NCBI GenBank assembly: GCA_015075405.1
Contig: JABTUK010000001.1
Coordinates: 620,001-684,000 of the forward strand
Length of the DNA: 64,000 bases
Reading direction: 5' to 3'
From: Anaerolineales bacterium
Lineage (GTDB): Bacteria > Chloroflexota > Anaerolineae > 4572-78 > J111
A program made the translations under genes and the position numbers. Under the pieces are notes generated by a model, which saw only the letters and a list, made by a program, of their open reading frames with translations, was not told the DNA's origin and did not search any database. Shown here piece after piece: positions 1-64,000 of this stretch (its first letter is position 1; the number at the start of each line of letters is the position of its first letter).

Positions 1-2
1 TT

Positions 3-623
3 CAAATTCCCCCGGAGGCCGGCCCAAATCAGCCCGTGCCTGCCGTAGTGATGGTACACGGCTGGCTGGGAGATGAAACGGTGATGGGAATTTTCAAACA
101 AACGGTTCCGCCCGGCGTGGCGGTTATCTCGCCCCGCGCCCCTTTGCCGGTCAATGGTGAGGGCTATGCCTGGTACTGGCGCGACCAGGGTGGACTTCAG
201 CCGGAGACAGACTCGCTCTGGGCCGGGCGTGACCAGTTGCAGGCGTTTTTAGCCGGTCTACCCCAGCAGTATCCACTTGACCCCAGGCGGATAGTTCTCA
301 TGGGCTTTAGCCAGGGGGCAGCCATTTGCAATACGCTGGTTCTAACCCGTCCGGGGCAAGTGATGGGCGTGGTTTCGTTGGCCGGTCTGATACCCGACGC
401 GGTTATCGAAACGGCTCAACCGGATTTGGCCGGTCTGCCGGTCTTTATTGCTCATGGGGTGCGGGATGAAACGGTCCCCCTGGCCTCAGCTCAACAGAGC
501 CGCGACATTTACACCCGCCTGGGGGCGCAGGTAACTTACGACGAGTATCCCACCGGCCATAAATTGACCACCCAGGGCATGGCTGATTTGAAAGCGTGGC
601 TGGCTAACGTAGTCAAACAGTGA
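3..623 (+). CDS. Alpha/beta hydrolase (carboxylesterase/phospholipase family), 5' partial
   Basis: Predicted serine hydrolase of the Abhydrolase_2 carboxylesterase/phospholipase group. The frame is open from the first bases of the window; codons before the GTG at 36 continue a plausible protein, so the real start lies upstream and the gene is 5' truncated by the window edge. Numbered from the GTG at 36, the nucleophile Ser92 sits in GFSQG, the acid is probably Asp144 in RDETVP and the base His175 in GHK, in the spacing normal for the fold. No signal peptide is visible in the part seen, so it is probably cytoplasmic. The substrate cannot be told from sequence. It is followed after about 100 bp, containing a hairpin, by the serine dehydratase genes in the same direction. 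Confidence 0.85.
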   Translation, partial: QIPPEAGPNQPVPAVVMVHGWLGDETVMGIFKQTVPPGVAVISPRAPLPVNGEGYAWYWRDQGGLQPETDSLWAGRDQLQAFLAGLPQQYPLDPRRIVLMGFSQGAAICNTLVLTRPGQVMGVVSLAGLIPDAVIETAQPDLAGLPVFIAHGVRDETVPLASAQQSRDIYTRLGAQVTYDEYPTGHKLTTQGMADLKAWLANVVKQ

Positions 624-650
624 GACATCCAAAGCGTCGAAACGTGTTGC

Positions 651-697
651 GTGTTGCGTCTTGCGTAAACATAAACGGAACATGCAAGACGCAACAC
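651..697. repeat. Intergenic perfect inverted repeat (14-bp arms)
   Basis: GTGTTGCGTCTTGC at 651-664 is exactly reverse-complemented at 684-697, with a 19-nt loop. The left arm continues a short tandem of GTGTTGCG-like words from about 643. There is no T-tract, so it is not a standard terminator. It belongs to the short-word inverted repeats seen throughout the window's intergenic gaps. Confidence 0.85.
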
Positions 698-726
698 GGG
701 TCTTGAAATTATCTCAGGGAGTAAGC

Positions 727-1410
727 ATGGCCTCAAACCGGCAGGTTTCGGCTTTTGATATTATCGGGCCAATTATGGTCGGCCCGTCGAGTTCGCACAC
801 GGCGGGGGCAGTGCGCCTGGGGCAAATGGGGCGAGTGATTTTGGGGACGCAGCCTGCCGAAGCATTGATTGAACTGCACGGCTCCTTTGCTCAAACCGGC
901 CAGGGCCACGGCGCCGACCGGGCTATCATTGCCGGGCTGTTGGGTATGTCCACCGACGATGAGCGCATCCGCCACAGTTTTGCCGTCGCCGAGGCGTTGG
1001 ACATGAAGTTTCGTTTTGAAAAAGTTGACCTGGGCGAAGACGCCCACCCCAACACCGTCCGGCTGACCTTGCGAGCCGGCGAAACCAGCATTCAGGTTAC
1101 AGGTGCGTCCATTGGCGGTGGGCTGGTGGAAATTACCAACATCGAGGGCTACGAGGTCAATTTTGGCGGCCAGTACGACACCCTGCTAGTCATCGCCGAG
1201 GACCGGCCCGGTACGATCAACGCCGTCACCGGCTGGCTGCTGACGCACGATATTAACGTCGCTTTCTTTCGGGTGGGCCGCAAGCAGCGCGGCGGCGAGG
1301 CGCTGATGATTATCGAAACCGACCAGCCAATCCCGGACGATATGGTGGAAGCGATTGAGGATTTTGATTGGGTGCGCTGGGTGCGCAAGGTTGACAAAGT
1401 AGGAGAGTAG
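727..1410 (+). CDS. sdaAB: L-serine dehydratase, iron-sulfur-dependent, beta subunit
   Basis: Small subunit of the two-subunit iron-sulfur L-serine dehydratase, which deaminates L-serine to pyruvate and ammonia. About 227 aa from the ATG at 727, preceded by a GGGAG ribosome site; the frame stays open to a GTG/TTG-type start at 661, but that extension runs through the inverted repeat and has no conserved look. The N-terminal half carries the GPSSSHTAG signature of the family. Residues about 150-225 form an ACT domain (LLVIAEDRPGTI...), usual for this subunit and probably regulatory. The alpha subunit gene follows 132 bp downstream in the same direction, separated by a repeat. Confidence 0.95.
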   Translation: MASNRQVSAFDIIGPIMVGPSSSHTAGAVRLGQMGRVILGTQPAEALIELHGSFAQTGQGHGADRAIIAGLLGMSTDDERIRHSFAVAEALDMKFRFEKVDLGEDAHPNTVRLTLRAGETSIQVTGASIGGGLVEITNIEGYEVNFGGQYDTLLVIAEDRPGTINAVTGWLLTHDINVAFFRVGRKQRGGEALMIIETDQPIPDDMVEAIEDFDWVRWVRKVDKVGE

Positions 1411-1451
1411 GGGCGAGGCCCGGATAAAAGAAAAAAGAATTTAGAAATAAG

Positions 1452-1480
1452 AAAATCTGTGAAATCTGTGTTGATCTGCG
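1452..1480. repeat. Short tandem repeat, AAATCTGTG words
   Basis: Degenerate tandem of roughly 9-10 bp words (AAATCTGTG, AAATCTGTG, TTGATCTGCG) in the sdaAB-sdaAA gap. The reverse-complement type (CACAGATT) lies at 2422-2450, so the two copies bracket sdaAA in inverted orientation. Confidence 0.8.
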
Positions 1481-1542
1481 GGCCCAAATGTTCACTCTGT
1501 CTTATTTGACAGTAGCCCTAATATCGCAGGGAGTAAACTGTT

Positions 1543-2421
1543 ATGTTTGACTCAATGGCTGAAATGGTTGAGCGAGCCGAAACGAGCGGACAACCGCTGC
1601 ATGAGATTGTATTGCAAGCGGAACTGGCCCAAAGCGGCGAAGATCGAGAGGCGGTTTGGGAGCGGATGCGGCGGCGGCTGGAGGTGATGCGGCGCAGCAC
1701 CGAGCAAGGCCTGGCCCGGCCGGTTATTTCGCTAAGCGGTATCAGCGGCGGCAGCGCCTATCGTTTCTGGCACTGGTTGGACGACCACCAGCCTTTGACC
1801 GGCCCCATTTTGAGCCGGGCGCTGGCTCGCGCTATGGCCGTGAATGAGGTCAACGCCGGCATGGGCTGCATTGTCGCCACGCCGACGGCCGGCTCGGCGG
1901 GGATTTTGCCGGGGGTTTTGCTGACCTTGCAGGAAGCGCGCGGCTTTACGGATGACCAATTGGTGGGGGCGTTATTCACAGCCAGCGGCATCGGCGCGGT
2001 GATTGTCCGGCGGGCGCATGTGTCGGGGGCGGCGGGCGGCTGCCAGGCCGAAACCGGCAGCGCGGCGGCGATGGCAGCCGGGGCAGCAGTGGAACTTCTG
2101 GGCGGCAGTCCCCACCAGTCGGCCCAGGCAGTAGCGATAACTTTGAAGAATATGCTTGGCCTGGTCTGTGATCCGGTCGCCGGACTGGTCGAAGTGCCGT
2201 GCGTCAAGCGGAACGCGGCGGGGGCGGCTCAATGTTTTATCGCCGTTGACCTGGCCCTGGCCGGGGTGGAGAGTGTTATTCCGCCCGATGAGGTCATTGA
2301 CGCCATGGCTAGCATCGGCCGGCGCATGGACGAGCGCTTCCGTGAAACGGCTCAGGGTGGGTTGGCGGCGACGCCAACGGGCAAACGGCTGGCTCAACTG
2401 GTCTGGGCGGAGAAGAGGTAA
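1543..2421 (+). CDS. sdaAA: L-serine dehydratase, iron-sulfur-dependent, alpha subunit
   Basis: Catalytic subunit (292 aa) of the iron-sulfur L-serine dehydratase. The body contains the family signature around VNAGMGCIVATPTAGSAG and the conserved cysteines expected to hold the [4Fe-4S] cluster, in GCQAETGSA and further on in LVCDPVAG...VPCVKRNA. The length is normal for the alpha subunit. The start at 1543 follows a CAGGGAG ribosome site with good spacing. Paired with sdaAB upstream, it supplies pyruvate and ammonia from serine and fits the nitrogen-rich context of the window. The CACAGATT repeat begins directly after the stop. Confidence 0.95.
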   Translation: MFDSMAEMVERAETSGQPLHEIVLQAELAQSGEDREAVWERMRRRLEVMRRSTEQGLARPVISLSGISGGSAYRFWHWLDDHQPLTGPILSRALARAMAVNEVNAGMGCIVATPTAGSAGILPGVLLTLQEARGFTDDQLVGALFTASGIGAVIVRRAHVSGAAGGCQAETGSAAAMAAGAAVELLGGSPHQSAQAVAITLKNMLGLVCDPVAGLVEVPCVKRNAAGAAQCFIAVDLALAGVESVIPPDEVIDAMASIGRRMDERFRETAQGGLAATPTGKRLAQLVWAEKR

Positions 2422-2536
2422 CCACAGATTGCACAGATTACGCAGATTTAAGTGGATGTGACCAAAATAAGTTGGTGCTTATAGAAATTGGAGTCCAAAC
2501 CTTGGTTTGGAAAAGCCAAAGCAAGCTTTGGACTCC
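2422..2536. repeat. Tandem CACAGATT repeat followed by GGAGTCCAAA inverted repeat
   Basis: Three modules in series. 2422-2450 holds CACAGATT/GCAGATT words. 2458-2474 holds GTGACCAAAATAAGTTG, nearly the word found at 13844-13860. 2490-2536 is an imperfect palindrome starting GGAGTCCAAACC and ending GCTTTGGACTCC; a near-identical 49-bp copy in the opposite orientation is at 37582-37630. Confidence 0.8.
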
Positions 2537-2579
2537 ATCTCAAGCTGAAATAGTGAAACAAGCCAACCCAGGAAGACCT

Positions 2580-3023
2580 ATGGATCGAATCAGACCCTGG
2601 TTGTACATCGGGAAATATCGAGAGACACTCAATCCACATTTGCTTGCTGCTAATCGAATTGAGGCCATGCTGCAACTGGCCGAATTGGTTGAACAGCCCA
2701 GTATTGTTTCGCTTTATCTGCCGGTTGAAGATTTCCAGCCTATTCCCTTTGATTTGCTCAGACAAGGCATAGATTTTGTGCTGGCGGCAAAGGAACAGGG
2801 GCGTCGGGTTCTTGTGGCCTGTGGGGCGGGGATTAACCGGTCTAGCGCATTTTGTACAGCGGCATTAAAAGAGGCAGAAGGACTGAGCCTGCTGGATGCT
2901 TTTTACACGGTCAAAAAAGCGCACCCGGAGGCCATGCCTCACCCACCCATTTGGGCGTCACTTTGTGAATATTACCGGGAAAATATTCCTTTTGATAAGC
3001 TGTTGACCCCAAGCAACAGGTGA
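2580..3023 (+). CDS. Dual-specificity / tyrosine phosphatase-like protein
   Basis: Predicted cytoplasmic Cys-based protein phosphatase of the dual-specificity fold, about 147 aa. The catalytic signature C-x5-R is present as Cys81-GAGIN-Arg87 followed by SS, and an acidic loop (LPVEDF, about 48-52) could supply the general acid. The usual His before the catalytic Cys is Ala here (VACGAG), which is uncommon but seen in some family members. The ATG at 2580 (MDRIRPWLYIG) follows AGGAAG; the same frame is open to 2472, but that part is the palindromic repeat and is not conserved protein. Targets are unknown and no kinase gene is adjacent. Confidence 0.75.
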   Translation: MDRIRPWLYIGKYRETLNPHLLAANRIEAMLQLAELVEQPSIVSLYLPVEDFQPIPFDLLRQGIDFVLAAKEQGRRVLVACGAGINRSSAFCTAALKEAEGLSLLDAFYTVKKAHPEAMPHPPIWASLCEYYRENIPFDKLLTPSNR

Positions 3024-3042
3024 ATGAGTAAATCCCTCTCTA

Positions 3043-3068
3043 ACCTGCAACCTGCTACCTGCTACCTG
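3043..3068. repeat. Short tandem repeat (ACCTGC/GTAGCAGG words) at the lacI 3' end
   Basis: ACCTGC, ACCTGCT, ACCTGCT, ACCTG in a row. On the minus strand this is the GTAGCAGG word that recurs at 7193-7225, 30289-30366, 37440-37462, 53445-53480 and 59694-59745. The lacI-type gene ends inside it (…GSR then TAG). Confidence 0.8.
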
Positions 3069-4086
3069 TCCTGACCGGCCCCGTGCTTTTACGCACAATC
3101 AATTCGGGTGGCAGCAAAATCTGCTCGGTTTCCAAAGGTTTTTGATTGAGTTGACTGATTAACATCCGGGCAGCCTGGACTCCTTCGGTATAGGCCGGAA
3201 AATTGATCGTGGTCAACGGCGGGGTAATCAACTCGGCCATATTCTCCGTAGTGATCCCAACCACCGAGAAATCATCCGGCACGGCTCGTCCGGCCTGACG
3301 CAAGGCTCTAACCACGCCTACGATCGGTGATCCCTGGGTGGCGACGATAGCCGTCAATTGCGGTCGTTCCTCCAGCAGCGTGAGGGTGGCGTCAAACAGG
3401 GCTTGCACGTCAATTCGCTCCTCGCGATAGATGGGGGTCAGACTGTGCTTTTGCAGGGCTTTTTCATAACCGGCCCAACAGCGGACGGCGGGGCCATAGC
3501 CTTGTTGGCGCATCGCTTGTGGATGTCCCAGGAAACCTATTTCCCGATGGCCCAGTTCAATCAGGTGATCAAAAGCCAGGATGATATTTGCCTCAAAATC
3601 CACATCCACAAAACTTAACCCGGTATTATCGGCGCAGTGGCCAATCATTACAAAAGGATAATCATACTCGCGCAGCAAATCTACCCGCCAATCCTGGGTA
3701 TGGATTTCCATCAGGATTATCCCATCTACCTGGGCGCTGCGGTACAGACCCAGCAGGCTGTTTTTGGTGATAGGCGTTGTCACAAAATAAAAGAAGAAGT
3801 TTTCGTTACCGGCGGCGGCCGCCGCGCCGACGATAAAATCCAACTCCAACTGCCCGACCGCCCGGTCTAATGGAAAAAGCAGGGCAATGGTGCGGCTCTT
3901 GCGGGCCGCCAGCCGGCGGGCCTGGGCATGCGGGGTATAGCCCAATTCCTCAATCACTTGCTGGACGCGCTGGCGGGTTGTTTTAGACACATCCGGTTTG
4001 TTGTTAAGGATGCGGGAAACCGTAGTGATAGATACCCCGGCGGCCTGGGCCACATCAAAAATAGTTACTTCGCTTGTATCGGGCAT
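3055..4086 (-). CDS. LacI-family transcriptional regulator of the xyloside operon
   Basis: Sugar-responsive repressor, about 343 aa from the ATG at 4086. Residues about 6-55 form the LacI HTH and hinge (TIFDVAQAAGVSITTVSRILNN), followed by a periplasmic-binding-protein-like effector domain to the end. The frame is open 30 codons further, but those codons cross the operator, so the start at 4086 is preferred. The gene is divergent from the sugar ABC transporter and GH31 gene and has its own promoter (TTGAAA-17 bp-TATAAT, minus strand) with two LacI-type operators just downstream of the -10, so autoregulation and control of the divergent operon are likely. The last codons lie in a short tandem repeat. 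The ligand is inferred to be a xyloside. Confidence 0.9.
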   Translation of the reverse strand: MPDTSEVTIFDVAQAAGVSITTVSRILNNKPDVSKTTRQRVQQVIEELGYTPHAQARRLAARKSRTIALLFPLDRAVGQLELDFIVGAAAAAGNENFFFYFVTTPITKNSLLGLYRSAQVDGIILMEIHTQDWRVDLLREYDYPFVMIGHCADNTGLSFVDVDFEANIILAFDHLIELGHREIGFLGHPQAMRQQGYGPAVRCWAGYEKALQKHSLTPIYREERIDVQALFDATLTLLEERPQLTAIVATQGSPIVGVVRALRQAGRAVPDDFSVVGITTENMAELITPPLTTINFPAYTEGVQAARMLISQLNQKPLETEQILLPPELIVRKSTGPVRTGSR

Positions 4087-4135
4087 GCAGACCGCCTCTC
4101 CACGTTTTGACAAAACAATTCGGGGGTGATATGAT

Positions 4136-4165
4136 ACCGAAAGCGTTTTCGGTAACGCTTTCGGT
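4136..4165. promoter_or_regulatory. LacI-family operator pair
   Basis: ACCGAAAGCGTT (4136-4147) and its exact reverse complement AACGCTTTCGGT (4154-4165) are separated by 6 bp. Each arm contains an A-rich/CG/T-rich core typical of LacI-family operators. It lies between the regulator's -10 and its start codon, so binding should block transcription of the regulator itself. Confidence 0.75.
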
Positions 4166-4174
4166 AGCGTCCTC

Positions 4175-4203
4175 ATTATAAATTAAGTGGGCCAATTTTT
4201 CAA
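4175..4203 (-). promoter_or_regulatory. Sigma-70-type promoter of the lacI-family gene
   Basis: On the minus strand: -35 TTGAAA (4203-4198), 17-bp spacer, perfect -10 TATAAT (4180-4175). The operator pair starts 10 bp downstream of the -10. Confidence 0.8.
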
Positions 4204-4311
4204 CTAGGTTGGGTTGAGTCCATTTATTTCCACCAGATAGTCTTGGCCACCCTTTGCCTATATTGGTTTCAATCAACGGAGATGGTTGACCTATGCTGAT
4301 AGAAACGAATT

Positions 4312-4490
4312 TATCCAAGCCATAAATGCTAAGCGCAGCGGCTTGGATATTTTGTTTTAAATGCTGGAGTCTGGCGAATTTTACAATCCTACGACATCTT
4401 GAGGACGCGAAGCGAGCACGCCCACGCGCCGCATTTCGTAGCCTCGCTCGCACGTAGGCGTGCTCGCTCCTCGATTCGCCAGAGTCCAGT
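4312..4490. repeat. Palindrome and nested palindromic element (shell plus core)
   Basis: 4312-4321 and 4340-4349 form a perfect 10-bp inverted repeat (TATCCAAGCC/GGCTTGGATA). Next, an outer palindrome with arms 4364-4380 and 4473-4490 (GGAGTCTGGCGAAT type) encloses an inner palindrome 4401-4473 whose arms begin GAGGACGCGAAGCGAGCACG and end CGTGCTCGCTCCTC. The inner palindrome is nearly the same as the one at 35324-35386, which has a different outer shell. No gene is visible here. Confidence 0.8.
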
Positions 4491-4761
4491 TAAACAATTG
4501 AAGGAGGTGAGCAACGTAAAACAACCAAAGGCGCATTTTGTAGATCACCCATTATGAAAGGGTACTGCCGAGTGCGGAGCACCCGGCGGGGGCGTACGCC
4601 CTTTCCCCCTTCGGGGATGCCCGAAGGGGTGAGATCGCAGAGTTGTAGAGCCGGCAAAGTTCCCCTGGGGGAAGCGAAGCATTCTGGCCTGTAGAAAAGG
4701 CTCCTGTGGGTAACTTCCCCGTCTACCGTCTACTATCTACTATTTACGAAGGAGATTTGAG
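4491..4761 (+). other. Gene-free leader region of the xyloside operon with hairpins
   Basis: No convincing ORF. It holds GTGC/GCAC and, at 4606-4614/4621-4629, a perfect CCCCTTCGG/CCGAAGGGG hairpin, followed by a GTCTACC/GTCTACT tandem at 4720-4747 and the GAAGGAG ribosome site of the next gene. I cannot place the operon promoter with confidence; the operator pair at 4136-4165 is about 600 bp from the first gene, so a second operator nearer to it may exist. Confidence 0.5.
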
Positions 4762-6135
4762 ATGTCTAAAAAAATATTAACCTTGTTGCTCGTTGGGCTG
4801 ACCATTGCCTTGTTGCTGAGTGTGGTGGCCTGTGGGGGGGCTGCTTCAGCACCCACTCAAGCGCCAGCCGATGCGGCTCAGCCTGAAGCAGCGGCCACAG
4901 AGGAAGCAGCCGCCGAGGCCCCTTCCGGAGAGAAGCGCGTTTTCCGCTTGTGGTATTATGAAGCCGAAGACAGCGCTCAAGAGGCTTCCTGGGCCGACGC
5001 CCTCAAGGATTTTCAAGCCATGCACCCGGATGTAACCGTTGAGTTTGAACGGAAAACCTTTGAACAGATGCAGCAAACTGCCCAGATGATTTTGAATTCA
5101 AATGATGTGCCGGATGTGATGGAGGCCAACAAAGGCAATGCCACCGCCGGCCTGTATTCCAAGCAAGGGCTGCTGACCGATCTGACGGAGGTGGCTAAGG
5201 AGCGCGGCTGGGATAAAATCATGAGTCCCAGCATCCAAACGACCTGCCGCTACAACGAAAAAGGCATCATGGGCGACGGCCCGCTGTATGGCGTTACCAC
5301 CTACGGCGAGTTTGTGATGGTCTATTACAATAAAAATATGTTTGAGGAACACGGGGTAACAGTGCCCACCACCCTGGAAGAATTTGAGGCGGTGGCCGAT
5401 AAATTTGTGGCCGATGGGATTGTGCCGATTGCTCTGGGCGGCCAGGATAGCTGGACCATTACCCATAACTGGCAAGAGTTGGTGCTTTACAAAGCTGACC
5501 GGGAACTGATCAACAACTTCCAACTGCTCACCGGGGAGGTTGATTTTCAAGGGGAAGCTTTTACCTTTGGCTCTGAAAAGCTGGCCGAGCATGTTCAGAA
5601 AGGCTACTACGGCAATAACGCCACCGGCGTGAGCGACAGCGACGCCAACGGCGCTTTTGTGCAGGGCAAGCACCCCATGCGCATCACCGGCAGTTGGGCT
5701 TTTGGCGGGCTGCTCACCCAGGTTAAAGATTTTGAATGGGGCATCTTCCTTATGCCCGGCAAAAAGTTCACCACCGGTTCCGGCGGTAATCTGTGGATAG
5801 TGCCCCAAAATGCCAAGAATAAAGACCTGGCCTATGATTTTATTGATCTGACTATGGCCAAAAAATCTCAGACGGTTATGGCCAACGCCGGCGGGATTCC
5901 GATCAACGCCGATCTCAGCCAGATTACGGATGAGAAAAGCAAGGAACTGAACACCGCTTTTAATACCATTGTTCAGAATGACGGCCTGGCCTTCTACCCC
6001 GATTGGCCCGCGCCCGGCTACATGGATACCTTAGGCTCCGGTTTGCAGGAGCTGCTCTCAGGGGCCAAGACCCCGGCCGAATTTAACGAGTCTATCGCCG
6101 GGCCTTACAACGATTACAAAGCCACCCTCCAGTGA
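4762..6135 (+). CDS. ABC sugar transporter, substrate-binding lipoprotein
   Basis: Extracellular solute-binding protein family 1 (457 aa), which captures a sugar and delivers it to the two permeases encoded next. A lipoprotein signal peptide ends in VVAC with the lipidated Cys at 24; residues 25-58 are an Ala/Glu/Pro linker, then the binding protein proper begins (FRLWYYEAED). A GAAGGAG site precedes the ATG. The downstream order of two permeases and a GH31 alpha-xylosidase suggests a xyloside or xyloglucan-oligosaccharide ligand, which is inference. No ATPase gene is in the operon; such importers often share one multi-sugar ATPase encoded elsewhere. Confidence 0.9.
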   Translation: MSKKILTLLLVGLTIALLLSVVACGGAASAPTQAPADAAQPEAAATEEAAAEAPSGEKRVFRLWYYEAEDSAQEASWADALKDFQAMHPDVTVEFERKTFEQMQQTAQMILNSNDVPDVMEANKGNATAGLYSKQGLLTDLTEVAKERGWDKIMSPSIQTTCRYNEKGIMGDGPLYGVTTYGEFVMVYYNKNMFEEHGVTVPTTLEEFEAVADKFVADGIVPIALGGQDSWTITHNWQELVLYKADRELINNFQLLTGEVDFQGEAFTFGSEKLAEHVQKGYYGNNATGVSDSDANGAFVQGKHPMRITGSWAFGGLLTQVKDFEWGIFLMPGKKFTTGSGGNLWIVPQNAKNKDLAYDFIDLTMAKKSQTVMANAGGIPINADLSQITDEKSKELNTAFNTIVQNDGLAFYPDWPAPGYMDTLGSGLQELLSGAKTPAEFNESIAGPYNDYKATLQ

Positions 6136-6183
6136 GCCGTTAGTAGGGTATATACTCCTTAAGGTTGAAAACTGGCACTCGTC

Positions 6184-6246
6184 GAGCGTAAAGCGTAGAG
6201 CGTGGAGCGTATTTTTTGCTCTACGCCTTACGCTCCACGCTCTACG
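6184..6246. repeat. Inverted repeat of GAGCGTA words (18-bp perfect arms)
   Basis: CGTAGAGCGTGGAGCGTA at 6194-6211 is exactly reverse-complemented at 6229-6246. Each arm is itself a tandem of (T/G)AGAGCGT-like words. It lies between the binding-protein and first permease genes, where it could also act as an mRNA-stabilising hairpin. Confidence 0.85.
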
Positions 6247-6282
6247 GGCAATCAGGTCACAATTTTCAGAGGGGGAAGATAT

Positions 6283-7191
6283 ATGGTCCAAAAAGGGTTT
6301 TCGCTTAATAAAGGCTATGCGCCGTTTTTACTGCCCGGTGTTTTAACTTTCTTGTTCATAATCATTATTCCTTTCCTGGTCAACACCTATCTCAGTTTTA
6401 CCCAATGGCAAGGGGTGGGCATGCCCACCTGGGTTGGTTTAGCCAACTATCAAAAGGCGTTGCGCGATGTCGCCTTTTGGGCTTCGTTTAAAAACAATCT
6501 CTCCTTGATTGTGGCCATGGTCATCATCCCTACCGTGCTCGGGCTGTTCCTGGCGGCTTTTCTTTTTGATTATATCGCCACTAAATTCGGCCAACGGGTT
6601 TCCAGCTTTTTTCGAGCCGGATACTATTTACCCCAAATTATCCCGGTGGTCGTCGCGGCTGTTGTTTGGCGGTGGGTCTTACAACCGGATTGGGGTGTGT
6701 TGAACTGGATGCTGACTTCGATAGGGCTGGAAGGGTTGACCCGCAACTGGCTGGGCAATGCCGCCACCGCCCTACCGTCGGTGATGGCGGTCATGGTCTG
6801 GTTCCAATTGGGGTATCCGCTGGTCATCTTTATGGCCGGCTTGCAGCGGATTGACCCCGAACTGTATGAAGCCTCCAGCCTGGATGGGGCAACGTGGTTC
6901 CAAAGATTTCGGTATATTACCATCCCGCTCCTACGACCTGAAATTTATGTAGTGGTGCTGACAACCACAATTGCGGCCCTTAAAGTATTTGCCCCCATTT
7001 ATGCCATGACCCGAGGCGGGCCAGGCACAGCGACCATGGTCGCCTCTTACTTTTCTTACAAATACTTTTTTGAAAGCGCCAACGTCGGCTATGGGGCCAC
7101 GATGGCCACCGTTTTGACGCTTCTGGTCATTGTGATTACGATTGTTTATATCAGAATTCAGCGCCAGCAAGAGCAGGGGGAAAGTCAGTGA
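6283..7191 (+). CDS. ABC sugar transporter permease (MalF-like)
   Basis: Inner-membrane permease of the binding-protein-dependent sugar importer, about 302 aa from the ATG at 6283, which follows GAGGGGGAAG; the open frame upstream to 6202 runs through the inverted repeat and is not used. About six membrane segments are visible (LLPGVLTFLFIIIIPFLV near the start). The EAA coupling motif that docks on the ATPase is YEASSLDGATWFQRFRYITI. It is the partner of the second permease and of the lipoprotein upstream. Confidence 0.93.
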   Translation: MVQKGFSLNKGYAPFLLPGVLTFLFIIIIPFLVNTYLSFTQWQGVGMPTWVGLANYQKALRDVAFWASFKNNLSLIVAMVIIPTVLGLFLAAFLFDYIATKFGQRVSSFFRAGYYLPQIIPVVVAAVVWRWVLQPDWGVLNWMLTSIGLEGLTRNWLGNAATALPSVMAVMVWFQLGYPLVIFMAGLQRIDPELYEASSLDGATWFQRFRYITIPLLRPEIYVVVLTTTIAALKVFAPIYAMTRGGPGTATMVASYFSYKYFFESANVGYGATMATVLTLLVIVITIVYIRIQRQQEQGESQ

Positions 7192-7192
7192 G

Positions 7193-7292
7193 GGTAGCAG
7201 GTAGCAGGTAGCAGGTTACAGGTCGTAGGTTGTTGTAATCTGTCTCTGACCCCGTCTACTGTCTACCGTCTACTGACTACTGTCTACCGTTT
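7193..7292. repeat. Two short tandem repeat tracts (GTAGCAG and GTCTACC words)
   Basis: 7193-7225 is a run of GGTAGCAG/GGTTACAG/GTCGTAG words. 7252-7292 is a run of CGTCTACTG/GTCTACCG words. The second type also occurs at 4720-4747 in front of the same operon. Confidence 0.8.
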
Positions 7293-7309
7293 TCTGAGGA
7301 GGCAAGAAT

Positions 7310-8197
7310 ATGGCTAACAAATCTCTGACAATGAATGAAAGTGTCTACGAGCAGGCTAATAGGTCTGTCATAACTACCCGCGCGTTCGATACATTGTCCC
7401 TGATCGGCTTGACCCTCCTGTTTGTGGTCATGCTTTTCCCCTTGTTAATGGTCCTGACCAACAGCTTCAAGAGCGAAGCTGAGTATGCCGCCGGAGGGCC
7501 TTTGACCCTACCCCAAAGTTTGAGTTGGGAGAGCATCAGGATCATGTGGAACAGGATGGATTATTCGATTAAGTTGTGGAACAGCTTCAGCATCAGTGTG
7601 CTTACGGCCTTATTGGCCATCATTATCTCTCTGTTCAATGCCTTTGCCCTGGGTATCGGCAAGGTTAAAGGCGGCGCCTTTTTCCTGGTTTTCTTTCTTT
7701 TAGCTATTACTGTGCCTCAGGATGTATTGGTCTATCCTTTGTATTATTTCTTTAAGCTGATCGGGCTGTACGACACCCGTTTCTCGGTCATCCTGACCCT
7801 GGCGGTGCTGCACAGCGCCTTTGGGACCTATCTATTAACCTCTGTGTTTAGCGTTACTTTCCCCAGAGAATTGGTCGAAGCGGCGCTGATTGACGGCTGC
7901 AATAAATTACAATTGTTGTTCAGGGTGGTGGTGCCGATCAGTATGCCCTCGCTGTCGGTGCTGTTTGTTTTCTTTTTCATCTGGACCTGGAACGAATTTT
8001 TCCTGCCGCTGGTCTTCCTGGTTTCTAACGATAATCAGACGGTGCCCATTGCCATGGCCCTGGCTCGCGGCGAGCGCGGCATGGCCGTCACCACCCAGAG
8101 CGCGGCCGCTTTACTGGGCGTAGTGCCATGTATTATTTTCTTTTTCCTCTTCCAGCGGACGTTGACCAAGGGTATTACCGCCGGCAGCGTTAAATAA
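7310..8197 (+). CDS. ABC sugar transporter permease (MalG-like)
   Basis: Second inner-membrane permease (295 aa), preceded by a strong GAGGAGG site. Hydrophobic helices begin at about residue 28 (LIGLTLLFVVMLFPLLMVL). The EAA motif is VEAALIDGCNKLQLLFRVVVPI. It completes the membrane channel with the MalF-like partner and is followed after 21 bp by the alpha-xylosidase gene, so the operon appears continuous from 4762 to 10549. Confidence 0.93.
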   Translation: MANKSLTMNESVYEQANRSVITTRAFDTLSLIGLTLLFVVMLFPLLMVLTNSFKSEAEYAAGGPLTLPQSLSWESIRIMWNRMDYSIKLWNSFSISVLTALLAIIISLFNAFALGIGKVKGGAFFLVFFLLAITVPQDVLVYPLYYFFKLIGLYDTRFSVILTLAVLHSAFGTYLLTSVFSVTFPRELVEAALIDGCNKLQLLFRVVVPISMPSLSVLFVFFFIWTWNEFFLPLVFLVSNDNQTVPIAMALARGERGMAVTTQSAAALLGVVPCIIFFFLFQRTLTKGITAGSVK

Positions 8198-8218
8198 ATT
8201 TTCCAAAGGAAAAAAACA

Positions 8219-10549
8219 ATGAAATTTACCGATGGCTACTGGCACATGCGAGCGGGTGTGACCCCGCACTTTCCCGTTCATGTGCATGAAGTCGAAGTTG
8301 CGCCGGATGCCTTGACCGTCTATGGCCCCACCCGGCGGCTGACCAGCCGAGGCGCTACCCTCAATCTACCTCTGCTGACGGTGCGTTTTTCATCCCCCAT
8401 GCCCAACGTTATCCGGGTACAGCTAGTTCATCACAAAGGGCGGCGGCCTCGCCGGCCGGAATTTGAGCTCTATCCTCAGCCCGCGCCGGTAGAAATTACC
8501 GACACACCCCAGGCCGCCACCCTGACCAGCGGCCGCCTGACCGTGCGGGTAGAAAAAGAAGGCGATTGGCGCATTGACTTCATGGACGGCCAGCGCCTCA
8601 TCACCAGCAGCGGTTGGCGAGGCATGGGGTACATCGAGACGGCCGAGGCCGCCTACATCCATGAGCAGTTGAACCTGGGCGTCGGCGAGTGCGTTTACGG
8701 CCTGGGAGAACGCTTCACCTCCTTTGTCAAAAACGGCCAGGTGGTGGATTTATGGAACGAGGACGGCGGCGCCAGCAGCGAGCAGGCTTACAAAAATGTG
8801 CCCTTTTACCTGACCAATCGGGGCTACGGGGTCTTTGTCAACCACCCCGAATTGGTCTCTTTTGAAGTGGCTTCGGAAAAAGTCGAGCGGGTGCAGTTCA
8901 GTGTGCCCGGCGAGTCTCTGGACTACTTCCTTATCTACGGCCCCTCGCCCAAAGAGGTGCTGAGCCGCTACACGGCCCTGACCGGGCGACCGGCCCTGCC
9001 GCCGGCCTGGTCCTTCGGCTTGTGGCTGTCCACCTCCTTCACCACCGACTATGACGAAGGCACAGTCACCAGCTTTATCCAGGGCATGGCCGAGCGTGAC
9101 CTGCCCTTGCACGTCTTCCACTTCGACTGCTTCTGGATGAAGGAGTTTCACTGGGTCAACCTGGAGTGGGATAAACGGGTGTTTCCCGACCCGGAAGGAA
9201 TGTTGAAACGGCTAAAGGCACGCGGCTTGCGGGTCTGCCTCTGGATTAATCCCTATATTGCCCAGCGCTCGGCCCTGTTTGACGAAGGCATGAACAACGG
9301 CTATCTGGTCAAACGGCCCGACGGCGACGTGTGGCAGTGGGACCGCTGGCAGGCGGGCATGGCTCTGGTGGATTTCACCAATCCCGCCGCCTGCCGCTGG
9401 TTTGGCGACAAGCTGCGGGCGCTGGTGGACATGGGCGTGGACTCCTTCAAAACCGACTTTGGCGAGCGTATCCCGACCGAGGTGGTCTATTTTGACGGTT
9501 CCGACCCGATCAAGATGCACAACTATTACACCTATTTATATAATAAAACGGTTTTTGAGGTGCTGGAAGAAAAGTTAGGCAAAGGGCAGGCGACGGTTTT
9601 TGCCCGCTCGGCCACGACGGGCGGCCAGCAGTTCCCCGTTCACTGGGGCGGCGACAACACCGCCACCTTTGAGTCCATGGCCGAAAGCCTGCGCGGCGGC
9701 CTGTCGTTGTGCCTGTCGGGCTTTGGCTTTTGGAGCCACGACATCGGCGGCTTTGAGCAGACGGCCCCGGCGGAGGTGTACAAGCGCTGGTGCGCCTTTG
9801 GCCTACTTTCGTCGCACAGCCGCTTGCACGGCAGCCAATCGTACCGGGTGCCCTGGCTGTTTGACGAGGAAGCGGTGGACGTGCTGCGCTTCTTCACCAA
9901 GCTCAAGTGCCGCTTGATGCCCTACCTGTTCAACGCCGCCCGCGAAGCTCACGAGGCCGGTATTCCTACGATGCGGGCCATGCTTCTGGAATTTCCCGAA
10001 GACCCGGCTTGCGACACGCTCGACCGGCAGTATATGCTGGGCGAGTCGCTGCTGGTGGCCCCGGTGTTTACCTCAGAGGGAACGGTGGATTACTATCTTC
10101 CGGCGGGCCGCTGGACCCACTTCCTGACCGGCCAGGTGGTCGAGGGGGGGCGCTGGCTGCGCGAGAAGCATGATTTTCTGAGCCTGCCGCTCATGGTGCG
10201 GCCCAACTCGGTCATCGCCGTCGGTAGCCATGAGGAGCGACCGGACTATGATTACAGTGAGGGTGTGACCTTGCAGGTCTACGAGTTGGCGGAGGGGGCG
10301 GCTGTTTCGACCGTTATCCCGGCTCAATCCGGCGCTGTGGCCACCACCTTTGGGCTAAAACGGGCCGGCCAGACCATTAATGTGGCGTGGCAGGGCAGCG
10401 CCACAGACTGGCAGCTTTTGCTGGTGGGGCTGGAAGCGGTGGCCTCTGTCGAAGGCGGGGCGGCTGAAATCAGCGCCAAGGGTGTGCTGGTCAGGCCGGT
10501 GGGCCGGGCAGACCGGCTTAAAATTGTCCTGCATGATCTGAAAACGTAG
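8219..10549 (+). CDS. yicI: Glycoside hydrolase family 31 alpha-xylosidase
   Basis: Predicted cytoplasmic retaining alpha-xylosidase (776 aa), releasing alpha-xylose from imported xylosides such as isoprimeverose. The catalytic nucleophile is Asp413 in KTDFGERIP and the acid/base Asp479 in HWGGDN; KTDFGERIPTEVVYFDGSDP closely follows the YicI-type xylosidases rather than alpha-glucosidases. Layout: N-terminal beta-sandwich (1-250), (beta/alpha)8 barrel (about 260-600), C-terminal beta domains. No signal peptide. Its place at the end of the importer operon and next to the LacI regulator supports uptake followed by intracellular hydrolysis. Substrate identity beyond GH31 rests on similarity I recognise by eye. 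Confidence 0.88.
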   Translation: MKFTDGYWHMRAGVTPHFPVHVHEVEVAPDALTVYGPTRRLTSRGATLNLPLLTVRFSSPMPNVIRVQLVHHKGRRPRRPEFELYPQPAPVEITDTPQAATLTSGRLTVRVEKEGDWRIDFMDGQRLITSSGWRGMGYIETAEAAYIHEQLNLGVGECVYGLGERFTSFVKNGQVVDLWNEDGGASSEQAYKNVPFYLTNRGYGVFVNHPELVSFEVASEKVERVQFSVPGESLDYFLIYGPSPKEVLSRYTALTGRPALPPAWSFGLWLSTSFTTDYDEGTVTSFIQGMAERDLPLHVFHFDCFWMKEFHWVNLEWDKRVFPDPEGMLKRLKARGLRVCLWINPYIAQRSALFDEGMNNGYLVKRPDGDVWQWDRWQAGMALVDFTNPAACRWFGDKLRALVDMGVDSFKTDFGERIPTEVVYFDGSDPIKMHNYYTYLYNKTVFEVLEEKLGKGQATVFARSATTGGQQFPVHWGGDNTATFESMAESLRGGLSLCLSGFGFWSHDIGGFEQTAPAEVYKRWCAFGLLSSHSRLHGSQSYRVPWLFDEEAVDVLRFFTKLKCRLMPYLFNAAREAHEAGIPTMRAMLLEFPEDPACDTLDRQYMLGESLLVAPVFTSEGTVDYYLPAGRWTHFLTGQVVEGGRWLREKHDFLSLPLMVRPNSVIAVGSHEERPDYDYSEGVTLQVYELAEGAAVSTVIPAQSGAVATTFGLKRAGQTINVAWQGSATDWQLLLVGLEAVASVEGGAAEISAKGVLVRPVGRADRLKIVLHDLKT

Positions 10550-10891
10550 AGGGTGAGTTAAGAATATCCAACGGCGGGAGACTTTTGACAATCTTTACCG
10601 TCTCCAAGCTGACCGTAATTACCTGCCCGATGAGCCGGACAATATACTGCTCATCCTCCAGGTTATTCGGATCGTTGACGATGCCGCTGCGCGGGTCGGT
10701 GCTGACCTGGTACTGGTCAATCACCCAATCGAGGGCCGAGCGGTTGCCCAACTTGTATTCAAACACCTCCGGCGGGAGAAATGGGGAGCCACCGCGCCTT
10801 CGTGCAAAAAGCTCAACTGCTGCTTTTCCTTGATCTCGCGGTAAAAGGTTTGGACCGGCTGGGAATTGGCTTTTAGGTTGAGATAGGGCAT
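10518..10891 (-). pseudogene. Remnant of a type ISP restriction-modification enzyme
   Basis: On the minus strand an ATG at 10891 opens a short N-terminal piece (MPYLNLKANSQPVQTFYREI...) that resembles the start of a large fused restriction/methyltransferase enzyme. About 40 codons later the match moves to another frame and jumps to what looks like the extreme C-terminus (LPPEVFEYKLGNRSALDWVI...QYIVRLIGQVI), a sequence typical of type ISP enzymes. The helicase and methylase domains in between, well over 1000 residues, are gone. This is an internally deleted, frameshifted relic. It overlaps the end of the xylosidase gene on the other strand. Confidence 0.7.
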
Positions 10892-10979
10892 AAGGTTATC
10901 TCCTTACTATGTTATAGCGAAGAACCAGGTTTGGTCAACCTTATGTCAGACAATTTATTCTATCACATCTTTTAGTCTC

Positions 10980-11186
10980 GTGACAACCCCCCAGCGATTA
11001 ATTGATGTGACCCCACCGGCCTTTCACCGAGAAATTTCCACCATTGAATTTGCCAACGGCGTTGTCGCGGCCTACAACGATTCGTGGTGTTCTACCGGCA
11101 AAGAGACGCCCTGGAATGGCCATTGGCGCTTTGAGTGTGAGCGCGGCGTGATCTGGCTGCACGGGCAGTGGAGAAATTATAGGTGA
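10980..11186 (+). pseudogene. Fragment of a Gfo/Idh/MocA-family oxidoreductase
   Basis: A 68-codon frame with the C-terminal-domain feel of sugar dehydrogenase-like oxidoreductases (FANGVVAAYNDSWCS...WNGHWRFECERGVIW). The NAD-binding N-terminal domain is missing, no ribosome site precedes it, and the frame runs into the 3' end of ureG on the opposite strand. It is best read as gene debris next to the restriction-enzyme relic. Confidence 0.5.
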
Positions 11187-11860
11187 TGATGAGCCAAGAG
11201 GTGATGATTATAGCCGTTCATTGACTCAGCCCAGCGGGGGGTGGGGTTAAAATACTGCGCCTCGACCCAGGAGACCACCTCGGCCAGGCCGGTTTCATTT
11301 TTGAGATTGGTGAAGATAAAGGGGTAATTGCCGCGCACCCGCAGGGTATCATAGCGCATGACCTCCAGCGATGCGCCCACCAGCGGGGCCAGGTCAATCT
11401 TGTTGATGACCAGCAAATCGGAACGGATGATGCCCGGCCCACCCTTACGCGGAATCTTATCTCCCGCCGAGACATCAATTACATAAATCCAGATATCCAC
11501 CAACTCCGGACTGAAAGAGGCCGCCAGGTTATCGCCGCCGCTTTCCACAAACACCATTTCCAGGCCAGGCAGCGCCTGCTGCAACGACTCGATGGCCTCG
11601 ATATTCATCGAAGCATCGTCTCGAATGGCTGAGTGCGGACAAGCGCCCGTTTCCACCCCCCGCACCCGTTCCAACGGTAAAATATTCTGGCGCAGTAAAA
11701 ATTCGGCATCTTCTTTGGTATAAATGTCGTTGGTTACGACCGCCAGGTTATATTTGTGGGCCAGTTTTTCGCACAGTTTGGCCACCAACGCCGTTTTACC
11801 ACTGCCCACCGGCCCGGCAATGCCTACTTTGAACAATTTATCTAAGTTTGAAGCAAACAT
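11177..11860 (-). CDS. ureG: Urease accessory GTPase UreG
   Basis: SIMIBI-class GTPase that drives nickel insertion into urease, about 227 aa from the ATG at 11860 (GGAGGTAGCT before it); an upstream frame to 11941 passes through a repeat. P-loop GPVGSGKT at 16-23; [12 protein letters not shown] and the metal-binding C-P-H motif ([11 protein letters not shown]) follow; the G4 motif is NKID. The C-terminus ends in [10 protein letters not shown], a His-rich tail that might bind nickel. This is the last gene of the urt-ure operon, directly after ureC. No ureE is seen in the window, so the metal-carrying role of UreE must be met otherwise. Confidence 0.95.
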
Positions 11861-11890
11861 AGCTACCTCCAGGGTGAAAGATTTGGGTCT

Positions 11891-11950
11891 ACAGATGGAC
11901 ACAGAAAAATTAAGATAATATCTGTGTTTATCTGTGGTCATCTGTGGACT
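11891..11950. repeat. Short tandem/inverted repeat of TCTGTG words
   Basis: ACAGATGGACACAG at the left and ATCTGTGTTTATCTGTGGTCATCTGTGG at the right form a loose inverted repeat in the ureC-ureG gap. Same word family as 1452-1480, 2422-2450, 13742-13830 and 61069-61145. Confidence 0.75.
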
Positions 11951-11962
11951 GTTTTTTACGTC

Positions 11963-13687
<1,725 letters not shown>

Positions 13688-13741
13688 TTATTCTCCTCAA
13701 TCCAAACTGCTTTTCATGGTGTGGTAAAAAGGCCTAAATGA

Positions 13742-13830
13742 ACGCAGATGATGCAGATTTAACAGATTTTCGCAGATTTTTCTAAAATTTATCGGCGTAA
13801 ATCTGCGAGGATTAGCGTTTATCAGCGTTC
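13742..13830. repeat. Inverted repeat of CGCAGATTT words between ureB and ureC
   Basis: ACGCAGATGATGCAGATTTAAC... on the left mirrors AATCTGCGAGGATTAGCG...CAGCG on the right around an A/T-rich centre. Member of the AGATTTGCGCAGATT word family. Confidence 0.75.
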
Positions 13831-13974
13831 TATTCAAAAGAATGTGACTAAAATGAGTTGTGGCTCAGCGTAGGGGCGAGGCAACTCGGTACAGAGTCGG
13901 CTTGCTTCGACAATATCCATCCGAGTTGCCTCGCCCCTACAACTCATTTTGAACACACCCTATTCAAAAGAATG
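13830..13974. repeat. Palindromic element flanked by 15-bp direct repeats
   Basis: The 15-mer CTATTCAAAAGAATG occurs at 13830-13844 and again at 13960-13974; the second copy is the 3' end of ureB with its stop codon. Between them lies a 115-bp palindrome: GTGACTAAAATGAGTTG (13844-13860) and GTAGGGGCGAGGCAACTCGG (13870-13889) pair with 13921-13940 and AACTCATTTTGAACAC (13941-13956). This looks like an insertion that duplicated the end of ureB. No coding capacity is visible. Confidence 0.85.
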
Positions 13975-14340
13975 AGCAAAGCCGGCCTCCCGGCATTTAT
14001 CCAAAGCTGCCGCCTGAACTTCGGGGGCGTCCAGAGCACCGCCGACCAAATCGTTATGCCCGTAAACCACCCGTGCTCCGGCCAGTTCCACCAGGTTGAC
14101 CTCTTTGGCCTCACCCGGCTCAAAGCGCACCGCCGTTCCGGCGGGGATGTTCAGACGCATGCCGTAAGCCGCTGCTCGATCAAAGATGAGGTCGCGGTTG
14201 ACTTCAAAAAAATGGAAATGACTGCCCACCTGCACCGGGCGGTCGCCGCGATGTTTGACCAACAAGCGAACTGTCCGGCGGCCCACATTGGCTTCGATGG
14301 GGCCGCCGGCCTCATTCAAAATATAAGCGCCTGGTTTCAT
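13960..14340 (-). CDS. ureB: Urease subunit beta
   Basis: Structural beta subunit (126 aa). Family features: MKPGAYIL at the start, [34 protein letters not shown]. Its ATG overlaps the ureA stop by 4 bp (ATGA), indicating translational coupling. The final codons (HSFE stop) are part of the 15-mer that is repeated on the far side of the adjacent palindromic element, so the present C-terminus may have been reshaped by it. Confidence 0.97.
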
Positions 14341-14651
14341 GAGCGTTTCTCCTGAATGGGGTCGTGAATGGTGACAAGTTTGGTGCCATCGGGAAAGGTA
14401 GCCTCCACCTGGACTTCGTGGATCATTTCGGCCACACCTTCCATGACATCGTCCCGGCTCAAAATGGTCGTGCCCCAGGTCATAATTTCGGCCACGCTTT
14501 TGCCGTCGCGGGCGGCTTCCAGAATTTCGGCGGTCAAAATGGCGATGGCTTCCGGGTAGTTCAGCTTCAGACCGCGGGCCTGCCGCTTGCGGGCCAGTTC
14601 CGAGGCCACAAAAACCATCAATTTTTCCTGCTCACGCTGGGTAAGATGCAT
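14337..14651 (-). CDS. ureA: Urease subunit gamma
   Basis: Structural gamma subunit (104 aa): [20 protein letters not shown] at the start, [10 protein letters not shown], and [20 protein letters not shown] at the end are family hallmarks. GGAGG lies 6 bp before the ATG. It follows urtE by about 100 bp, occupied by an inverted repeat without a clear terminator, so read-through from the urea transporter genes into urease is likely. Confidence 0.97.
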
Positions 14652-14680
14652 GAATCATCTGCCTCCTAAGAAAAAAGAAC

Positions 14681-14743
14681 TCGTAGGAACTCAGCGGAAC
14701 TCGTGGGGAAAAAATTCCCTTGAGTTCCTCCGAGTTCCTATGA
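14681..14743. repeat. Inverted repeat of GGAACTC words
   Basis: TCGTAGGAACTCAGCGGAAC... (14681-14709) is mirrored by GAGTTCCTCCGAGTTCCTA (14716-14743) around an A/T loop. The same word family makes the inverted repeat at 56994-57087. Confidence 0.85.
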
Positions 14744-14753
14744 CTTTCATTGC

Positions 14754-15455
14754 TTAGACTGCCAGATAGGTTCTGGCGACTTCGTCGTTAAATTCTTCAA
14801 TGGGGCCTTCTTTGACAATTGTGCCGGTTTCCATGATGTAAAAGTAGTCGGCTACTTGCAGGGCAAAATCCAAAAACTGTTCGACCACCAAAATGGCAAT
14901 TCCTCCCTGGTCTTGCAAGGTCAAAATCACCTGTTCGATTTCCAGCATAATCGAAGGTTGAATGCCCTCGGTGGGCTCATCGAGCAGGAGCAGCTTGGGC
15001 CGGGAAACCAGGGCGCGGGCGATAGCCAACTGCTGCTGCTGTCCCCCGCTCAGGGTTCCGGCCACTCGCCGGCGCATATCCTTCAAAACCGGAAATAGGG
15101 TGTACATCTCTTCGATGGCGCTCAGGTCTAATTTTTGGCGTGGGACGCGCTCGAAGCCCATGAGTAAATTCTCGTAGACGGTCAAATAAGGAAAAATGCC
15201 CCGGCCCTGGGGCACATAGCCAATGCCGGCCCTGGCCCGCTGGCTGGCCGGATAACCGCTCAAGTTCTCCCCGGCCAGTTTGATTTCCCCCTGGCGCGTC
15301 CTGATTGTGCCCATCACGCTTTTCATGAAGGTGGTTTTGCCCACGCCGTTGCGGCCCAGCAAGCAGACAACTTCATTCCGGGTCACTTCCAGGGAAACGT
15401 CATTCAAAATCCGGCTTTCGCCGTAGTGGGTTTGGAGGTGTTCGACTTTTAACAT
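14754..15455 (-). CDS. urtE: Urea ABC transporter ATP-binding protein UrtE
   Basis: One of two ATPases of the branched-chain-amino-acid-type urea importer, about 233 aa (start MLKVEHLQTHYG at 15455; a further GTG/ATG-type start at 15473 is less likely). Walker A GRNGVGKT, signature LSGGQQQQLAIARAL, Walker B LLLLDEPTEG. It is the last gene of urtABCDE and leads into ureABC. Confidence 0.95.
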   Translation of the reverse strand: MLKVEHLQTHYGESRILNDVSLEVTRNEVVCLLGRNGVGKTTFMKSVMGTIRTRQGEIKLAGENLSGYPASQRARAGIGYVPQGRGIFPYLTVYENLLMGFERVPRQKLDLSAIEEMYTLFPVLKDMRRRVAGTLSGGQQQQLAIARALVSRPKLLLLDEPTEGIQPSIMLEIEQVILTLQDQGGIAILVVEQFLDFALQVADYFYIMETGTIVKEGPIEEFNDEVARTYLAV

Positions 15456-15492
15456 TTGAACCTCTCGGTGCAACCAAATCGAAATACGACCG

Positions 15493-16290
15493 TTAATTTA
15501 GCACTTTGCCGGGCCGCTGGACTTTTCTCTGTTTGGGATGGCGGATGACATCGTGAGGTTTGCCCAGATAAACCTCGATTACACGGGGGTCGCTCTGGAC
15601 CTGCTCCATCGGCCCTTCGCACAAGACCTTGCCCATGTGCAGCACAGTGACGGTTTTGGCAAATTTGCGGACAAATTCCATGTCGTGTTCAACCACCAAA
15701 ACCGAGTGATTTTGGGTAATCTTTTGCATCAACTCGCCGGTGCGGTCGCGTTCACGCCGAGTCATGCCGGCCACCGGCTCATCCAGCAGCAACAGTTTTG
15801 GCTCCTGAATCATGAGCATGCCGATTTCTAACCATTGTTTTTCCCCGTGGGAGAGGAGGCCGGCCCGCGTGTCAGACCGTTCATTCAGGCCGATCAGTTC
15901 TATTATTTCTCGGATTTTGTCGCGATGGTGGCCCGATAGTTTCTGTAAAAGCTGGGCGCTGTTGTCTCTAAAACTGACTGCCGCTTCCAGGTTATCGTAA
16001 ACCGAGAGGCTGCTGAAAATGGCCGGGGTTTGAAATTTGCGGCCAATGCCGGATTGGACAATGCGATGCTCCGGCAGATGGCTGAGGTTTAGCTTGCTGT
16101 CAAAAATAACTTCGCCGGCAGCCGGTTTGGTTTTGCCGGTAATAATGTCGAGCATGGTGGTTTTGCCCGCACCGTTTGGCCCGATGAAAAAACGCAGTTC
16201 GCCCCGTTCCATCGAAAAGTCGAGTTGGTCCAGCACGGTGAAACCATCGAAGCTGACGGTGACTTTTTTGACTTCCAAAATGTTGGTCAT
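15493..16290 (-). CDS. urtD: Urea ABC transporter ATP-binding protein UrtD
   Basis: Second ATPase of the urea importer (265 aa). Walker A GPNGAGKT, the IGRKFQTPAIF Q-loop stretch of LivG-like proteins, a degenerate signature LSHGEKQWLEIGML as is usual in UrtD, and Walker B LLLLDEPVAGM. The LSHGEKQWLEIG form distinguishes it from LivG and supports urea rather than amino acids. 10 bp after urtC, 37 bp before urtE. Confidence 0.95.
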   Translation of the reverse strand: MTNILEVKKVTVSFDGFTVLDQLDFSMERGELRFFIGPNGAGKTTMLDIITGKTKPAAGEVIFDSKLNLSHLPEHRIVQSGIGRKFQTPAIFSSLSVYDNLEAAVSFRDNSAQLLQKLSGHHRDKIREIIELIGLNERSDTRAGLLSHGEKQWLEIGMLMIQEPKLLLLDEPVAGMTRRERDRTGELMQKITQNHSVLVVEHDMEFVRKFAKTVTVLHMGKVLCEGPMEQVQSDPRVIEVYLGKPHDVIRHPKQRKVQRPGKVLN

Positions 16291-16300
16291 GGTTTACCCC

Positions 16301-17404
16301 TCAATCCACCGATTGTTGAAGCTGGCCGCTGACCGCAGGCTGGTAAGTTTGTTTCATTCGCAACAGCTTGAACTTATCTACCGCCAGACGCAGGCCGCCA
16401 ATAATCCCCTGCGGAAACAGCAGCACCACCCCGATAAACAACGCGCCCAGGAAATACTGCCAGATGTCAGGAAACTGCTCGCTGAACAGGCTTTGGCCGG
16501 TGTTAACCAGCAACGCCCCAACCACCGCCCCCACTAATGTGCCCCGTCCACCTACGGCCACCCAAACGACCATCATAATTGAGGGCAGCACCTCTAACGA
16601 GGAGGGTGAAATAATGCCCACCTGCGGCACAAACAGCGCGCCGCCAATCCCGGCAATCGCAGCGGAAAGGGCAAACGTGATAGTTTTCAACACCGCCGGG
16701 TCGTAACCTAAAAAGCGCACCCGCGCCTCGTCGTCGCGCACGGCCACCAGCAAGCGCCCAAAGCGAGAGCGGGTAAAGCTGCGGGCAAAAAGGTAAACCA
16801 GTCCCAAAATAATAACCGTGACCAGGTAAAGCGCTGTTTGCGTTTCCTGATTGGCTAACGAATAGCCAAAAATAGTGCTCAAATTGGTGATACCGTTGGT
16901 GCCGCCGGTATAAGGCTGCTGGCCAATAAGCAACACGCTGACAATCAGGGTGAGCGCCTGGGTAATGATTGAAAAATAAACGCCTTGAATCCGGCTGCGA
17001 AAAACAAAATAGCCGAGGATGGCCGCCACCAGCGTCGGCGCGATGATAACCATGGCTAGGGCAAAGTAGGGCGATTGAAACGGCTGCCAGAAGGCGGGCA
17101 GTTCCTTCATCCCGCTCCAAACCATAAAATCGGGCAGTCGCCCCCCGCCTGACTCTAACTTCAGATACATGGCCATAGCATAGGCTCCCATCCCAAAAAA
17201 GAGACCCTGGCCCAGGCTGAGCATGCCGCCATAGCCCCAAATCAAATCCAGCCCAATGGCCACAATGGCAAAGGTTAAAAATTTACCAATCAGGTTGAGC
17301 CGGAACTCCGATAAAAATAAGGGCGCTAATAAAAACAGCAGGCCAAAGATGATAAAGGGCCCCCAATCGGCCAGATAGAAACGGAAACCTGTTTTGTGTA
17401 TCAT
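16301..17404 (-). CDS. urtC: Urea ABC transporter permease UrtC
   Basis: LivM-like membrane permease (367 aa) with about ten hydrophobic segments and the family motif [28 protein letters not shown]. Pairs with UrtB to form the channel. A 188-bp gap containing a palindrome separates it from the small unknown gene upstream. Confidence 0.95.
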
Positions 17405-17455
17405 AATTTCTCCCTGCCTTTGCTAACCTTGAAAACACGCAACTACTCAGCCCTT

Positions 17456-17542
17456 ATGTCATTTCGAGGCCGTAGGCCGACGCAAAGCGTCCCTACGACG
17501 CTACATAGCATCAGGGATTTCTCCCTTCGGTCGAAATGACAT
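17456..17542. repeat. Palindromic element with TGTCATTTCGA ends
   Basis: ATGTCATTTCGA (17456-17467) pairs with TCGAAATGACAT (17531-17542). The interior holds further short palindromes (GAGGCCGTAGGCC; GGGATTTCTCCC). The type resembles the GTCATTGCGAGG palindromes scattered in many bacterial genomes; a related copy is at 18828-18906. Confidence 0.8.
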
Positions 17543-17592
17543 GCGTGAGCAGTTACGGACACACCGCAGTGTTTCAGCACTATTAAATTTGT

Positions 17593-17901
17593 TCACCAAT
17601 GCACCCGCTCGGCGTTGGCGATGATAATATAAAGCTCAACAAACTGCTGCTGCGCCGGGATATTGAAGGCCGGCCCATCTTCGCCGAAAGTTCGGCTCAA
17701 CAGCCGCTGCCTGGCCTCAATAATCGCCTGCCGCAGCTCTTGCAAATCGCCCACATGGACACCGTGCCCATCGCAAAAACGAACCATCATGGCGGCGGCC
17801 TGTCCCCAAAAATCAAACGGCCCTTTCAACTGTTCCAGTTTTCTGTTGGCGGCGCTATACCAGTCCGCTACTTGTCGTGAGTCCATTAAATAATCTCCCA
17901 T
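17593..17901 (-). CDS. Small uncharacterised protein inside the urea transporter operon
   Basis: A 102-aa protein (or 97 aa from the second Met) that I do not recognise. It has no signal peptide or membrane segment; it looks helical, with ADWYSAANRKLEQL, WGQAAAMMVRFCDG and LQELRQAIIEARQRLL. The start lies 9 bp after the urtB stop on the same strand and the reading frame has normal codon use, so it appears to be a real operon member between urtB and urtC. A regulator or assembly factor of the urea transporter would fit the position, but that is only a guess from context. Confidence 0.7.
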   Translation of the reverse strand: MGDYLMDSRQVADWYSAANRKLEQLKGPFDFWGQAAAMMVRFCDGHGVHVGDLQELRQAIIEARQRLLSRTFGEDGPAFNIPAQQQFVELYIIIANAERVHW

Positions 17902-17910
17902 TTGTGATGC

Positions 17911-18801
17911 CTAACGCGCCCGCTGAACCACCAGGCCGGCCGGTCGCCATTGCAGGAAAGCAATAATCATCACAAAAACCAGGGCTTTGGCGATGGTGGC
18001 CGTGGTGCTAAATTCGATGACGGTGTTGAATAGGCCAATCATCAACGCGGCCATGATGGTGCCCAGCAGACTGCCCGTCCCCCCCAAAACGACCACCATA
18101 AAGGCATCAACGATGTAATTGGCGCCCAGGGTGGGGCCAATCGGGCCGATGAGGGTTAAAACACAGCCGGCGATGCCGGCCAGGCCGGCCCCCAAGCCGA
18201 AGGTCAGAGCGTCTACCCGGCGCGAGGCCACCCCCAAACTGGAAGCCATCTCCCGATTTTGCATCACCGCCCGCAGCCGGCGGCCGCTGCTAGTGCGGTT
18301 GAGGTACATGTAGATGGCCGCAATCAACAGAATAACCAGGGCGATAATAAATAAGCGTTTGTAAGGCAAAATCAGCCCCAGTTTCAGGCCGCCGCTCAAC
18401 CAGGCCGGACTAACCACCTGGACATTGGGCGCGCCAAAAATGCTGCGGGCCGCCTGTTGCAGCACCAGCCCCATCCCAAAGGTGGCCAGCAGGGTGTCCA
18501 GTGGACGGCCATACAGAAAACGAATCAAGGTGACTTCGAGCAGGATGCCCAACAGGCCGGTTACCAGAAAGGCCGCCCCAATGGACAGCACAAACCAGAG
18601 ACCCAGTTCTACCCCGCCCAGCATGTCGGCAAAGGTGTTTTGAAAAACGTAAGTCACATACGCGCCGACCATGATAAACTCGCCGTGAGCCATGTTGATG
18701 ACTTTCATTAGCCCAAAGGCAAAGGCCAGGCCCAGCGAAATCATGAGCAAAATAGAACCGAGACTTAACCCATTGAAAACTTGCAGTAACCAGCCAATCA
18801 T
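17911..18801 (-). CDS. urtB: Urea ABC transporter permease UrtB
   Basis: LivH-like membrane permease (296 aa): [38 protein letters not shown] is cut here only in parts as evidence of the family N-terminus; VNMAHGEF-type motif is present as INMAHGEF, plus [11 protein letters not shown] and [13 protein letters not shown] further on. The length is at the short end for UrtB. First permease after urtA. Confidence 0.94.
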
Positions 18802-18827
18802 ACACTCCTCCTGAGAAAATAGCTTTC

Positions 18828-18961
18828 ATGTCACTGCGAGCCGCAGGCGAAGCAGTCTCCTACCCAGAGTGGGGATTGCTTCGGCCTTACGGCCTCGCAA
18901 TGACATTTTTCATCGGCTCCTTTGCTGTTACGGAGTCCAAAAGCTAAGCTTTTGGACTCCG
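18828..18961. repeat. Two palindromes in the urtA-urtB gap
   Basis: 18828-18840 (ATGTCACTGCGAG) pairs with 18894-18906 (CTCGCAATGACAT), enclosing GGCGAAGCAGTCTCC/GGGGATTGCTTCGGCC. Directly after it, 18931-18961 is a 31-nt perfect palindrome of the GGAGTCCAAAAGC type, related to 2490-2536 and 37582-37630. A hairpin behind urtA may lower expression of the permease genes relative to the binding protein, a common arrangement. Confidence 0.85.
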
Positions 18962-18970
18962 TGTTTTCAT

Positions 18971-20452
18971 TTACTGCGAAGACATAGCGGCGGCCAAATC
19001 GGCAGCCCAGGGATAACTGGTGAGGAAGGGGTCGGGCTTGATGGGGCCTTCGCTCTCCCAGACCGTTTCAATCAAGCCATCGTCCAGGATTTTGCCGATG
19101 CGGACAGTCTTGTAGGTGTGCTGGCTTTCGCCATCAATCTTGACCAGCCCTTCGGGAGCCAGATACTCGATGTCACCGCCATCCGCCGCCGCCTGAACCG
19201 CCGCTACCTCGGTCGAACCAGCTTTCTCGACCAGGGCTTTCCAGAGGTAGACGCCGAAGTAACCGGCTTCAATCGGGTCAGCCGTCACCCGGTCTTCGCC
19301 ATAGGCGGCTTTGTAAGCTGCCACAAAGGTCTCGTTTTCAGGCGACTCGACGGTCTGGTAGTAGTTCCAGGCGGTCAGATGCCCGGCGATGTTCTCCGGC
19401 CCGATGCCGCGCACTTCTTCCTCAGCCACACTGACCGACATCACCGGCAGGTCTTCCGCGGTGAAACCGGCATCCTTGAACTGTTTGAAGAAGGCCACAT
19501 TGCTATCGCCGTTGAGGGTGTTGAAGATGGCATCAGGTTGAGCGGCCTGGATTTTGCTGATGATGGTGCTGAACTCGGTATCACCCAACGGGAGGTACTC
19601 TTCCCCAGCCAGGGTGGCCCCGGCATCGGCCAACTGCAACTTGATGATGGTGTTGGCCGTGCGTGGGAAGACATAGTCAGAACCGAGCAGGTAGATATTC
19701 TTGTAGCCCTGGTCGAGCAGGTATTGCACCCCAGGGATGATCTGTTGGGTCGGTTCCGCCCCGGTGTAGAAGATGTTGGGCGAGGACTCTAGCCCTTCGT
19801 ACTGGACCGGGTAGAACAACAAGCCGTTGTTCTGCTCGACCACCGGCAGGACGGCTTTGCGGCTGGCGCTGGTCCAGCAGCCAAAGATGACCGCCACCTG
19901 GTCTTCCTGCAACAGCTTGGCTGTCTTCTCGGCAAAGGTCGGCCAATCGCTGGCTCCGTCTTCCAGCACCACTTCCAGTTGGCGGCCCAGCACCCCACCA
20001 GCAGCGTTGATTTCCTCAATCGCCATCATCGTCGCATCCTTGACCGAGACCTCGCTGATAGCCATCGTCCCACTCAGCGAGTGCAGGATGCCCACCTTGA
20101 TTGGCCCTTCCTCACTCGTCGCAGCTTCGGCTTCTGCTGTTGCTTCGGCGGTCGCTTCACTTGTGGCCTCGACTGTGGCTTCTACAGTTGCTTCGGCAGT
20201 GGCCTCCGTAGCGGCTGCCTCCGCTTCTACTTCTTCCACCGCTTCCTCGGTGGCCGCGGCAGCCGGTTCTTCGGTGGCGGCGGGCGCTTCCGCTTCTACT
20301 TCGGCCACGGCTTCCTCGCTGGCGACAGCGGCAGGCGCTTCCGCCTCAGACTCAGCCGGTTCTAAGGTGGCAGCCTCGCTGGTGCAAGCGACCAGCATCA
20401 CCAGCAAAATCAACAAGACAAATAGTTTGTAGGCAACAACTTTCTTTTTCAT
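18971..20452 (-). CDS. urtA: Urea ABC transporter substrate-binding lipoprotein UrtA
   Basis: Urea-binding protein (493 aa) anchored by lipidation at Cys23 (VMLVAC). Residues 24-115 are an exceptionally long Ala/Glu/Thr/Val linker with [11 protein letters not shown]-like repeats. The binding domain ([19 protein letters not shown] onward) shows UrtA-type features such as [17 protein letters not shown] and [12 protein letters not shown], which separate it from amino-acid binding LivK. The gene is first in the transporter operon, behind a long leader (20530-20735) with two terminators and a strong promoter upstream. Confidence 0.95.
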
Positions 20453-20529
20453 TTTCTCCTCGCTTAAGGTTGAAAGTTGACCTGCCTATTCAGCCCCTCG
20501 CCCGCAGAATTGATTCCGGGGGCTGGAGC

Positions 20530-20735
20530 ATGGTATAATAAAATAGACAGGACTTAGACGAGTCACCTCAAGTCTTAGCGGGCTGAGGTTCGTCTCAACG
20601 TTTTGTCGGCGGAAGGGGATGCCGTTTGCCCTCCAGCTATGCGGCATCTCCTTCTATTCTTTACTAACGATTTGTAAAGCAGGCTTTGTTTGATTTAGGG
20701 TGGAATCAGCAGCGGTAGCATCTGTTTCTCCTCCT
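20530..20735 (-). ncRNA. Candidate structured leader RNA of urtA, shared with narK
   Basis: On the minus strand, 5' to 3': AGGAGG (20735-20730), a TGATTC word (20708-20703), hairpin P0 (CTTTAC/GTAAAG, 20679-20659), hairpin P1 (20651-20615), a 7-nt spacer, the word GACAAAACGTTGAGA (20607-20593), hairpin P2 (TGAGGT/ACCTCA with AGACGA/TCGTCT below it) and TACCAT (20535-20530). All elements occur in the same order before narK at 53802-53987. P1 is 37 nt in both, with 26 identities and a 17-nt loop of consensus UArCUkGvvGGyrAr from its third base. I match it to no riboswitch I know. A ligand or protein sensing nitrogen status is a guess from the two gene contexts. Confidence 0.6.
20695..20721 (-). 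CDS. Possible 8-residue leader peptide in the urtA leader
   Basis: ATG at 20721 opens MLPLLIPP and stops at 20695. AGGAGG lies 8 bp before the ATG, an ideal ribosome-site spacing. Three of eight residues are proline and three leucine, so ribosome pausing could couple to the downstream hairpins. The narK leader has AGGAGG in the same place but no start codon behind it, which weakens the case. Confidence 0.3.
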   Translation of the reverse strand: MLPLLIPP

Positions 20736-20755
20736 GAGGACACTTAAAGTGAGCC

Positions 20756-20791
20756 AAAATAAAAAACTCCCAAGCAGGTACGCTTTGGGAG
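20756..20791 (-). terminator. Intrinsic terminator T2 in the urtA leader
   Basis: Minus strand: CTCCCAA...TTGGGAG stem (20791-20767) followed by TTTTTTATTTT (20766-20756). It lies between the promoter at 20927-20955 and urtA, so urtA transcription must pass it. Confidence 0.8.
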
Positions 20792-20833
20792 CTTCTCGGC
20801 TCATTGACTATAAAATTTATTGGTCTCAGGTAA

Positions 20834-20892
20834 ATAAAAAATCCCACCCCGCTGTTGCCACAATCCTGTTATTGAAGCAACTCGGCAGTGAG
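20834..20892 (-). terminator. Intrinsic terminator T1 in the urtA leader
   Basis: Minus strand: imperfect stem CTCACTGCCGAGTTGC (20892-20877) with GCAACAGCGGGGTGGG (20858-20843), then ATTTTTTATTT. The hairpin begins about 28 nt after the likely transcription start. Confidence 0.7.
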
Positions 20893-20926
20893 ATTTGCAA
20901 ATTTACTTGAGCAGCCAATTGGCAAG

Positions 20927-20955
20927 ACTATAACATGTATTGGATGCTTTGTCAA
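20927..20955 (-). promoter_or_regulatory. Sigma-70-type promoter of the urt-ure operon
   Basis: Minus strand: consensus -35 TTGACA (20955-20950), 17-bp spacer, -10 TATAGT (20932-20927). The transcript would run through T1, T2 and the structured leader, about 470 nt before the urtA ATG. Confidence 0.8.
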
Positions 20956-20960
20956 GTGCA

Positions 20961-21073
20961 AAAATTTCCGCCCCGTTGGCTTTGGCTGGTGTCCAAACTC
21001 AGTTTGGACACCCAATTGCGTTGCGAAACTCAGTTTCGCAACGAGGCGTCAAAATTTCCGCCCCGTTGGCTTT
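20961..21073. repeat. 64-bp double palindrome bracketed by 23-bp direct repeats
   Basis: An exact 23-bp direct repeat (AAAATTTCCGCCCC...) is at 20961-20983 and 21051-21073, the second copy reaching into the ureD stop codon. Between and overlapping them, 20982-21045 carries two palindromes, TGTCCAAACTCAGTTTGGACA and GTTGCGAAACTCAGTTTCGC plus AAC. The 64-bp unit recurs in reverse orientation at 46726-46789 with one difference. Confidence 0.9.
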
Positions 21074-21929
21074 AATACAGCTTGCGCGGCGGAATAATTG
21101 CTTCTCCGTAAAGTTTTTCTTTCGCCAGCCGCCAAAATTCTAGCAATTGCGCTGACACCTCCTGACCGGCGCAGCTCAAGGCGCGGACCACCAGGCCATC
21201 GCTCACCAGTGCATTGACCGCCCACATCGCTTCGGGAGAGGTAAAGGTTTGAGCCAATTCGCGCAGGGTGGCCTCCAACTCCAGCCATGTTTTTTCAGGC
21301 AGACCCACCCGGCAAATGTAAAAGGTAGCCCCATAGCGATAGGGGCCAAATCGAGCTATTGAAGCCGGAGGTTGCCGGCGCGGCTCTATTTTCAGTCGCT
21401 CTAAAGCAATCGGGCGCTGCCTGGCCCTGAGGTCAACCGCCAACTCCAGCCGGTCATAGGCAAATAGTTCCTCCCGCGCCTCCCGCCCCGGCGCGACAAC
21501 TTCCCACCAGAAGAGGCCGGCCCCATCGGCCAGGTCAATTTGAGTCACCTGGCGGTACTGAGCCTGGGCAAAGGGAATGAGCGGGTCGGGCAGATATTCC
21601 AACAATCCCCCGGCCTCCACCGTAAAGCGATTGGATTGCAAAGCCACCGGCCCGCCCGGTCGATGCCGATAAATGCGGGTTGCCCCCGGTGTCGTCACTT
21701 GGGCGCGGGCCTGCGGGCCAACAGTAACGGCCACTTCCAGATGGTCGCCGCCCAGCACTCCGCCCGAAACATTGTGCAGGTGGGCCAGCGCCGCTCTATC
21801 TGCTACTTCAAAGGCCCGCACCACCCGCAAGGGAGGGGTTTGGCTGACAATATGCAGGTCGGTTTTGTTGGCCTCAGCCGAGTAATTGAATTGTAAGTTT
21901 AAGCAGCTATTGACGCGATAAACAGTCAT
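21072..21929 (-). CDS. ureD: Urease accessory protein UreD (UreH)
   Basis: Scaffold protein (285 aa) of the nickel-insertion complex. Family cues: NVSGGVLGGDHLEVAVTV, TTPGATRIYR, GGLLEYLPDPLIPFAQAQYRQ, and LFWWEVVAPGREAREE. The gene directly follows ureF on the minus strand. The stop codon is fused to the direct repeat of a palindromic element, and the promoter of urtA lies just beyond, so ureF-ureD seem to be a separate transcription unit from urt-ure. Confidence 0.93.
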   Translation of the reverse strand: MTVYRVNSCLNLQFNYSAEANKTDLHIVSQTPPLRVVRAFEVADRAALAHLHNVSGGVLGGDHLEVAVTVGPQARAQVTTPGATRIYRHRPGGPVALQSNRFTVEAGGLLEYLPDPLIPFAQAQYRQVTQIDLADGAGLFWWEVVAPGREAREELFAYDRLELAVDLRARQRPIALERLKIEPRRQPPASIARFGPYRYGATFYICRVGLPEKTWLELEATLRELAQTFTSPEAMWAVNALVSDGLVVRALSCAGQEVSAQLLEFWRLAKEKLYGEAIIPPRKLY

Positions 21930-21942
21930 TTAGGTAAATTTT

Positions 21943-22644
21943 TTAACTAATAAACAACCGGGTCGGTAAATCTGGATGGCGCATCCCGGCCAAGTCGAGC
22001 AGCGGAGTGCAGGTGTAGGCGGCTGGGCCTTCCAGGTCGGCATCCTGGCCCTCAGCCGCAGCAGCTAAAATAGTCGGCTTGATCTGCCAGAGTAATTGCA
22101 CCGCCTGTTTCTGGCCCAGGGGCAGCAATCGTTGGCAGACCGAAATCAACGCAGCCACACTTTGCTGCAAATAGGCCAGTACCGTCAGTTCCTCGTCCAC
22201 CGCCAAAACACCCCCGACCAGGCCAAATGCGGGAGCATGATGTGGCTCAATGCCGGCGGCTGCCTGTAAAGCTAAGGCCAAGCGAGGATAAGGCTCCAGC
22301 GAATAGACCAACTGTAATAATCGTTTACCCAGCATGGCGCTGGCAACCCGGCTTTCCCGCGCCAGTTTGAGCGCACTCATGCGGCTGTTCAGGGCCAGCC
22401 AGCCGGCCTCAAAGGTGGTCTCCGGCTGAACCTGGCTGAGCCGATGAGCGACCCGGCAAAACAAGCTTTCCGACCGGCCCACCTCCATAATGTAATCGGC
22501 AAAAAAGGAGGGAAGCTGCGCCGCCGTCAATTGGCCGTCGGCCACCAGCGTCTCCAGGCCGAAAGAGTGGGCGGTTGCGCCAATGGGCAGGGCCGTATCG
22601 GCCAATTGCAAAAGGTATAACTGCTTCAGGTAATCTTGCTGCAT
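21943..22644 (-). CDS. ureF: Urease accessory protein UreF
   Basis: Accessory protein (about 233 aa from MQQDYLKQL at 22644; a start four codons earlier is possible). Hallmarks are LLQLADTALPIGATAHSFGLET near the N-terminus in shortened form and GGVLAVDEEL later. UreF with UreD and UreG loads nickel into apo-urease. The start sits 15 bp after the stop of the giant propeller gene on the same strand, so the two may be cotranscribed. Confidence 0.92.
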   Translation of the reverse strand: MQQDYLKQLYLLQLADTALPIGATAHSFGLETLVADGQLTAAQLPSFFADYIMEVGRSESLFCRVAHRLSQVQPETTFEAGWLALNSRMSALKLARESRVASAMLGKRLLQLVYSLEPYPRLALALQAAAGIEPHHAPAFGLVGGVLAVDEELTVLAYLQQSVAALISVCQRLLPLGQKQAVQLLWQIKPTILAAAAEGQDADLEGPAAYTCTPLLDLAGMRHPDLPTRLFIS

Positions 22645-22659
22645 CGGAAAGGGCAATCC

Positions 22660-25600
22660 TCACGGCCCGGCTGCGGCGCTGCGCCACGATTGGCCCTGGT
22701 CGTCCGAGACAAACACCCCGCCTTTGGTCAAGGCCGCATATAACCGCCCCTGGTTGAAAGCCAGGGCGCGGACACCCTGCGGCGTGCCCAAATCTGGGTC
22801 GAGCGGCAGGCCGGTGCTGGCTGCGCTCCAGGTCTGGCCGCCATCGCCACTGCGATAGACGCCGATATCGGTGCCCAGGAAGAGGCTGTTGTTGGGGCCA
22901 AAGGCGAGGGCGCTGCTCCAGGTGCGGTCCCCGCCGATATTGGCGCTTAAATCCAGCCAGCTTTGCCCGCCATCATCCGACACGTACAGCCCGCCGTAGA
23001 GCGCACCCAAATAAAGCCAGCCTTCTGGGGAAACGGCCAGCGTTTGGGCGACGGCGTTGCTTTTGTCGTTGGGCACCAGCGCCCAGCTCTGGCCGCTGTC
23101 GGTGGAGCGGAGCAGCCCGCCGTATTGCAGCCAGGCATAGGCGGTTTTATCGCTGGCAAAGTTGGGCGAAAAGGCAATCGCCCCAATATCCGAGGCCCCC
23201 TCTACGGTTGCGCCATCATAAACCACCTGCCAGGTTTGCCCCCCATCCGCCGAGCGCAGCATCTGTTTGCTGGCATAATTTCCCCCGGCCAGCACAATCC
23301 CATCGGGGGCAAAATTGGGCGAAACGGCCAGCGCCATGACCTCAAAGCCGGCGGGCAGGTTGGCCAGGTAGGTCCAGCTTTGCCCGCCGTCGGTACTCCT
23401 TTCAATAATCGTCCCGGTAGCAGCAAAGAGCGTCCCGTTATTGGCAACAGCTAACTGGGCTACCCTGGTTTCGTCGGCGCGGGCGGGAAAGTTAGTATCC
23501 TGCCAGGTGCGCCCGCCGTCTGTAGATTTGAGGACCCCGGCGGTGCTGTTGGCGACAAAAAGCGCGCCATCAGGCGCGACGGCCAGGGTTTGCAGGTCAA
23601 GCTGGCTCAGGTCGAGGGTGGGGCGGCCCCAGGTTAACGATTGAGGCGCAACCACAAAAGGCTGCTGGCCGGTCTTATCGGTCAGGTATAACTCACCGCC
23701 GGGAAGAATGGTGGCCGCGGCCAGCTCAAAGCTGGCCGGCAGCCCGCCTGACAGCGACTGCCAGGTGCGCCCGGCGTCAACCGAGCGCTGCAATTTGAGC
23801 GGCTGGTCAAACTCCTGAGACAGCACGATGTAAACGGTCTGGTCGGCGGCAAAGGTGGGTGAAAAGAACAGGTCACGGACGCCTTGATTGGGTTCCAGCC
23901 CGGCGGCGGCCGGCTGCCAGCTTTGGCCGCCATCGGTGCTGCGCCAGCGGCCATCGCTCAAAACCAGTTGGTCGCGGGCAAAGTTGGGCGAAAAAGCTAT
24001 TTGACCGGGCGGCAGGCCGGTATCGGCCCAGGTGTTGCCGCCGTCGGTGGAGCGGAGCAGGGTGCGGCCGCTGATGAGCGCCAGCTTGTCTTGAACAAAG
24101 GTAGGCGACACGGCCAGGTCAGAGAGTTGGGCTTCGGTGGGGTCAGTGGTATAGCCGCCGGCCAGGGCCAGCCAGGTATCCCCGCCATCGCTGGAGCGGA
24201 AGAGGCCGCGATAGGGTGTGGTCAGGAAAATGGTCTCATCCTGGGCAAAGGTGGGCGAGAAAGCAATCTGGCTGATTTCCAGGTCGGTCAGGCCGCGGGT
24301 GGAGGGCTGCCAGGTTTCGCCGCCGTCGGTGGAGCGGAAAAGACCTCCATTGCGGCCCTGGGCCGACAGGCCGGCCAGCAGGGTTCGGTCGCTTTGGTAG
24401 TTGGGCGAGATGGCCAAGGCGTTGATGGAACGATTGGGCAGGCCCCGGCCCAATAACGTCCAGCTTTGGCCCTCGGCCCGATACAGCCGGCCATTGTCCA
24501 GGCGGAAATAGTCGCCGGCGGGCGTAGAGAAGAGCTGGAAGGATGAAGGCGGAGGGCTGAAGGATGAAGGCGGAGGGGCTTCAAGCTGGCCGCCACTGGT
24601 GGCGACAATCAGCAGGTTGGCGTTGGCGTCGGCCAGGTAGAGACGCTGCGCTTGCGGGTCAAAGGTGAGAGGGGTGAACTGGCCGGGCAGGGCGATTTCG
24701 GTCAGCAGAGCCAGGTCGCCATCAAAAACTTGCAAAGCCTGGCCGTTGACTGAGTAAAGACGGTCGGCGGGCGGGTCATAGGTCAACAGGCCATTGGCCG
24801 CGGCCAATTCCAGGGTGGAGGTGAGGATTTGTCCTTGAAGTTCAAAACGCTCGATGAAGGAGCGGTCGAGCCGGCCGCGTGAGGTAAAGACCCGCTGCCG
24901 TTCCGGGTCGAGGGCAAAGCGACCGTAGTAGCTGATTTGGCCGGCCTGGTAAACCGGCTGCGGTGGGCCGGACACCTCGAAAGCGGAGAAGGTGTTGCCG
25001 CTGTTGGAACCGGCCACGCCATTGAAAATGAGGGCATAGAGCAGTTGATTCTGCGGGTCGAGCGTTGTTTCGGTGACGCACGGGGCCATCATAGGGTCTT
25101 GTGGGGGGAAGAGGGTGGCCGTGCCGGTCAACGTTTCGGCGCTGAGGATGAGGGTGTTGCACTGCTCGGTGCGGCACTGGCAGGGCGGGGTCAGGTAGAG
25201 CCGGTCGCTGCTGGGGTCGGGGGTAAGCTGGCCGGGGGTATCGAGGGTGGCGGCCAGAGTGAAGGCAGCCGTATCAATCACCTGGGTCGGGCTGCCGCTG
25301 AGATAGAGGCGCTGGCGGGTGGGGTCGAGGGACAGGGAGGTTGAAGGTTGAACGTTGAAGGTTGAACGTTGAAGGTTGAGTTCGGGTGCAAGATCGAGGC
25401 GGGCGATTTCGCTGTAATCGGTTAGGCTGAGGGCTTGCAGGGTGCGCTCGTTGTTCAAAACGTACAAACGGCCTGTCTCCGGGTCGGCGGCGGCAGCTTG
25501 GATGAGCAGGGCGGTGAAGATGGTTTCAGCCGCGTCGCTGGCCGGGTCAACAGCCAATACATAGCTGTTGGTATCGGCGTAGGCGGCATAAAGCCGGCCG

Positions 25601-26643
25601 GTGGTCGGGTCGGCGGCCAGGTCGGCGGGGTAGCCGGGAAGGGTCAGGTCGGTGGTGAGGCGCAGGGCCGACTTGTCGAAGATTTGCAGCAGGTGGGCGT
25701 CAATGGTGCGGTTGGTGACGGCCAGCGTGGGGCCGAGCAGGGCCAGGTGAGGCGTACTGTAGGTGTCGTCGGTGAGGATGAAGGGGGCAGGGCTGGTCAG
25801 GGGTTGGCCGTCGCTGTTGAGGGCGCGCAGGGTGAGTTGGGCGTCGTCGCTGTCAATCACCCAAACCCGTTGAGCGGACTCATCCACCACCGTTTCGATG
25901 AGTTGGGCCGGGCCGGTGTAGCTACCCACCGGAGTCAGGGTGTCGGCGGCGAAAACGGTAAGCGAGCCGGGTTGTTTCTGGCCCAGGTAGAGGCGGTTGG
26001 CGGTGGGGTTAAGGAGGAGGGAGGATTGGAGATTAGAGATTGGGTATTGGAGATTGATAGAAGCCAATACAGCCAAGGAGACAGGGTCAACGGTCCAGAG
26101 TTGGGAAGCGTTGGCCAGGTAGAGCCGGTCAGGACCGGGGGCGAAGGCATAGATGTTGGGCAGGGTATCGGCGATGCGTCTGGTATCGAGGTCAATGATG
26201 GTCAGGGTGGTGTAGGGCGGGCTGGCATACAGGTCGCCGGTGAGGGCGTACAGACGACGGGGGTTATAAGGGTCAAGCTGCAAATCGAGCGGGCCGGGGC
26301 GGGAAGGAAAATCCAATGTCTCTGGCGCCGGCAGGTTTTCGAGTTGGATCAGGCCCGTGACCTGCTTGGTGATTAGATCAATTATGCTGACGGTGTTGCC
26401 TTCGTCCAGTTCCGCCAGGCCCTGGTTCAAGGTGTAAAGGCGCTGCCTCTGGCTGTCGAGGGCCAGTCGTTGGGGGCTGTGGCCGTTTCCGGCGGGAACA
26501 CCTAGATAGAGTTGGTCGAGGATGGTGGGAATAGCGGGGGTTGGGGGTTGGGGGTCCGGGGTCAGGGAATGAGAGTAGGCCGGGCGACTGAATAGAGCAA
26601 CAAAAGCCAAGAGTATAAGGGCGAAAGCGTATAGTTTTTTCAC
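22660..26643 (-). CDS. Very large secreted beta-propeller protein with Asp-box/BNR repeats
   Basis: A 1327-aa protein with an N-terminal signal peptide (residues 1-25, ending near AYSHS). The first 700 residues are WD/YVTN-like propeller units (RLYLxNxxxxxLxVxD). From about residue 715 on there are roughly a dozen Asp-box units of the form STDGGQTW, as in sialidase/Vps10-type propellers. No enzyme motif is seen and no C-terminal anchor. Three low-complexity repeat tracts have entered the coding region in frame, near 24537-24578, 25339-25380 and 26021-26060. It is likely an extracellular or cell-surface binding protein. Its position immediately upstream of ureF is probably coincidental. Confidence 0.85.
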   Translation of the reverse strand: MKKLYAFALILLAFVALFSRPAYSHSLTPDPQPPTPAIPTILDQLYLGVPAGNGHSPQRLALDSQRQRLYTLNQGLAELDEGNTVSIIDLITKQVTGLIQLENLPAPETLDFPSRPGPLDLQLDPYNPRRLYALTGDLYASPPYTTLTIIDLDTRRIADTLPNIYAFAPGPDRLYLANASQLWTVDPVSLAVLASINLQYPISNLQSSLLLNPTANRLYLGQKQPGSLTVFAADTLTPVGSYTGPAQLIETVVDESAQRVWVIDSDDAQLTLRALNSDGQPLTSPAPFILTDDTYSTPHLALLGPTLAVTNRTIDAHLLQIFDKSALRLTTDLTLPGYPADLAADPTTGRLYAAYADTNSYVLAVDPASDAAETIFTALLIQAAAADPETGRLYVLNNERTLQALSLTDYSEIARLDLAPELNLQRSTFNVQPSTSLSLDPTRQRLYLSGSPTQVIDTAAFTLAATLDTPGQLTPDPSSDRLYLTPPCQCRTEQCNTLILSAETLTGTATLFPPQDPMMAPCVTETTLDPQNQLLYALIFNGVAGSNSGNTFSAFEVSGPPQPVYQAGQISYYGRFALDPERQRVFTSRGRLDRSFIERFELQGQILTSTLELAAANGLLTYDPPADRLYSVNGQALQVFDGDLALLTEIALPGQFTPLTFDPQAQRLYLADANANLLIVATSGGQLEAPPPSSFSPPPSSFQLFSTPAGDYFRLDNGRLYRAEGQSWTLLGRGLPNRSINALAISPNYQSDRTLLAGLSAQGRNGGLFRSTDGGETWQPSTRGLTDLEISQIAFSPTFAQDETIFLTTPYRGLFRSSDGGDTWLALAGGYTTDPTEAQLSDLAVSPTFVQDKLALISGRTLLRSTDGGNTWADTGLPPGQIAFSPNFARDQLVLSDGRWRSTDGGQSWQPAAAGLEPNQGVRDLFFSPTFAADQTVYIVLSQEFDQPLKLQRSVDAGRTWQSLSGGLPASFELAAATILPGGELYLTDKTGQQPFVVAPQSLTWGRPTLDLSQLDLQTLAVAPDGALFVANSTAGVLKSTDGGRTWQDTNFPARADETRVAQLAVANNGTLFAATGTIIERSTDGGQSWTYLANLPAGFEVMALAVSPNFAPDGIVLAGGNYASKQMLRSADGGQTWQVVYDGATVEGASDIGAIAFSPNFASDKTAYAWLQYGGLLRSTDSGQSWALVPNDKSNAVAQTLAVSPEGWLYLGALYGGLYVSDDGGQSWLDLSANIGGDRTWSSALAFGPNNSLFLGTDIGVYRSGDGGQTWSAASTGLPLDPDLGTPQGVRALAFNQGRLYAALTKGGVFVSDDQGQSWRSAAAGP

Positions 26644-26756
26644 GGCGCTTCCTTCATGAAAGGTGGGGCGTTAAGTTGCGGCAAGTATACTTCAAAGGGG
26701 CAGGTTTTTCAATTTTATGACAGGTGGGGGGAGCACCGCATTAAACCGTGGTCTCC

Positions 26757-26878
26757 GCCGAGGGCTGGAAGCCCTCGGCTACAGCAGGTGAAAGCCGGTT
26801 CAAAACCGGCTCAATGGGCACTTTTAGCCTGCTTCAGCGGGCTTGCACCTATATTAGCCGGGCGTTTCAACGCTCGGC
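26757..26878. repeat. Cluster of four palindromes
   Basis: GCCGAGGGCT/AGCCCTCGGC (26757-26779), AGCCGGTT/AACCGGCT (26793-26811), AGCCTGCTTCAGCGGGCT (26826-26843) and GCCGGGCGTTTCAACGCTCGGC type (26857-26878) follow each other in 122 bp. The last one overlaps and supplies the end of the methyltransferase reading frame. Confidence 0.85.
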
Positions 26879-27564
26879 GGATGCTGATTGGCCCTATCCT
26901 TGAAAGGTTGAGGCCGGGCAAAAACCATAATCTGCCAGAAGAAGGTGCGGTCGGTGTGGATGAGGCGCAGGCCGCCGGCCTGCGCTACAGCGACAACCTG
27001 GGAGCGCGGGTGGAGATAGAAGCGGTATTTGCTGCGAAAGAGAGTCTGGAAGAAATCAACAACGCGGTAAGGCGGGCGACTCCACCACTCATCGCGGGGA
27101 AAGCTGAGGCAGAGGTAACGCTCCGCGTGTTCCGCGGCCGCGCCGAGCAGTTGGGCCAGGTGCGGATAACAGCAGATAACCCGATCCATAAGCACCGCAT
27201 CGGCGGGGGCGAAAGAGGCGGCGGTTTGGGCGAAATCGTGGTGGTGATACGTCACCCGGTCGCTTAAATTCAATTGGGCGGCGTTGGCTTGAGCCGCAGC
27301 CAGATAGCCCGACGAAGCATCCACGCCAAGCGCGTGGCTGGCTACCCCCTGCCGGAGCAGTTCCAGGTGCGCCCCGCCGGCTCCACAGCCGATATCCAGC
27401 ACACTGATGGGGTCACGGCAGTGGGTTAACAAATAGGCGATGAGCTTCCGAGCGCGTTTGTCCAGACCTTTTTTGAGATAGTGCTGCGCCTCTTTCCGGG
27501 CGTTGGCGGCGTCGAAGAAGTTGTCAAGGTTATTTATGTTTGAAGGGCAGCAGGGACAGGTCAT
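26854..27564 (-). CDS. Class I SAM-dependent methyltransferase
   Basis: About 236 aa from the ATG at 27564 (MTCPCCPSNINNL); the frame is open 12 codons further. Motif I is VLDIGCGAGG and the acidic post-I residue is in LGVDASSGYL. A Cys-rich start (C-P-C-C) could bind metal. Substrate unknown; the overall form resembles small-molecule methyltransferases such as those near chlorophyll or quinone genes, but nothing nearby confirms this. The last eight codons (PPSVETPG) derive from a palindromic repeat, so the C-terminus has probably been rewritten. Confidence 0.8.
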   Translation of the reverse strand: MTCPCCPSNINNLDNFFDAANARKEAQHYLKKGLDKRARKLIAYLLTHCRDPISVLDIGCGAGGAHLELLRQGVASHALGVDASSGYLAAAQANAAQLNLSDRVTYHHHDFAQTAASFAPADAVLMDRVICCYPHLAQLLGAAAEHAERYLCLSFPRDEWWSRPPYRVVDFFQTLFRSKYRFYLHPRSQVVAVAQAGGLRLIHTDRTFFWQIMVFARPQPFKDRANQHPPSVETPG

Positions 27565-27691
27565 AAGACTTTTTTTAGCAGTCAACCTCATTAATAACAA
27601 AAAGACCTACGATTCTTGTTCAATCATAGGTCTTCATTTTAACGGAGATGATGCTTTTGGTCAACGCGATTTTTACAATTGTTTCATTGTT

Positions 27692-27979
27692 TTAAGAAAC
27701 CAGCTTCACAAACTCCTGTCCTGAGTCACTCTGAACAGGGGCAGGGTTTAACTCGGCAATCTCCAACAAAAACTCAGGCGCAAAATCTGCTCCATTGGGC
27801 CACTCAATCGTCCGACTGGTTAAAAAAACTTGCTTAAACAAACTTTTATCTCGTAAAGGTTCAAAAACCTCGCCGTACAGTTCCTTTTCTAAATCCACCA
27901 CCCCTTCTGCTCCATTGTTAAATTTTAGTTTTAGCTTGTAATCTTCTAAATATTCCACTTCTATCACATGTAAAAACAT
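27692..27979 (-). CDS. DUF2442 protein, partner of the upstream DUF4160 gene
   Basis: A 95-aa protein with the DUF2442 pattern (VEYLEDYKLKLKFNNGAEGVVDLE...TIEWPNGADFAPEFL). It lies 7 bp after the DUF4160 gene on the same strand. Such pairs are widespread and mobile and have been suggested to act as toxin-antitoxin-like modules, but I know of no firm function. A second, divergent pair is at 31958-32474. Confidence 0.85.
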   Translation of the reverse strand: MFLHVIEVEYLEDYKLKLKFNNGAEGVVDLEKELYGEVFEPLRDKSLFKQVFLTSRTIEWPNGADFAPEFLLEIAELNPAPVQSDSGQEFVKLVS

Positions 27980-27986
27980 AGCTACC

Positions 27987-28244
27987 TCACGCTAATGGCT
28001 CGATTTGGCTCAATGCTTGTCGCTGTCGCGCTCTGTCCCAATTCTCCAATAATTCAGCCTGGTGTTCATCTAACCAAGTCCAAATAAGGTTAAGGGCGCG
28101 TCTTGGCATGTTTCCGGTAATTGCGCCTGTCTGGATCTCTACAGTGACTTCATAATTTTGATACTCTGCATGAAAATGAGGTGGGTTATGCTCATTGTAG
28201 TTCATGCTTATTCTAATGCCGTAAAAGGTTGATATAGTTGGCAT
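27987..28244 (-). CDS. DUF4160 protein
   Basis: An 85-aa protein with the DUF4160 features MPTISTFYGIRISMN and HNPPHFHAEY followed by a basic helix-rich end (ALNLIWTWLDEHQAELLENW). The His-rich HFHAEY segment could be catalytic or metal-binding. First gene of the two-gene unit with DUF2442. Confidence 0.85.
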   Translation of the reverse strand: MPTISTFYGIRISMNYNEHNPPHFHAEYQNYEVTVEIQTGAITGNMPRRALNLIWTWLDEHQAELLENWDRARQRQALSQIEPLA

Positions 28245-28374
28245 CCTGAAAGCTTTGGCAAAGGTATGACCGAAATACCCAATTAGAAGGAAGATTTGGA
28301 GGTGTATTATAGCACAATCCTACTTTGCGGTAAACGAGGATCGTTTTTCGTCCAGCAACCTAACCCTTTTAATT

Positions 28375-30270
28375 CTACTGATGATGCGGATACCCCAACC
28401 GCGCCAGCGACTCGGTGATTTCGTCCAGGATCACCGGATCGTCAATGGTGGCGGGCATGCGGTACTCGACGCCATCGGCTATTTTCTTCATGGTGCCGCG
28501 CAGCACTTTGCCGGAGCGGGTTTTGGGCAGCCGTTTGACCACTGTGGCCACTTTGAACGAGGCCACCGGGCCGATGCGCTCGCGGACCATGCGGATGAGT
28601 TCGTCCACAATCTCTTTTTCGGTGCGGTTGACCCCGGCTTTGAGTACGACCACCCCCAGCGGAATTTCGCCCTTTAGCTCGTCGGCCACGCCGATGACGG
28701 CGCACTCGGCTACATCCGGGTGCGAGGCCAGCACTTCTTCCATGCCTCCGGTGGAGAGGCGATGCCCGGCCACGTTAATGATGTCGTCGGTGCGGCTCAT
28801 AATCCAGAGGTAGCCGTCGTCATCCTTAAAACCGGCATCGGCGGTGGTGTAGTAGCCGGGAAAGACGCTGAGATAGGAGCGCACAAAGCCGTCGTCGTTG
28901 TTCCACAAGGTAGGCAGGCAGCTTGGCGGCAGGGGCAGCTTGATGACGATGCTGCCGATTTTATTGGGCGGCGCTTCGTGGCCGCCTTCGTCCAAAATCT
29001 GGATATTGTAGCCCGGCGCCGGCTTGCCGGCGGAACCCGGCCTGACCGGAAACAGTTCCAACCCGGCAAAGTTGGCCCCGATGGGCCAGCCGGTTTCGGT
29101 TTGCCACCAGTGGTCAATCACCGGCACGTTGAGTTTGTCCTCGGCCCAGTGGAGCGTATCCGGGTCGCAGCGCTCGCCGGCCAGGAACAGGGTACGGAAG
29201 CCGCTGAGGTCGTACTGGCCGACATACTCGCCGGTGGGGTCGTCGCGTTTGATGGCCCTAAAGGCCGTGGGGGCGGTGAACAAAACGCTAACCTTGTGCT
29301 GCGAAATCACCCGCCAGAACGCGCCGGGGTCGGGTGTGCCGACCGGCTTGCCCTCGTACAGAATGGTGGTACAGCCGTGAAAGAGCGGGGCATAAACAAT
29401 GTAGGAGTGGCCGACTACCCAGCCGACATCCGAGGCGGCCCAATAAACCTCGCCCGGCTTGACCCCGTAAATATACTCCATGCTCCACTTCAGGGCCACC
29501 AGATGCCCGCCGTTATCACGGACCACGCCTTTGGGAATGCCGGTGGTGCCGGAGGTGTAGAGGATGTAAAGCGGATCGGTGGCGGCCACCGGCACGCAGT
29601 CAACCGGCTGGGCCTGGGCCATCAATTCGGTCCAATCCAGATCTCGCCCGGCGATCAAGCCAGCCTGGGCTTGCGGGCGCTGCAAAATAATACATTTTTC
29701 CGGCACATGCGAGGCCAGCTCGATGGCCGCATCGAGCAGCGGCTTGTAGGGGATCACCCGGTTGATTTCGATGCCGCACGAGGCCGAGATCATCAGTTTG
29801 GGTTTGGCGTCGTCAATGCGGGTCGCCAGTTCGTTGGGAGCGAACCCGCCAAACACCACCGAGTGGATGGCCCCAATCCGGGCGCAGGCCAACATCGCCA
29901 CTACCGCTTCGGGAACCATGGGCATGTAGATGATGACCCGGTCGCCTTTGGTCACCCCCTGGCCGGCCAGGACCCCGGCAAAGCGAGCCACCTCATCTCG
30001 CAGCTCGCGGTAGGTGAAGCTTTTGACAGTGTTGGTCACGGGGCTGTCGTAAATGAGGGCGGGCTGGTCGGCCCGGCCATTTTCCACGTGCCGGTCGAGG
30101 GCATTGTAACAACTGTTGGTCAGGCCGCCGCTAAACCAGCGATAAAACGGGGGCCGCGAGTCGTCCAGCACTTTGTCCCACTTTTTGAACCAATGAACTG
30201 CCTCGGCCGCGTCCGCCCAGAACTCGGCCGGCTGTTCGATGGATTGTTGATATTTTTGTTGATAGCTCAT
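28375..30270 (-). CDS. prpE: Propionyl-CoA synthetase (acyl-CoA synthetase)
   Basis: AMP-forming acyl-CoA synthetase (631 aa) that activates propionate (and likely acetate) through an acyl-adenylate. It has the acetyl-CoA synthetase-type N-terminus (EFWADAAEAVHWFKKWDKVLDDS), the P-loop YTSGTTGIPKGVVRDNGG, the DHWWQTETGWP motif and the C-terminal A10 lysine in PKTRSGKVLRGTMKKIA. The start segment and RDNGGH are closer to PrpE than to AcsA. It stands alone on the minus strand with a repeat-filled gap upstream. Confidence 0.9.
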   Translation of the reverse strand: MSYQQKYQQSIEQPAEFWADAAEAVHWFKKWDKVLDDSRPPFYRWFSGGLTNSCYNALDRHVENGRADQPALIYDSPVTNTVKSFTYRELRDEVARFAGVLAGQGVTKGDRVIIYMPMVPEAVVAMLACARIGAIHSVVFGGFAPNELATRIDDAKPKLMISASCGIEINRVIPYKPLLDAAIELASHVPEKCIILQRPQAQAGLIAGRDLDWTELMAQAQPVDCVPVAATDPLYILYTSGTTGIPKGVVRDNGGHLVALKWSMEYIYGVKPGEVYWAASDVGWVVGHSYIVYAPLFHGCTTILYEGKPVGTPDPGAFWRVISQHKVSVLFTAPTAFRAIKRDDPTGEYVGQYDLSGFRTLFLAGERCDPDTLHWAEDKLNVPVIDHWWQTETGWPIGANFAGLELFPVRPGSAGKPAPGYNIQILDEGGHEAPPNKIGSIVIKLPLPPSCLPTLWNNDDGFVRSYLSVFPGYYTTADAGFKDDDGYLWIMSRTDDIINVAGHRLSTGGMEEVLASHPDVAECAVIGVADELKGEIPLGVVVLKAGVNRTEKEIVDELIRMVRERIGPVASFKVATVVKRLPKTRSGKVLRGTMKKIADGVEYRMPATIDDPVILDEITESLARLGYPHHQ

Positions 30271-30285
30271 CGTTGAACCCTCCTA

Positions 30286-30366
30286 ATGGTAGTAGGTAGT
30301 AGGTAGTAGGTAGACAGGGGATATTATGTTATTGCGACCCTGCGACCTTGCTACTTTGCTACTTTT
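30286..30366. repeat. Short tandem repeats (GGTAGTA and GCGACC/TTGCTAC words)
   Basis: 30286-30313 is GGTAGTA repeated about four times; 30336-30366 is CGACCCTGCGACCTTGCTAC-type words, the reverse strand of the GTAGCAAGG family. Together they make a loose inverted repeat upstream of prpE. Confidence 0.75.
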
Positions 30367-30488
30367 CCCCGTATCATACCATTAACAGCGGCTTCTGTCA
30401 TCCCCTTTTGGGGTGTTTTGCTACAACGTGAACCGAATGAGCGGCTTGAGGGTTTTAAATGATAAGTTTCCGCGTCCGCTTGGGTGCG

Positions 30489-30517
30489 TTGACGGGCCTG
30501 TTTATTCGTGTTAAAAT
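30489..30517 (+). promoter_or_regulatory. Sigma-70-type promoter
   Basis: TTGACG (30489-30494), 17-bp spacer, TAAAAT (30512-30517), about 100 bp before the gene at 30622. Confidence 0.7.
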
Positions 30518-30535
30518 CGGGCCGCAAATATGTGA

Positions 30536-30602
30536 AACGTGATGCGTGATACGTGAGGATTTTTGCCTGGAATCATCTCGCATCACCCATCACGTATCAT
30601 CC
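30536..30602. repeat. Inverted repeat of GTGATGCGTGATACGTGA words
   Basis: CGTGATGCGTGATACGTGA on the left is mirrored by CATCACCCATCACGTATCAT on the right. It falls in the 5' untranslated region of the gene at 30622. A similar structure is at 41858-41907. Confidence 0.8.
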
Positions 30603-30621
30603 CACAAAAAAGAGGTAATCA

Positions 30622-31758
30622 ATGACAGCACTCATCAGCCCCTTTGCCAAAGCAGACCCCACGCTGCCCATTCGTGAGGGCGCGCCGCAGATCACCCGGC
30701 CAACCAAAGAAGAAATCGAATTGTTTCCCGCCGAAGCGCAAAAATTATTAACGGATAACTGGGCCGCTCAAAAACCGCTGCTGGATGCAGGCCAATACAA
30801 TCTAAAGTGGCTGGAAGGGCGGCACATCCTTTTAGCCGGCGCGACCGGCCCCGGTTTGGGCGGCGCGCTGGAAACGGCGATTATGGGGGTCGGCACTGCG
30901 GCCAGCGTCACCGTCGTGGCCCGCGATTTGAGCCGCTCGCTGGGTTATGAAACCGGCAAGGCGATGCAGGCTCAAGCGGAAGCCGCCGGTTGGGGTCATA
31001 AATTCCACTGGCTTAACGAGGGCATGGGCATGGAAGGCAAGCCGCTGGAAAATATTCTGCAAGCCCTGAAAACAGCGGGCGCGGAACGGGTGGTTTATTT
31101 CAACACGGTTGCAGCGGCGATTTCGGGCATGCTGCCGGGCATGCCGCCGGTGTTTATCAAGGATTTCGACGAAAACGGCCTATTTCAGTGGCAGCTTACC
31201 CCACTGAGCGAAAAAGAGATCGAGATTACCAAGTTTGTCATGGGCGACATGGCCGTAAAGTTCCCGGCGGTGCTGGAAGCCAACGGCATCGAGGTGGAAG
31301 CCGCCGTTTTTGCCGACTGGCGAGGCAGCCTGGATAAAGCCAGCCGCGACCCCGGCCTGCGGGAATATGGCCGCCAGGGGGCTTACTCGACCAGCCTTTT
31401 TATGCCCAAAGATATTTTGCAGGAATACACCCGCGCCATGGTCGGCAGCGGCAAGACTGTGCTGGACATCTTCTACCCGATGATGCGCACCCGCGCCCTG
31501 CCCTTTATCCCCGGTGGGATGATGATGGCTAACCTGAACGAGACATTGATGAAAAAAGAGGGTATTCGCCGCCGGGATGTGCCGGAACTGGCCGTAGCCG
31601 CCCTGCACCGGGTCGGTCAAGCCCTGACCGAAGGCTATGACAACCCCTTCCCCCGCACCGACGATCACGATTCTCACCTGGATGAGTGGCTGTTTGAGGT
31701 TTCGGCCCGGCTGAATAACGACGAGGACAGCGACTTTTATTATAAGCGGTGGGTGTGA
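30622..31758 (+). CDS. Rossmann-fold protein of unknown specificity
   Basis: A 378-aa soluble protein. After an N-terminal 65-residue extension there is a Rossmann-like start (HILLAGATGPGLGGALETAIMGVG) with a glycine pattern similar to large SDR enzymes such as the FabV/TER enoyl reductases, followed by VTVVARD, the likely cofactor-binding second strand, and VVYFNTVAAAISGM. The later half (FIKDFDENGLFQWQLTPLSEKEIEITKFVMGDM) is not one I can assign. An enoyl-thioester reductase-like role is possible but unproven. It has its own promoter at 30489 and a strong terminator behind it. Confidence 0.65.
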   Translation: MTALISPFAKADPTLPIREGAPQITRPTKEEIELFPAEAQKLLTDNWAAQKPLLDAGQYNLKWLEGRHILLAGATGPGLGGALETAIMGVGTAASVTVVARDLSRSLGYETGKAMQAQAEAAGWGHKFHWLNEGMGMEGKPLENILQALKTAGAERVVYFNTVAAAISGMLPGMPPVFIKDFDENGLFQWQLTPLSEKEIEITKFVMGDMAVKFPAVLEANGIEVEAAVFADWRGSLDKASRDPGLREYGRQGAYSTSLFMPKDILQEYTRAMVGSGKTVLDIFYPMMRTRALPFIPGGMMMANLNETLMKKEGIRRRDVPELAVAALHRVGQALTEGYDNPFPRTDDHDSHLDEWLFEVSARLNNDEDSDFYYKRWV

Positions 31759-31777
31759 GCGGGGAGGCGAGGAAAGT

Positions 31778-31818
31778 AAAAAAATCGGCTCGACATCAAT
31801 ACGTCGAGCCGATTTTTT
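31778..31818. terminator. Bidirectional intrinsic terminator
   Basis: AAAAATCGGCTCGAC and GTCGAGCCGATTTTT flank an 8-nt loop, with A-tract before and T-tract after. It serves the plus-strand gene ending at 31758 and, in the other direction, the minus-strand DUF pair ending at 31958. Confidence 0.9.
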
Positions 31819-31957
31819 TATCTCAGACTTGACTTCTTTTGGGAGAAAAATTTAGACTCTACAATTTTGCCTTTAAGGGAACACACTTATCGTGACTACG
31901 CCAATTGGCAAAAAACTCCTCTCATTCATAATGCTCGCCGGTCATTGGTCATGTGCC

Positions 31958-32257
31958 TCAAGCTGCTTCCCAATCTACACCAGCCATTAAACCGGCGATT
32001 GACAAATCTTCATCTATTTCAGGCCAGTGTAAACTAATCCCGCCTCCACCGATTTCATATTGTTCCCGCTGTTCGGGCGTGGCTTCATGAAGCAAGGGAA
32101 ACCAAATAAGCGGAACACTTATGATCCGCCCATCGGTCAGAAAAACATGCATCATCTCACTATCAAACTTTACTGCTTGGGCTAAGGCGGTCGTAGGACG
32201 ATAAGCTCGTCGAAACTTGAACTTCGATTTAGATTGATTTTCAACCAAGATGCTCAT
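31958..32257 (-). CDS. DUF2442 protein (second pair)
   Basis: About 99 aa from the ATG at 32257. It contains the C-terminal DUF2442 hallmark FLTDGRIISVPLIWFPLLHEATPE and LHWPEIDEDLSIAGLMAG. The chosen start overlaps the DUF4160 gene by 17 bp; an alternative start at 32311 would overlap much more. The second half of the paralogous module in this window, only distantly similar to the first. Confidence 0.85.
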   Translation of the reverse strand: MSILVENQSKSKFKFRRAYRPTTALAQAVKFDSEMMHVFLTDGRIISVPLIWFPLLHEATPEQREQYEIGGGGISLHWPEIDEDLSIAGLMAGVDWEAA

Positions 32258-32474
32258 GCCATGCCTCCAATAGCTCACCATGACGTTCTCGAATAATTCG
32301 CTCGATTTCATTCAATTCATGGGCCTTGAAACCGTAATTAGAAGCCAAAGCGATTGGGTCAAGCCAAAATTTAGCTTGATCCCGATCAGCTTTGATGTGA
32401 ATATGGGCCGGTTCTTGGCCTTCGTTGCTAAAAAACACAAAACGATAGCGTCCTACTCGAAATACAGTTGGCAT
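32241..32474 (-). CDS. DUF4160 protein (second pair)
   Basis: A 77-aa protein: MPTVFRVGRYRFVFFSNEG, EPAHIHIKAD (equivalent to the His motif of the family) and ELNEIERIIRERHGELLEAW. It starts the second DUF4160-DUF2442 unit and overlaps its partner, indicating coupled translation. Confidence 0.85.
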   Translation of the reverse strand: MPTVFRVGRYRFVFFSNEGQEPAHIHIKADRDQAKFWLDPIALASNYGFKAHELNEIERIIRERHGELLEAWHEHLG

Positions 32475-32640
32475 AGAAATTAGCTCTCAATTTGAACATT
32501 TTACCCTGATTTTTTTAGTTTCATAATTTTTGTGACTAACCTCACATCCATCATACCACACCCTCGACCACTTGGACAGTCTGCGATCAGTGATTACCGC
32601 TTGGTAAACGGCGGTCGGCGGTCCTCGGTCGGCGGTCTTC

Positions 32641-33408
32641 CTACTTTGGCGGCATCCGCATGGCCCCATCCAGCCGAATGACCTCACCGTTGAGCATTTC
32701 GTTCTCGATGATATGTTTGACCAACGCCGCAAATTCGTCGGGGCGGCCCAGCCGGGGTGGAAAAGGAACCTGCTGGGCTAGCGCCTGTTGGGCCGCTTCC
32801 GGCAACCCAGCCATCATGGGGGTGCTAAAGATGCCGGGGGCAATGGTCATCACCCGGATGCCGTAGCGGGCAAATTCACGGGCCAGCGGCAGGGTCATCG
32901 CCACCACACCTCCCTTTGAAGCCGAATAGGCCGCCTGTCCAATTTGCCCGTCAAAGGCTGCCACCGAAGCGGTGTTGACGATGACCCCGCGTTCTCCGGC
33001 GGAAGTGGGTTCATTCTGGCTCATCGCCGCGGCGGCCAGGCGGATCACATTAAATGTGCCGACCAGGTTAATCTGGATCACCCGGCTGAATCGGGTCAAA
33101 TCGTGCGGGCCGTTTTTCCCCAGAACCTTCTCGGCAATGGCAATGCCGGCGCAGTTGACCGCTCCGTGCAGGCCGCCAAAGGTCTCCAGCGTCTTCTGAA
33201 CAGCAGCCTGAACACTTTCTGCTGAGGTTACATCGGTTGGCGCAAAGCGGGCTGAGGAGCCTATTTCGGCGGCCACACTTTCTCCGGCAGTCGTGTTGAC
33301 ATCGGCAATCATCACCTTCGCCCCGGACTCAACCAGCAGCCGCGCCGTCGCCGCGCCCAGGCCGGAACCTCCACCGGTGATGAAAAAGGTTTTGTCTTGA
33401 ATGTCCAT
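32641..33408 (-). CDS. SDR-family 3-hydroxyacyl-CoA dehydrogenase
   Basis: Short-chain dehydrogenase (255 aa) of the type II 3-hydroxyacyl-CoA dehydrogenase (HSD17B10-like) group. NAD-binding TGGGSGLG at about 12-19, Asp in MIADVN selecting NAD, NCAGI, and catalytic Ser-Tyr-Lys in VNTASVAAF...YSASKGG. The C-terminal [21 protein letters not shown] also matches that group. It probably oxidises 3-hydroxyacyl-CoA in beta-oxidation. Monocistronic, with a repeat-like GGCGGTC tract behind its stop. Confidence 0.88.
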
Positions 33409-33441
33409 AGGATTTCCTCCAAAGATAACAGTTCAATCTGT

Positions 33442-33469
33442 TTGAGTTGGCTCAGAAATATGATAAAAT
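33442..33469 (+). promoter_or_regulatory. Putative promoter of rsmE
   Basis: TTGAGT (33442-33447), 16-bp spacer, extended -10 TGATAAAAT ending at 33469; 58 bp before the rsmE start. Confidence 0.5.
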
Positions 33470-33526
33470 AGGATAGTCAGTATCGGTTCAAACGCAAAGT
33501 ATGCCCCATTTTACTGAGTATTAACA

Positions 33527-34282
33527 GTGCCTCACCGCTTCTTTATTCCCCCCGCCTGGCTCACCCCCCCAACTGTCAGCCTGTCCGGTGAAACAGCTCG
33601 CCAGATTAAAACCGTGCTGCGGCTCCAGCCGGGCGATGAAATTATCGTGCTGGATAACTCTGGCCTGGAGTGGCAGGTTCAACTGACCGAACTGCGCAAA
33701 GGTGAAGTTCACGGCCAGATCATCGGTCAACAGGCGGCCTCGAATGAACCGGCCCTGGCGCTGACCCTGTATCAAGGTCTGCTCAAAGCCGAAAAATTTG
33801 AGTGGGTGCTGCAAAAAGGGACAGAGTTAGGCGTCAGCCGTTTTGTGCCCACCCTCTGCCAACGTTCTGTGGCCGGGCCGGGTGGCGCTCAGAAACAGGC
33901 CCGTTGGGAACGCATCATCCGCGAAGCCGCCGAGCAGAGCCGGCGGGGAAAACTGCCCAGCCTGGAACCGGCCCTCCCCCTGGCGGCGGCCATCCAACAG
34001 GCCAGCCGGCCCACCCAACCGGCCCCGCTACTATTGATGCCCTGGGAAGAAGCGGCTGGTTTAACCCTGAAGATGGCTCTGGCTGAAACTCATCCCCCAG
34101 CAGTGGGGGTTTTCATTGGTCCGGAGGGCGGTTTCACCCTGGCCGAGGCAACCCTGGCCCGCGAAGCCGGGATGCGGCTGGTCACACTCGGCCCGCGTAT
34201 TTTACGGGCCGAAACGGCGGCGGTGGCTGTCTGCGCCGCCATTATGTACGAGGTAGATGAGTGGATATCTACCGCTTTTTAG
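33527..34282 (+). CDS. rsmE: 16S rRNA m3U1498 methyltransferase RsmE
   Basis: SPOUT-class methyltransferase (251 aa, GTG start) that methylates N3 of U1498 in 16S rRNA. N-terminal PUA-like domain (MPHRFFIPP...LRLQPGDEIIVLDNSG) and C-terminal knot domain with QKGTELGVSRFVPTLCQRSV, FIGPEGGFTLAE and LGPRILRAETAAVAV, all characteristic. Length is normal. Confidence 0.95.
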   Translation: MPHRFFIPPAWLTPPTVSLSGETARQIKTVLRLQPGDEIIVLDNSGLEWQVQLTELRKGEVHGQIIGQQAASNEPALALTLYQGLLKAEKFEWVLQKGTELGVSRFVPTLCQRSVAGPGGAQKQARWERIIREAAEQSRRGKLPSLEPALPLAAAIQQASRPTQPAPLLLMPWEEAAGLTLKMALAETHPPAVGVFIGPEGGFTLAEATLAREAGMRLVTLGPRILRAETAAVAVCAAIMYEVDEWISTAF

Positions 34283-34285
34283 GGA

Positions 34286-34314
34286 TTGACATCCCTTCCT
34301 TCGTCCGTTAAAAT
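34286..34314 (+). promoter_or_regulatory. Promoter of the first single-domain response regulator
   Basis: Consensus TTGACA (34286-34291), 17-bp spacer, TAAAAT (34309-34314). Nearly the same promoter, including TTGACATCCC, precedes the paralogous gene at 34825. Confidence 0.8.
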
Positions 34315-34344
34315 AGAGATAGATTTTAACATTGATGGCCCGGT

Positions 34345-34728
34345 ATGAGTAAAGAACCGTTCATCCTTTACATTGACGACGAACGCCCTGCCCTGGATTT
34401 GGTGGCTCAGGCGCTCAAACTGGCAGGGTATACCATCAGCGGCGTTAGCTCAGGCGAGCAAGGGTTGGCTTTGATGCGCCAACGTAAACCCGACCTGCTG
34501 CTGCTCGATTTGATGATGCCTCATGTCAGTGGTTGGGATGTCTACCGAGCCATGAAAAGCGATGAGGTCCTGGCCGATATTCCGGTGATTATCATTACGG
34601 CCAGGGTGCTTACCCAGGGACTTACCCTGATTGAAGGGCTGCCCCCGGTAAATGATTACCTGACCAAGCCGTTCGACGTTAAACGTTTGATCCGCGCTAT
34701 CCAGCAGTGGCTGCCGTCCACCCCTTGA
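34345..34728 (+). CDS. Single-domain response regulator (CheY-like)
   Basis: Stand-alone receiver domain (127 aa): acidic pocket YIDDERP, phospho-acceptor Asp in LLLLDLMMP, switch Thr in IIITAR and Lys in TKPFDV. No output domain. It is a tandem paralog of the next gene. No kinase is adjacent on this strand, so its partner is unknown; the large propeller kinase at 41957 or the kinase at 62134 are possible. Confidence 0.92.
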   Translation: MSKEPFILYIDDERPALDLVAQALKLAGYTISGVSSGEQGLALMRQRKPDLLLLDLMMPHVSGWDVYRAMKSDEVLADIPVIIITARVLTQGLTLIEGLPPVNDYLTKPFDVKRLIRAIQQWLPSTP

Positions 34729-34742
34729 AGGGCACAGACTTT

Positions 34743-34771
34743 TTGACATCCCCCTATCCTCACATTAAAAT
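34743..34771 (+). promoter_or_regulatory. Promoter of the second single-domain response regulator
   Basis: TTGACA (34743-34748), 17-bp spacer, TAAAAT (34766-34771), a duplicated version of the promoter at 34286. Confidence 0.8.
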
Positions 34772-34824
34772 ACTTTTCAACCCTCGCGGCGCTGGCCTCA
34801 AATAAATTAACCAAAGGGAAAGCT

Positions 34825-35211
34825 ATGGCTCAAGAATCTCAAATTCTTTACATCGAAGATGAAAAGGCTACGTTTGATCTGGTCAGCCAGGCGCTCAAAC
34901 CATTGGGCTATAAGGTAGTCAGGGCTACTTCTGGCAAACAGGGCTTGAGCCTCATGCAAAAGCAAAAGCCGGATTTGCTGCTGCTGGATTTGATGATGCC
35001 CGACTTGAACGGCTGGGATGTGTACCGAGCCGTCAAGACAGACAAGAGGCTGGCCGACATGCCCGTGGTGGTAATTAGCGCCCTTATGTCTGAGTCTGAG
35101 CGAACGGTTATTGCTGACTTGCCCAAAGCCGACGCTTATATTGTTAAACCGTTTGATGTGGAGCAGGTTATCCGCATTGTCCAAAAATTGTGTCCAACTC
35201 CCCTCGATTAA
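34825..35211 (+). CDS. Single-domain response regulator (CheY-like), tandem paralog
   Basis: Stand-alone receiver domain (128 aa): YIEDEKA, LLLLDLMMPD with the phospho-acceptor Asp, VVISAL (Ser at the switch position) and VKPFDV. It differs from its neighbour in the switch residue (Ser for Thr) and pocket (Glu-Asp for Asp-Asp). Gene and promoter appear to have been duplicated together. Confidence 0.92.
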   Translation: MAQESQILYIEDEKATFDLVSQALKPLGYKVVRATSGKQGLSLMQKQKPDLLLLDLMMPDLNGWDVYRAVKTDKRLADMPVVVISALMSESERTVIADLPKADAYIVKPFDVEQVIRIVQKLCPTPLD

Positions 35212-35303
35212 TTCGGCCTCCACACCCCCAGCTTAAAATTGGTAACACTTGGGTAACGATTCCCAGACGTTTATCGTTTAAAATGGTAATATGGTTATTT
35301 AAA

Positions 35304-35403
35304 CTCAGTAGATCCAATTTTCCGAGGACGCGAAGCGGGCACGCCCACGTGCCGAACACCGCCGCACGTGGGCGTGCTGGCTCCTCAAATTTGGATCCAC
35401 TGA
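35304..35403. repeat. Nested palindromic element, copy 1 (shell A, core 1)
   Basis: Outer arms CTCAGTAGATCCAATTTT (35304-35321) and AAATTTGGATCCACTGA (35387-35403). Inner palindrome 35324-35386 begins GAGGACGCGAAGCGGGCACG and ends CGTGCTGGCTCCTC. The inner part is about 93% identical in its arms to 4401-4473, which sits in another shell. Confidence 0.9.
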
Positions 35404-35433
35404 AACTTCATGCTGTAGGTGGGTAAAGTTAGT

Positions 35434-35528
35434 CTCAGTAGATCCAATTTTTCACTGTAGCGGGCGCATCCCTATGCGTCAGCGGGCGCATAGGGATGCC
35501 ACCCTACGGGAAATTTGGATCCACTGAG
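35434..35528. repeat. Nested palindromic element, copy 2 (shell A, core 2)
   Basis: Same outer arms as copy 1 (CTCAGTAGATCCAATTT at 35434; AAATTTGGATCCACTGAG ending 35528) but a different inner palindrome: GTAGCGGGCGCATCCCTATG with its mirror CATAGGGATGCCACCCTACG. Confidence 0.9.
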
Positions 35529-35570
35529 TCTGATTACTGCCTGCCGATTACCGTTTACAGGGGATCAAAC

Positions 35571-36209
35571 ATGTCAAAAAGCAGCCGTGAAATCATCCGC
35601 TCCATTTGTGTGCTGACTATTGCTCTGGCCGGTCTGGTTCATTTGATTATCGCCCCAGCTCACTATGCCCACGCTCCGGCTCACGGAATTTTCTTTGCTA
35701 TCGCCGGCCTGATTCAGTGCGCCTGGGCCGTAGCTTTCTGGCGGCGATCCTCGTTGGCGCTTTACCGGGTGGGCCTGGCCGTTTCGGGCGGTCTGGTGGT
35801 TTTGTGGCTCTTGACATTGGCCCTGCCGGCCCCCTTTGGCGGCCACGATGCCGGTTCAATTGATACGCCTGCCCTCGTTTGCAAGGTGAGCGAACTGGTG
35901 GGGTTGATCGCTTTAGTGGCGTTGGTGATGCAGGGGGGGCAGTGGGCTATCAGTGGTAAACTGTCGGCCCCCCGGCTACTGGGGGAAGCGGTGATTGTTT
36001 CTCTGCTGGTGGGAGCAGTCTTTTTTGGCGCGGGCAAAGCCGCCGAACCGTTGTTTCCGCAGTGGCAGCATGGCGTTGAGCATGCTCACGAAGAAACCGA
36101 CTCGCCGGCTGAACACGGTGAGCACGATCACGCCGCAGAGCACGCGCACGATCAGACGAGCGATGGAGAACACGATCACGCCGCAGAACATGGCGAGCAT
36201 GACCACTAA
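35571..36209 (+). CDS. Membrane protein with a His/Asp/Glu-rich C-terminal tail
   Basis: About 212 aa from the ATG at 35571; the frame extends upstream only through a repeat. Four or five membrane segments (about 10-30, 37-55, 62-82, 105-125, 140-162) are followed by a 45-residue tail packed with His, Glu and Asp (HAHEETDSPAEHGEHDHAAE... and DGEHDHAAEHGEHDH), itself a protein-level repeat. Such tails bind Zn, Ni or Cu. I do not recognise the membrane part. The gene stands alone behind two palindromic elements. A metal-storage or metal-efflux accessory role is plausible; nickel would suit the urease genes but there is no linkage. Confidence 0.7.
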   Translation: MSKSSREIIRSICVLTIALAGLVHLIIAPAHYAHAPAHGIFFAIAGLIQCAWAVAFWRRSSLALYRVGLAVSGGLVVLWLLTLALPAPFGGHDAGSIDTPALVCKVSELVGLIALVALVMQGGQWAISGKLSAPRLLGEAVIVSLLVGAVFFGAGKAAEPLFPQWQHGVEHAHEETDSPAEHGEHDHAAEHAHDQTSDGEHDHAAEHGEHDH

Positions 36210-36221
36210 TCCCCGCTAACC

Positions 36222-37445
36222 ATGCTCAAAGCCGGGCAAAATCTCCTGTTGAACGGGCGGCTGTGGCATCTGCGTCAGGCGCAGCCAGGCCAGGGGCGCA
36301 CCTGGAAGCTTGAAGCTATCGGCGTCTCCGCTGCCGCCCTCGGCCTGACCCGCCCCATGAACGCCGTCGAGTATGGGGACGACTTGTTTATCCAGCCGCG
36401 CCAGCGCGATTATTACCACGCTCACATGCAGCGCGATTGGCTGGATACCGAGCGTGGCCCCGCTCTCAACTGCCAGCCGGCTACCTGGCTTGACCTGCTG
36501 GCCGTCCACACCCGCACCCCCGCTCAAGGCGACTCCAAAAACGAGTTCAGTTGGTCCTACTCACGGGCCGCCAAATACCGGCAGTGTCCCCGCGCTTACT
36601 ATTATCATTACTACGCGGCCTGGGAGGGCTGGCAAGCTGAAGCCCCGGCCCCAGTCCGGCGAGCCTATTTGCTCAAAAATTTGACCGACCTCTCGCTCTG
36701 GGGCGGCACACTGGTCCACGACTCGATCAAATTTGCCCTGGCCCGGCTCAAGGCCGGCCGGCCCATTGCGGAAACGGAGGTGGTCAAGCGGATGCGCAGC
36801 CGCGCTCAGGCCGATGTTGAGGATTCCCGCAGCGGGCGTTTCCGCCAAAAGCCCAATCAATTGACCGGCTTTCAGGAGCATTATTACCAAACTGGATTAC
36901 CTGCTTCGGCCTGGCAGGCTGCTCAGGCTCAAGCTGAGCTTCATCTGCATACCTTTTTTACCTCAAATCTTTATGCCGGTCTACAGCGTGGATCGGCTCC
37001 CGCCTTACTCAAGGTCGAGGAGTTGCAATCGTTCACTTTAGCCGGAACTAAAATCTGGGTGCAGATGGACCTGGCTCAGCCGGCCGGCGATAGAATTTTT
37101 GTGTATGATTGGAAAACCGGGCCAATCGAACCGGCGGACCTGCGCCAGCAGTTGGGGGTTTACGGCTTGTATTTGCGCCAGAGTTGGTGGTCGGAGAAGG
37201 CGGTTCAGCCCGCGCTCCAGGCAGTGGTTTATGCTCTGGCCGAGGACAAAGTGCTGACTTTTGATCTGGATGAAGCGCTGCTGCAAGAAACCCAGGCCCA
37301 GGTGGAGGCCAGCGTGGCTCAACTGCGAGGATTACTGCTCGACCCTGAAACCAACCTGGCCGAACTGCGGCGTTTCCCTATGATTAGCGACCTGAGTGTG
37401 TGCCGCCGCTGCCAATTTCGAGAGTTGTGCGGCCGGGACAAGTAG
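36222..37445 (+). CDS. PD-(D/E)XK nuclease with four-cysteine iron-sulfur motif
   Basis: A 407-aa RecB/Cas4-like nuclease (PDDEXK_1). The active site is formed by Glu in KVEELQ and VYDWKTG (Asp and Lys); GGTLVHDSIKFAL gives the upstream conserved His. An iron-sulfur cluster site is indicated by one Cys in RQCPRAYYYHYYA and three in CRRCQFRELC at the end (C-x2-C-x5-C), as in AddB and Cas4. The N-terminal 100 residues are unlike those families. No helicase, cas gene or repeat-spacer array is nearby, so this is probably a repair nuclease. Confidence 0.82.
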   Translation: MLKAGQNLLLNGRLWHLRQAQPGQGRTWKLEAIGVSAAALGLTRPMNAVEYGDDLFIQPRQRDYYHAHMQRDWLDTERGPALNCQPATWLDLLAVHTRTPAQGDSKNEFSWSYSRAAKYRQCPRAYYYHYYAAWEGWQAEAPAPVRRAYLLKNLTDLSLWGGTLVHDSIKFALARLKAGRPIAETEVVKRMRSRAQADVEDSRSGRFRQKPNQLTGFQEHYYQTGLPASAWQAAQAQAELHLHTFFTSNLYAGLQRGSAPALLKVEELQSFTLAGTKIWVQMDLAQPAGDRIFVYDWKTGPIEPADLRQQLGVYGLYLRQSWWSEKAVQPALQAVVYALAEDKVLTFDLDEALLQETQAQVEASVAQLRGLLLDPETNLAELRRFPMISDLSVCRRCQFRELCGRDK

Positions 37446-37471
37446 CAGGGTAGCAAAGTCGCAGATTGTTC

Positions 37472-37522
37472 GTAGTGACGACTTCAGTCGTCCGGGTTGT
37501 CAGCGACTGAAGTCGCTACTAC
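37472..37522. repeat. Palindrome of the GTAGTAGCGACTTCAGTCG type
   Basis: GTAGTGACGACTTCAGTCG (37472-37490) pairs with CGACTGAAGTCGCTACTAC (37504-37522). Preceded by a short GTAGCAGGGTAGCAA tract from 37440. Confidence 0.85.
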
Positions 37523-37581
37523 AAACAAGTTGTTTTCACAGGAGTGTTCATGAACCAGAGCACGCCACCGATGATGAAAAT

Positions 37582-37630
37582 GGAGTCCAAAGCTTGCTTT
37601 GCTTTTTGGACAAACCAAGGTTTGCACTCC
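37582..37630. repeat. GGAGTCCAAA palindrome, second copy
   Basis: Imperfect palindrome starting GGAGTCCAAAGCTTGC and ending GGTTTGCACTCC. In reverse orientation it aligns end to end with 2490-2536, apart from a 2-nt length difference and a few substitutions. Confidence 0.85.
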
Positions 37631-37701
37631 AGTCTATTTTCGAAGGAGAAGGCTTGCGACCCTGATGGTGAGAAGAAAATTCTGGATATCTAGAGTATAC
37701 C

Positions 37702-38391
37702 TCACGCCTCCCGCTCTTCCTCGCGCCGTTTCTCTTTGATCAGAATCGCGGCAACCACGCGATTGGCGATAACCGTAATTATCGAAAAAGCGCCCAGGAA
37801 ATAGATGATCGGGAAAAAGGAAGCCACCCCTGAAATCAACAAAACCAGGATCAACAGAAAAAAACCGACCAGCGGATACCGGCCCAGAACAACCCCGGCG
37901 TTGCGTAAGGCTAACTTGAAGCCTGGCCGTTCCAGCCGGGGATAAAAAGCCAGGGCCAACAACTGGAGGATCAGCCAAAGTAAGCCCAGCGCCAGTACAA
38001 CCATTTGAGCGAAGCCGGCCCACTCAGCTTCTACCTGGGCATAAAAAAACCAGTTGACCCAGGCAATGACGCCCACGGCCAGGTTAATCAACCCCCACAC
38101 ATAGGCCTGCCGCCACGTCTGCTGAATATGTTTCCAAAACGTGCCCAGCCCAATCCCTTTGGCTTCACCTATATCATACACGGTAAAGATGAGGCCAAAG
38201 AGTACAAACGAGCAGGGTAATAACAGAATTGCTCCCAAAAGAATGAACGGCAAAAATGCCAGGGCCGTGCCCTGAACTATCAACCATAGGCCGGGAATGG
38301 TGATTGCTACCCAAATAATATTAAAAATCATCAGGTAGAGCATTTCATCCCAAATATCCGCCGCCGCATTTTTGAGGATAGCCCAAATCAT
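37702..38391 (-). CDS. Multi-pass membrane protein, DUF624 (YesL)-like
   Basis: A 229-aa integral membrane protein with about six hydrophobic segments, among them LIFNIIWVAITIPGLWLIV-like and VGFFLLILVLLISGVASFF. The opening (ILKNAAADIWDEMLYLMIFNIIW) and the loop TFWKHIQQTWRQAYVWGLIN resemble the DUF624/YesL family. A highly charged C-terminus ends in EKRREEEREA. Function unknown; family members are often found with sugar transporters. Confidence 0.65.
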   Translation of the reverse strand: MIWAILKNAAADIWDEMLYLMIFNIIWVAITIPGLWLIVQGTALAFLPFILLGAILLLPCSFVLFGLIFTVYDIGEAKGIGLGTFWKHIQQTWRQAYVWGLINLAVGVIAWVNWFFYAQVEAEWAGFAQMVVLALGLLWLILQLLALAFYPRLERPGFKLALRNAGVVLGRYPLVGFFLLILVLLISGVASFFPIIYFLGAFSIITVIANRVVAAILIKEKRREEEREA

Positions 38392-38435
38392 CTTTTCAAA
38401 CCTCTCCTCGATTGTAACATGGTCCGGGTTTTCTC

Positions 38436-38472
38436 AAAAAAAGCGAGCGACTCTTGCAAGTCGCTCGCTTTT
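38436..38472. terminator. Intrinsic terminator behind the S8 peptidase gene
   Basis: AAGCGAGCGACT (38441-38452) and AGTCGCTCGCTT (38459-38470), with A7 before the stem, which reads as a T-tract on the minus strand. Confidence 0.85.
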
Positions 38473-38539
38473 AAACCGATTTAAATTTGGGTAGTCCCCC
38501 TCTTGAGTGTTGTCGTCTATCTGAGGTAAAATTTGCCCC

Positions 38540-38602
38540 GAATTTCACGAATTAACACCAATTTTTCTCTTTATTTGTGAAAATTCGTGTCATTCGTGGC
38601 TA
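38540..38602. repeat. Inverted repeat of CACGAATT words
   Basis: GAATTTCACGAATTAACAC on the left; GTGAAAATTCGTGTCATTCG on the right. Same architecture as the other short-word inverted repeats, with its own word. Confidence 0.7.
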
Positions 38603-38635
38603 AAAATATTTGACAACACTTTACGGGGTGACTAT

Positions 38636-40231
38636 CTACTTGAAGAAAATCGGGAAGTAAATCGTCTGAACTTCGGGTACGTATTGAAGTTTCACTTGAG
38701 TCGTGATTGGGCCAACGGTTCCACCGGAGCTGGTGGTTCCCGTTAAAACCAGATTAGCCGTGTAGAGACCGTAGCTGCCCGATGGTTTGGTTGCATTAAG
38801 CGTGATAAATTGATCGGTCGAGGTCGAGGAGACCGAACCGGACGCGGGCGGGCTTAAAGTGAGCCATGAGGCGGTGGGTGAAATGCTGGCGCTCCAGGTA
38901 ATTGTCTCCGAGTTTTGGGTAATAACACGCACCCGGCTGGACGTAACACCGGGATCATTGTCAATAAACAAGAGCGGTTGGGCCGGCGAAACCTGCAAAG
39001 CAATCCGTTCCAGGGCGCGCCGAGCGTTGATGCGGCCATAGCCGTAGTATTGATCCCACCCGGCTGACCCCAAATCGTCGGCGGTTTGTTCGATGAGCGT
39101 TTGAACTTCACTGGCGGTCATGCCTGGCGCATAAGACCGGACCAGAGCTGCTAACCCGGCCACATGCGGCGAGGCCATTGAAGTCCCGCTAAACGTGGTG
39201 TATCCGCCCCCGTAATAAGTGCTGTAAATCCCGCTGCCTGGAGCCGCCACATCTAGGGCCGCCCCATAGTTTGAATAGTAGGCCCGCGAGTCGCCCGAGT
39301 CGGTTGCGCCTACCGCCACAACCCCATTGAGGCCGCCCGGGCACAACACCGGGGTTGAGCCGCTATTCCCGGCGGCCGCCACCAACAATACCCCTTTGCC
39401 CCGAGCATAGTTGATTTCATCTTCAACAGACGACCAATCGAGGCTACAGCTTGCCCCCAAGCTCATATTGATAACTTTAGCCCCGTTATCGGCGGCATAC
39501 CTGATAGCCAGGGCTAAATTATAAATGTTGCCATTACCGGCAGAATCGAGAACTTTAAGGGGCATCACTTTAGCGCCCCAACTCACCCCGGCAATGCCGA
39601 TGCCGTTATTACCACTGGCCGCAGCGATGCCGGCCACGTGGGTACCGTGACCATTATCATCATCGGCGAGGTTATCGTTGTTAACAAAATCCTTGCCGGC
39701 TACTATTTTCTCCTGTAGATCGGGGTGATCTAGATCAACGCCGGTATCAATCACGGCGATGGTTACGCCGCTACCGCCGGTGTGAATATCCCAGGCTTCG
39801 GGGGCGTCAATATCGTGATCTTGGGCATTATTGAGGCCCCATTGACTGCCGTAAGAGGGATCATTGGGATTGCCCAGGGCGTAAATTTTGTAGTTGTAAG
39901 TGGCGTAAACTACATCGCCCCGCGCCAGCAGTTCATCAATGGCTTGGGTTTCCTGGCCCGGTTTAACCTCGATCCGTATAAGGCCGGTTTCCGGCGAAAT
40001 TTCCAGTGGGCGTAGCCCCTCGGCCCGTAAAGAATTTTGCGCCCCCAACCGGCCCACATTGGGTTGAAACTTGACAATGATTTCGCCCGGCACAACCTCG
40101 GGCGTGACAGCTGGCGGCGGACTCTGAACTACCGGCCCTTGCGCCGACCCCGACACAGCCTCCCAAGCCACAACCAAGACCGTAAGCGCGCTAATCAGGA
40201 TGATTTTAGGTGAGAAGAATTTGGTACTCAT
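38636..40231 (-). CDS. Secreted subtilisin-like serine peptidase (S8)
   Basis: A 531-aa extracellular protease with an N-terminal signal peptide (about 1-30), an inhibitor-like propeptide (VPGEIIVKFQPNVG..., about 47-115) and a subtilase domain with the triad Asp162 (VIDTGVD), His195 (GHGTHVAG) and Ser351 (GTSMASPH). Residues about 420-520 form an immunoglobulin/BACON-like beta-sandwich. The C-terminus is IYFPIFFK, a short hydrophobic/proline tail similar to tails that end many secreted Chloroflexota proteins, possibly a sorting signal. Confidence 0.92.
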   Translation of the reverse strand: MSTKFFSPKIILISALTVLVVAWEAVSGSAQGPVVQSPPPAVTPEVVPGEIIVKFQPNVGRLGAQNSLRAEGLRPLEISPETGLIRIEVKPGQETQAIDELLARGDVVYATYNYKIYALGNPNDPSYGSQWGLNNAQDHDIDAPEAWDIHTGGSGVTIAVIDTGVDLDHPDLQEKIVAGKDFVNNDNLADDDNGHGTHVAGIAAASGNNGIGIAGVSWGAKVMPLKVLDSAGNGNIYNLALAIRYAADNGAKVINMSLGASCSLDWSSVEDEINYARGKGVLLVAAAGNSGSTPVLCPGGLNGVVAVGATDSGDSRAYYSNYGAALDVAAPGSGIYSTYYGGGYTTFSGTSMASPHVAGLAALVRSYAPGMTASEVQTLIEQTADDLGSAGWDQYYGYGRINARRALERIALQVSPAQPLLFIDNDPGVTSSRVRVITQNSETITWSASISPTASWLTLSPPASGSVSSTSTDQFITLNATKPSGSYGLYTANLVLTGTTSSGGTVGPITTQVKLQYVPEVQTIYFPIFFK

Positions 40232-40482
40232 AGCTACACAAAAAAGGTATGCTTACTTAAAGCATAACACACGGAAGTTTGAAACCTGTTTGAGTCTTCC
40301 TTTTGATTCTATCATGCCCAACCTGACAATGCAACGGGACTCAAAGGCCATTTGGGAGATTGGAAATTGGAGATTATTGGCCCAAATTTCTACTATTTAC
40401 GTCTGGAATCAGGGATGAAAGATGCGCGCCTGTAAGCGGACAGGCGAGAATTTTAAGCTTGATGAATTGAGCGAAGAAATGA

Positions 40483-41802
40483 TCAGGGATTTTTTGAAAA
40501 CGGGGCGGGTTTCATCGGGGTGACGGGTAGTGGTTCGCCGGCTAAGAGGGCGCGATAAACAGCTTCGATTTGCTCCCCGGCCCGCTGCCACGAATAATGA
40601 CGGATGACTCGCTGGCGCAGATACGCGCCCAGGCGTTCGCGTTCGGCGGCGGATAAATCGAGCGCCCGGTTGAGCGCTGAGGCCAGGGCTTCGCTGCTGG
40701 TATCGGCGGCGTAGATACCGCCATCGCCCAAAAACTCGCGGCTGACCGGCAGGTTGAAGGTAACGGTCGGCAAGGCCATAGCCATATAATTTAGAATTTT
40801 GCCGCTGCCTTCGGTGGCCGACAGTTTGGGCGCAGTGGCAATATCCCCCAGCGCCAGGTAGCGGGGGGCATCGTGGTAGAAAATTTTATTGGTAAAGGTG
40901 ACTTGCCCGGCCAGCCCTAATTCGTGAGCTTTGGCCTGGTAGCGGACCACCCCCGGATAACCCATCAGCAATAAATGATAATCGTCGCGGGTCTGGCGCA
41001 GGAGGGTCAGGGCTTCCAGGAGTTTATCAATGCCCTGATAAGGCGTTAAGACACCCAGGTAAACAATCACCTTTTTATCAAGCGGTATGCCCAATTGCGC
41101 TTTGAGCCGTTGTTTCTCTGCGGTTGAAAAGAGGGTGGGGCAAAAGGTATCGGCATTGACGCAGTCGGGGGTGGGGGTAATCTTGGCTTCCGGCAGGCCA
41201 AAATGATTGGTCAACAACGTGGCGGCGTGGCCGGTGCTGGTCAAAACGACATCGGCGGCGTGGTCAATGCGCCGCTCCAGCCACAACAAAAATTTATGAA
41301 AGGGACTGTTGGCTGTCAGAAAGTTGTGATCTATCATCTCGGCGGTCAGGCTGCCTTGAAAGTCGAACACCAGCGGCGCGCCGGTCAACTGGCTCAACAC
41401 CCAGCCAATCAGCCCGCCTTCGTGCAGGTGAGCGTGGATAATATCGGGCTTGTGCCGCAAAACGCGCAGCACCGACATGACCGCCAGCAGCCCGTCGAGA
41501 TAAATTTTGTGACGCGAGGAACCGACGATGACCCGGTAATTAAAAGGCACACCCCAACAGCGCCGCACCGAGATACCTTCGATGTCGCGGCCATTGGGGT
41601 AGGCCAAAATGGTCACGCGATGGCCCAGGCTCTGCAGGATGAGCGTTTCTTCCAGAATCCGCACATGCGCGCCATAATCGGCAAAGAACATGGTCGGAGC
41701 GAGCATGAGGATATTCAAACTTTTGGGCCGGGGAGTCTGTTCGCGCAAAATATCACGAGCCTCTTCTGCCCCGATTTTACCCCAGGCCCAAAGGAAAGGC
41801 AA
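40483..41802 (-). CDS. GT4-family glycosyltransferase
   Basis: A 439-aa retaining glycosyltransferase of GT-B fold. N-terminal acceptor domain starts near residue 29 (LNILMLAPTMFFADYGAHVRI); the donor-binding half has VIVYLGVLTPYQGIDKLLEAL and the E-x7-E-like site SATEGSGKILNYMAMALP. The start is uncertain: no good ATG exists upstream of the domain, and a TTG at 41802 gives the longest form. Substrates are unknown and no polysaccharide locus is adjacent. Confidence 0.85.
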   Translation of the reverse strand: MPFLWAWGKIGAEEARDILREQTPRPKSLNILMLAPTMFFADYGAHVRILEETLILQSLGHRVTILAYPNGRDIEGISVRRCWGVPFNYRVIVGSSRHKIYLDGLLAVMSVLRVLRHKPDIIHAHLHEGGLIGWVLSQLTGAPLVFDFQGSLTAEMIDHNFLTANSPFHKFLLWLERRIDHAADVVLTSTGHAATLLTNHFGLPEAKITPTPDCVNADTFCPTLFSTAEKQRLKAQLGIPLDKKVIVYLGVLTPYQGIDKLLEALTLLRQTRDDYHLLLMGYPGVVRYQAKAHELGLAGQVTFTNKIFYHDAPRYLALGDIATAPKLSATEGSGKILNYMAMALPTVTFNLPVSREFLGDGGIYAADTSSEALASALNRALDLSAAERERLGAYLRQRVIRHYSWQRAGEQIEAVYRALLAGEPLPVTPMKPAPFSKNP

Positions 41803-41857
41803 GAAACTTGGACGTGAAAAAAATGGCTCTTTCGGAATTCCGGGGGCAACAGCGGTG

Positions 41858-41907
41858 TGATGCGTGATACGTGATTAAGGTGATTACGCATCACGCATCA
41901 CGTATCA
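41858..41907. repeat. Inverted repeat of TGATGCGTGATACG words
   Basis: TGATGCGTGATACGTGAT (from 41858) is mirrored by ACGCATCACGCATCACGTAT (to 41905). Same words as 30536-30602. Confidence 0.85.
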
Positions 41908-41956
41908 GGTCCAAACTCCACGAAAGCCTGAAGAACTTAAAGTGTGCCGGGTTCAA

Positions 41957-44900
41957 TCAGGACTGATAGGCTTTCAACATGGCCCGAATTTTGTCCATTT
42001 GAAAACCTGTCGCCAATTGTTCCAACTCCAGGCCAAAGGGTTTTAAACACTCGTCCTGCTGTAGCGCAATCGCTTGTTGGCGCAGGCCGCGAATATCGCC
42101 GATGGTGACGAGTTCGGTTAGTTGGGCCAGCAGTTCTGCCGGTAGCGTTACTTCACCCGGTTTGCCGGCGCTGGTTGGGCCAGGGAGGGGCTGCGTATCG
42201 GTATAGCGCCATTCTAAATGTAGGTGCTGTTGGAGGGTTTCCAACAGGGTGTCAATATGCACCGGTTTGGGCACAAAGGCATCTGCGCCCGCCTCCAGAC
42301 TCTTGCGCCGGTCATCTTCATAGACGCTGGCCGAGGAAGCAATAATAATCACTTCCTTAAATTCTGGCGACTGGCGGATTTTTTGAATAAAAGCAAAGCC
42401 GTCCCATTCGGGCATAATCAAATCGGTGATAATCGCTTGAAAGGGGCCTTGCCCTACCTTCACCCAGCCGTCGAGGCCATTGTCAGCTTCCATCACCTCA
42501 AAGCCCAGGGGCGACAACATATCAACCAGAACCCGCCGGTTTTGGGGTTTATCATCCACCACCAAAATGCGGGGCGGCTGTCCCTTGACCCCGATGATAT
42601 TCTCGGTATTGAAGGGGATGGTTTCTGACCAGTGAGCCGCGAGGGGGACCGTTAACTCAAACCAGAAGGTACTGCCCCGGCCCGGTTCGCTGGTTACGCC
42701 CAATTCACCGCCCATCAATTTAATCAGATTGCGGCTGATGGCCAGGCCCAGCCCAGCCCCCTCCCCTTTGTGCCCGATCTCACTGACCTGTTTGAAGGGT
42801 TCAAAAATCATCTCCAGGTGTTCCGGGGCAATGCCGATGCCGGTATCAATCACCGTGAAGCGGAGGGTAATATCTGAACGTTCAACATTTGAACGTTTAA
42901 CGTTATCCTGGCCCACTACGGACACCCGAAATGTTACTTCGCCCTTATCGGTGTATCTTATGGCGTTGCCCAACAGGTTGATGAGCACCTGGCGCAGACG
43001 CTGCTCGTCAGCATAGATGGCCTGGGGTAAAGCCGGGTCGGTCTCGACCTTAAAATAGAGGCTTTTGTTTTCTGCCCGCACCCGGATGATCTCGCTGACC
43101 GTCTGGACGAAAGAGGGCAGATGAAAATCGGTAGGATGGAGTTCAATTTTGCCCGCCTCAACTTTGGCAATGTCGAGGACATCATTAATCAGCCCCAGCA
43201 AATGTTCGCCGCTCTGCTGGATGACGTTCAGACCGTCGCGCTGGCGGGGCAGGGTGAGGTCGCGTTTGAGAATTTGGGCATAGCCTAAAATACTGTTGAG
43301 GGGGGTGCGGAGTTCGTGGCTCATGGTGGCCAGGAAGATACTTTTGGCCTGGCTGGCGGTTTCGGCGCTGGCTTTCGCTTGTTCGGCCACCTCTTTGGCC
43401 TTGAGCAAGTTGGCCTCCGCCTGGATACGTTGGCTGATTTCTTGCTGCAACTGCTCGTTGGATAGGCGCAGTTCCAGGGTGCGTTCCCGCACCCGCCGTT
43501 CCAATTCACGATTGCGGGCCTTAATGCTGCTGATGCGCCATTGAAAGCCGGCCAGAACGCTGCCGGCAATAGCCAAGACGACCAATGCGCTAAACCAGGG
43601 GGTTTCCCACCAGGGCGGCAAAATAGTGAGCCGGATAGTTTTAGGGGTCTCGTTCCAGAGGCCATCGTTATTAGAGGCTTTGACCATAAAGGTATAATGA
43701 CCGGCATCCAGATTGGTATAGGTCGCCAGGCGCTGCGGGCTGGCCGGCGACCAATCCTGGTCAAACCCTGCCAGTTTATAGCGGTATAGATTTTTCTGAG
43801 CGATGTGATAATTTAGGGCGGCAAACTCAAAAGAAAAGACCGATTGGTCATAGGTCAGGATCAGATGCTCCAACTCATTAATCGGTTTTGCTAAAGGGGA
43901 GTCGTCGCCAACCGGCACGACCTGGTTAAAGAGCAAAAAGCCGGTCAGTACAATCGAGGGCAGGTAGGGATTATCTCTAATCTGCTCCGGGTAAAAAGCG
44001 GTTAGTCCCCCCGGCCCGCCGAAGAACATTTGGCCCTCACGACTCTGATAATAGCTATAAGGGTTAAATTGGTTGCTTTGCAAGCCGTCTAAAACATCAT
44101 AATTACGGAATGTTTCTGCCTGCGGGTCGAAGCGGGCTAAACCCTGGCCGGTACTGAGCCATAAATTACCCTTTGTATCGGCCAAAATACCATAGATGGT
44201 ACTACTGGGCAAGCCGTCTTTCATGTGGTAATGACTAAATTGGCCGGTGGCCGGGTTAAATTTATTCAATCCATCCGAGGTCCCGATCCAAAAAACACCT
44301 TCGGGGTCTTCATAGATCGAGCGCACATTATTGTTGCTGAGGCTGTTGGGGTCAGCAGGGCTAAACTGGTAGTGGTTAAATTTACCTGTGGCGGCATCAA
44401 ATTTATCCAAACCGGCGCGAAAGGTGCCAATCCAGAGGTCGCCGGCGTGATCGCCATAAAGAACATTGATGGTGTCTTCGGCCAGGCTGTGCGGGTTATT
44501 GAGGTCGTGACGGTAATGAGTTATCTGGCCGGTAGCCGGGTCGAATTTATCGAGGCCAAAGCCCAGGGTGCCGATCCACAGTGCGCCGCTGCCATCCTCG
44601 TAAATTTGGGTCAGGTTGTTCGAGGCCAGGGTGGCGGGATTGTTAGGGTCATTCTTGTAAGAGGTAAATTTTTCACTGGCTCGATCAAATTTGTTGAGGC
44701 CGCCGCCCATGGTTCCCACCCAAAGAACACCGGCCCGGTCTTCGTGGATAAAGTTGACAGTGTTGGCGCTTAAACTGGTCGAGTCCTGGGGGGCGTTTTG
44801 ATAATGGGTCATCTGGTTAGCGGCTCGATCAAACCGGTTTAGCCCGCCGTTTTGGGTGCCAATCCAGAGGACGCCCGCTTGATCTTGATAAATCGCGTTG

Positions 44901-46030
44901 ACAAAATTGGCGCTCAGGCTGGTCGGGTCGCCGGGGATATGCTGGTAAAGGGTAAAGCGTTGCAGGCCCAGGTCCAGCCGGTTAACGCCGCCGCCCCAGG
45001 TAGCAGCCCAGATAGCCCCGGCTCTGTCTCGATAAACTTCAAAAACGTTAGCGTGGCTCAGGCTGGCCGGGTTGTCGGGGTTGGCCGGGTAACGAGTCAC
45101 CTGGCCGGTTTTGGGGTCAAACTTGTTCAGGCCGGCGTTTTCCAGGCCCAACCAGAGATAACCCTGGCTGTCTTCGGTAATTGACCAGATATTGTTACCG
45201 CTGAGAGTGGCCGGGTTGTCGGGGTCGCTTTGATAGGCGGTAAATTGTTCGGTTTTAGGGTCAAATTTATTCAGGCCGCCGCCCCGTGTGCCGATCCATA
45301 AGGTTCCGGCGCGATCCTGGTAGATAGCCCAGGTCTGGTTGTTGCTCAGGCTGTGGGGATTGGCTGGGTCATGCTTGTATACGGTGAATTGTTCGGTTTC
45401 GCGGTCAAATTTATTCAAGCCGTCGCGGGTGCCAATCCAGAGCGTGCCTTCTTTATCTTCATAAATATGGATCACATCTTTGTAGCTCAGGCTGCGAGGG
45501 TTGGCGGGGTCAGGTTTGTAGGATTTAAACTTGCCGGTGGTCCGGTCGAAGCGGTTGAGGCCATCGCGGGTACCGAGCCAGAGCATGCCCAGGTGATCTT
45601 CATAAATAGCCCAGACGGCGTCGTTGCTGATACTGTCGGGGTTTTGGGGGTCATGGGTATAAACGGTAAAACGCCCGGTAGTCCGGTCAAAACGGTTTAA
45701 ACCGCCGGGGTCGGTGCCGAACCAGAGCGCGCCCTCTTTATCTTCATAGCCGGCCATAACCACGTTATTGCTCAGGCTGTTGGGGTTATCGGGAGTGTGC
45801 CGATAAACGGTGACGGTGTAGCCATCATACTTATTCAAGCCATCCTGCGTGCCAAACCACATGAAGCCCTGGCTATCTTGCATGATAAACATCACGGCTG
45901 AATTGGATAGGCCATCTTCAACGGTGAGATATTCAAAGCGGAGCGGCTCATCGGCCTGGGCCGGCAGGGGGGCGAAGGAAATGAGCGCAAGCCCTAAAAG
46001 TAATCCTATCGTCCTTAGCGCCACCCTCAT
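41957..46030 (-). CDS. Beta-propeller (two-component regulator propeller) hybrid histidine kinase
   Basis: A 1357-aa membrane sensor. Signal peptide 1-26; about a dozen propeller units with GxLWIGTRDGLNKFD repeats form a periplasmic/extracellular double propeller (about 35-700); then a Y_Y_Y domain, one membrane helix near 790-810, a coiled coil, HisKA with His in MSHELRTPLNS, HATPase (NLLGNAIRY, DTGIGI, GEGAGLGLA) and a C-terminal receiver (Asp in IITDLIMPEWDG). No AraC output domain as in Bacteroidetes HTCS proteins. A short repeat tract (42875-42904) is inserted in frame in the HATPase domain. The gene overlaps the next response-regulator gene by 4 bp. Confidence 0.93.
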   Translation of the reverse strand: MRVALRTIGLLLGLALISFAPLPAQADEPLRFEYLTVEDGLSNSAVMFIMQDSQGFMWFGTQDGLNKYDGYTVTVYRHTPDNPNSLSNNVVMAGYEDKEGALWFGTDPGGLNRFDRTTGRFTVYTHDPQNPDSISNDAVWAIYEDHLGMLWLGTRDGLNRFDRTTGKFKSYKPDPANPRSLSYKDVIHIYEDKEGTLWIGTRDGLNKFDRETEQFTVYKHDPANPHSLSNNQTWAIYQDRAGTLWIGTRGGGLNKFDPKTEQFTAYQSDPDNPATLSGNNIWSITEDSQGYLWLGLENAGLNKFDPKTGQVTRYPANPDNPASLSHANVFEVYRDRAGAIWAATWGGGVNRLDLGLQRFTLYQHIPGDPTSLSANFVNAIYQDQAGVLWIGTQNGGLNRFDRAANQMTHYQNAPQDSTSLSANTVNFIHEDRAGVLWVGTMGGGLNKFDRASEKFTSYKNDPNNPATLASNNLTQIYEDGSGALWIGTLGFGLDKFDPATGQITHYRHDLNNPHSLAEDTINVLYGDHAGDLWIGTFRAGLDKFDAATGKFNHYQFSPADPNSLSNNNVRSIYEDPEGVFWIGTSDGLNKFNPATGQFSHYHMKDGLPSSTIYGILADTKGNLWLSTGQGLARFDPQAETFRNYDVLDGLQSNQFNPYSYYQSREGQMFFGGPGGLTAFYPEQIRDNPYLPSIVLTGFLLFNQVVPVGDDSPLAKPINELEHLILTYDQSVFSFEFAALNYHIAQKNLYRYKLAGFDQDWSPASPQRLATYTNLDAGHYTFMVKASNNDGLWNETPKTIRLTILPPWWETPWFSALVVLAIAGSVLAGFQWRISSIKARNRELERRVRERTLELRLSNEQLQQEISQRIQAEANLLKAKEVAEQAKASAETASQAKSIFLATMSHELRTPLNSILGYAQILKRDLTLPRQRDGLNVIQQSGEHLLGLINDVLDIAKVEAGKIELHPTDFHLPSFVQTVSEIIRVRAENKSLYFKVETDPALPQAIYADEQRLRQVLINLLGNAIRYTDKGEVTFRVSVVGQDNVKRSNVERSDITLRFTVIDTGIGIAPEHLEMIFEPFKQVSEIGHKGEGAGLGLAISRNLIKLMGGELGVTSEPGRGSTFWFELTVPLAAHWSETIPFNTENIIGVKGQPPRILVVDDKPQNRRVLVDMLSPLGFEVMEADNGLDGWVKVGQGPFQAIITDLIMPEWDGFAFIQKIRQSPEFKEVIIIASSASVYEDDRRKSLEAGADAFVPKPVHIDTLLETLQQHLHLEWRYTDTQPLPGPTSAGKPGEVTLPAELLAQLTELVTIGDIRGLRQQAIALQQDECLKPFGLELEQLATGFQMDKIRAMLKAYQS

Positions 46031-46647
46031 GACGATTCTCCTACAGCCTCATAAAAGTCGGGATATAACTTTTTGAGACAATCGGGGCAAATACCGTGAC
46101 TAAAATCGGCCTCGGAATGGCATTGAATATAGGCTTCGAGTTGGGTCCAGTACCCCCCGTCATCCCGAATTTTTTTGCAGTTGGCGCAGATAGGCAGCAG
46201 GCCCCGCAGCACTTTTATGTTAGCCAAAGCCTCTTCCAGTTGCCGGTTTTTCTCTTCCAGGCTTTGCTGCAACTGGCGCAGGGTCAGGTGGGTGCAAACG
46301 CGGGCTAACACCTCCTCCACCCGAAAGGGCTTGGTAATATAATCTACCCCACCGACGGCAAAGGCGCTGACGATATCAAACGTCTCATCGAGGGCGCTGA
46401 TAAAAAGCACCGGGGTATCTCTGGTATTTTCATCGGCTTTTAACCGGCCGCAGACTTGATAGCCATCCATACCGGGCATCAAAACATCCAGCAGGATAAG
46501 ATCGGGTTTAAGCTGGGGCATAACGGCGAGGGCGGAAGGGCCGTCGGTAAAAACTAAAACACGGAAGTTGGCTGTTTCCAGAGCGTCGAACAACGCCTTC
46601 AGATTAGCCAGAGTATCATCCACAATCACAATGGTTTCGCCGGCCAT
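46027..46647 (-). CDS. Response regulator with C-terminal Cys-rich (zinc-ribbon-like) segment
   Basis: 206 aa from the ATG at 46647 (GGAGA before it). Receiver domain (IVIVDD, LILLDVLMPGMDG, KPF) followed by a coiled coil (LEEKNRQLEEAL) and a Cys module LLPICANCKKIRDDGGYW...GICPDCLKKLYPDF, with two C-x2-C pairs, often found at the end of such regulators. An upstream frame to 46782 is repeat-derived. Translationally coupled by an ATGA overlap to the propeller kinase, its likely partner. Confidence 0.9.
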   Translation of the reverse strand: MAGETIVIVDDTLANLKALFDALETANFRVLVFTDGPSALAVMPQLKPDLILLDVLMPGMDGYQVCGRLKADENTRDTPVLFISALDETFDIVSAFAVGGVDYITKPFRVEEVLARVCTHLTLRQLQQSLEEKNRQLEEALANIKVLRGLLPICANCKKIRDDGGYWTQLEAYIQCHSEADFSHGICPDCLKKLYPDFYEAVGESS

Positions 46648-46725
46648 AGGTAATTCTCCGGTTAGTTTGCCGGTTAAGCGAGGTTTAAAAATTGTAGCTC
46701 TATCAGGTTCGACAGGGTTTTTGCG

Positions 46726-46789
46726 CTCGTTGCGAAACTCAGTTTCGCAACGCAGTTGGGTGTCCAAACTCAGTTTGGACACCAGCCAA
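46726..46789. repeat. 64-bp double palindrome, second copy
   Basis: Reverse-orientation copy of 20982-21045, 63 of 64 bases identical. Contains GTTGCGAAACTCAGTTTCGC and TGTCCAAACTCAGTTTGGAC palindromes. It lies just upstream of the response regulator gene at 46647. Confidence 0.9.
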
Positions 46790-46823
46790 AATCAGGAGAG
46801 CCAAAATTGTCTTTATAACTATT

Positions 46824-47087
46824 TTAACCCCGTTTTGCGGAAATGGAACATTCAATTAGCTTAAATTTTCCGGCGCGTGACAGACGCTTAATCTCCATCT
46901 CTCTTTTCTGGGCAGCGGGGCGATCTGGCGCTTCTTCCAGGTAAACCAGCCGAACAGGGCCGCGCTGCCGGGTGTAACGCGCTCCACGCCCAGTATTGTG
47001 GGCCTTCAACCGCCGCTCGATATCGGTGGTCCAGCCCGTATAGAGCGTCTGGTCGGCACACTCGACAATGTAAACAAAGACCGCCAT
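46824..47087 (-). CDS. GIY-YIG nuclease-fold protein (UPF0213-like)
   Basis: 87 aa from the ATG at 47087 (MAVFVYIVECADQ). The GIY-YIG core is VYIVECADQTLYTGWTTD with Arg/Lys in ERRLKAHN and RGARYT, and a later Glu in AQKREMEIK, matching stand-alone bacterial GIY-YIG proteins of unknown target. The frame extends upstream into a G-rich tandem repeat that is not conserved protein. Confidence 0.88.
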   Translation of the reverse strand: MAVFVYIVECADQTLYTGWTTDIERRLKAHNTGRGARYTRQRGPVRLVYLEEAPDRPAAQKREMEIKRLSRAGKFKLIECSISAKRG

Positions 47088-47093
47088 AAAAAT

Positions 47094-47132
47094 CAGCAGG
47101 GGGGCAGGGGAGCAGAGGAGCAGGGGAGAAAT
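47094..47132. repeat. GGGGAGCAG tandem tract (left of an inverted pair)
   Basis: CAGCAGGGGGGCAGGGGAGC and following GGAGCAGGGG words. The complementary tract CTCCTCTGCTCCTCCGCTCC lies at 47552-47595 inside the end of tyrA. The two flank the frameshifted gene at 47143-47543. Confidence 0.8.
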
Positions 47133-47142
47133 TTTTGCTCCG

Positions 47143-47543
47143 CTAATCCTCAAATTTTCTACCCGATATTAACCATGGGGAAGGGTTGCTAATCATGCTC
47201 ACCAGCTTACCCAGGATATGATCGTAAGTGCGATAAAGCTCACGTCCTATATCGGTGTCCAAGTAGTTGCATTTAACAGCAAATTCAAGCCAGGTCTGAG
47301 TTTCGGCAGCTTCGGCTTCCGCGTCATTTAACTTAAGCAAAAATGCCCCTTCGTAGCGGCGCTTGCGCCAAGCTTCAGTTAAGTAGCGCATACAGAGCGC
47401 GATGAGCGGCGAATTTGGTCTATCAATGAATACCGCTCCTCTACGGGAAAATTTTTAGTCAACTCAAAAATTTGCATTGCTGCCTCAAATGCTAATTGAT
47501 ATACCTCCAAATCCCGATGACTCTGAATAGGCTTGCGATTCAT
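47143..47543 (-). pseudogene. Four-helix-bundle (23S rRNA intervening-sequence type) protein, frameshifted
   Basis: The first part (from MNRKPIQSHRDLEVYQLAFEA at 47543) has the family opening RDLEVYQLAFEAAMQIFELTKNFP and runs to IRRSSRSVCA, then stops. The family continuation (LTEAWRKRRYEGAF, LEFAVKCNYL) resumes one frame over. One extra base near 47383-47385, turning GCTACTTAAC into the equivalent of GCTAACTTAAC, restores a continuous protein of about 133 aa. Either a recent one-base deletion or a sequencing error. It begins 1 bp after the tyrA stop. Confidence 0.8.
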
Positions 47544-47544
47544 G

Positions 47545-48552
47545 CTATTTTCTTCTCCTCTGCTCCTCCGCTCCCCTGCCCCCCTGCTTCTTCGCTCCGC
47601 CGCCAAAACCGATGAGCTGGCGCATCAAGCCGGGACGCTCAATCGCGGGGGGGGCCAACTCCGGGTCGTCAAAATGGCCCTGGCGATAATCTACCAGCCA
47701 GTTGTGGCGCTCAACAATGGCCTGATCCAGCTTTTGGAGCAGGGTTTCATGCGACCCTTCATCTGCGTTGAGCAGCGCCCGCAGTTCCTGCAAATGGGCC
47801 AGATAGCGGTCAAGCCAATGGAGCAACGCGCTGCGTTGGGCCAACAGGGCTGCTTGCAGCGAGTCAGGGTCGCCGCTGGCCCCGCTGGAGGTCTGGTCAA
47901 ACAGACCCCCGGCCAGCTTGCGCATCTCGCGCCAGGTAGGCTGGCCGGCGACAGTCTGCAACAAGGCAATTCCCAGAACGCTGGGTAGGGTTTCGACTGC
48001 CGCCACCAGGCCGTCGTGCTCGGCCGCATCTAAAAAGAAGGGTTTAGCCCCCAGCATACTAATAACGCTCACCATCAATTGAACCGCCGTTTCTTCGGCA
48101 TTAGGGGCCGGAGTGAGGCAGTACAACCGATTGTGGAACAGGGCCGCGGCGGCCTGACTCTGCTCGGAACCTGCCGGCTGCACCAGCGGATCGCCGCCCA
48201 CAAAATGGGCGTGAGGCGGCAGCAGTTCGGCGGCCCAGGCCAGCACCGGGGCTTTGCTGCGGGCCGTATCGCTGATGACCACGCCGGGTTTGAGATAGGG
48301 GGCGATGGCCGCCAGGGTGGGCCGGATGCCGCTCAACGGAAGAGCCAGGATAATCAAATCGGCCGGCTCGCAGGCATTGACCAGATTCCACTCGGTTTTA
48401 TCAAAGGCGCCCAGTTTGAGAGCAGTTTTGGCTCGATCCAAATCCTTATCGTGCCCCAGCAGCCGGGGCGGGTCTTTCTGCTGCTTCAACGCCAACCCCA
48501 ACGAAGTACCGATAACGCCTGTGCCGACGATGGTAATGGTGAAGTTACTCAT
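47545..48552 (-). CDS. tyrA: Prephenate dehydrogenase
   Basis: NAD(P)-dependent prephenate or arogenate dehydrogenase (335 aa) for tyrosine synthesis. Rossmann motif IVGTGVIGTSLGLAL at 8-22, then DLIILALPLSGI, VVISDTARSK and HFVGGDPLVQ (HPM.G in most homologs; here GGDPL). The last 20 residues (AKKQGGRGAEEQRRRK) are encoded by a G-rich tandem repeat, so the native C-terminus is probably around GFGG. The dehydrogenase assignment is firm; the substrate (prephenate or arogenate) is not. Confidence 0.85.
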   Translation of the reverse strand: MSNFTITIVGTGVIGTSLGLALKQQKDPPRLLGHDKDLDRAKTALKLGAFDKTEWNLVNACEPADLIILALPLSGIRPTLAAIAPYLKPGVVISDTARSKAPVLAWAAELLPPHAHFVGGDPLVQPAGSEQSQAAAALFHNRLYCLTPAPNAEETAVQLMVSVISMLGAKPFFLDAAEHDGLVAAVETLPSVLGIALLQTVAGQPTWREMRKLAGGLFDQTSSGASGDPDSLQAALLAQRSALLHWLDRYLAHLQELRALLNADEGSHETLLQKLDQAIVERHNWLVDYRQGHFDDPELAPPAIERPGLMRQLIGFGGGAKKQGGRGAEEQRRRK

Positions 48553-48554
48553 GG

Positions 48555-48612
48555 ATACCTCGGAGTAGGGAGTAGGGAGTAGGGAGTAAGGAAATAAACC
48601 CCTTACTACCTA
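48555..48612. repeat. GGAGTAGGGAGTAGG tandem with partial mirror
   Basis: About four GGAGTAG words (48560-48585), then CTTACTACCTACCCCC, giving a loose inverted repeat upstream of tyrA. Confidence 0.75.
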
Positions 48613-48617
48613 CCCCC

Positions 48618-49214
48618 TTAATTCAGATTATCCGCCCACTGCAATGCCGCCAACAATTTTTCCTCTTCATCGGCGGGTTGGCCGGTGAGTGTTTCCTGGT
48701 GCCGGGCGATGAGTTTGACGGCCAACGGCTCGCAGCCCGCTTCTTCAGCCCAGGCCGCGCCGATGGCCGGATGGTGAGCGTGGATGATAAAAGGATGAAG
48801 GATGAAGGATGAAGGATGATTCGCCATTCGCCATTCGCCATTCGCCATTCGCCATTCGCTGATTCGCATTAGCGCCGCCGGCCAGAAGGCTTTAAGCAGC
48901 ACAATGGCTACCCGGTAAGGAATGGGTTGCCCCAAACTCTTGGCGACATCGTGCAGCAGCCCGGCTTGCAGGAGGGCCGGCTGCTGATAACCGGCCTGCT
49001 GCAAGGTGCGCCCCACGGCCAGGGCGTGGCGCTGGTCATTAGGCGACATGCGGGCAAATAACCGGCGCTGGGCGGGGGTGGTCAGAATTGTGTTGACAAA
49101 CGTCTTATCTGTGTCGGTCAGCCCTCCGCCGGCCCATGCTGGCAAATTGGCTTTGAGGGCGGCAAAAAATTGAAAGGCCCGGTAGAGCGCCGGTTGCTTG
49201 ATGGGATGTCTCAC
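48618..49214 (-). CDS. HD-domain hydrolase
   Basis: A 198-aa HD-superfamily phosphohydrolase-like protein. Metal-binding residues are visible as HALAVGRTL, LLHDVAKSLGQ (the HD pair) and HAHHPAIG. An in-frame insertion of a tandem repeat (48790-48866; EWRMANGEWRMAN and SSFILHP at protein level) splits the domain between the HD pair and the following helix. It may still fold if the insertion loops out. The gene overlaps the M50 protease gene by 4 bp. Substrate unknown. Confidence 0.78.
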   Translation of the reverse strand: MRHPIKQPALYRAFQFFAALKANLPAWAGGGLTDTDKTFVNTILTTPAQRRLFARMSPNDQRHALAVGRTLQQAGYQQPALLQAGLLHDVAKSLGQPIPYRVAIVLLKAFWPAALMRISEWRMANGEWRMANHPSSFILHPFIIHAHHPAIGAAWAEEAGCEPLAVKLIARHQETLTGQPADEEEKLLAALQWADNLN

Positions 49215-49969
49215 AAACTAAACAGCAGGCGGGTCACAGCAATGGCCGGCTCAAAAATAATCCGGCTCATAATGCGGCCGGCTAGAAAAAAGAGCAGCAT
49301 AAAAATCAAAAAACTGTAGGGCTGGATCCGTTCCAGTTGGTAGGCCAACGGGGCGGGCAACAGACCTTTTAAGATGGCAAAGCCATCCAGCGGGGGCACC
49401 GGTACCAGATTAAATATGAACAGAGCGACATTGATAAACGCAAACTGAGATAAGATGTTGAAGGCGTTATTCTCCAGAGCAGGAAATCCCCCGATAAAAG
49501 GCAGCAGGGCGTACCACAGCAGAGCTACCAGGCCGGCCAGGATCAGGTTGGCAATGGGGCCGGCGGCGGCCACCAGCATATGGCCGGTGCGCGGGTTAGG
49601 CCGCAAGGCGCTGGGGTTGATCGGCACATACGCCCAGCCCAACCCGACCACAATCATCAAAATGGAGCCGAGAAAGTTCAATTGGGCCAGCGGGTTGAGG
49701 GTGAGCCGGCCGCTCCGCCGAGGGGTAGAATCGCCCAGCCGGTCGGCGACCACCGCGTGGGCCAATTCGTGAATGGGGAAGGCGATGAGCAAAATTAAAA
49801 GGCGCGGCCCAATTCTGCTGACGGTGGGGTTGGATTGGAGGGACAGAAAAACAGCCAGGATAAGTCCGGCGAAAAAGATCAGATAGGCTGTAGGCGGCTG
49901 GGTGAGCGGGCGCAGGCGATCTAGCCAATTATTTGAACGGGGCGGCTCGTAATAATATTGTGGGCGCAT
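49211..49969 (-). CDS. Site-2-protease-type M50 metallopeptidase
   Basis: Membrane-embedded zinc peptidase, about 252 aa from the ATG at 49969 (a TTG seven codons earlier is possible). Zinc site His-Glu-x-x-His in FPIHELAHA and the second motif NLVPVPPLDGF (the Asp ligand) are present; five or six membrane segments. No PDZ domain. It is of the small rhomboid-neighbour type that releases membrane-bound factors, target unknown. Coupled to the HD gene by overlap. Confidence 0.9.
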   Translation of the reverse strand: MRPQYYYEPPRSNNWLDRLRPLTQPPTAYLIFFAGLILAVFLSLQSNPTVSRIGPRLLILLIAFPIHELAHAVVADRLGDSTPRRSGRLTLNPLAQLNFLGSILMIVVGLGWAYVPINPSALRPNPRTGHMLVAAAGPIANLILAGLVALLWYALLPFIGGFPALENNAFNILSQFAFINVALFIFNLVPVPPLDGFAILKGLLPAPLAYQLERIQPYSFLIFMLLFFLAGRIMSRIIFEPAIAVTRLLFSL

Positions 49970-50105
49970 TGGGACTCGATTCTTTCGCAAAGGGTGCGGT
50001 GATTATAACACGCAGTAGGCTGATGGCGAAATGTAAGGGATGACTGCCGACCACCGACGGCTGACCATTAGGGCATGAGTAGCATTTCTCATTATAGCTA
50101 AAAAT

Positions 50106-50250
50106 AGAACGCAGGTGACGTAGATTTTCGCAGATCAGCGTAGATAAAATAAAAAATCAGCGAGTATCAATAGATCCAAATTTAAGGAGCCAGCATCCTC
50201 AGATGCGGCCCCGTTCGGCATCTGAATGAGGACTGCTGCCCACAGAAAAA
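50106..50250. repeat. CGCAGATT-word repeat and half of a shell-A element
   Basis: 50106-50160 holds ACGTAGATTTTCGCAGATCAGCG-like words in parts. 50168-50183 is CAATAGATCCAAATTT, one arm of the shell seen at 35304 and 35434. Beyond it, GGAGCCAGCATCCTCAGATG (50186-) and its mirror GCATCTGAATGAGGACTGCT make an inner palindrome. The right shell arm is missing. Confidence 0.65.
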
Positions 50251-50255
50251 AACAC

Positions 50256-50284
50256 TTGACGAAACAATGATCTTATGATATTCT
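50256..50284 (+). promoter_or_regulatory. Promoter of the nitrate-sensor kinase gene
   Basis: TTGACG (50256-50261), 17-bp spacer, TATTCT (50279-50284). Transcription would start just before the terminator-like hairpin at 50306. Confidence 0.65.
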
Positions 50285-50305
50285 TTCGCAAAATTATGTG
50301 TAAGC

Positions 50306-50352
50306 AAGCCCTCGACGGCGAGATTTAAATCTTGCCAGCGAGGGCTTTTTTG
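50306..50352 (+). terminator. Intrinsic terminator immediately before the kinase start codon
   Basis: AAGCCCTCG (50306-50314) pairs with CGAGGGCTT (50339-50347), with GGC/GCC and AGATTTAAATCT continuing the stem inside, followed by six Ts. It ends 14 bp before the ATG at 50367, after the promoter, so it should act as an attenuator. Confidence 0.8.
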
Positions 50353-50366
50353 TTTGAGACCGCAGC

Positions 50367-52661
50367 ATGCATTTAGAGTCTTTACTCAACGCCAAAAAAC
50401 AAACGCAACCCTTAACTCGGCTTTACATTTTGGCCCTGAGCAGCATTGCTGTACTGGCTATAGCCGGTCAACTGGTGGTTCACACCTACCTGCAACAACA
50501 AGCCAGTGATGCCAATGTGGTCAATATCGCCGGGCGCCAGCGCATGTTGAGCCAGCGCCTCAGCAAAGCAGCCTTGATGATCCAAACTGCGCCTAGCGAA
50601 CCGGCCCGCCAGGCCGCTCTGGCCGAACTGGCCGAAGTTGAAGCTTTATGGGCGCGCTCCCATCGAGCGCTTCAGCACGGTGACCCCGAACTTGACCTGC
50701 CCGGCGCTAACAGCCCTGCCATCAGCCGCATATTTGCCGAGATCGAGCCGTATCACCAGGCTATGCTGCGGGCCAGCCAGTCGCTCTTGCATGCTCCAAC
50801 CAAGGCGGACATTACACCTTTAGTGCAGCAAATTCTGGCTGCCGAGCAACCCTTTCTGGTAGGCATGGACAACATCGTCTTTCAATATGCGGCCGAGGCC
50901 ACCGCCCGCGTCAACCGGCTGGAGTGGGTTGAGCGTACCTTGTTGGTCATTACCCTGCTGGTGTTGCTTTTTGAAGGGATGTTTATTTTTCGCCCGGCGG
51001 TGACTAAAATTCAAGAAGTGATCACCGAATTGGTGCAAACCCGGCAGCAGCTTTACCAGGCCAAGGAAGCCGCCGAATCGGCGGACCGCACCAAATCAGA
51101 TTTTCTGGCCAATATGAGCCACGAAACGCGCACCCCCCTCAACGCCATTATCGGCATGACCGACCTGCTCAATGAAACGCCCCTCACGCCCGACCAGCGC
51201 CGCTTTACCGGCATCATCCGCGCCAGCGGTGAGGATTTGCTGGCCTTGATTAACAGCATCCTGGATTTTTCTAAAATCGAGGCGCATCAACTAGAGCTTG
51301 AGGAAATCCCCTTCAATTTGCCAGAGTGTGTTGAAGCTTCGGTCAGTTTACTGACCGCCAAAGCGGCTGAGAAAAAGCTGGCAGTAACGTATTACATTGA
51401 TCCGGCTGTACCCACCACCCTCATTGGCGACCCCACCCGGCTGCGGCGTATTCTGGTCAACCTGTTGAGCAATGCGGTCAAGTTTACGAAGCAGGGGGAG
51501 GTTGTCTTATCGGTGTCAAGTGTCAAGTGTCAAGTGTCAAGTGATAGGGAGAACGTGACACTTGACACTGGAACACTTGATCCTTATGAACTACATTTCT
51601 CCGTCCGCGACACCGGCATCGGCATCCCGCCTGAAAAAATGGACCGGCTGTTCAAGCCGTTCAGCCAGGTTGACAGCTCCATCACCCGCAAATACGGCGG
51701 CACCGGGTTGGGGCTGGCTATCAGTAAGCGGCTGGTCGAATTGATGGGCGGCTCGATATGGGCGGAAAGTATGGGGATTGCCGGGCAAGGCAGCACCTTC
51801 CATTTCAATATCGTGGTTAGCAGCCCCCCATCAAGGCCAGAGCGTGGTTATGAAGATAGCGCTGGAGTCCAAGACCACCCATTATCCTCATACCCCACAC
51901 CAAAATTGGCCCAAAGTGAGTCGGTGCGGATTCTGCTGGTGGAAGATAACCCGCTCAACCAGGAAGTCGCGCTGCTGCTGCTGCAAAGGTTGGGTTACCA
52001 GGCCAGTGTGGTCAACAACGGGCAAGAGACGCTAGAGGCGCTGGCTCGCCAGCCTTACGATGTGATTTTAATGGATTTGCAGATGCCGGATATGGATGGG
52101 TTGGAAACAACCCGGCGTATCCATCAGCGCTTCCCCAATCCTGGTTGCCCTCGCATCATTGCTATGACCGCCAACGCCCTCATTGGCGACCGGGAACGCT
52201 GCCTGGCCGCCGGGATGGATGATTATCTCAGCAAACCTATCCGCCTCGACCTGCTGCAAGCGGCGCTGACCGGAATTAAACAGGAACCATACCCAGACGA
52301 GCCGAAGCCGGATTCGTCCGTGCCGCCGCTCAACCTGGCGGCGCTGCTGGAGGCAACCGGAGGCAACCGTGAAACGTTGCGGCGAGTGGTTAACCTCTTG
52401 CTCAAAACCTTGCCGGGCAAGCTGGTCGAGTTAAGTGCCGGAATCGAGGCGGGCAATGCCAGACAAGTGGAGCAGGTCGCTCACACCCTGCGTTCCGACT
52501 GCGCTTTGTTGAGCCAGGCCTCGTTGGGTGAATTGTGCTACAAACTGGAACAGGCCGGTCATATTAACCAGTTAGAGAACTGTTGGCCGGTGCTTCAACA
52601 ACTTGAAGCAGAATGGCAGTCAATCCAGGCTACGCTGCAAACCACCTTAGAGTGTTCATGA
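50367..52661 (+). CDS. Hybrid histidine kinase with NarX/PilJ-type sensor domain
   Basis: 764 aa. Membrane helix 18-40, extracytoplasmic four-helix sensor of the PilJ/NarX type 41-187 with the signature [18 protein letters not shown], second helix 190-208, HisKA with His252 ([11 protein letters not shown]), HATPase ([29 protein letters not shown]), receiver (Asp in [13 protein letters not shown]) and HPt domain with His in [13 protein letters not shown] short repeat (51513-51580) is inserted in frame in the HATPase domain. With the OmpR-type regulator and nitrate genes downstream, nitrate or nitrite is the likely signal; this is inference from domain and context. Confidence 0.9.
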
Positions 52662-52743
52662 CCGCTTCCCACCCTTCCCCCTATTAGGGGGAGGGAAGGG
52701 TGGGAGGCGGTTGGCGGTTGTATTTTAGGAGAGATCAAGCGCG

Positions 52744-53442
52744 ATGGAAAAGAAGAGGATTTTGGTGGTTGACGACGATCCGGTTATTATTGAACTGTTG
52801 GTTTCTGCACTGGCTGAAGCCGGGGTTGAGATTTATACCGCTAACAACGGGCGAGAAGGCTTGCAGAAATTTTATGCGCAACGCCCAGACCTGGTTATTT
52901 CGGATGTGATGATGCCCGATATGGAAGGCTGGGAAATATGCCGTATTATCCGCCAGCTTTCCGATGTGCCGATCATTATGCTGACTATCCAGGCTGATGA
53001 TACGCAGATCATTCGCGGCCTGGACAGCGGGGCCGATGACTACATTACCAAACCGTTCAACGCCAAAGTGGTTCTGGCGCGAGTGCGGGCAGCCTTGCGT
53101 CGAGCCTACCAGTCTACTCCGGTGAATAACAAATCGGCCACCTACAGCGATAGCTACCTGACAATTGATATCGAACATAACCTGGTTACAGTGTGCGGTG
53201 AGCCGATCAAACTAACCAGCCTGGAATATCGTTTGTTAGCCTATCTTTTGCAGCATCCCAACCGGGTGTTGACCACCCAACAAATCCTGGAAAATGTGTG
53301 GGGCTGGGAATATCAAGATGAAGCCAGCCACGTGCGCATTTACATGTGGCATCTGCGGCAAAAGCTAGAGGCCGACCCCAAGAAGCCCAAGTATCTCCTC
53401 ACCGAATATGGCCTGGGTTATCGTTTTAACACGGTTGGATGA
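52744..53442 (+). CDS. OmpR/PhoB-family response regulator
   Basis: 232 aa: receiver domain with DDDP, phospho-acceptor Asp54 in VISDVMMPD, Thr in MLTIQ and Lys in TKPFNA; winged-helix DNA-binding domain from about 130 (LTIDIEHNLVTVCGEPIKLTSLEYRLLAYL... ending in GLGYRFNTVG). It follows the hybrid kinase by 82 bp and precedes the nitrate genes, so it probably activates them. Two 11-bp direct repeats at 53527-53548 could be its site. Confidence 0.93.
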   Translation: MEKKRILVVDDDPVIIELLVSALAEAGVEIYTANNGREGLQKFYAQRPDLVISDVMMPDMEGWEICRIIRQLSDVPIIMLTIQADDTQIIRGLDSGADDYITKPFNAKVVLARVRAALRRAYQSTPVNNKSATYSDSYLTIDIEHNLVTVCGEPIKLTSLEYRLLAYLLQHPNRVLTTQQILENVWGWEYQDEASHVRIYMWHLRQKLEADPKKPKYLLTEYGLGYRFNTVG

Positions 53443-53444
53443 AG

Positions 53445-53480
53445 CAGGTAGCAAGGTAGCAGGGTAGCAAGGTAACAAGG
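53445..53480. repeat. GGTAGCAAGGTAGCAGG tandem tract
   Basis: Four to five GGTAGCA(A/G)G words directly behind the response-regulator gene; same family as 7193-7225 and 59694-59745. Confidence 0.8.
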
Positions 53481-53526
53481 GCGCAGGGTATAATTGACCC
53501 CTGTCTACCTTTCTAAGCGTGTGAAA

Positions 53527-53548
53527 ATTTTAACAACATTTTAATAAT
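53527..53548. promoter_or_regulatory. Possible OmpR-family binding site (11-bp direct repeats)
   Basis: ATTTTAACAAC and ATTTTAATAAT are adjacent and share 9 of 11 bases, the spacing preferred by PhoB/OmpR-type regulators. A TAAAAT hexamer (53578-53583) lies 30 bp downstream and could be the -10 of the narK transcript. Confidence 0.35.
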
Positions 53549-53651
53549 TCATAAAGGCCATTTAAATCTATCTGTCGTAAAATAAGAGAAAAGAAAATAA
53601 GAAATAAGAAAATGGGGAGCTTTTAAATTCTCATTTCTTATTTCTAATTTG

Positions 53652-53702
53652 AAGGCTCTCAAGGGTGAGAAACAAACGGCTCATCTTTGAGAGCCTTTTT
53701 AA
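53652..53702 (+). terminator. Intrinsic terminator A upstream of narK
   Basis: GGCTCTCAA (53654-53662) pairs with TTGAGAGCC (53687-53695), then TTTTT. It ends the kinase-regulator transcript and may also act on a transcript starting before it. Confidence 0.8.
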
Positions 53703-53728
53703 TACAACCCTATAAATTTTGAGCCGAG

Positions 53729-53786
53729 ACGCTCTCTGGTACAGAAAAATTTGGTTAAACTCTGTATTTGAGGGCGTTTTTGTTTG
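53729..53786 (+). terminator. Intrinsic terminator B upstream of narK
   Basis: ACGCTCTC (53729-53736) pairs with GAGGGCGT (53770-53777), with TACAGA/TCTGTA inside, followed by TTTTTGTTT. A GCCCCGCCGGGGC hairpin follows at 53786-53798. Confidence 0.7.
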
Positions 53787-53801
53787 CCCCGCCGGGGCGA
53801 A

Positions 53802-53987
53802 AGGAGGTAATAGATAGAAAAATCAAAAACATGATTCACTATAAGGTTGGTTTTCACCGCACGGTGAAATAAAAAGGAGATACCGGCTAACTTGGCGGTG
53901 AGCGGCATCTCCAAAAGGTGACATAGCGTTTAGAGCGCACCCCCGGGGGTGCAGTTCTAATTGCTTTGCCTTTTTTCATTGTACCAT
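53802..53987 (+). ncRNA. Candidate structured leader RNA of narK, shared with urtA
   Basis: 5' to 3': AGGAGG (53802-53807), TGATTC (53832-53837), hairpin P0 (TTTCACCG/CGGTGAAA, 53852-53869), hairpin P1 (53876-53912: GGAGATACCG, 17-nt loop, CGGCATCTCC), 7-nt spacer, GACATAGCGTTTAGA (53920-53934), hairpin P2 (GCACCCCCGGGGGTGC, 53937-53952) with TCTAA after it, U-rich stretch and TACCAT (53982-53987). A further GCCGT/ACGGC hairpin is at 53989-54005. The order, P1 length and P1-to-word spacing equal those of the urtA leader. P2 with its flanks followed by TTTGCCTTTTTTC could serve as a conditional terminator. Confidence 0.6.
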
Positions 53988-54045
53988 AGCCGTCTAAACA
54001 ACGGCAAAAAGCCTGATCCAAGCCGAAGAATAAAGGAGTAGAACG

Positions 54046-55386
54046 ATGAACTTCAGAAATAAAGCCACCCAAATTGAGTTGCTTAACTTTACCAAGCCGC
54101 CTATGCGCGCGTTTCATGTGACCTGGTTTGCCTTTTTCCTGTGCTTTTTTGGTTGGTTTGGAATTGCGCCGCTCATGTCAATTGTGCGTGAAGACTTGAG
54201 CCTGACTAAAGAACAAATTGGTAACACGGTTATTGCCTCGGTCTTCATCACCATCTTTGCCCGTCTGCTTATCGGCTGGCTGTGCGACCGGTTTGGCCCC
54301 CGCCTGGCCTACACCTATCTGTTGGCGCTCGGCTCTCTGCCGGTGATGCTGATTGGCCTGTCGCAAGATTACACCCAATTCCTGCTGTTCCGTCTGGCTA
54401 TCGGCGCAATTGGGGCCTCATTTGTGATTACCCAATATCACACCAGTGTGATGTTTGCCCCCAATGTGGTCGGCACGGCCAATGCGACCACAGCCGGTTG
54501 GGGTAACTTGGGCGGTGGCGTAACCCAGTTTGCCATGCCACTCTTGTTATCGGCAACGCTGATGTTTGTGGGCGACCAGTTCCTCGGCTGGCGAATAGCG
54601 ATGGTGATTCCGGGGGTTGCCCTCCTGTTGACCGGGATTGCCTACTACTTTCTCACCACCGACGCCCCCGACGGCAACTTTGTTGCTCTGCGGGCCCGCG
54701 GTGAAATGCCTCCGTCTAAAGACATAAACGGTACCTTCTGGGAGGCCATCAAAGATTACCGGGTCTGGGCTTTGTTCATTCTATATGCCGCCTGCTTCGG
54801 GATTGAATTGACCATTAATAACACGGTTGCCCTCTATTTTACCGATTACTTCGGCCTGGGCGTGACCGCTGCCGGGACGGTCGCTTCGCTGTTCGGATTG
54901 ATGAACCTCTTTGCCCGCTCGTTGGGCGGCATTATCAGCGACAAGATTAATCTGACTCGCGGCCTGCGTGGCCGGGTGCAGTTCCTGTTTGCTTGCACCC
55001 TGCTGGAAGGGATTGCCCTGATCTTCTTCTCGCAAATGACCGCTCTGGCTCTGGCTATCCCTTTATTAATTATCTTTAGCCTTTTTGTGCAGATGTCCGA
55101 AGGAGCTACCTATGCCGTAGTTCCCTTTGTCAACAAACGGGCCATGGGGTCGGTAGCCGGTATTGTGGGCGCCGGCGGAAATTTTGGCGCAGTGATGGCC
55201 GGTTTCCTCTTCCGTACCGAAATGCCCTGGTCTACCGCTTACTTCATCATCGGTATCGCCGTAGCCGTTTCAGCCGTGGCCGCCTTCGCCGTACGCTTCT
55301 CCACCACCGCCGAAAAGAGCGCCAAAGAAGAAATGGAAACCCGGCTGCGAGAGTACGAAGCAGCTCAAACTCTGGCTTCGGCCTAA
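54046..55386 (+). CDS. narK: Nitrate/nitrite MFS transporter
   Basis: A 446-aa NarK/NasA-type transporter of the major facilitator superfamily with twelve membrane segments. The nitrate signature region AGWGNLGGGVTQFAMPLL is present, as are RLLIGWLCDRFGPR (loop 2-3 motif) and an Arg in the first-half pathway. KGAGTAG-like ribosome site AAAGGAG precedes the ATG. Directly followed by nirA and narB, so it should import nitrate for assimilation. Confidence 0.95.
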   Translation: MNFRNKATQIELLNFTKPPMRAFHVTWFAFFLCFFGWFGIAPLMSIVREDLSLTKEQIGNTVIASVFITIFARLLIGWLCDRFGPRLAYTYLLALGSLPVMLIGLSQDYTQFLLFRLAIGAIGASFVITQYHTSVMFAPNVVGTANATTAGWGNLGGGVTQFAMPLLLSATLMFVGDQFLGWRIAMVIPGVALLLTGIAYYFLTTDAPDGNFVALRARGEMPPSKDINGTFWEAIKDYRVWALFILYAACFGIELTINNTVALYFTDYFGLGVTAAGTVASLFGLMNLFARSLGGIISDKINLTRGLRGRVQFLFACTLLEGIALIFFSQMTALALAIPLLIIFSLFVQMSEGATYAVVPFVNKRAMGSVAGIVGAGGNFGAVMAGFLFRTEMPWSTAYFIIGIAVAVSAVAAFAVRFSTTAEKSAKEEMETRLREYEAAQTLASA

Positions 55387-55504
55387 TCCGCCTGCTTAAA
55401 GTGAAGGGAAAACTAATCGGTAGGATTTGTGAGTTCAAGATTTCAATCATAACCCATTAACTGGGTAAGCCCTGTCGGGGTAACTACGCAGCTGAGGTTT
55501 TGCC

Positions 55505-57004
55505 ATGAACAAAATTGAAAAGCTAAAAGCAACTAAAAATGGTCTCGATACCTTGGAGGATATTTACCGCTACGCCCGGCTGGGCTTTGCCTCCATTCCA
55601 GAGGAGGAATACGACTTGCTCAAGTGGTATGGCCTCTTCCATCGCCGGCAAACGCCCGGCTACTTTATGATGCGGCTGCGGATTTCAAACGGTATCCTCT
55701 CAACCACCCAGTTGCGCGCCATCGCCGGCATCTCCCGCGATTTTGGGCGCGGCATAGGCGATATTACCTCTCGCCAAAACATCCAACTGCGCTGGATCGA
55801 AATTGAGCATATGCCGGAAATTTTTGAACGGCTGCACAGCGTCGGGATGACCTCGCAGCAGACCGGCATGGACAATTTCCGCAACGTCACCGGCTGCCCT
55901 ATGGCCGGGCTGCACTGCGATGAATTGCTGGACGCCTCGCCCCTGGTCCAGGCCACCGCCCTGGCCTTGCTGGGCCGGGAGTTTTCAAACCTGCCCCGCA
56001 AATTTAACATCTCTATCAATGGCTGCCGGCACGATTGCGCCGAAGCCCAGGGCAATGACATCGGCATGACCCCCGCCACCCTCCAGGTGAATGGCCGGAC
56101 CATAGTTGGCTTCAATGTCTTTGTCGGCGGCGCGTTGGGCGGCAAGATGCCCGTATTCGCTGAACCGCTGGATGTCTTTGTTCGACCTGAGCAAGTTATC
56201 GCCTTGTGCCGGGCCATTTTGACGGTCTTTCGTGATCACGGCCGGCGCGAGTCACGCAACGAGGCCCGGCTCAAGTGGTTGCTGACCGAGTGGGGCCTAC
56301 CGCGCTTCCGGGCCGAGGTTGAACGGGTTTTCGGCCAGCCGCTCCATCCGGCGGGTAAGAATGAATTATTGACCTACGGCGGCGACCACATTGGCATCCA
56401 ACCGCAGCGCCAGCCGGGCTTGTGTACGGTTGGTTTATTAGTCCCCGTCGGCCGCATCACCGCCGACCAACTCCTGGCCCTGGCCGATCTGGCCGATACT
56501 TACGGCGCTCGTGAAGTTCGCCTGACCATCAATCAAAACGTCCTGATTCCCCACGTACCCAGCCAATGCCTGCCCAGGCTCATGGCCGAACCCCTGCTCC
56601 AGGAGTGGAGTCCCTGCCCTTCGGCTATTATGCGGGGCTTGACCACCTGCACCGGCAAAGATTACTGCCATTTTGCCCTCAACGACACCAAAGGTTATGC
56701 CTTGATGATTGGCCGTGAATTGGAAAAGCGGCTGGTGACGAACGGCCATGCCATTCACCTGAACGTCTCGGGCTGTATCCATGCCTGTGGCCGGCACCGC
56801 GCCCGAGATTTTGGGCTAATGGCCACCCGCGTCCGCCAGGGCCAAAACATCGTGGACGGCTTTGAGGTCTTTAGCGGCGGTCAACTGGGCGAAGCGGCCA
56901 AAATAGCGGAATTGGCCTACAGCGATGTTACGGTTGACCGGGTGGTTGAGGTGTTGGCCCAAGAAATCGCAGCTCAGCATGGACTAGAAATAAGGAACTC
57001 GTAG
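55505..57004 (+). CDS. nirA: Ferredoxin-dependent nitrite reductase
   Basis: Assimilatory nitrite reductase (499 aa) reducing nitrite to ammonium with ferredoxin as likely donor. Siroheme/[4Fe-4S] cysteines: Cys382 and Cys388 (TTCTGKDYC) and Cys424 and Cys428 (SGCIHAC). Two ferredoxin-like half-domains (RISNGILSTTQLRAIAGI and VGLLVPVGRITADQL) each precede a siroheme domain. No NAD/FAD domains, unlike NirB. The C-terminal EIRNS is encoded by the start of a GGAACTC repeat. Between narK and narB on the same strand. Confidence 0.92.
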   Translation: MNKIEKLKATKNGLDTLEDIYRYARLGFASIPEEEYDLLKWYGLFHRRQTPGYFMMRLRISNGILSTTQLRAIAGISRDFGRGIGDITSRQNIQLRWIEIEHMPEIFERLHSVGMTSQQTGMDNFRNVTGCPMAGLHCDELLDASPLVQATALALLGREFSNLPRKFNISINGCRHDCAEAQGNDIGMTPATLQVNGRTIVGFNVFVGGALGGKMPVFAEPLDVFVRPEQVIALCRAILTVFRDHGRRESRNEARLKWLLTEWGLPRFRAEVERVFGQPLHPAGKNELLTYGGDHIGIQPQRQPGLCTVGLLVPVGRITADQLLALADLADTYGAREVRLTINQNVLIPHVPSQCLPRLMAEPLLQEWSPCPSAIMRGLTTCTGKDYCHFALNDTKGYALMIGRELEKRLVTNGHAIHLNVSGCIHACGRHRARDFGLMATRVRQGQNIVDGFEVFSGGQLGEAAKIAELAYSDVTVDRVVEVLAQEIAAQHGLEIRNS

Positions 57005-57087
57005 GAACTCAGGGGAACTCAGGGGAACTTCGGAGGGGGCAAGACCCTATAAGTTCCTACAGTTCCAACAAGTTCCCTGAGTTTCCT
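56994..57087. repeat. Inverted repeat of GGAACTC words between nirA and narB
   Basis: GGAACTCGTAGGAACTCAGG... (56994-57032) mirrored by AAGTTCCTACAGTTCCAAC...AGTTTCC (57048-57087). It starts inside the last codons of nirA. Confidence 0.85.
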
Positions 57088-57112
57088 CAGATTTTCATCA
57101 TAGGAGAAGAAC

Positions 57113-59293
57113 ATGCCTGGAATCCCCACTCAAAACATTGACCGCTGGTCAAAAAGCTATTGTCCCTACTGCGGGGTAGGGTGTGGGTTAACGGTTGGCA
57201 TCAAAGATAACCGGGTGGTTAAGGTTAAAGGCGATCCCGACCATCCTTCGAGCCGGGGGGATTTGTGCGCCAAGCCCATCTATTTGCCCGACAGTTTGCA
57301 GACCGGCCGCTTACTTTACCCCTACATGCGGCCTCACCAGGAAGTTCCGTTTCAACGGGCCTCCTGGGACGCGGCACTCCAGCAGGCAGCTATGCAGTTC
57401 AAACAGATTATTACCCGGTATGGGCCGCAGGCCGTGGCCTTTTATGGCTCAGGCCAATTTCTAACCGAAGATTACTATGTGGCTAACAAACTTGCCAAAG
57501 GTTTTTTGAGGACCAACAACTTCGACGCCAACTCGCGCCTGTGCATGGCCTCAGCCGCAGCCGGCTATGCCAGCGCCCTGGGTTCCGATGGGCCGCCGGC
57601 CGCCTACGAAGATATTGATCTGGCCGATTGCTTCCTCCTCATCGGTACCAACACCGCCGACTGCCACCCGGTTATTTTCGACCGGATCAAGCAGCGCAAA
57701 CGAAGCGCCCCGGACCGGGTTAAAGTTATTGTTGTAGACCCGCGTGAGACCGCCACCGCCAAAATCGCCGATCTGTACCTCCCTCTGCGGCCGGGCACCG
57801 ATATCGCCTTGCTCAATGCTATGCTCCACGTGCTGCTGAAAGCCAGCTTGCTTGATGGGTCATTTATTGCCCAACACACCCATCACTTTGAGCAGGTCGA
57901 AGCCACCGTTGAACGTTATCCGCCCGAAGTAGCAGCGGAAATTTGCGACCTGCCGGCGGAGTTGATTGTCAAGGCGGCGCTGGCCTTTGGCCGAGCGACC
58001 GGCGCCCTCTCTTTCTGGAGTATGGGTGTGAACCAAAGCACGGTCGGGGTGTCGAAAAATCAGGCCATTATCAATCTTCACCTGGCTACCGGCCAAATCG
58101 GCCGGCCGGGCAGTGGGCCGTTTTCCCTCACCGGCCAGCCAAACGCGATGGGCGGCCGGGAAGCCGGCGGTCTGGTTCACCTCTTGCCCGGCTATCGTTT
58201 GATCAAAAATCCAACCCACCGGCTTGAAGTCGAGGCTCATTGGGGTGTACCGGCCGGGCGAATCGCGCCTCAACCGGGCCTGACCGCTATCGAGATGTTT
58301 GAAGCCGCTGCTCGGGGCCAAATAAAAGCCCTGTGGATTGCCGGTACCAACCCAGCCGTGTCCATGCCCCAGCTTGACCTGGTGGAAACGGCGCTGCGGC
58401 GGGCCGAGCTGGTGGTGGTGCAAGATGCCTATCACCCCACCGATACCACCCACCTGGCCCATATCCTCCTGCCGGCCGCGCAGTGGTCGGAGAAAGCCGG
58501 GGTCATGACCAACTCGGAACGCCGGCTGACCTACTTACCCAAACTGGTTGACCCGCCTGGCGAAGCCCGGCCCGATTGGCAAATCTTTACCTGTTTTGCT
58601 CAGGCTCTGGGTTTTACCCAAGCCTTTCCCTACCACTCGTCCGCCGAAATTTTTGCGGAATTTGTCGGCTTGACCCAGGGGCGACTGTGCGACTACTCCG
58701 GCGTCAGCCATGCCCGGCTCCAGGACGAAGGGCCGCTGCAATGGCCCTGCCCCACCCCTACCCACCCCGGCACAGTTCGCCTCTACCCGGAGGCCCGTTT
58801 CACCACCCCCGACGGCCGGGCCAGTTTCACCCCCACCGAACACACCGGCCCCGTTGAAGGCCCCGACACGACTTATCCCTTGATCCTCACCACCGGGCGG
58901 CTTAAAAACCAATGGCATACCATGACTCGCACCGGCAAATCCGAAAGTTTACGCCGAGAGTGTCCTGAACCCATCATCGAACTGCACCCCGCCGATGCTG
59001 CCCGCTGGGACATTGCGGATGGCAAACTGGTCAAAGTAGCCTCCCGGCGCGGCGCGGCGATTGCCCGCGCCTGTGTCACCCTTAAGATTAAAGAAGGTAC
59101 GTGCTTTATGCCCTTTCACTGGGGCCGCTTGTTGGGCTACTACAAAGCCGTCAATAATTTAACCACCACCGCCACCGACCCCATCTCCCAGGAACCGGAA
59201 CTCAAAGCATGCGCGGTTCAGGTTAGCCCACTGTGGATGATGGAACTCCAGCGGCAGCCAGCCTCAACTGTGTTAGAAATGGTTGAACTGTAG
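57113..59293 (+). CDS. narB: Assimilatory nitrate reductase catalytic subunit
   Basis: Molybdopterin-dependent nitrate reductase (726 aa) of the NarB/NasA type, reducing nitrate to nitrite in the cytoplasm. N-terminal [4Fe-4S] site Cys17-x2-Cys20-x3-Cys24 and Cys52; the molybdenum-ligand Cys is in NSRLCMASA; MPT-binding motifs VNQSTVGVSKNQAIINLHL and GQPNAMGGREAGG follow, with the MopB C-terminal domain from about 590. No Tat signal and no additional reductase domain, so ferredoxin is the likely electron donor, as for NirA. Confidence 0.94.
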   Translation: MPGIPTQNIDRWSKSYCPYCGVGCGLTVGIKDNRVVKVKGDPDHPSSRGDLCAKPIYLPDSLQTGRLLYPYMRPHQEVPFQRASWDAALQQAAMQFKQIITRYGPQAVAFYGSGQFLTEDYYVANKLAKGFLRTNNFDANSRLCMASAAAGYASALGSDGPPAAYEDIDLADCFLLIGTNTADCHPVIFDRIKQRKRSAPDRVKVIVVDPRETATAKIADLYLPLRPGTDIALLNAMLHVLLKASLLDGSFIAQHTHHFEQVEATVERYPPEVAAEICDLPAELIVKAALAFGRATGALSFWSMGVNQSTVGVSKNQAIINLHLATGQIGRPGSGPFSLTGQPNAMGGREAGGLVHLLPGYRLIKNPTHRLEVEAHWGVPAGRIAPQPGLTAIEMFEAAARGQIKALWIAGTNPAVSMPQLDLVETALRRAELVVVQDAYHPTDTTHLAHILLPAAQWSEKAGVMTNSERRLTYLPKLVDPPGEARPDWQIFTCFAQALGFTQAFPYHSSAEIFAEFVGLTQGRLCDYSGVSHARLQDEGPLQWPCPTPTHPGTVRLYPEARFTTPDGRASFTPTEHTGPVEGPDTTYPLILTTGRLKNQWHTMTRTGKSESLRRECPEPIIELHPADAARWDIADGKLVKVASRRGAAIARACVTLKIKEGTCFMPFHWGRLLGYYKAVNNLTTTATDPISQEPELKACAVQVSPLWMMELQRQPASTVLEMVEL

Positions 59294-59346
59294 CTATCTG
59301 GGTAAGGGGCAGCTTAGCCCTTCCAAGAAAATAAGAGGCAAACATT

Positions 59347-59400
59347 CGTGGTGCGTAGTGCGTGTTCCGTTCATTTTACGCACCACGTTTGGCTTTTTAA
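59347..59400 (+). terminator. Possible terminator behind narB
   Basis: CGTGGTGCGTA (59347-59357) pairs with TACGCACCACG (59377-59387), followed by TTTGGCTTTTT. The T-tract is interrupted, so efficiency is uncertain; it also fits the short-word inverted repeat class. Confidence 0.5.
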
Positions 59401-59420
59401 ATCTTGAAACTATCTTACGG

Positions 59421-59448
59421 TTGCGCAAATTGTTCTTTGTGCTATAAT
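59421..59448 (+). promoter_or_regulatory. Promoter of serS
   Basis: TTGCGC (59421-59426), 16-bp spacer, perfect -10 TATAAT (59443-59448), just before the T-box leader. Confidence 0.75.
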
Positions 59449-59457
59449 CTCGACAAA

Positions 59458-59687
59458 GGCTGTGATGGAGAAAAGTAAGCCAATTCCCTAGATCAGGCAG
59501 AGACGCGCCGGTTGGTGCAAGGCGCGCGACGGGACGGCTGAATTCCACTCTTGAGCCGGCGGCGATGAGCCGCTCCGGGTGCGCCCGTTAGCGCGCAGCA
59601 GAGATTGTCGGGGCAACTCCCCGGCGAAAAAAGGTGGCACCGCGAGTGATGACCCTCGCCCTTTTTAGGGCGGGGGTTTTTGTTTTC
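59458..59687 (+). ncRNA. T-box leader (tRNA-Ser responsive) of serS
   Basis: The leader has the T-box core AAGGTGGCACCGCG (59631-59644), which pairs with the uncharged tRNA end, followed by terminator CCCTCGCCCT/AGGGCGGGGG and a T-tract (59653-59687). Stem I includes the AAAAGTAAG region (59470s), distal GCGCCGGTTGGTGCAAGGCGC, and a specifier loop reading GAATTCCACTC, in which TCC (59544-59546) is a serine codon. When uncharged tRNA-Ser (anticodon GGA) binds, the antiterminator should form and serS be expressed. Confidence 0.92.
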
Positions 59688-59693
59688 AAGGTA

Positions 59694-59745
59694 GCAAGGT
59701 CGCAGGGTAGCATTTTTCTGCTACCCGCTACCCTGCTACTTGGCA
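59694..59745. repeat. Inverted repeat of GTAGCAGGGTAGC words
   Basis: AAGGTAGCAAGGTCGCAGGG (59693-) is mirrored by GCTACCCGCTACCCTGCTAC. It is inside the serS 5' untranslated region, between the T-box terminator and the ribosome site. Confidence 0.8.
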
Positions 59746-59775
59746 GAATATTTTAGGTGACTGAAGGAGGACTCT

Positions 59776-61062
59776 ATGCTCGATCTAAACTTCATCCGGG
59801 AGAACCCGGACCAGGTCAAAACGGCCCTGCGTGACCTGAATACCGATGCGCCGATTGACGAAATTTTGGAACTCGACCGGCAGCGGCGGGAGATTTTGAA
59901 GGAAGTCGAGGCCCTGCGCCAGGAGCGCAACGCCGGCAGCAAGGCCATCGGCCAGTTGATGCGTGAAGGCAAGAAGGCTGAGGCTGAGGCTAAGAAAGAG
60001 GAAATGAGCAGCCTGGGCGACAAAATTAGCGAACTGGATGAAACATTGCGCCAGGTCGAGGCCGATTTGCTGGACAAACAGTTGTACGTGCCCAACATGC
60101 CCGGCCCCGGCGTGCCGGTCGGCCCGGACGAGCATCACAACGTCGAGATTCGCCGCTGGGGCGAGCCGCCGAATTTTGATTTTGCGCCCAAGCCGCACTG
60201 GGATTTGGGCGAGGCGTTGGGCATTATTGATTTTGAGCGGGGGGTCAAAATCAGCGGCACCCGCTTTTACCTGTTCAAAGGGGCGGGGGCGGCGCTGCAC
60301 CGGGCGCTGACCAACTTTTTTATTGACGTGGGGGTGCGCGAGCACGGCTACACCGAAATCTACCCTCCCTTTATGGTCCGCGAGCAGGCCATGATCGGCG
60401 CGGCCCATCTGCCCAAGTTCCGTGAGAACATGTACCACGACGCCGAAGAGGATTACTGGTTTATCGGCACCGCCGAAGTGCCCCTGACCAATATCTTCAC
60501 CGACGAGATTTTGGAGGCCGACCAACTGCCCATCCGCTACCTCAGCCACACCCCCTGCTTCCGCCGTGAGAAGATGAGCGCCGGACGGGATGTGCGCGGC
60601 ATCAAGCGGGTCCACCAGTTTGAAAAGGTCGAGATGTACCACTACACCCTGCCAGAGGACAGCTACAACCACCTGGAAGAGATCGTCGCCAACGCCGAGG
60701 ATTTGTGCCAACGGCTCAAACTGCCCTACCGGGTGGTCCAAATGTGTACCGGCGATTTGGGTTTTGCCGCCGCCAAGAAGTTCGACATCGAAGCCTGGGT
60801 GCCCGGCGAAAACGGCCAGGGTGAGTGGATGGAGATCAGCAGTTGCAGCAACGTGCTCGATTTTCAGGCTCGCCGGGCCAACCTCCGCTTCCGCCGCGAG
60901 CGCGGGGCCAAACCCGAATTTCTGCACACCTTGAACGGCAGCGGCCTCCCGCCGGGGCGCTTGATGATCGCGGTCATGGAGAATTACCAGCAGGCCGATG
61001 GCAGTATTGTGGTGCCGGAGGTATTGCGGGGGTATATGGGTGGGTTGGAAGTTATTGGGTAA
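59776..61062 (+). CDS. serS: Seryl-tRNA synthetase
   Basis: Class II aminoacyl-tRNA synthetase (428 aa) charging tRNA-Ser. N-terminal antiparallel coiled-coil arm (about 30-100), then the catalytic core with motif 2 FRREKMSAGRDVRGIKRVHQF and motif 3 NGSGLPPGRLMIAVMENYQ. AAGGAGG site before the ATG. Regulated by the T-box leader upstream. Confidence 0.98.
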   Translation: MLDLNFIRENPDQVKTALRDLNTDAPIDEILELDRQRREILKEVEALRQERNAGSKAIGQLMREGKKAEAEAKKEEMSSLGDKISELDETLRQVEADLLDKQLYVPNMPGPGVPVGPDEHHNVEIRRWGEPPNFDFAPKPHWDLGEALGIIDFERGVKISGTRFYLFKGAGAALHRALTNFFIDVGVREHGYTEIYPPFMVREQAMIGAAHLPKFRENMYHDAEEDYWFIGTAEVPLTNIFTDEILEADQLPIRYLSHTPCFRREKMSAGRDVRGIKRVHQFEKVEMYHYTLPEDSYNHLEEIVANAEDLCQRLKLPYRVVQMCTGDLGFAAAKKFDIEAWVPGENGQGEWMEISSCSNVLDFQARRANLRFRRERGAKPEFLHTLNGSGLPPGRLMIAVMENYQQADGSIVVPEVLRGYMGGLEVIG

Positions 61063-61068
61063 AAGGGC

Positions 61069-61145
61069 CCACAGATAGACGCAGATTTACGCAGAAAAAT
61101 TTGTAAAAAATCAGCAAAAATCTGTCGAATCTGCATCATCTGCGC
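61069..61145. repeat. Inverted repeat of ACGCAGATTT words behind serS
   Basis: ACAGATAGACGCAGATTTACG on the left (61070-) is mirrored by AATCTGTCGAATCTGCATCATCTGCG in parts on the right. AGATTT word family; no T-tract after it. Confidence 0.75.
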
Positions 61146-61240
61146 TCAAATTTTGGCCGGTTACAAAAAGCGCAACCATAGTGAGGAAATTAAAGCCCCC
61201 TTAGTTTCCTCACTTCCTATAGTTCCCTACATCTTACTTC

Positions 61241-61972
61241 TTACTCCCTCCTCCCATCTCCTCTTTCCCGCAGTATCTTCATTTCCTCCTGAATGAAACT
61301 TTCCACCAATAATTTGTACATTTCCTCAATCACATCGGGGTTCAGGCCGTTGGCTTCGGCCAACTCGCGGCGGCGGCGCATTACCTCGGCGTAGCGGGCC
61401 GGGGCGCGGACCTCTTCGGGGGTCCTTTTGAAGTTGACCACCTGCCGCACATATTCGGCCCGGTGGCCGAGCAGTCGAATCACCTCGGTGTCAATCAGAT
61501 CAATGGCCGCTCGCGCCTCGGCCAGGCTGGCCACCTGGCGTACCGCAAATTGCTGACTTGAGGTATCAGCATCGAAATAAGGTTGATACGGTTTGAGGTC
61601 CAGCACCGGCGCGCCATCCTGAGCATCCAGCCCGCTGACGCGCAGAACATTTCCTTCGATCTGTTCCACTCGCGCCACCGTTACGCCAATACGATTGGGC
61701 CGAAACTGGCTGCGGGTAGCAAAGACGCCCCGCAAAGGGTTGTCGGGATTGTGGCGCGGGTGAAGCTGCAAGGCAATCTCCTCGGGCTGCACCCGGTGAA
61801 AGCAGAACAGCACCACCAGGTCTGTCCCGCTTTCCAGGCCCAACAGCCCCGGCTCAAATTCGGGCTTGAGGATAATGTGCGAGGGCTGCGCCCGCATTTC
61901 CTCAGCCGGAGTGTTGGTTTCAAATTTGCTTTTGATAAAACCAATGGGGAAGAGGTTTAAAGGATCGTCCAC
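61241..61972 (-). CDS. TrmO-chorismate mutase fusion protein
   Basis: A 243-aa two-domain protein. Residues 1-145 are TrmO (UPF0066/VirR-like): FPIGFIKSKFETNTPAEEMRAQ, FHRVQPEEIAL, GVFATRSQFRPNRIGVTVAR and LDLKPYQPYFDAD. TrmO N-methylates t6A37 in tRNA. Residues 155-240 are a chorismate mutase type II / PchB-like all-helical domain: EARAAIDLIDTEVIRLLGHRAEYV, FKRTPEEVRAPARYAEVMRRRR, LNPDVIEEMYKLLVESFIQEEM. The catalytic Arg/Lys positions (R in GHRAEYV, K in FKRT, R in APARY) are kept. The join of tRNA modification and shikimate-pathway chemistry is unusual. Confidence 0.85.
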   Translation of the reverse strand: MDDPLNLFPIGFIKSKFETNTPAEEMRAQPSHIILKPEFEPGLLGLESGTDLVVLFCFHRVQPEEIALQLHPRHNPDNPLRGVFATRSQFRPNRIGVTVARVEQIEGNVLRVSGLDAQDGAPVLDLKPYQPYFDADTSSQQFAVRQVASLAEARAAIDLIDTEVIRLLGHRAEYVRQVVNFKRTPEEVRAPARYAEVMRRRRELAEANGLNPDVIEEMYKLLVESFIQEEMKILRERGDGRRE

Positions 61973-62070
61973 GGTTTCGCTCCGTATATTTTACGGCGCA
62001 TGGTACAATGATCTGGCTACTTTCCAAATTTCAGGCATGAAGATTGCAACAATAGTTTCACCCTCCTGAT

Positions 62071-62098
62071 TTTATTATGCTGAGATTTCCGTTATAAT
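62071..62098 (+). promoter_or_regulatory. Possible promoter of the GAF kinase gene
   Basis: -10 TATAAT (62093-62098) with a weak -35 TTTATT (62071-62076) at 16 bp, 36 bp before the ATG at 62134. Confidence 0.4.
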
Positions 62099-62133
62099 CA
62101 TCGCTGCAAAGCAGAACGGCTTTTAACTATCTG

Positions 62134-63798
62134 ATGAGCTATTCAGAACCTCTCTCGTTACATCGCTTGCTAAAGCGACAAGCCATCCTGCTCCTGGAAC
62201 CATTTGAAGCACTCATGCCAGGGTGTGGCCTGGCTCTCCTGGAGGTGGATGGTACCCTTTTTGTCAAGGCTGGCTCTTGGCCCCAGACTGCTTTAACCCA
62301 AGCAGTTACCGGCGTCTCCAAGCATGACCCGTCCTCACAGGAGCTCTCTTATTGGCGTTATCCACTCTGGGCCGGCTCACAACCTGCCGGTACGCTGGTG
62401 GTGTACCAAGGGACGGGAACAGCCGCCCCAGCCGCCGGTCAAGCTCTCCAGCGCTGTCTTCAATTACTATTGGATCAAGTGCTGGAAGAGCGGGAAATTG
62501 TCAATGATACCCTGCATCGTTACCGTGAACTCACGTTGTTGTATCGGGTTGGTGAGACAATAGGCGCGGCTCTAAACCCGGAATTGATTCCCCCCCTGGT
62601 TTTGCAGGAGAGCCAGCGAGTCATCCAGGCCGATGTGGGGGTAGAGGTTGGAGTTTTTGTACTGCGCCGGCCATCCGCTGCGGGCCAGGAAGACTGGGAG
62701 AGCAAAGCCAGTTTTGGTCCGCCGGAGCAAGTTACTACGCTGCTTGAGACAATGCAGGAGCAAATCGGCGAACTTTTGGAGAGTGGCCGCCCGGCCATTA
62801 TCACAAACCTGCCCGATAGACGGAACCAAGCCGGCCACATATCCGCTTACAGCGCAATCTTATGGGCGCCTTTAAAAACGCCCAAGCGAGTGTTGGGCGG
62901 TATCCTATTGGGGCGGCTGGTCGGGCAGCCGGAATTTACAGCCAGCGATGAGAAATTGCTCACCACCCTGGCCCTGCAATCAGCTCTGGCTTTGGAGAAC
63001 GCCCAGTTATTTGCCCAAACCGACGAAAAACTGGCACAACGCATCAAAGATCTGACGGAAGAAATGGCAAAACGTCAGGAAGCGGAGCAGGCGCTGCGCC
63101 AGTATATGCTGGAATTGGAAACCCGCAATAAAGAATTGGATGCTTTTGCCCACACAGTAGCCCACGATCTCCAGGGTCCGCTTGCCACCTTTATGGGTTA
63201 TGCCAGCATATTACAAGAGGATTGGGCTACCCTCCCGGCAGAACAACTGGAAAAGGTTTTGCAAACGATACTCCAGGGTGGTCGAAAGATGAACAATATA
63301 GTTGACGAACTGCTCTTGCTGGCCAGTGTACGGAAAGAAGAGGCGCAGAGGGTTCCCCTCGATATGGGCCAGATTATTGCTGACGTTCAGCGGCGCCTGG
63401 ATTACATGATTGAAAAATACGGGGCCGAGATTATCATCCTACCCGATTCCTGGCCGGTGGCCCTGGGGTACGCGCCCTGGGTGGAAGAGGTTTGGGCCAA
63501 TTATTTCAGCAACGCGATCAAGTACGGAGGCCAGCCACCTCGCCTGGAAGTAGGTGCTACGCCGCAAGTGGATGAAAGTGTGTGTTTCTGGGTTCGTGAT
63601 AACGGGTCTGGTCTGACTCTGGATGAACAGGATCGTTTATTCATCCCGTTTACCAAACTTAGCCAGGTTCGGGCCAAAGGACATGGGTTAGGGTTATCTA
63701 TTGTTCAACGAATTGTGGAAAAATTGGGCGGACAGGTGGGGGTCGAGAGCCAGATTGGGCAAGGGAGTTTGTTTTATTTTACACTGCCGGTTGCATAG
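62134..63798 (+). CDS. Cytoplasmic GAF-domain histidine kinase
   Basis: 554 aa without membrane segments. An N-terminal region of unclear family (1-120), a GAF domain (about 135-300, LYRVGETIGAALNPELIPPLVLQES...ALQSALALENAQLF), a coiled coil (300-335), HisKA with His344 in AHTVAHDLQGPLA, and HATPase (NYFSNAIKYGGQ, VRDNGSGL, GHGLGLSIVQRIVEKLGG). The kinase core is of the phytochrome/bacteriophytochrome-like HKs. The next gene, beginning 26 bp later, is another signalling protein. Confidence 0.9.
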   Translation: MSYSEPLSLHRLLKRQAILLLEPFEALMPGCGLALLEVDGTLFVKAGSWPQTALTQAVTGVSKHDPSSQELSYWRYPLWAGSQPAGTLVVYQGTGTAAPAAGQALQRCLQLLLDQVLEEREIVNDTLHRYRELTLLYRVGETIGAALNPELIPPLVLQESQRVIQADVGVEVGVFVLRRPSAAGQEDWESKASFGPPEQVTTLLETMQEQIGELLESGRPAIITNLPDRRNQAGHISAYSAILWAPLKTPKRVLGGILLGRLVGQPEFTASDEKLLTTLALQSALALENAQLFAQTDEKLAQRIKDLTEEMAKRQEAEQALRQYMLELETRNKELDAFAHTVAHDLQGPLATFMGYASILQEDWATLPAEQLEKVLQTILQGGRKMNNIVDELLLLASVRKEEAQRVPLDMGQIIADVQRRLDYMIEKYGAEIIILPDSWPVALGYAPWVEEVWANYFSNAIKYGGQPPRLEVGATPQVDESVCFWVRDNGSGLTLDEQDRLFIPFTKLSQVRAKGHGLGLSIVQRIVEKLGGQVGVESQIGQGSLFYFTLPVA

Positions 63799-63824
63799 TT
63801 GACTAATTTTAGCGGGGACTAACC

Positions 63825-64000
63825 ATGACCAAACAGCAACAAGGTGAAGAAACTGATCATTCTCAGCAAACCCCGGCCCGCCTGGACGAACTGACCAGGG
63901 CCAATGAACAACTCCGGCAAGAACTGGCGCAACTTAACGCCGCCTACAGAACCTTGACCAGAGAACGTGATCTCTTACGGGCGCTGATAGATCACCTGCC
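63825..64000 (+). CDS. PAS-type signalling protein, 3' partial
   Basis: Starts at 63825 and runs off the window. The 58 visible codons give a polar N-terminus, a coiled coil (ELTRANEQLRQELAQLNAAY) and the typical entry to a PAS domain (LLRALIDHLP). It is likely a sensor kinase or diguanylate-cyclase-like protein; the output domain is outside the window. Confidence 0.7.
   Translation, partial: MTKQQQGEETDHSQQTPARLDELTRANEQLRQELAQLNAAYRTLTRERDLLRALIDHL

Follow-up and report, generated by a model that had tools for sequence, protein, structure and literature searches.

A candidate family of cis-antisense small RNAs with a CopA-type loop in the leaders of uptake operons in Chloroflexota

The window analysed is a 64,000-nucleotide stretch of the genome of an Anaerolineales bacterium (assembly GCA_015075405.1, contig JABTUK010000001.1, positions 620,001 to 684,000). 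It carries urtA, encoding a urea ABC transporter substrate-binding protein, on the minus strand (18971-20452; TIGR03407, 582 bits) and a gene for a narK-type nitrate/nitrite transporter on the plus strand (54046-55386; TIGR00886, 308.5 bits against a cut-off of 311.7), the latter followed by nirA- and nasA-like genes. A sequence-only reading of the window had described the same ordered leader before both genes, with three hairpins (P0, P1 and P2), a conserved word and a U-rich run followed by TACCAT, and had proposed a nitrogen-status riboswitch or protein-binding attenuator. The two copies are real, and the parts described are present at 20530-20735 on the minus strand and at 53802-53987 on the plus strand: the P1 stems of the urtA and narK copies are equal at 18 of 20 positions and their loops at 8 of 17, the word GACAwArCGUUkAGA is equal at 12 of 15 positions, and a gapless alignment gives a common core of 61 nt. 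TGATTC and P0 are unconvincing as common features, as the 5′ parts align poorly and that of the urtA copy folds no better than shuffled sequences (z +0.52). A blastn search with one window copy as query did not recover the other.

A covariance model was built from the two window copies only (R1), and a search of 61 genomes with it gave matches in 9 other genomes, nearly all of them flanked by promoter-like and terminator-like sequences of their own. Since this two-copy model recovers other copies, with E-values down to 3e-13, the likeness of the window copies is more than chance. A hairpin model built from 25 copies (R2), with which members were found using a model made from members, matched 19 of 396 genomes of class Anaerolineae and, besides the window's own genome, 1 of 400 genomes drawn from the phylum. 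Three R2 matches (G250a, G130a and G012a) that have no promoter/U-run pair and lie inside or near genes were judged to be chance and set aside before counting; a pattern match without that pair (L159) was likewise judged to be chance. The counts given below rest on 38 curated Anaerolineae loci, mostly from metagenome-assembled genomes, among which orthologous loci are not independent. Two loci found after curation, L160 and L143, are additional to these, the latter being a family relative in the single-contig 5.3-Mb genome of a member of another class of the phylum, and the family in Chloroflexota may be estimated at about 40. The further copies include some at urt, nar and nif genes.

The sequence-only reading could not match the element to a known riboswitch, and this agrees with its absence from Rfam 15, which has no family for either window copy at the gathering score and none that is credible at E ≤ 5. 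The Rfam matches within the window both lie elsewhere. One is an ordinary T-box leader (109 bits; 59453-59666, plus strand) before serS, encoding seryl-tRNA synthetase; the other is a 5_ureB_sRNA match (RF02514; 13231-13531, plus strand), antisense to the minus-strand urease alpha gene, which probably reflects conserved urease coding sequence. No earlier description of the family was found in the open-access literature, nor did any described small RNA family in the phylum Chloroflexota turn up there.

The strand proposed for the conserved product was the opposite of that indicated by the 38 loci. On the strand antisense to the leader, 36/38 loci have a -10 box at a distance of 60-90 nt ahead of the hairpin, compared with 2/38 on the leader strand, and TTTT occurs within 12 nt after the hairpin in 34/38 and 0/38, respectively. 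The stem cells contain 19 G-U pairs and 4 A.C mismatches when read on the antisense strand, and both A.C mismatches in P1 become G-U pairs there. In both window copies the -35 and -10 boxes read TTG..., 18 nt, TAYAAT, with an extended -10; the U-rich run and TACCAT, last in the ordered set described, are the reverse complement of this extended -10 box (ATGGTATAAT and ATGGTACAAT). The -10 box, the U-run and the G-U asymmetry together indicate that the conserved transcript runs away from urtA and narK. The element is best described as a putative gene for a small RNA, encoded opposite to the leader, with predicted transcription starts.

At the urtA locus, the predicted promoter of the antisense RNA (20510-20539, plus strand; TTGATT, 18 nt, TATAAT, 10/12 matches, with a TGG-extended -10) is faced by urtA, and its -10 box lies at the conserved 60-90 nt from the hairpin. 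The small RNA would be about 119 nt long (20545-20663, plus strand, its 5′ end being placed about 6 nt after the -10 box by inference) and would consist of a 5′ hairpin, a terminator hairpin and a U-rich tail; its 5′ domain folds with z = -4.1. The terminator/kissing hairpin (20615-20651, plus strand) is an R2 match with E 2.2e-6 and carries the loop variant UUUGCCCUCCAGCUAUG, for which no partner hairpin was found among the stem-like palindromes of the window's own genome. The complementary loop on the leader strand, GCUGGAGG, retains the U-turn motif YUNR as CUGG. P1 occupies the same interval on the minus strand, where it folds as the exact complement of the antisense RNA with a leader promoter upstream, and is the proposed target hairpin. 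That leader promoter (20927-20955, minus strand) reads TTGACA-17-TATAGT with 11/12 matches, and in another genome (G002) urtA is preceded by a very similar sequence, TTGACA...TATACT. Between promoter and target, an AGGAGG, a strand-enriched Shine-Dalgarno sequence, is followed by the tiny open reading frame MLPLLIPP* (20695-20735, minus strand). The hairpin P2, with a weak U-rich run (20535-20614, minus strand; TTTT, closing within 2 nt), is a possible attenuator.

The narK locus has the same layout in the other direction. The predicted antisense promoter (53978-54007, minus strand; TTGCCG, 18 nt, TACAAT, extended -10) faces the narK-type gene and would give an RNA of about 106 nt (53867-53972, minus strand) with a 5′ hairpin (z = -3.8 for the 5′ domain), a terminator hairpin and an UUUUUAUUU tail. 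The terminator/kissing hairpin (53876-53912, minus strand) is matched by R2 with E 6.8e-12 and has the hexaloop CGCCAA, and P1 on the plus strand of the same interval, with loop UUGGCG and a YUNR motif, is the proposed target. It is followed by P2, a leader hairpin of -26.6 kcal/mol that closes at the U-run GCCUUUUUU (53913-53976, plus strand), making a candidate attenuator that the antisense RNA could control.

Across the family, the full-length RNA is 97-123 nt (predicted 5′ ends) and is made up of two hairpins, a long one at the 5′ end and then the terminator hairpin. The 5′ domain folds as a long hairpin with a mean z of -3.1 (33/37 loci below -1). In the terminator stem, whose counterpart on the leader strand is P1, 97.5% of cells pair, and compensatory changes of the kind proposed as a check on P1 are seen in 9/10 pairs, which have changed on both sides; there are 19 two-sided stem cells against 3.6 expected, a number reached by 0/500 shuffles, and slid controls fail. 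The view that the element is a structured RNA is upheld by this covariation, while a nitrogen-status riboswitch or protein-binding attenuator on the leader strand is unsupported. The apical region of 16-20 nt is centred on CGCCAA (16 loci) or on its exact reverse complement UUGGCG (10 loci), so that 26/38 loci have one of the exact cores and 12 have variant loops; by loop orientation, 24 loci are type I and 14 are type II. Orthologous loci mostly agree in type: all copies seen of a group at LacI and substrate-binding protein genes are type I, the one in the other class among them. The narK locus differs, with a type I loop in the window genome and a type II loop in G005. Either orientation is expected to work, and inversion to be readily tolerated, if the loop pairs with the opposite strand of its own locus, as it would with an antisense target. 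The U-turn strand keeps YUNR at 37/38 loci and in 11/12 of the variant loops, compared with 31% by chance, related loops not being independent.

The gene on the promoter side is on the opposite strand in 34/35 loci and the gene behind the terminator in 36/38, which places the RNA antisense within the gap between co-directional genes, often between a LacI/ROK/GntR-type regulator gene and an uptake operon. Sugar-ABC binding proteins are the commonest products of the genes that face the promoter, and most of the annotated ones serve sugar uptake or catabolism; others include UrtA urea binding proteins, NarK, NifH, a MIP channel, PTS_EIIC, a PFL-like glycyl-radical enzyme and a fucose-isomerase-like protein. 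Only 5/38 copies face nitrogen genes, which, with the conserved product on the opposite strand, speaks against a nitrogen riboswitch or attenuator. On the leader strand, a Shine-Dalgarno sequence (AGGAGG or GGAGGT within 150 nt before the hairpin) is found in 15/38 loci, against 1/38 on the other strand and 2.2 expected, and often precedes a very short open reading frame. A leader hairpin with a U-run abuts the start of the antisense RNA in 17/37 loci and is absent or weak in the others; only at a few nitrogen loci could a good promoter for the target-strand leader be located. Short open reading frames of the form M-x-[IV]-R-x-P-P or MFIRAP* were observed on the leader strand of G317, G005h, G009d, G005a, G000c and G001c; they may be akin to RAPP-type ribosome arrest motifs. 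Separately, L108, L111 and L126 share a conserved GTTTGTCAAAC-type palindrome upstream of the antisense -10 box, in the promoter region of the MKRPTQ-LacI group, which is a possible operator common to the operon and the antisense RNA.

The idea of a common nitrogen leader, which is unsupported for this hairpin, fits a separate element just upstream of the described interval on the leader strand at both window loci. Here GAGCCGAGAnGCTCyC forms the 5′ arm of an intrinsic terminator (GAGCCGAGAAGCTCCC for urtA, 20761-20802, minus strand; GAGCCGAGACGCTCTC for narK, 53721-53780, plus strand). A search of 61 genomes for the pattern GAGCC[GT]AGAnGCTCyC (GAGCCkAGAn) gave 7 occurrences (control, 2); with the terminator required, 396 genomes gave 6 (control, 0), the seventh occurrence, before narK of G005, having a longer terminator loop. 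All 7 lie before nitrogen genes (urtA twice, narK twice, glnA twice and a GlnN-like gene once) in the window's own genome, G002, G005, G015 and G023; one glnA is confirmed as GlnA and the other is near-identical, whereas the GlnN-like gene, which has no NCBIfam match, was judged by its sequence. A GAGC-CnAGAn-GCUC mini-hairpin would exclude the terminator. The element is a candidate nitrogen attenuator. Before it, a further terminator-like hairpin with a U-run was seen at both loci (urtA, about 20890-20838, minus strand; narK, 53654-53701, plus strand), which suggests that attenuators are arranged in tandem in these two leaders. A diverged antisense RNA candidate that the covariance models missed was also noted before the GlnN-like glutamine synthetase gene (GGAGACATCA...TGGTGTCTCC, with TATAAT; L149, G005:C712), about 130-250 nt after the GAGCC element.

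From the gene, its strand and structure, its antisense position and the identity of its loop, all of them read from the DNA, we infer transcription of both strands, kissing in vivo and repression by one of several routes. Transcription of the antisense RNA would start within an uptake-operon leader and head away from the first gene of the operon, and the leader mRNA would carry the hairpin complementary to its terminator hairpin. The two loops would kiss, with the U-turn (YUNR) on one strand speeding contact, and from there pairing would extend. Expression of the operon would probably fall, possibly through the leader terminator-like hairpin (17/37 loci, as in pT181), through the small upstream open reading frame or through double-strand cleavage by RNase III. 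An IncI-like pseudoknot downstream of the target loop, with the 5′ UTR of the gene, showed no significant excess (127 vs 121.9 ± 3.9). The preferred reading, with a probability of roughly 60%, is a chromosomal cis-antisense RNA of the CopA/CopT kind that acts on uptake-operon leaders.

Foremost among the alternatives, although quite unlikely, is a family of small RNAs acting in trans, whose common loops would kiss other RNAs (type I with type II) or mRNAs and so set up a nutrient hierarchy. A loop core common to paralogues with different stems and 5′ domains is what such a family would show, type I and type II loops are complementary over a mean of 7.7 Watson-Crick pairs compared with 3.7 for type I with type I, both types are present in several genomes, and type is mostly constant among orthologues. 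However, I/II complementarity has no clear excess within genomes (8.06) over that between genomes (7.65), Hfq was not detected in the window's own genome, and such a family would leave unexplained why the RNAs are so regularly placed antisense (far-side gene on the opposite strand in 36/38). Action only in cis would in turn need convergence for one loop to be common to paralogues, as among plasmid groups. A bidirectional or protective terminator cassette, or a DNA palindrome bound by protein, with neither antisense nor trans RNA function, is improbable: the near-palindromic stem, the occurrence of both loop orientations and the frequent position between regulator gene and operon are in its favour, but it requires no narrowly spaced -10 box, G-U pairs or structured 5′ domain, and the U-runs are one-sided (0/38 on the other side). 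A structured leader that senses nitrogen status by ligand or protein is highly improbable, as the copies before urtA, narK and nifH and the nitrogen-linked element upstream at both window loci are outweighed by the contradictory strand evidence, by most annotated copies lying at sugar or other uptake operons, and by inverted loops that are incompatible with a fixed aptamer.

If the cis-antisense reading is true, kissing through UUGGCG would be a regulatory device of general use and not one peculiar to plasmids, and the orthologues, loop inversions and variant loops would be natural replicates for testing which features a kissing loop needs in order to function. The possibility that uptake operons cross-talk adds to this interest. 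A wider proposal, that a chromosome-wide CopA/CopT-like set governs carbon and nitrogen uptake and cross-talks via complementary loops in an Hfq-free, RNA-only hierarchy, is speculative and rather unlikely; cross-talk is kept as no more than a possibility because type I/II matching has no clear within-genome excess.

Kissing antisense control via a UUGGCG loop is a textbook plasmid mechanism. The terminator loop of CopA of R100 (RF00042) reads ACU-CGCCAA-AGU, and the same 12 nt are found in one copy in the window's own genome (G000d). CopT carries the U-turn motif YUNR (PMC10798244), and CopA/CopT of the IncFII plasmids R1 and R100 resembles the present family in its loop (equal or equivalent here), in the internal loop or bulge beneath it and in the position of YUNR on the target. 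Both have a short open reading frame in the leader (tap in R100), which here lies upstream of the target and not downstream. CopA/CopT differs in acting on a plasmid repA leader, compared with dozens of chromosomal loci before uptake and catabolic genes here; the stems are unrelated and the loop is invertible in the Chloroflexota family. In its letters the loop is the six-base one through which plasmids such as R100 regulate copy number, here on an unrelated scaffold and in both orientations. The family is not classed as a member of CopA because the RF00042 covariance model gave no match in 7 family loci at E ≤ 5 (R100 control, 106 bits) and no replication gene is involved.

The RNAI/SLI pair of the IncI-complex plasmids (IncI, IncB/O and IncK) kisses through the same loop, 5′-rUUGGCG-3′, and this contact between the antisense RNA and the leader hairpin is the key step (PMC10724649). 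It differs from the present family, in which there is no sign of a repZ-type pseudoknot and no rep gene. The hairpin with a U-run at the antisense start in 17/37 leaders may lead to the same outcome as countertranscript-driven attenuation in pT181. ANTAR target RNAs, which need two hairpins with A1 and G4 in their hexaloops (PMC3369931), are alike in having hexaloop hairpins and nitrogen genes, and two ANTAR proteins are encoded in the window's own genome; this identity was rejected by inspection, as the family loops are CGCCAA/UUGGCG and the nitrogen element CnAGAn was seen without the first hairpin. As a side observation, one locus of that genome (L008, C3:1259365-1262523) encodes a sensor kinase together with an ANTAR response regulator, next to a gene that by eye resembles glutamine-dependent NAD synthetase. 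The DonS family of Bacteroides comprises multi-copy cis-antisense RNAs of 78-128 nt at PULs (PMC7366714). It belongs to another phylum and targets susC, which is not among the annotated facing genes here (SBP, MFS, NifH, MIP, PTS_EIIC, PFL-like and others), and the comparison is one of size and placement, not of sequence or loop. In size range, in being multi-copy and in lying divergent from a nutrient-uptake gene (here 97-123 nt, 34/35), DonS is the closest functional parallel.
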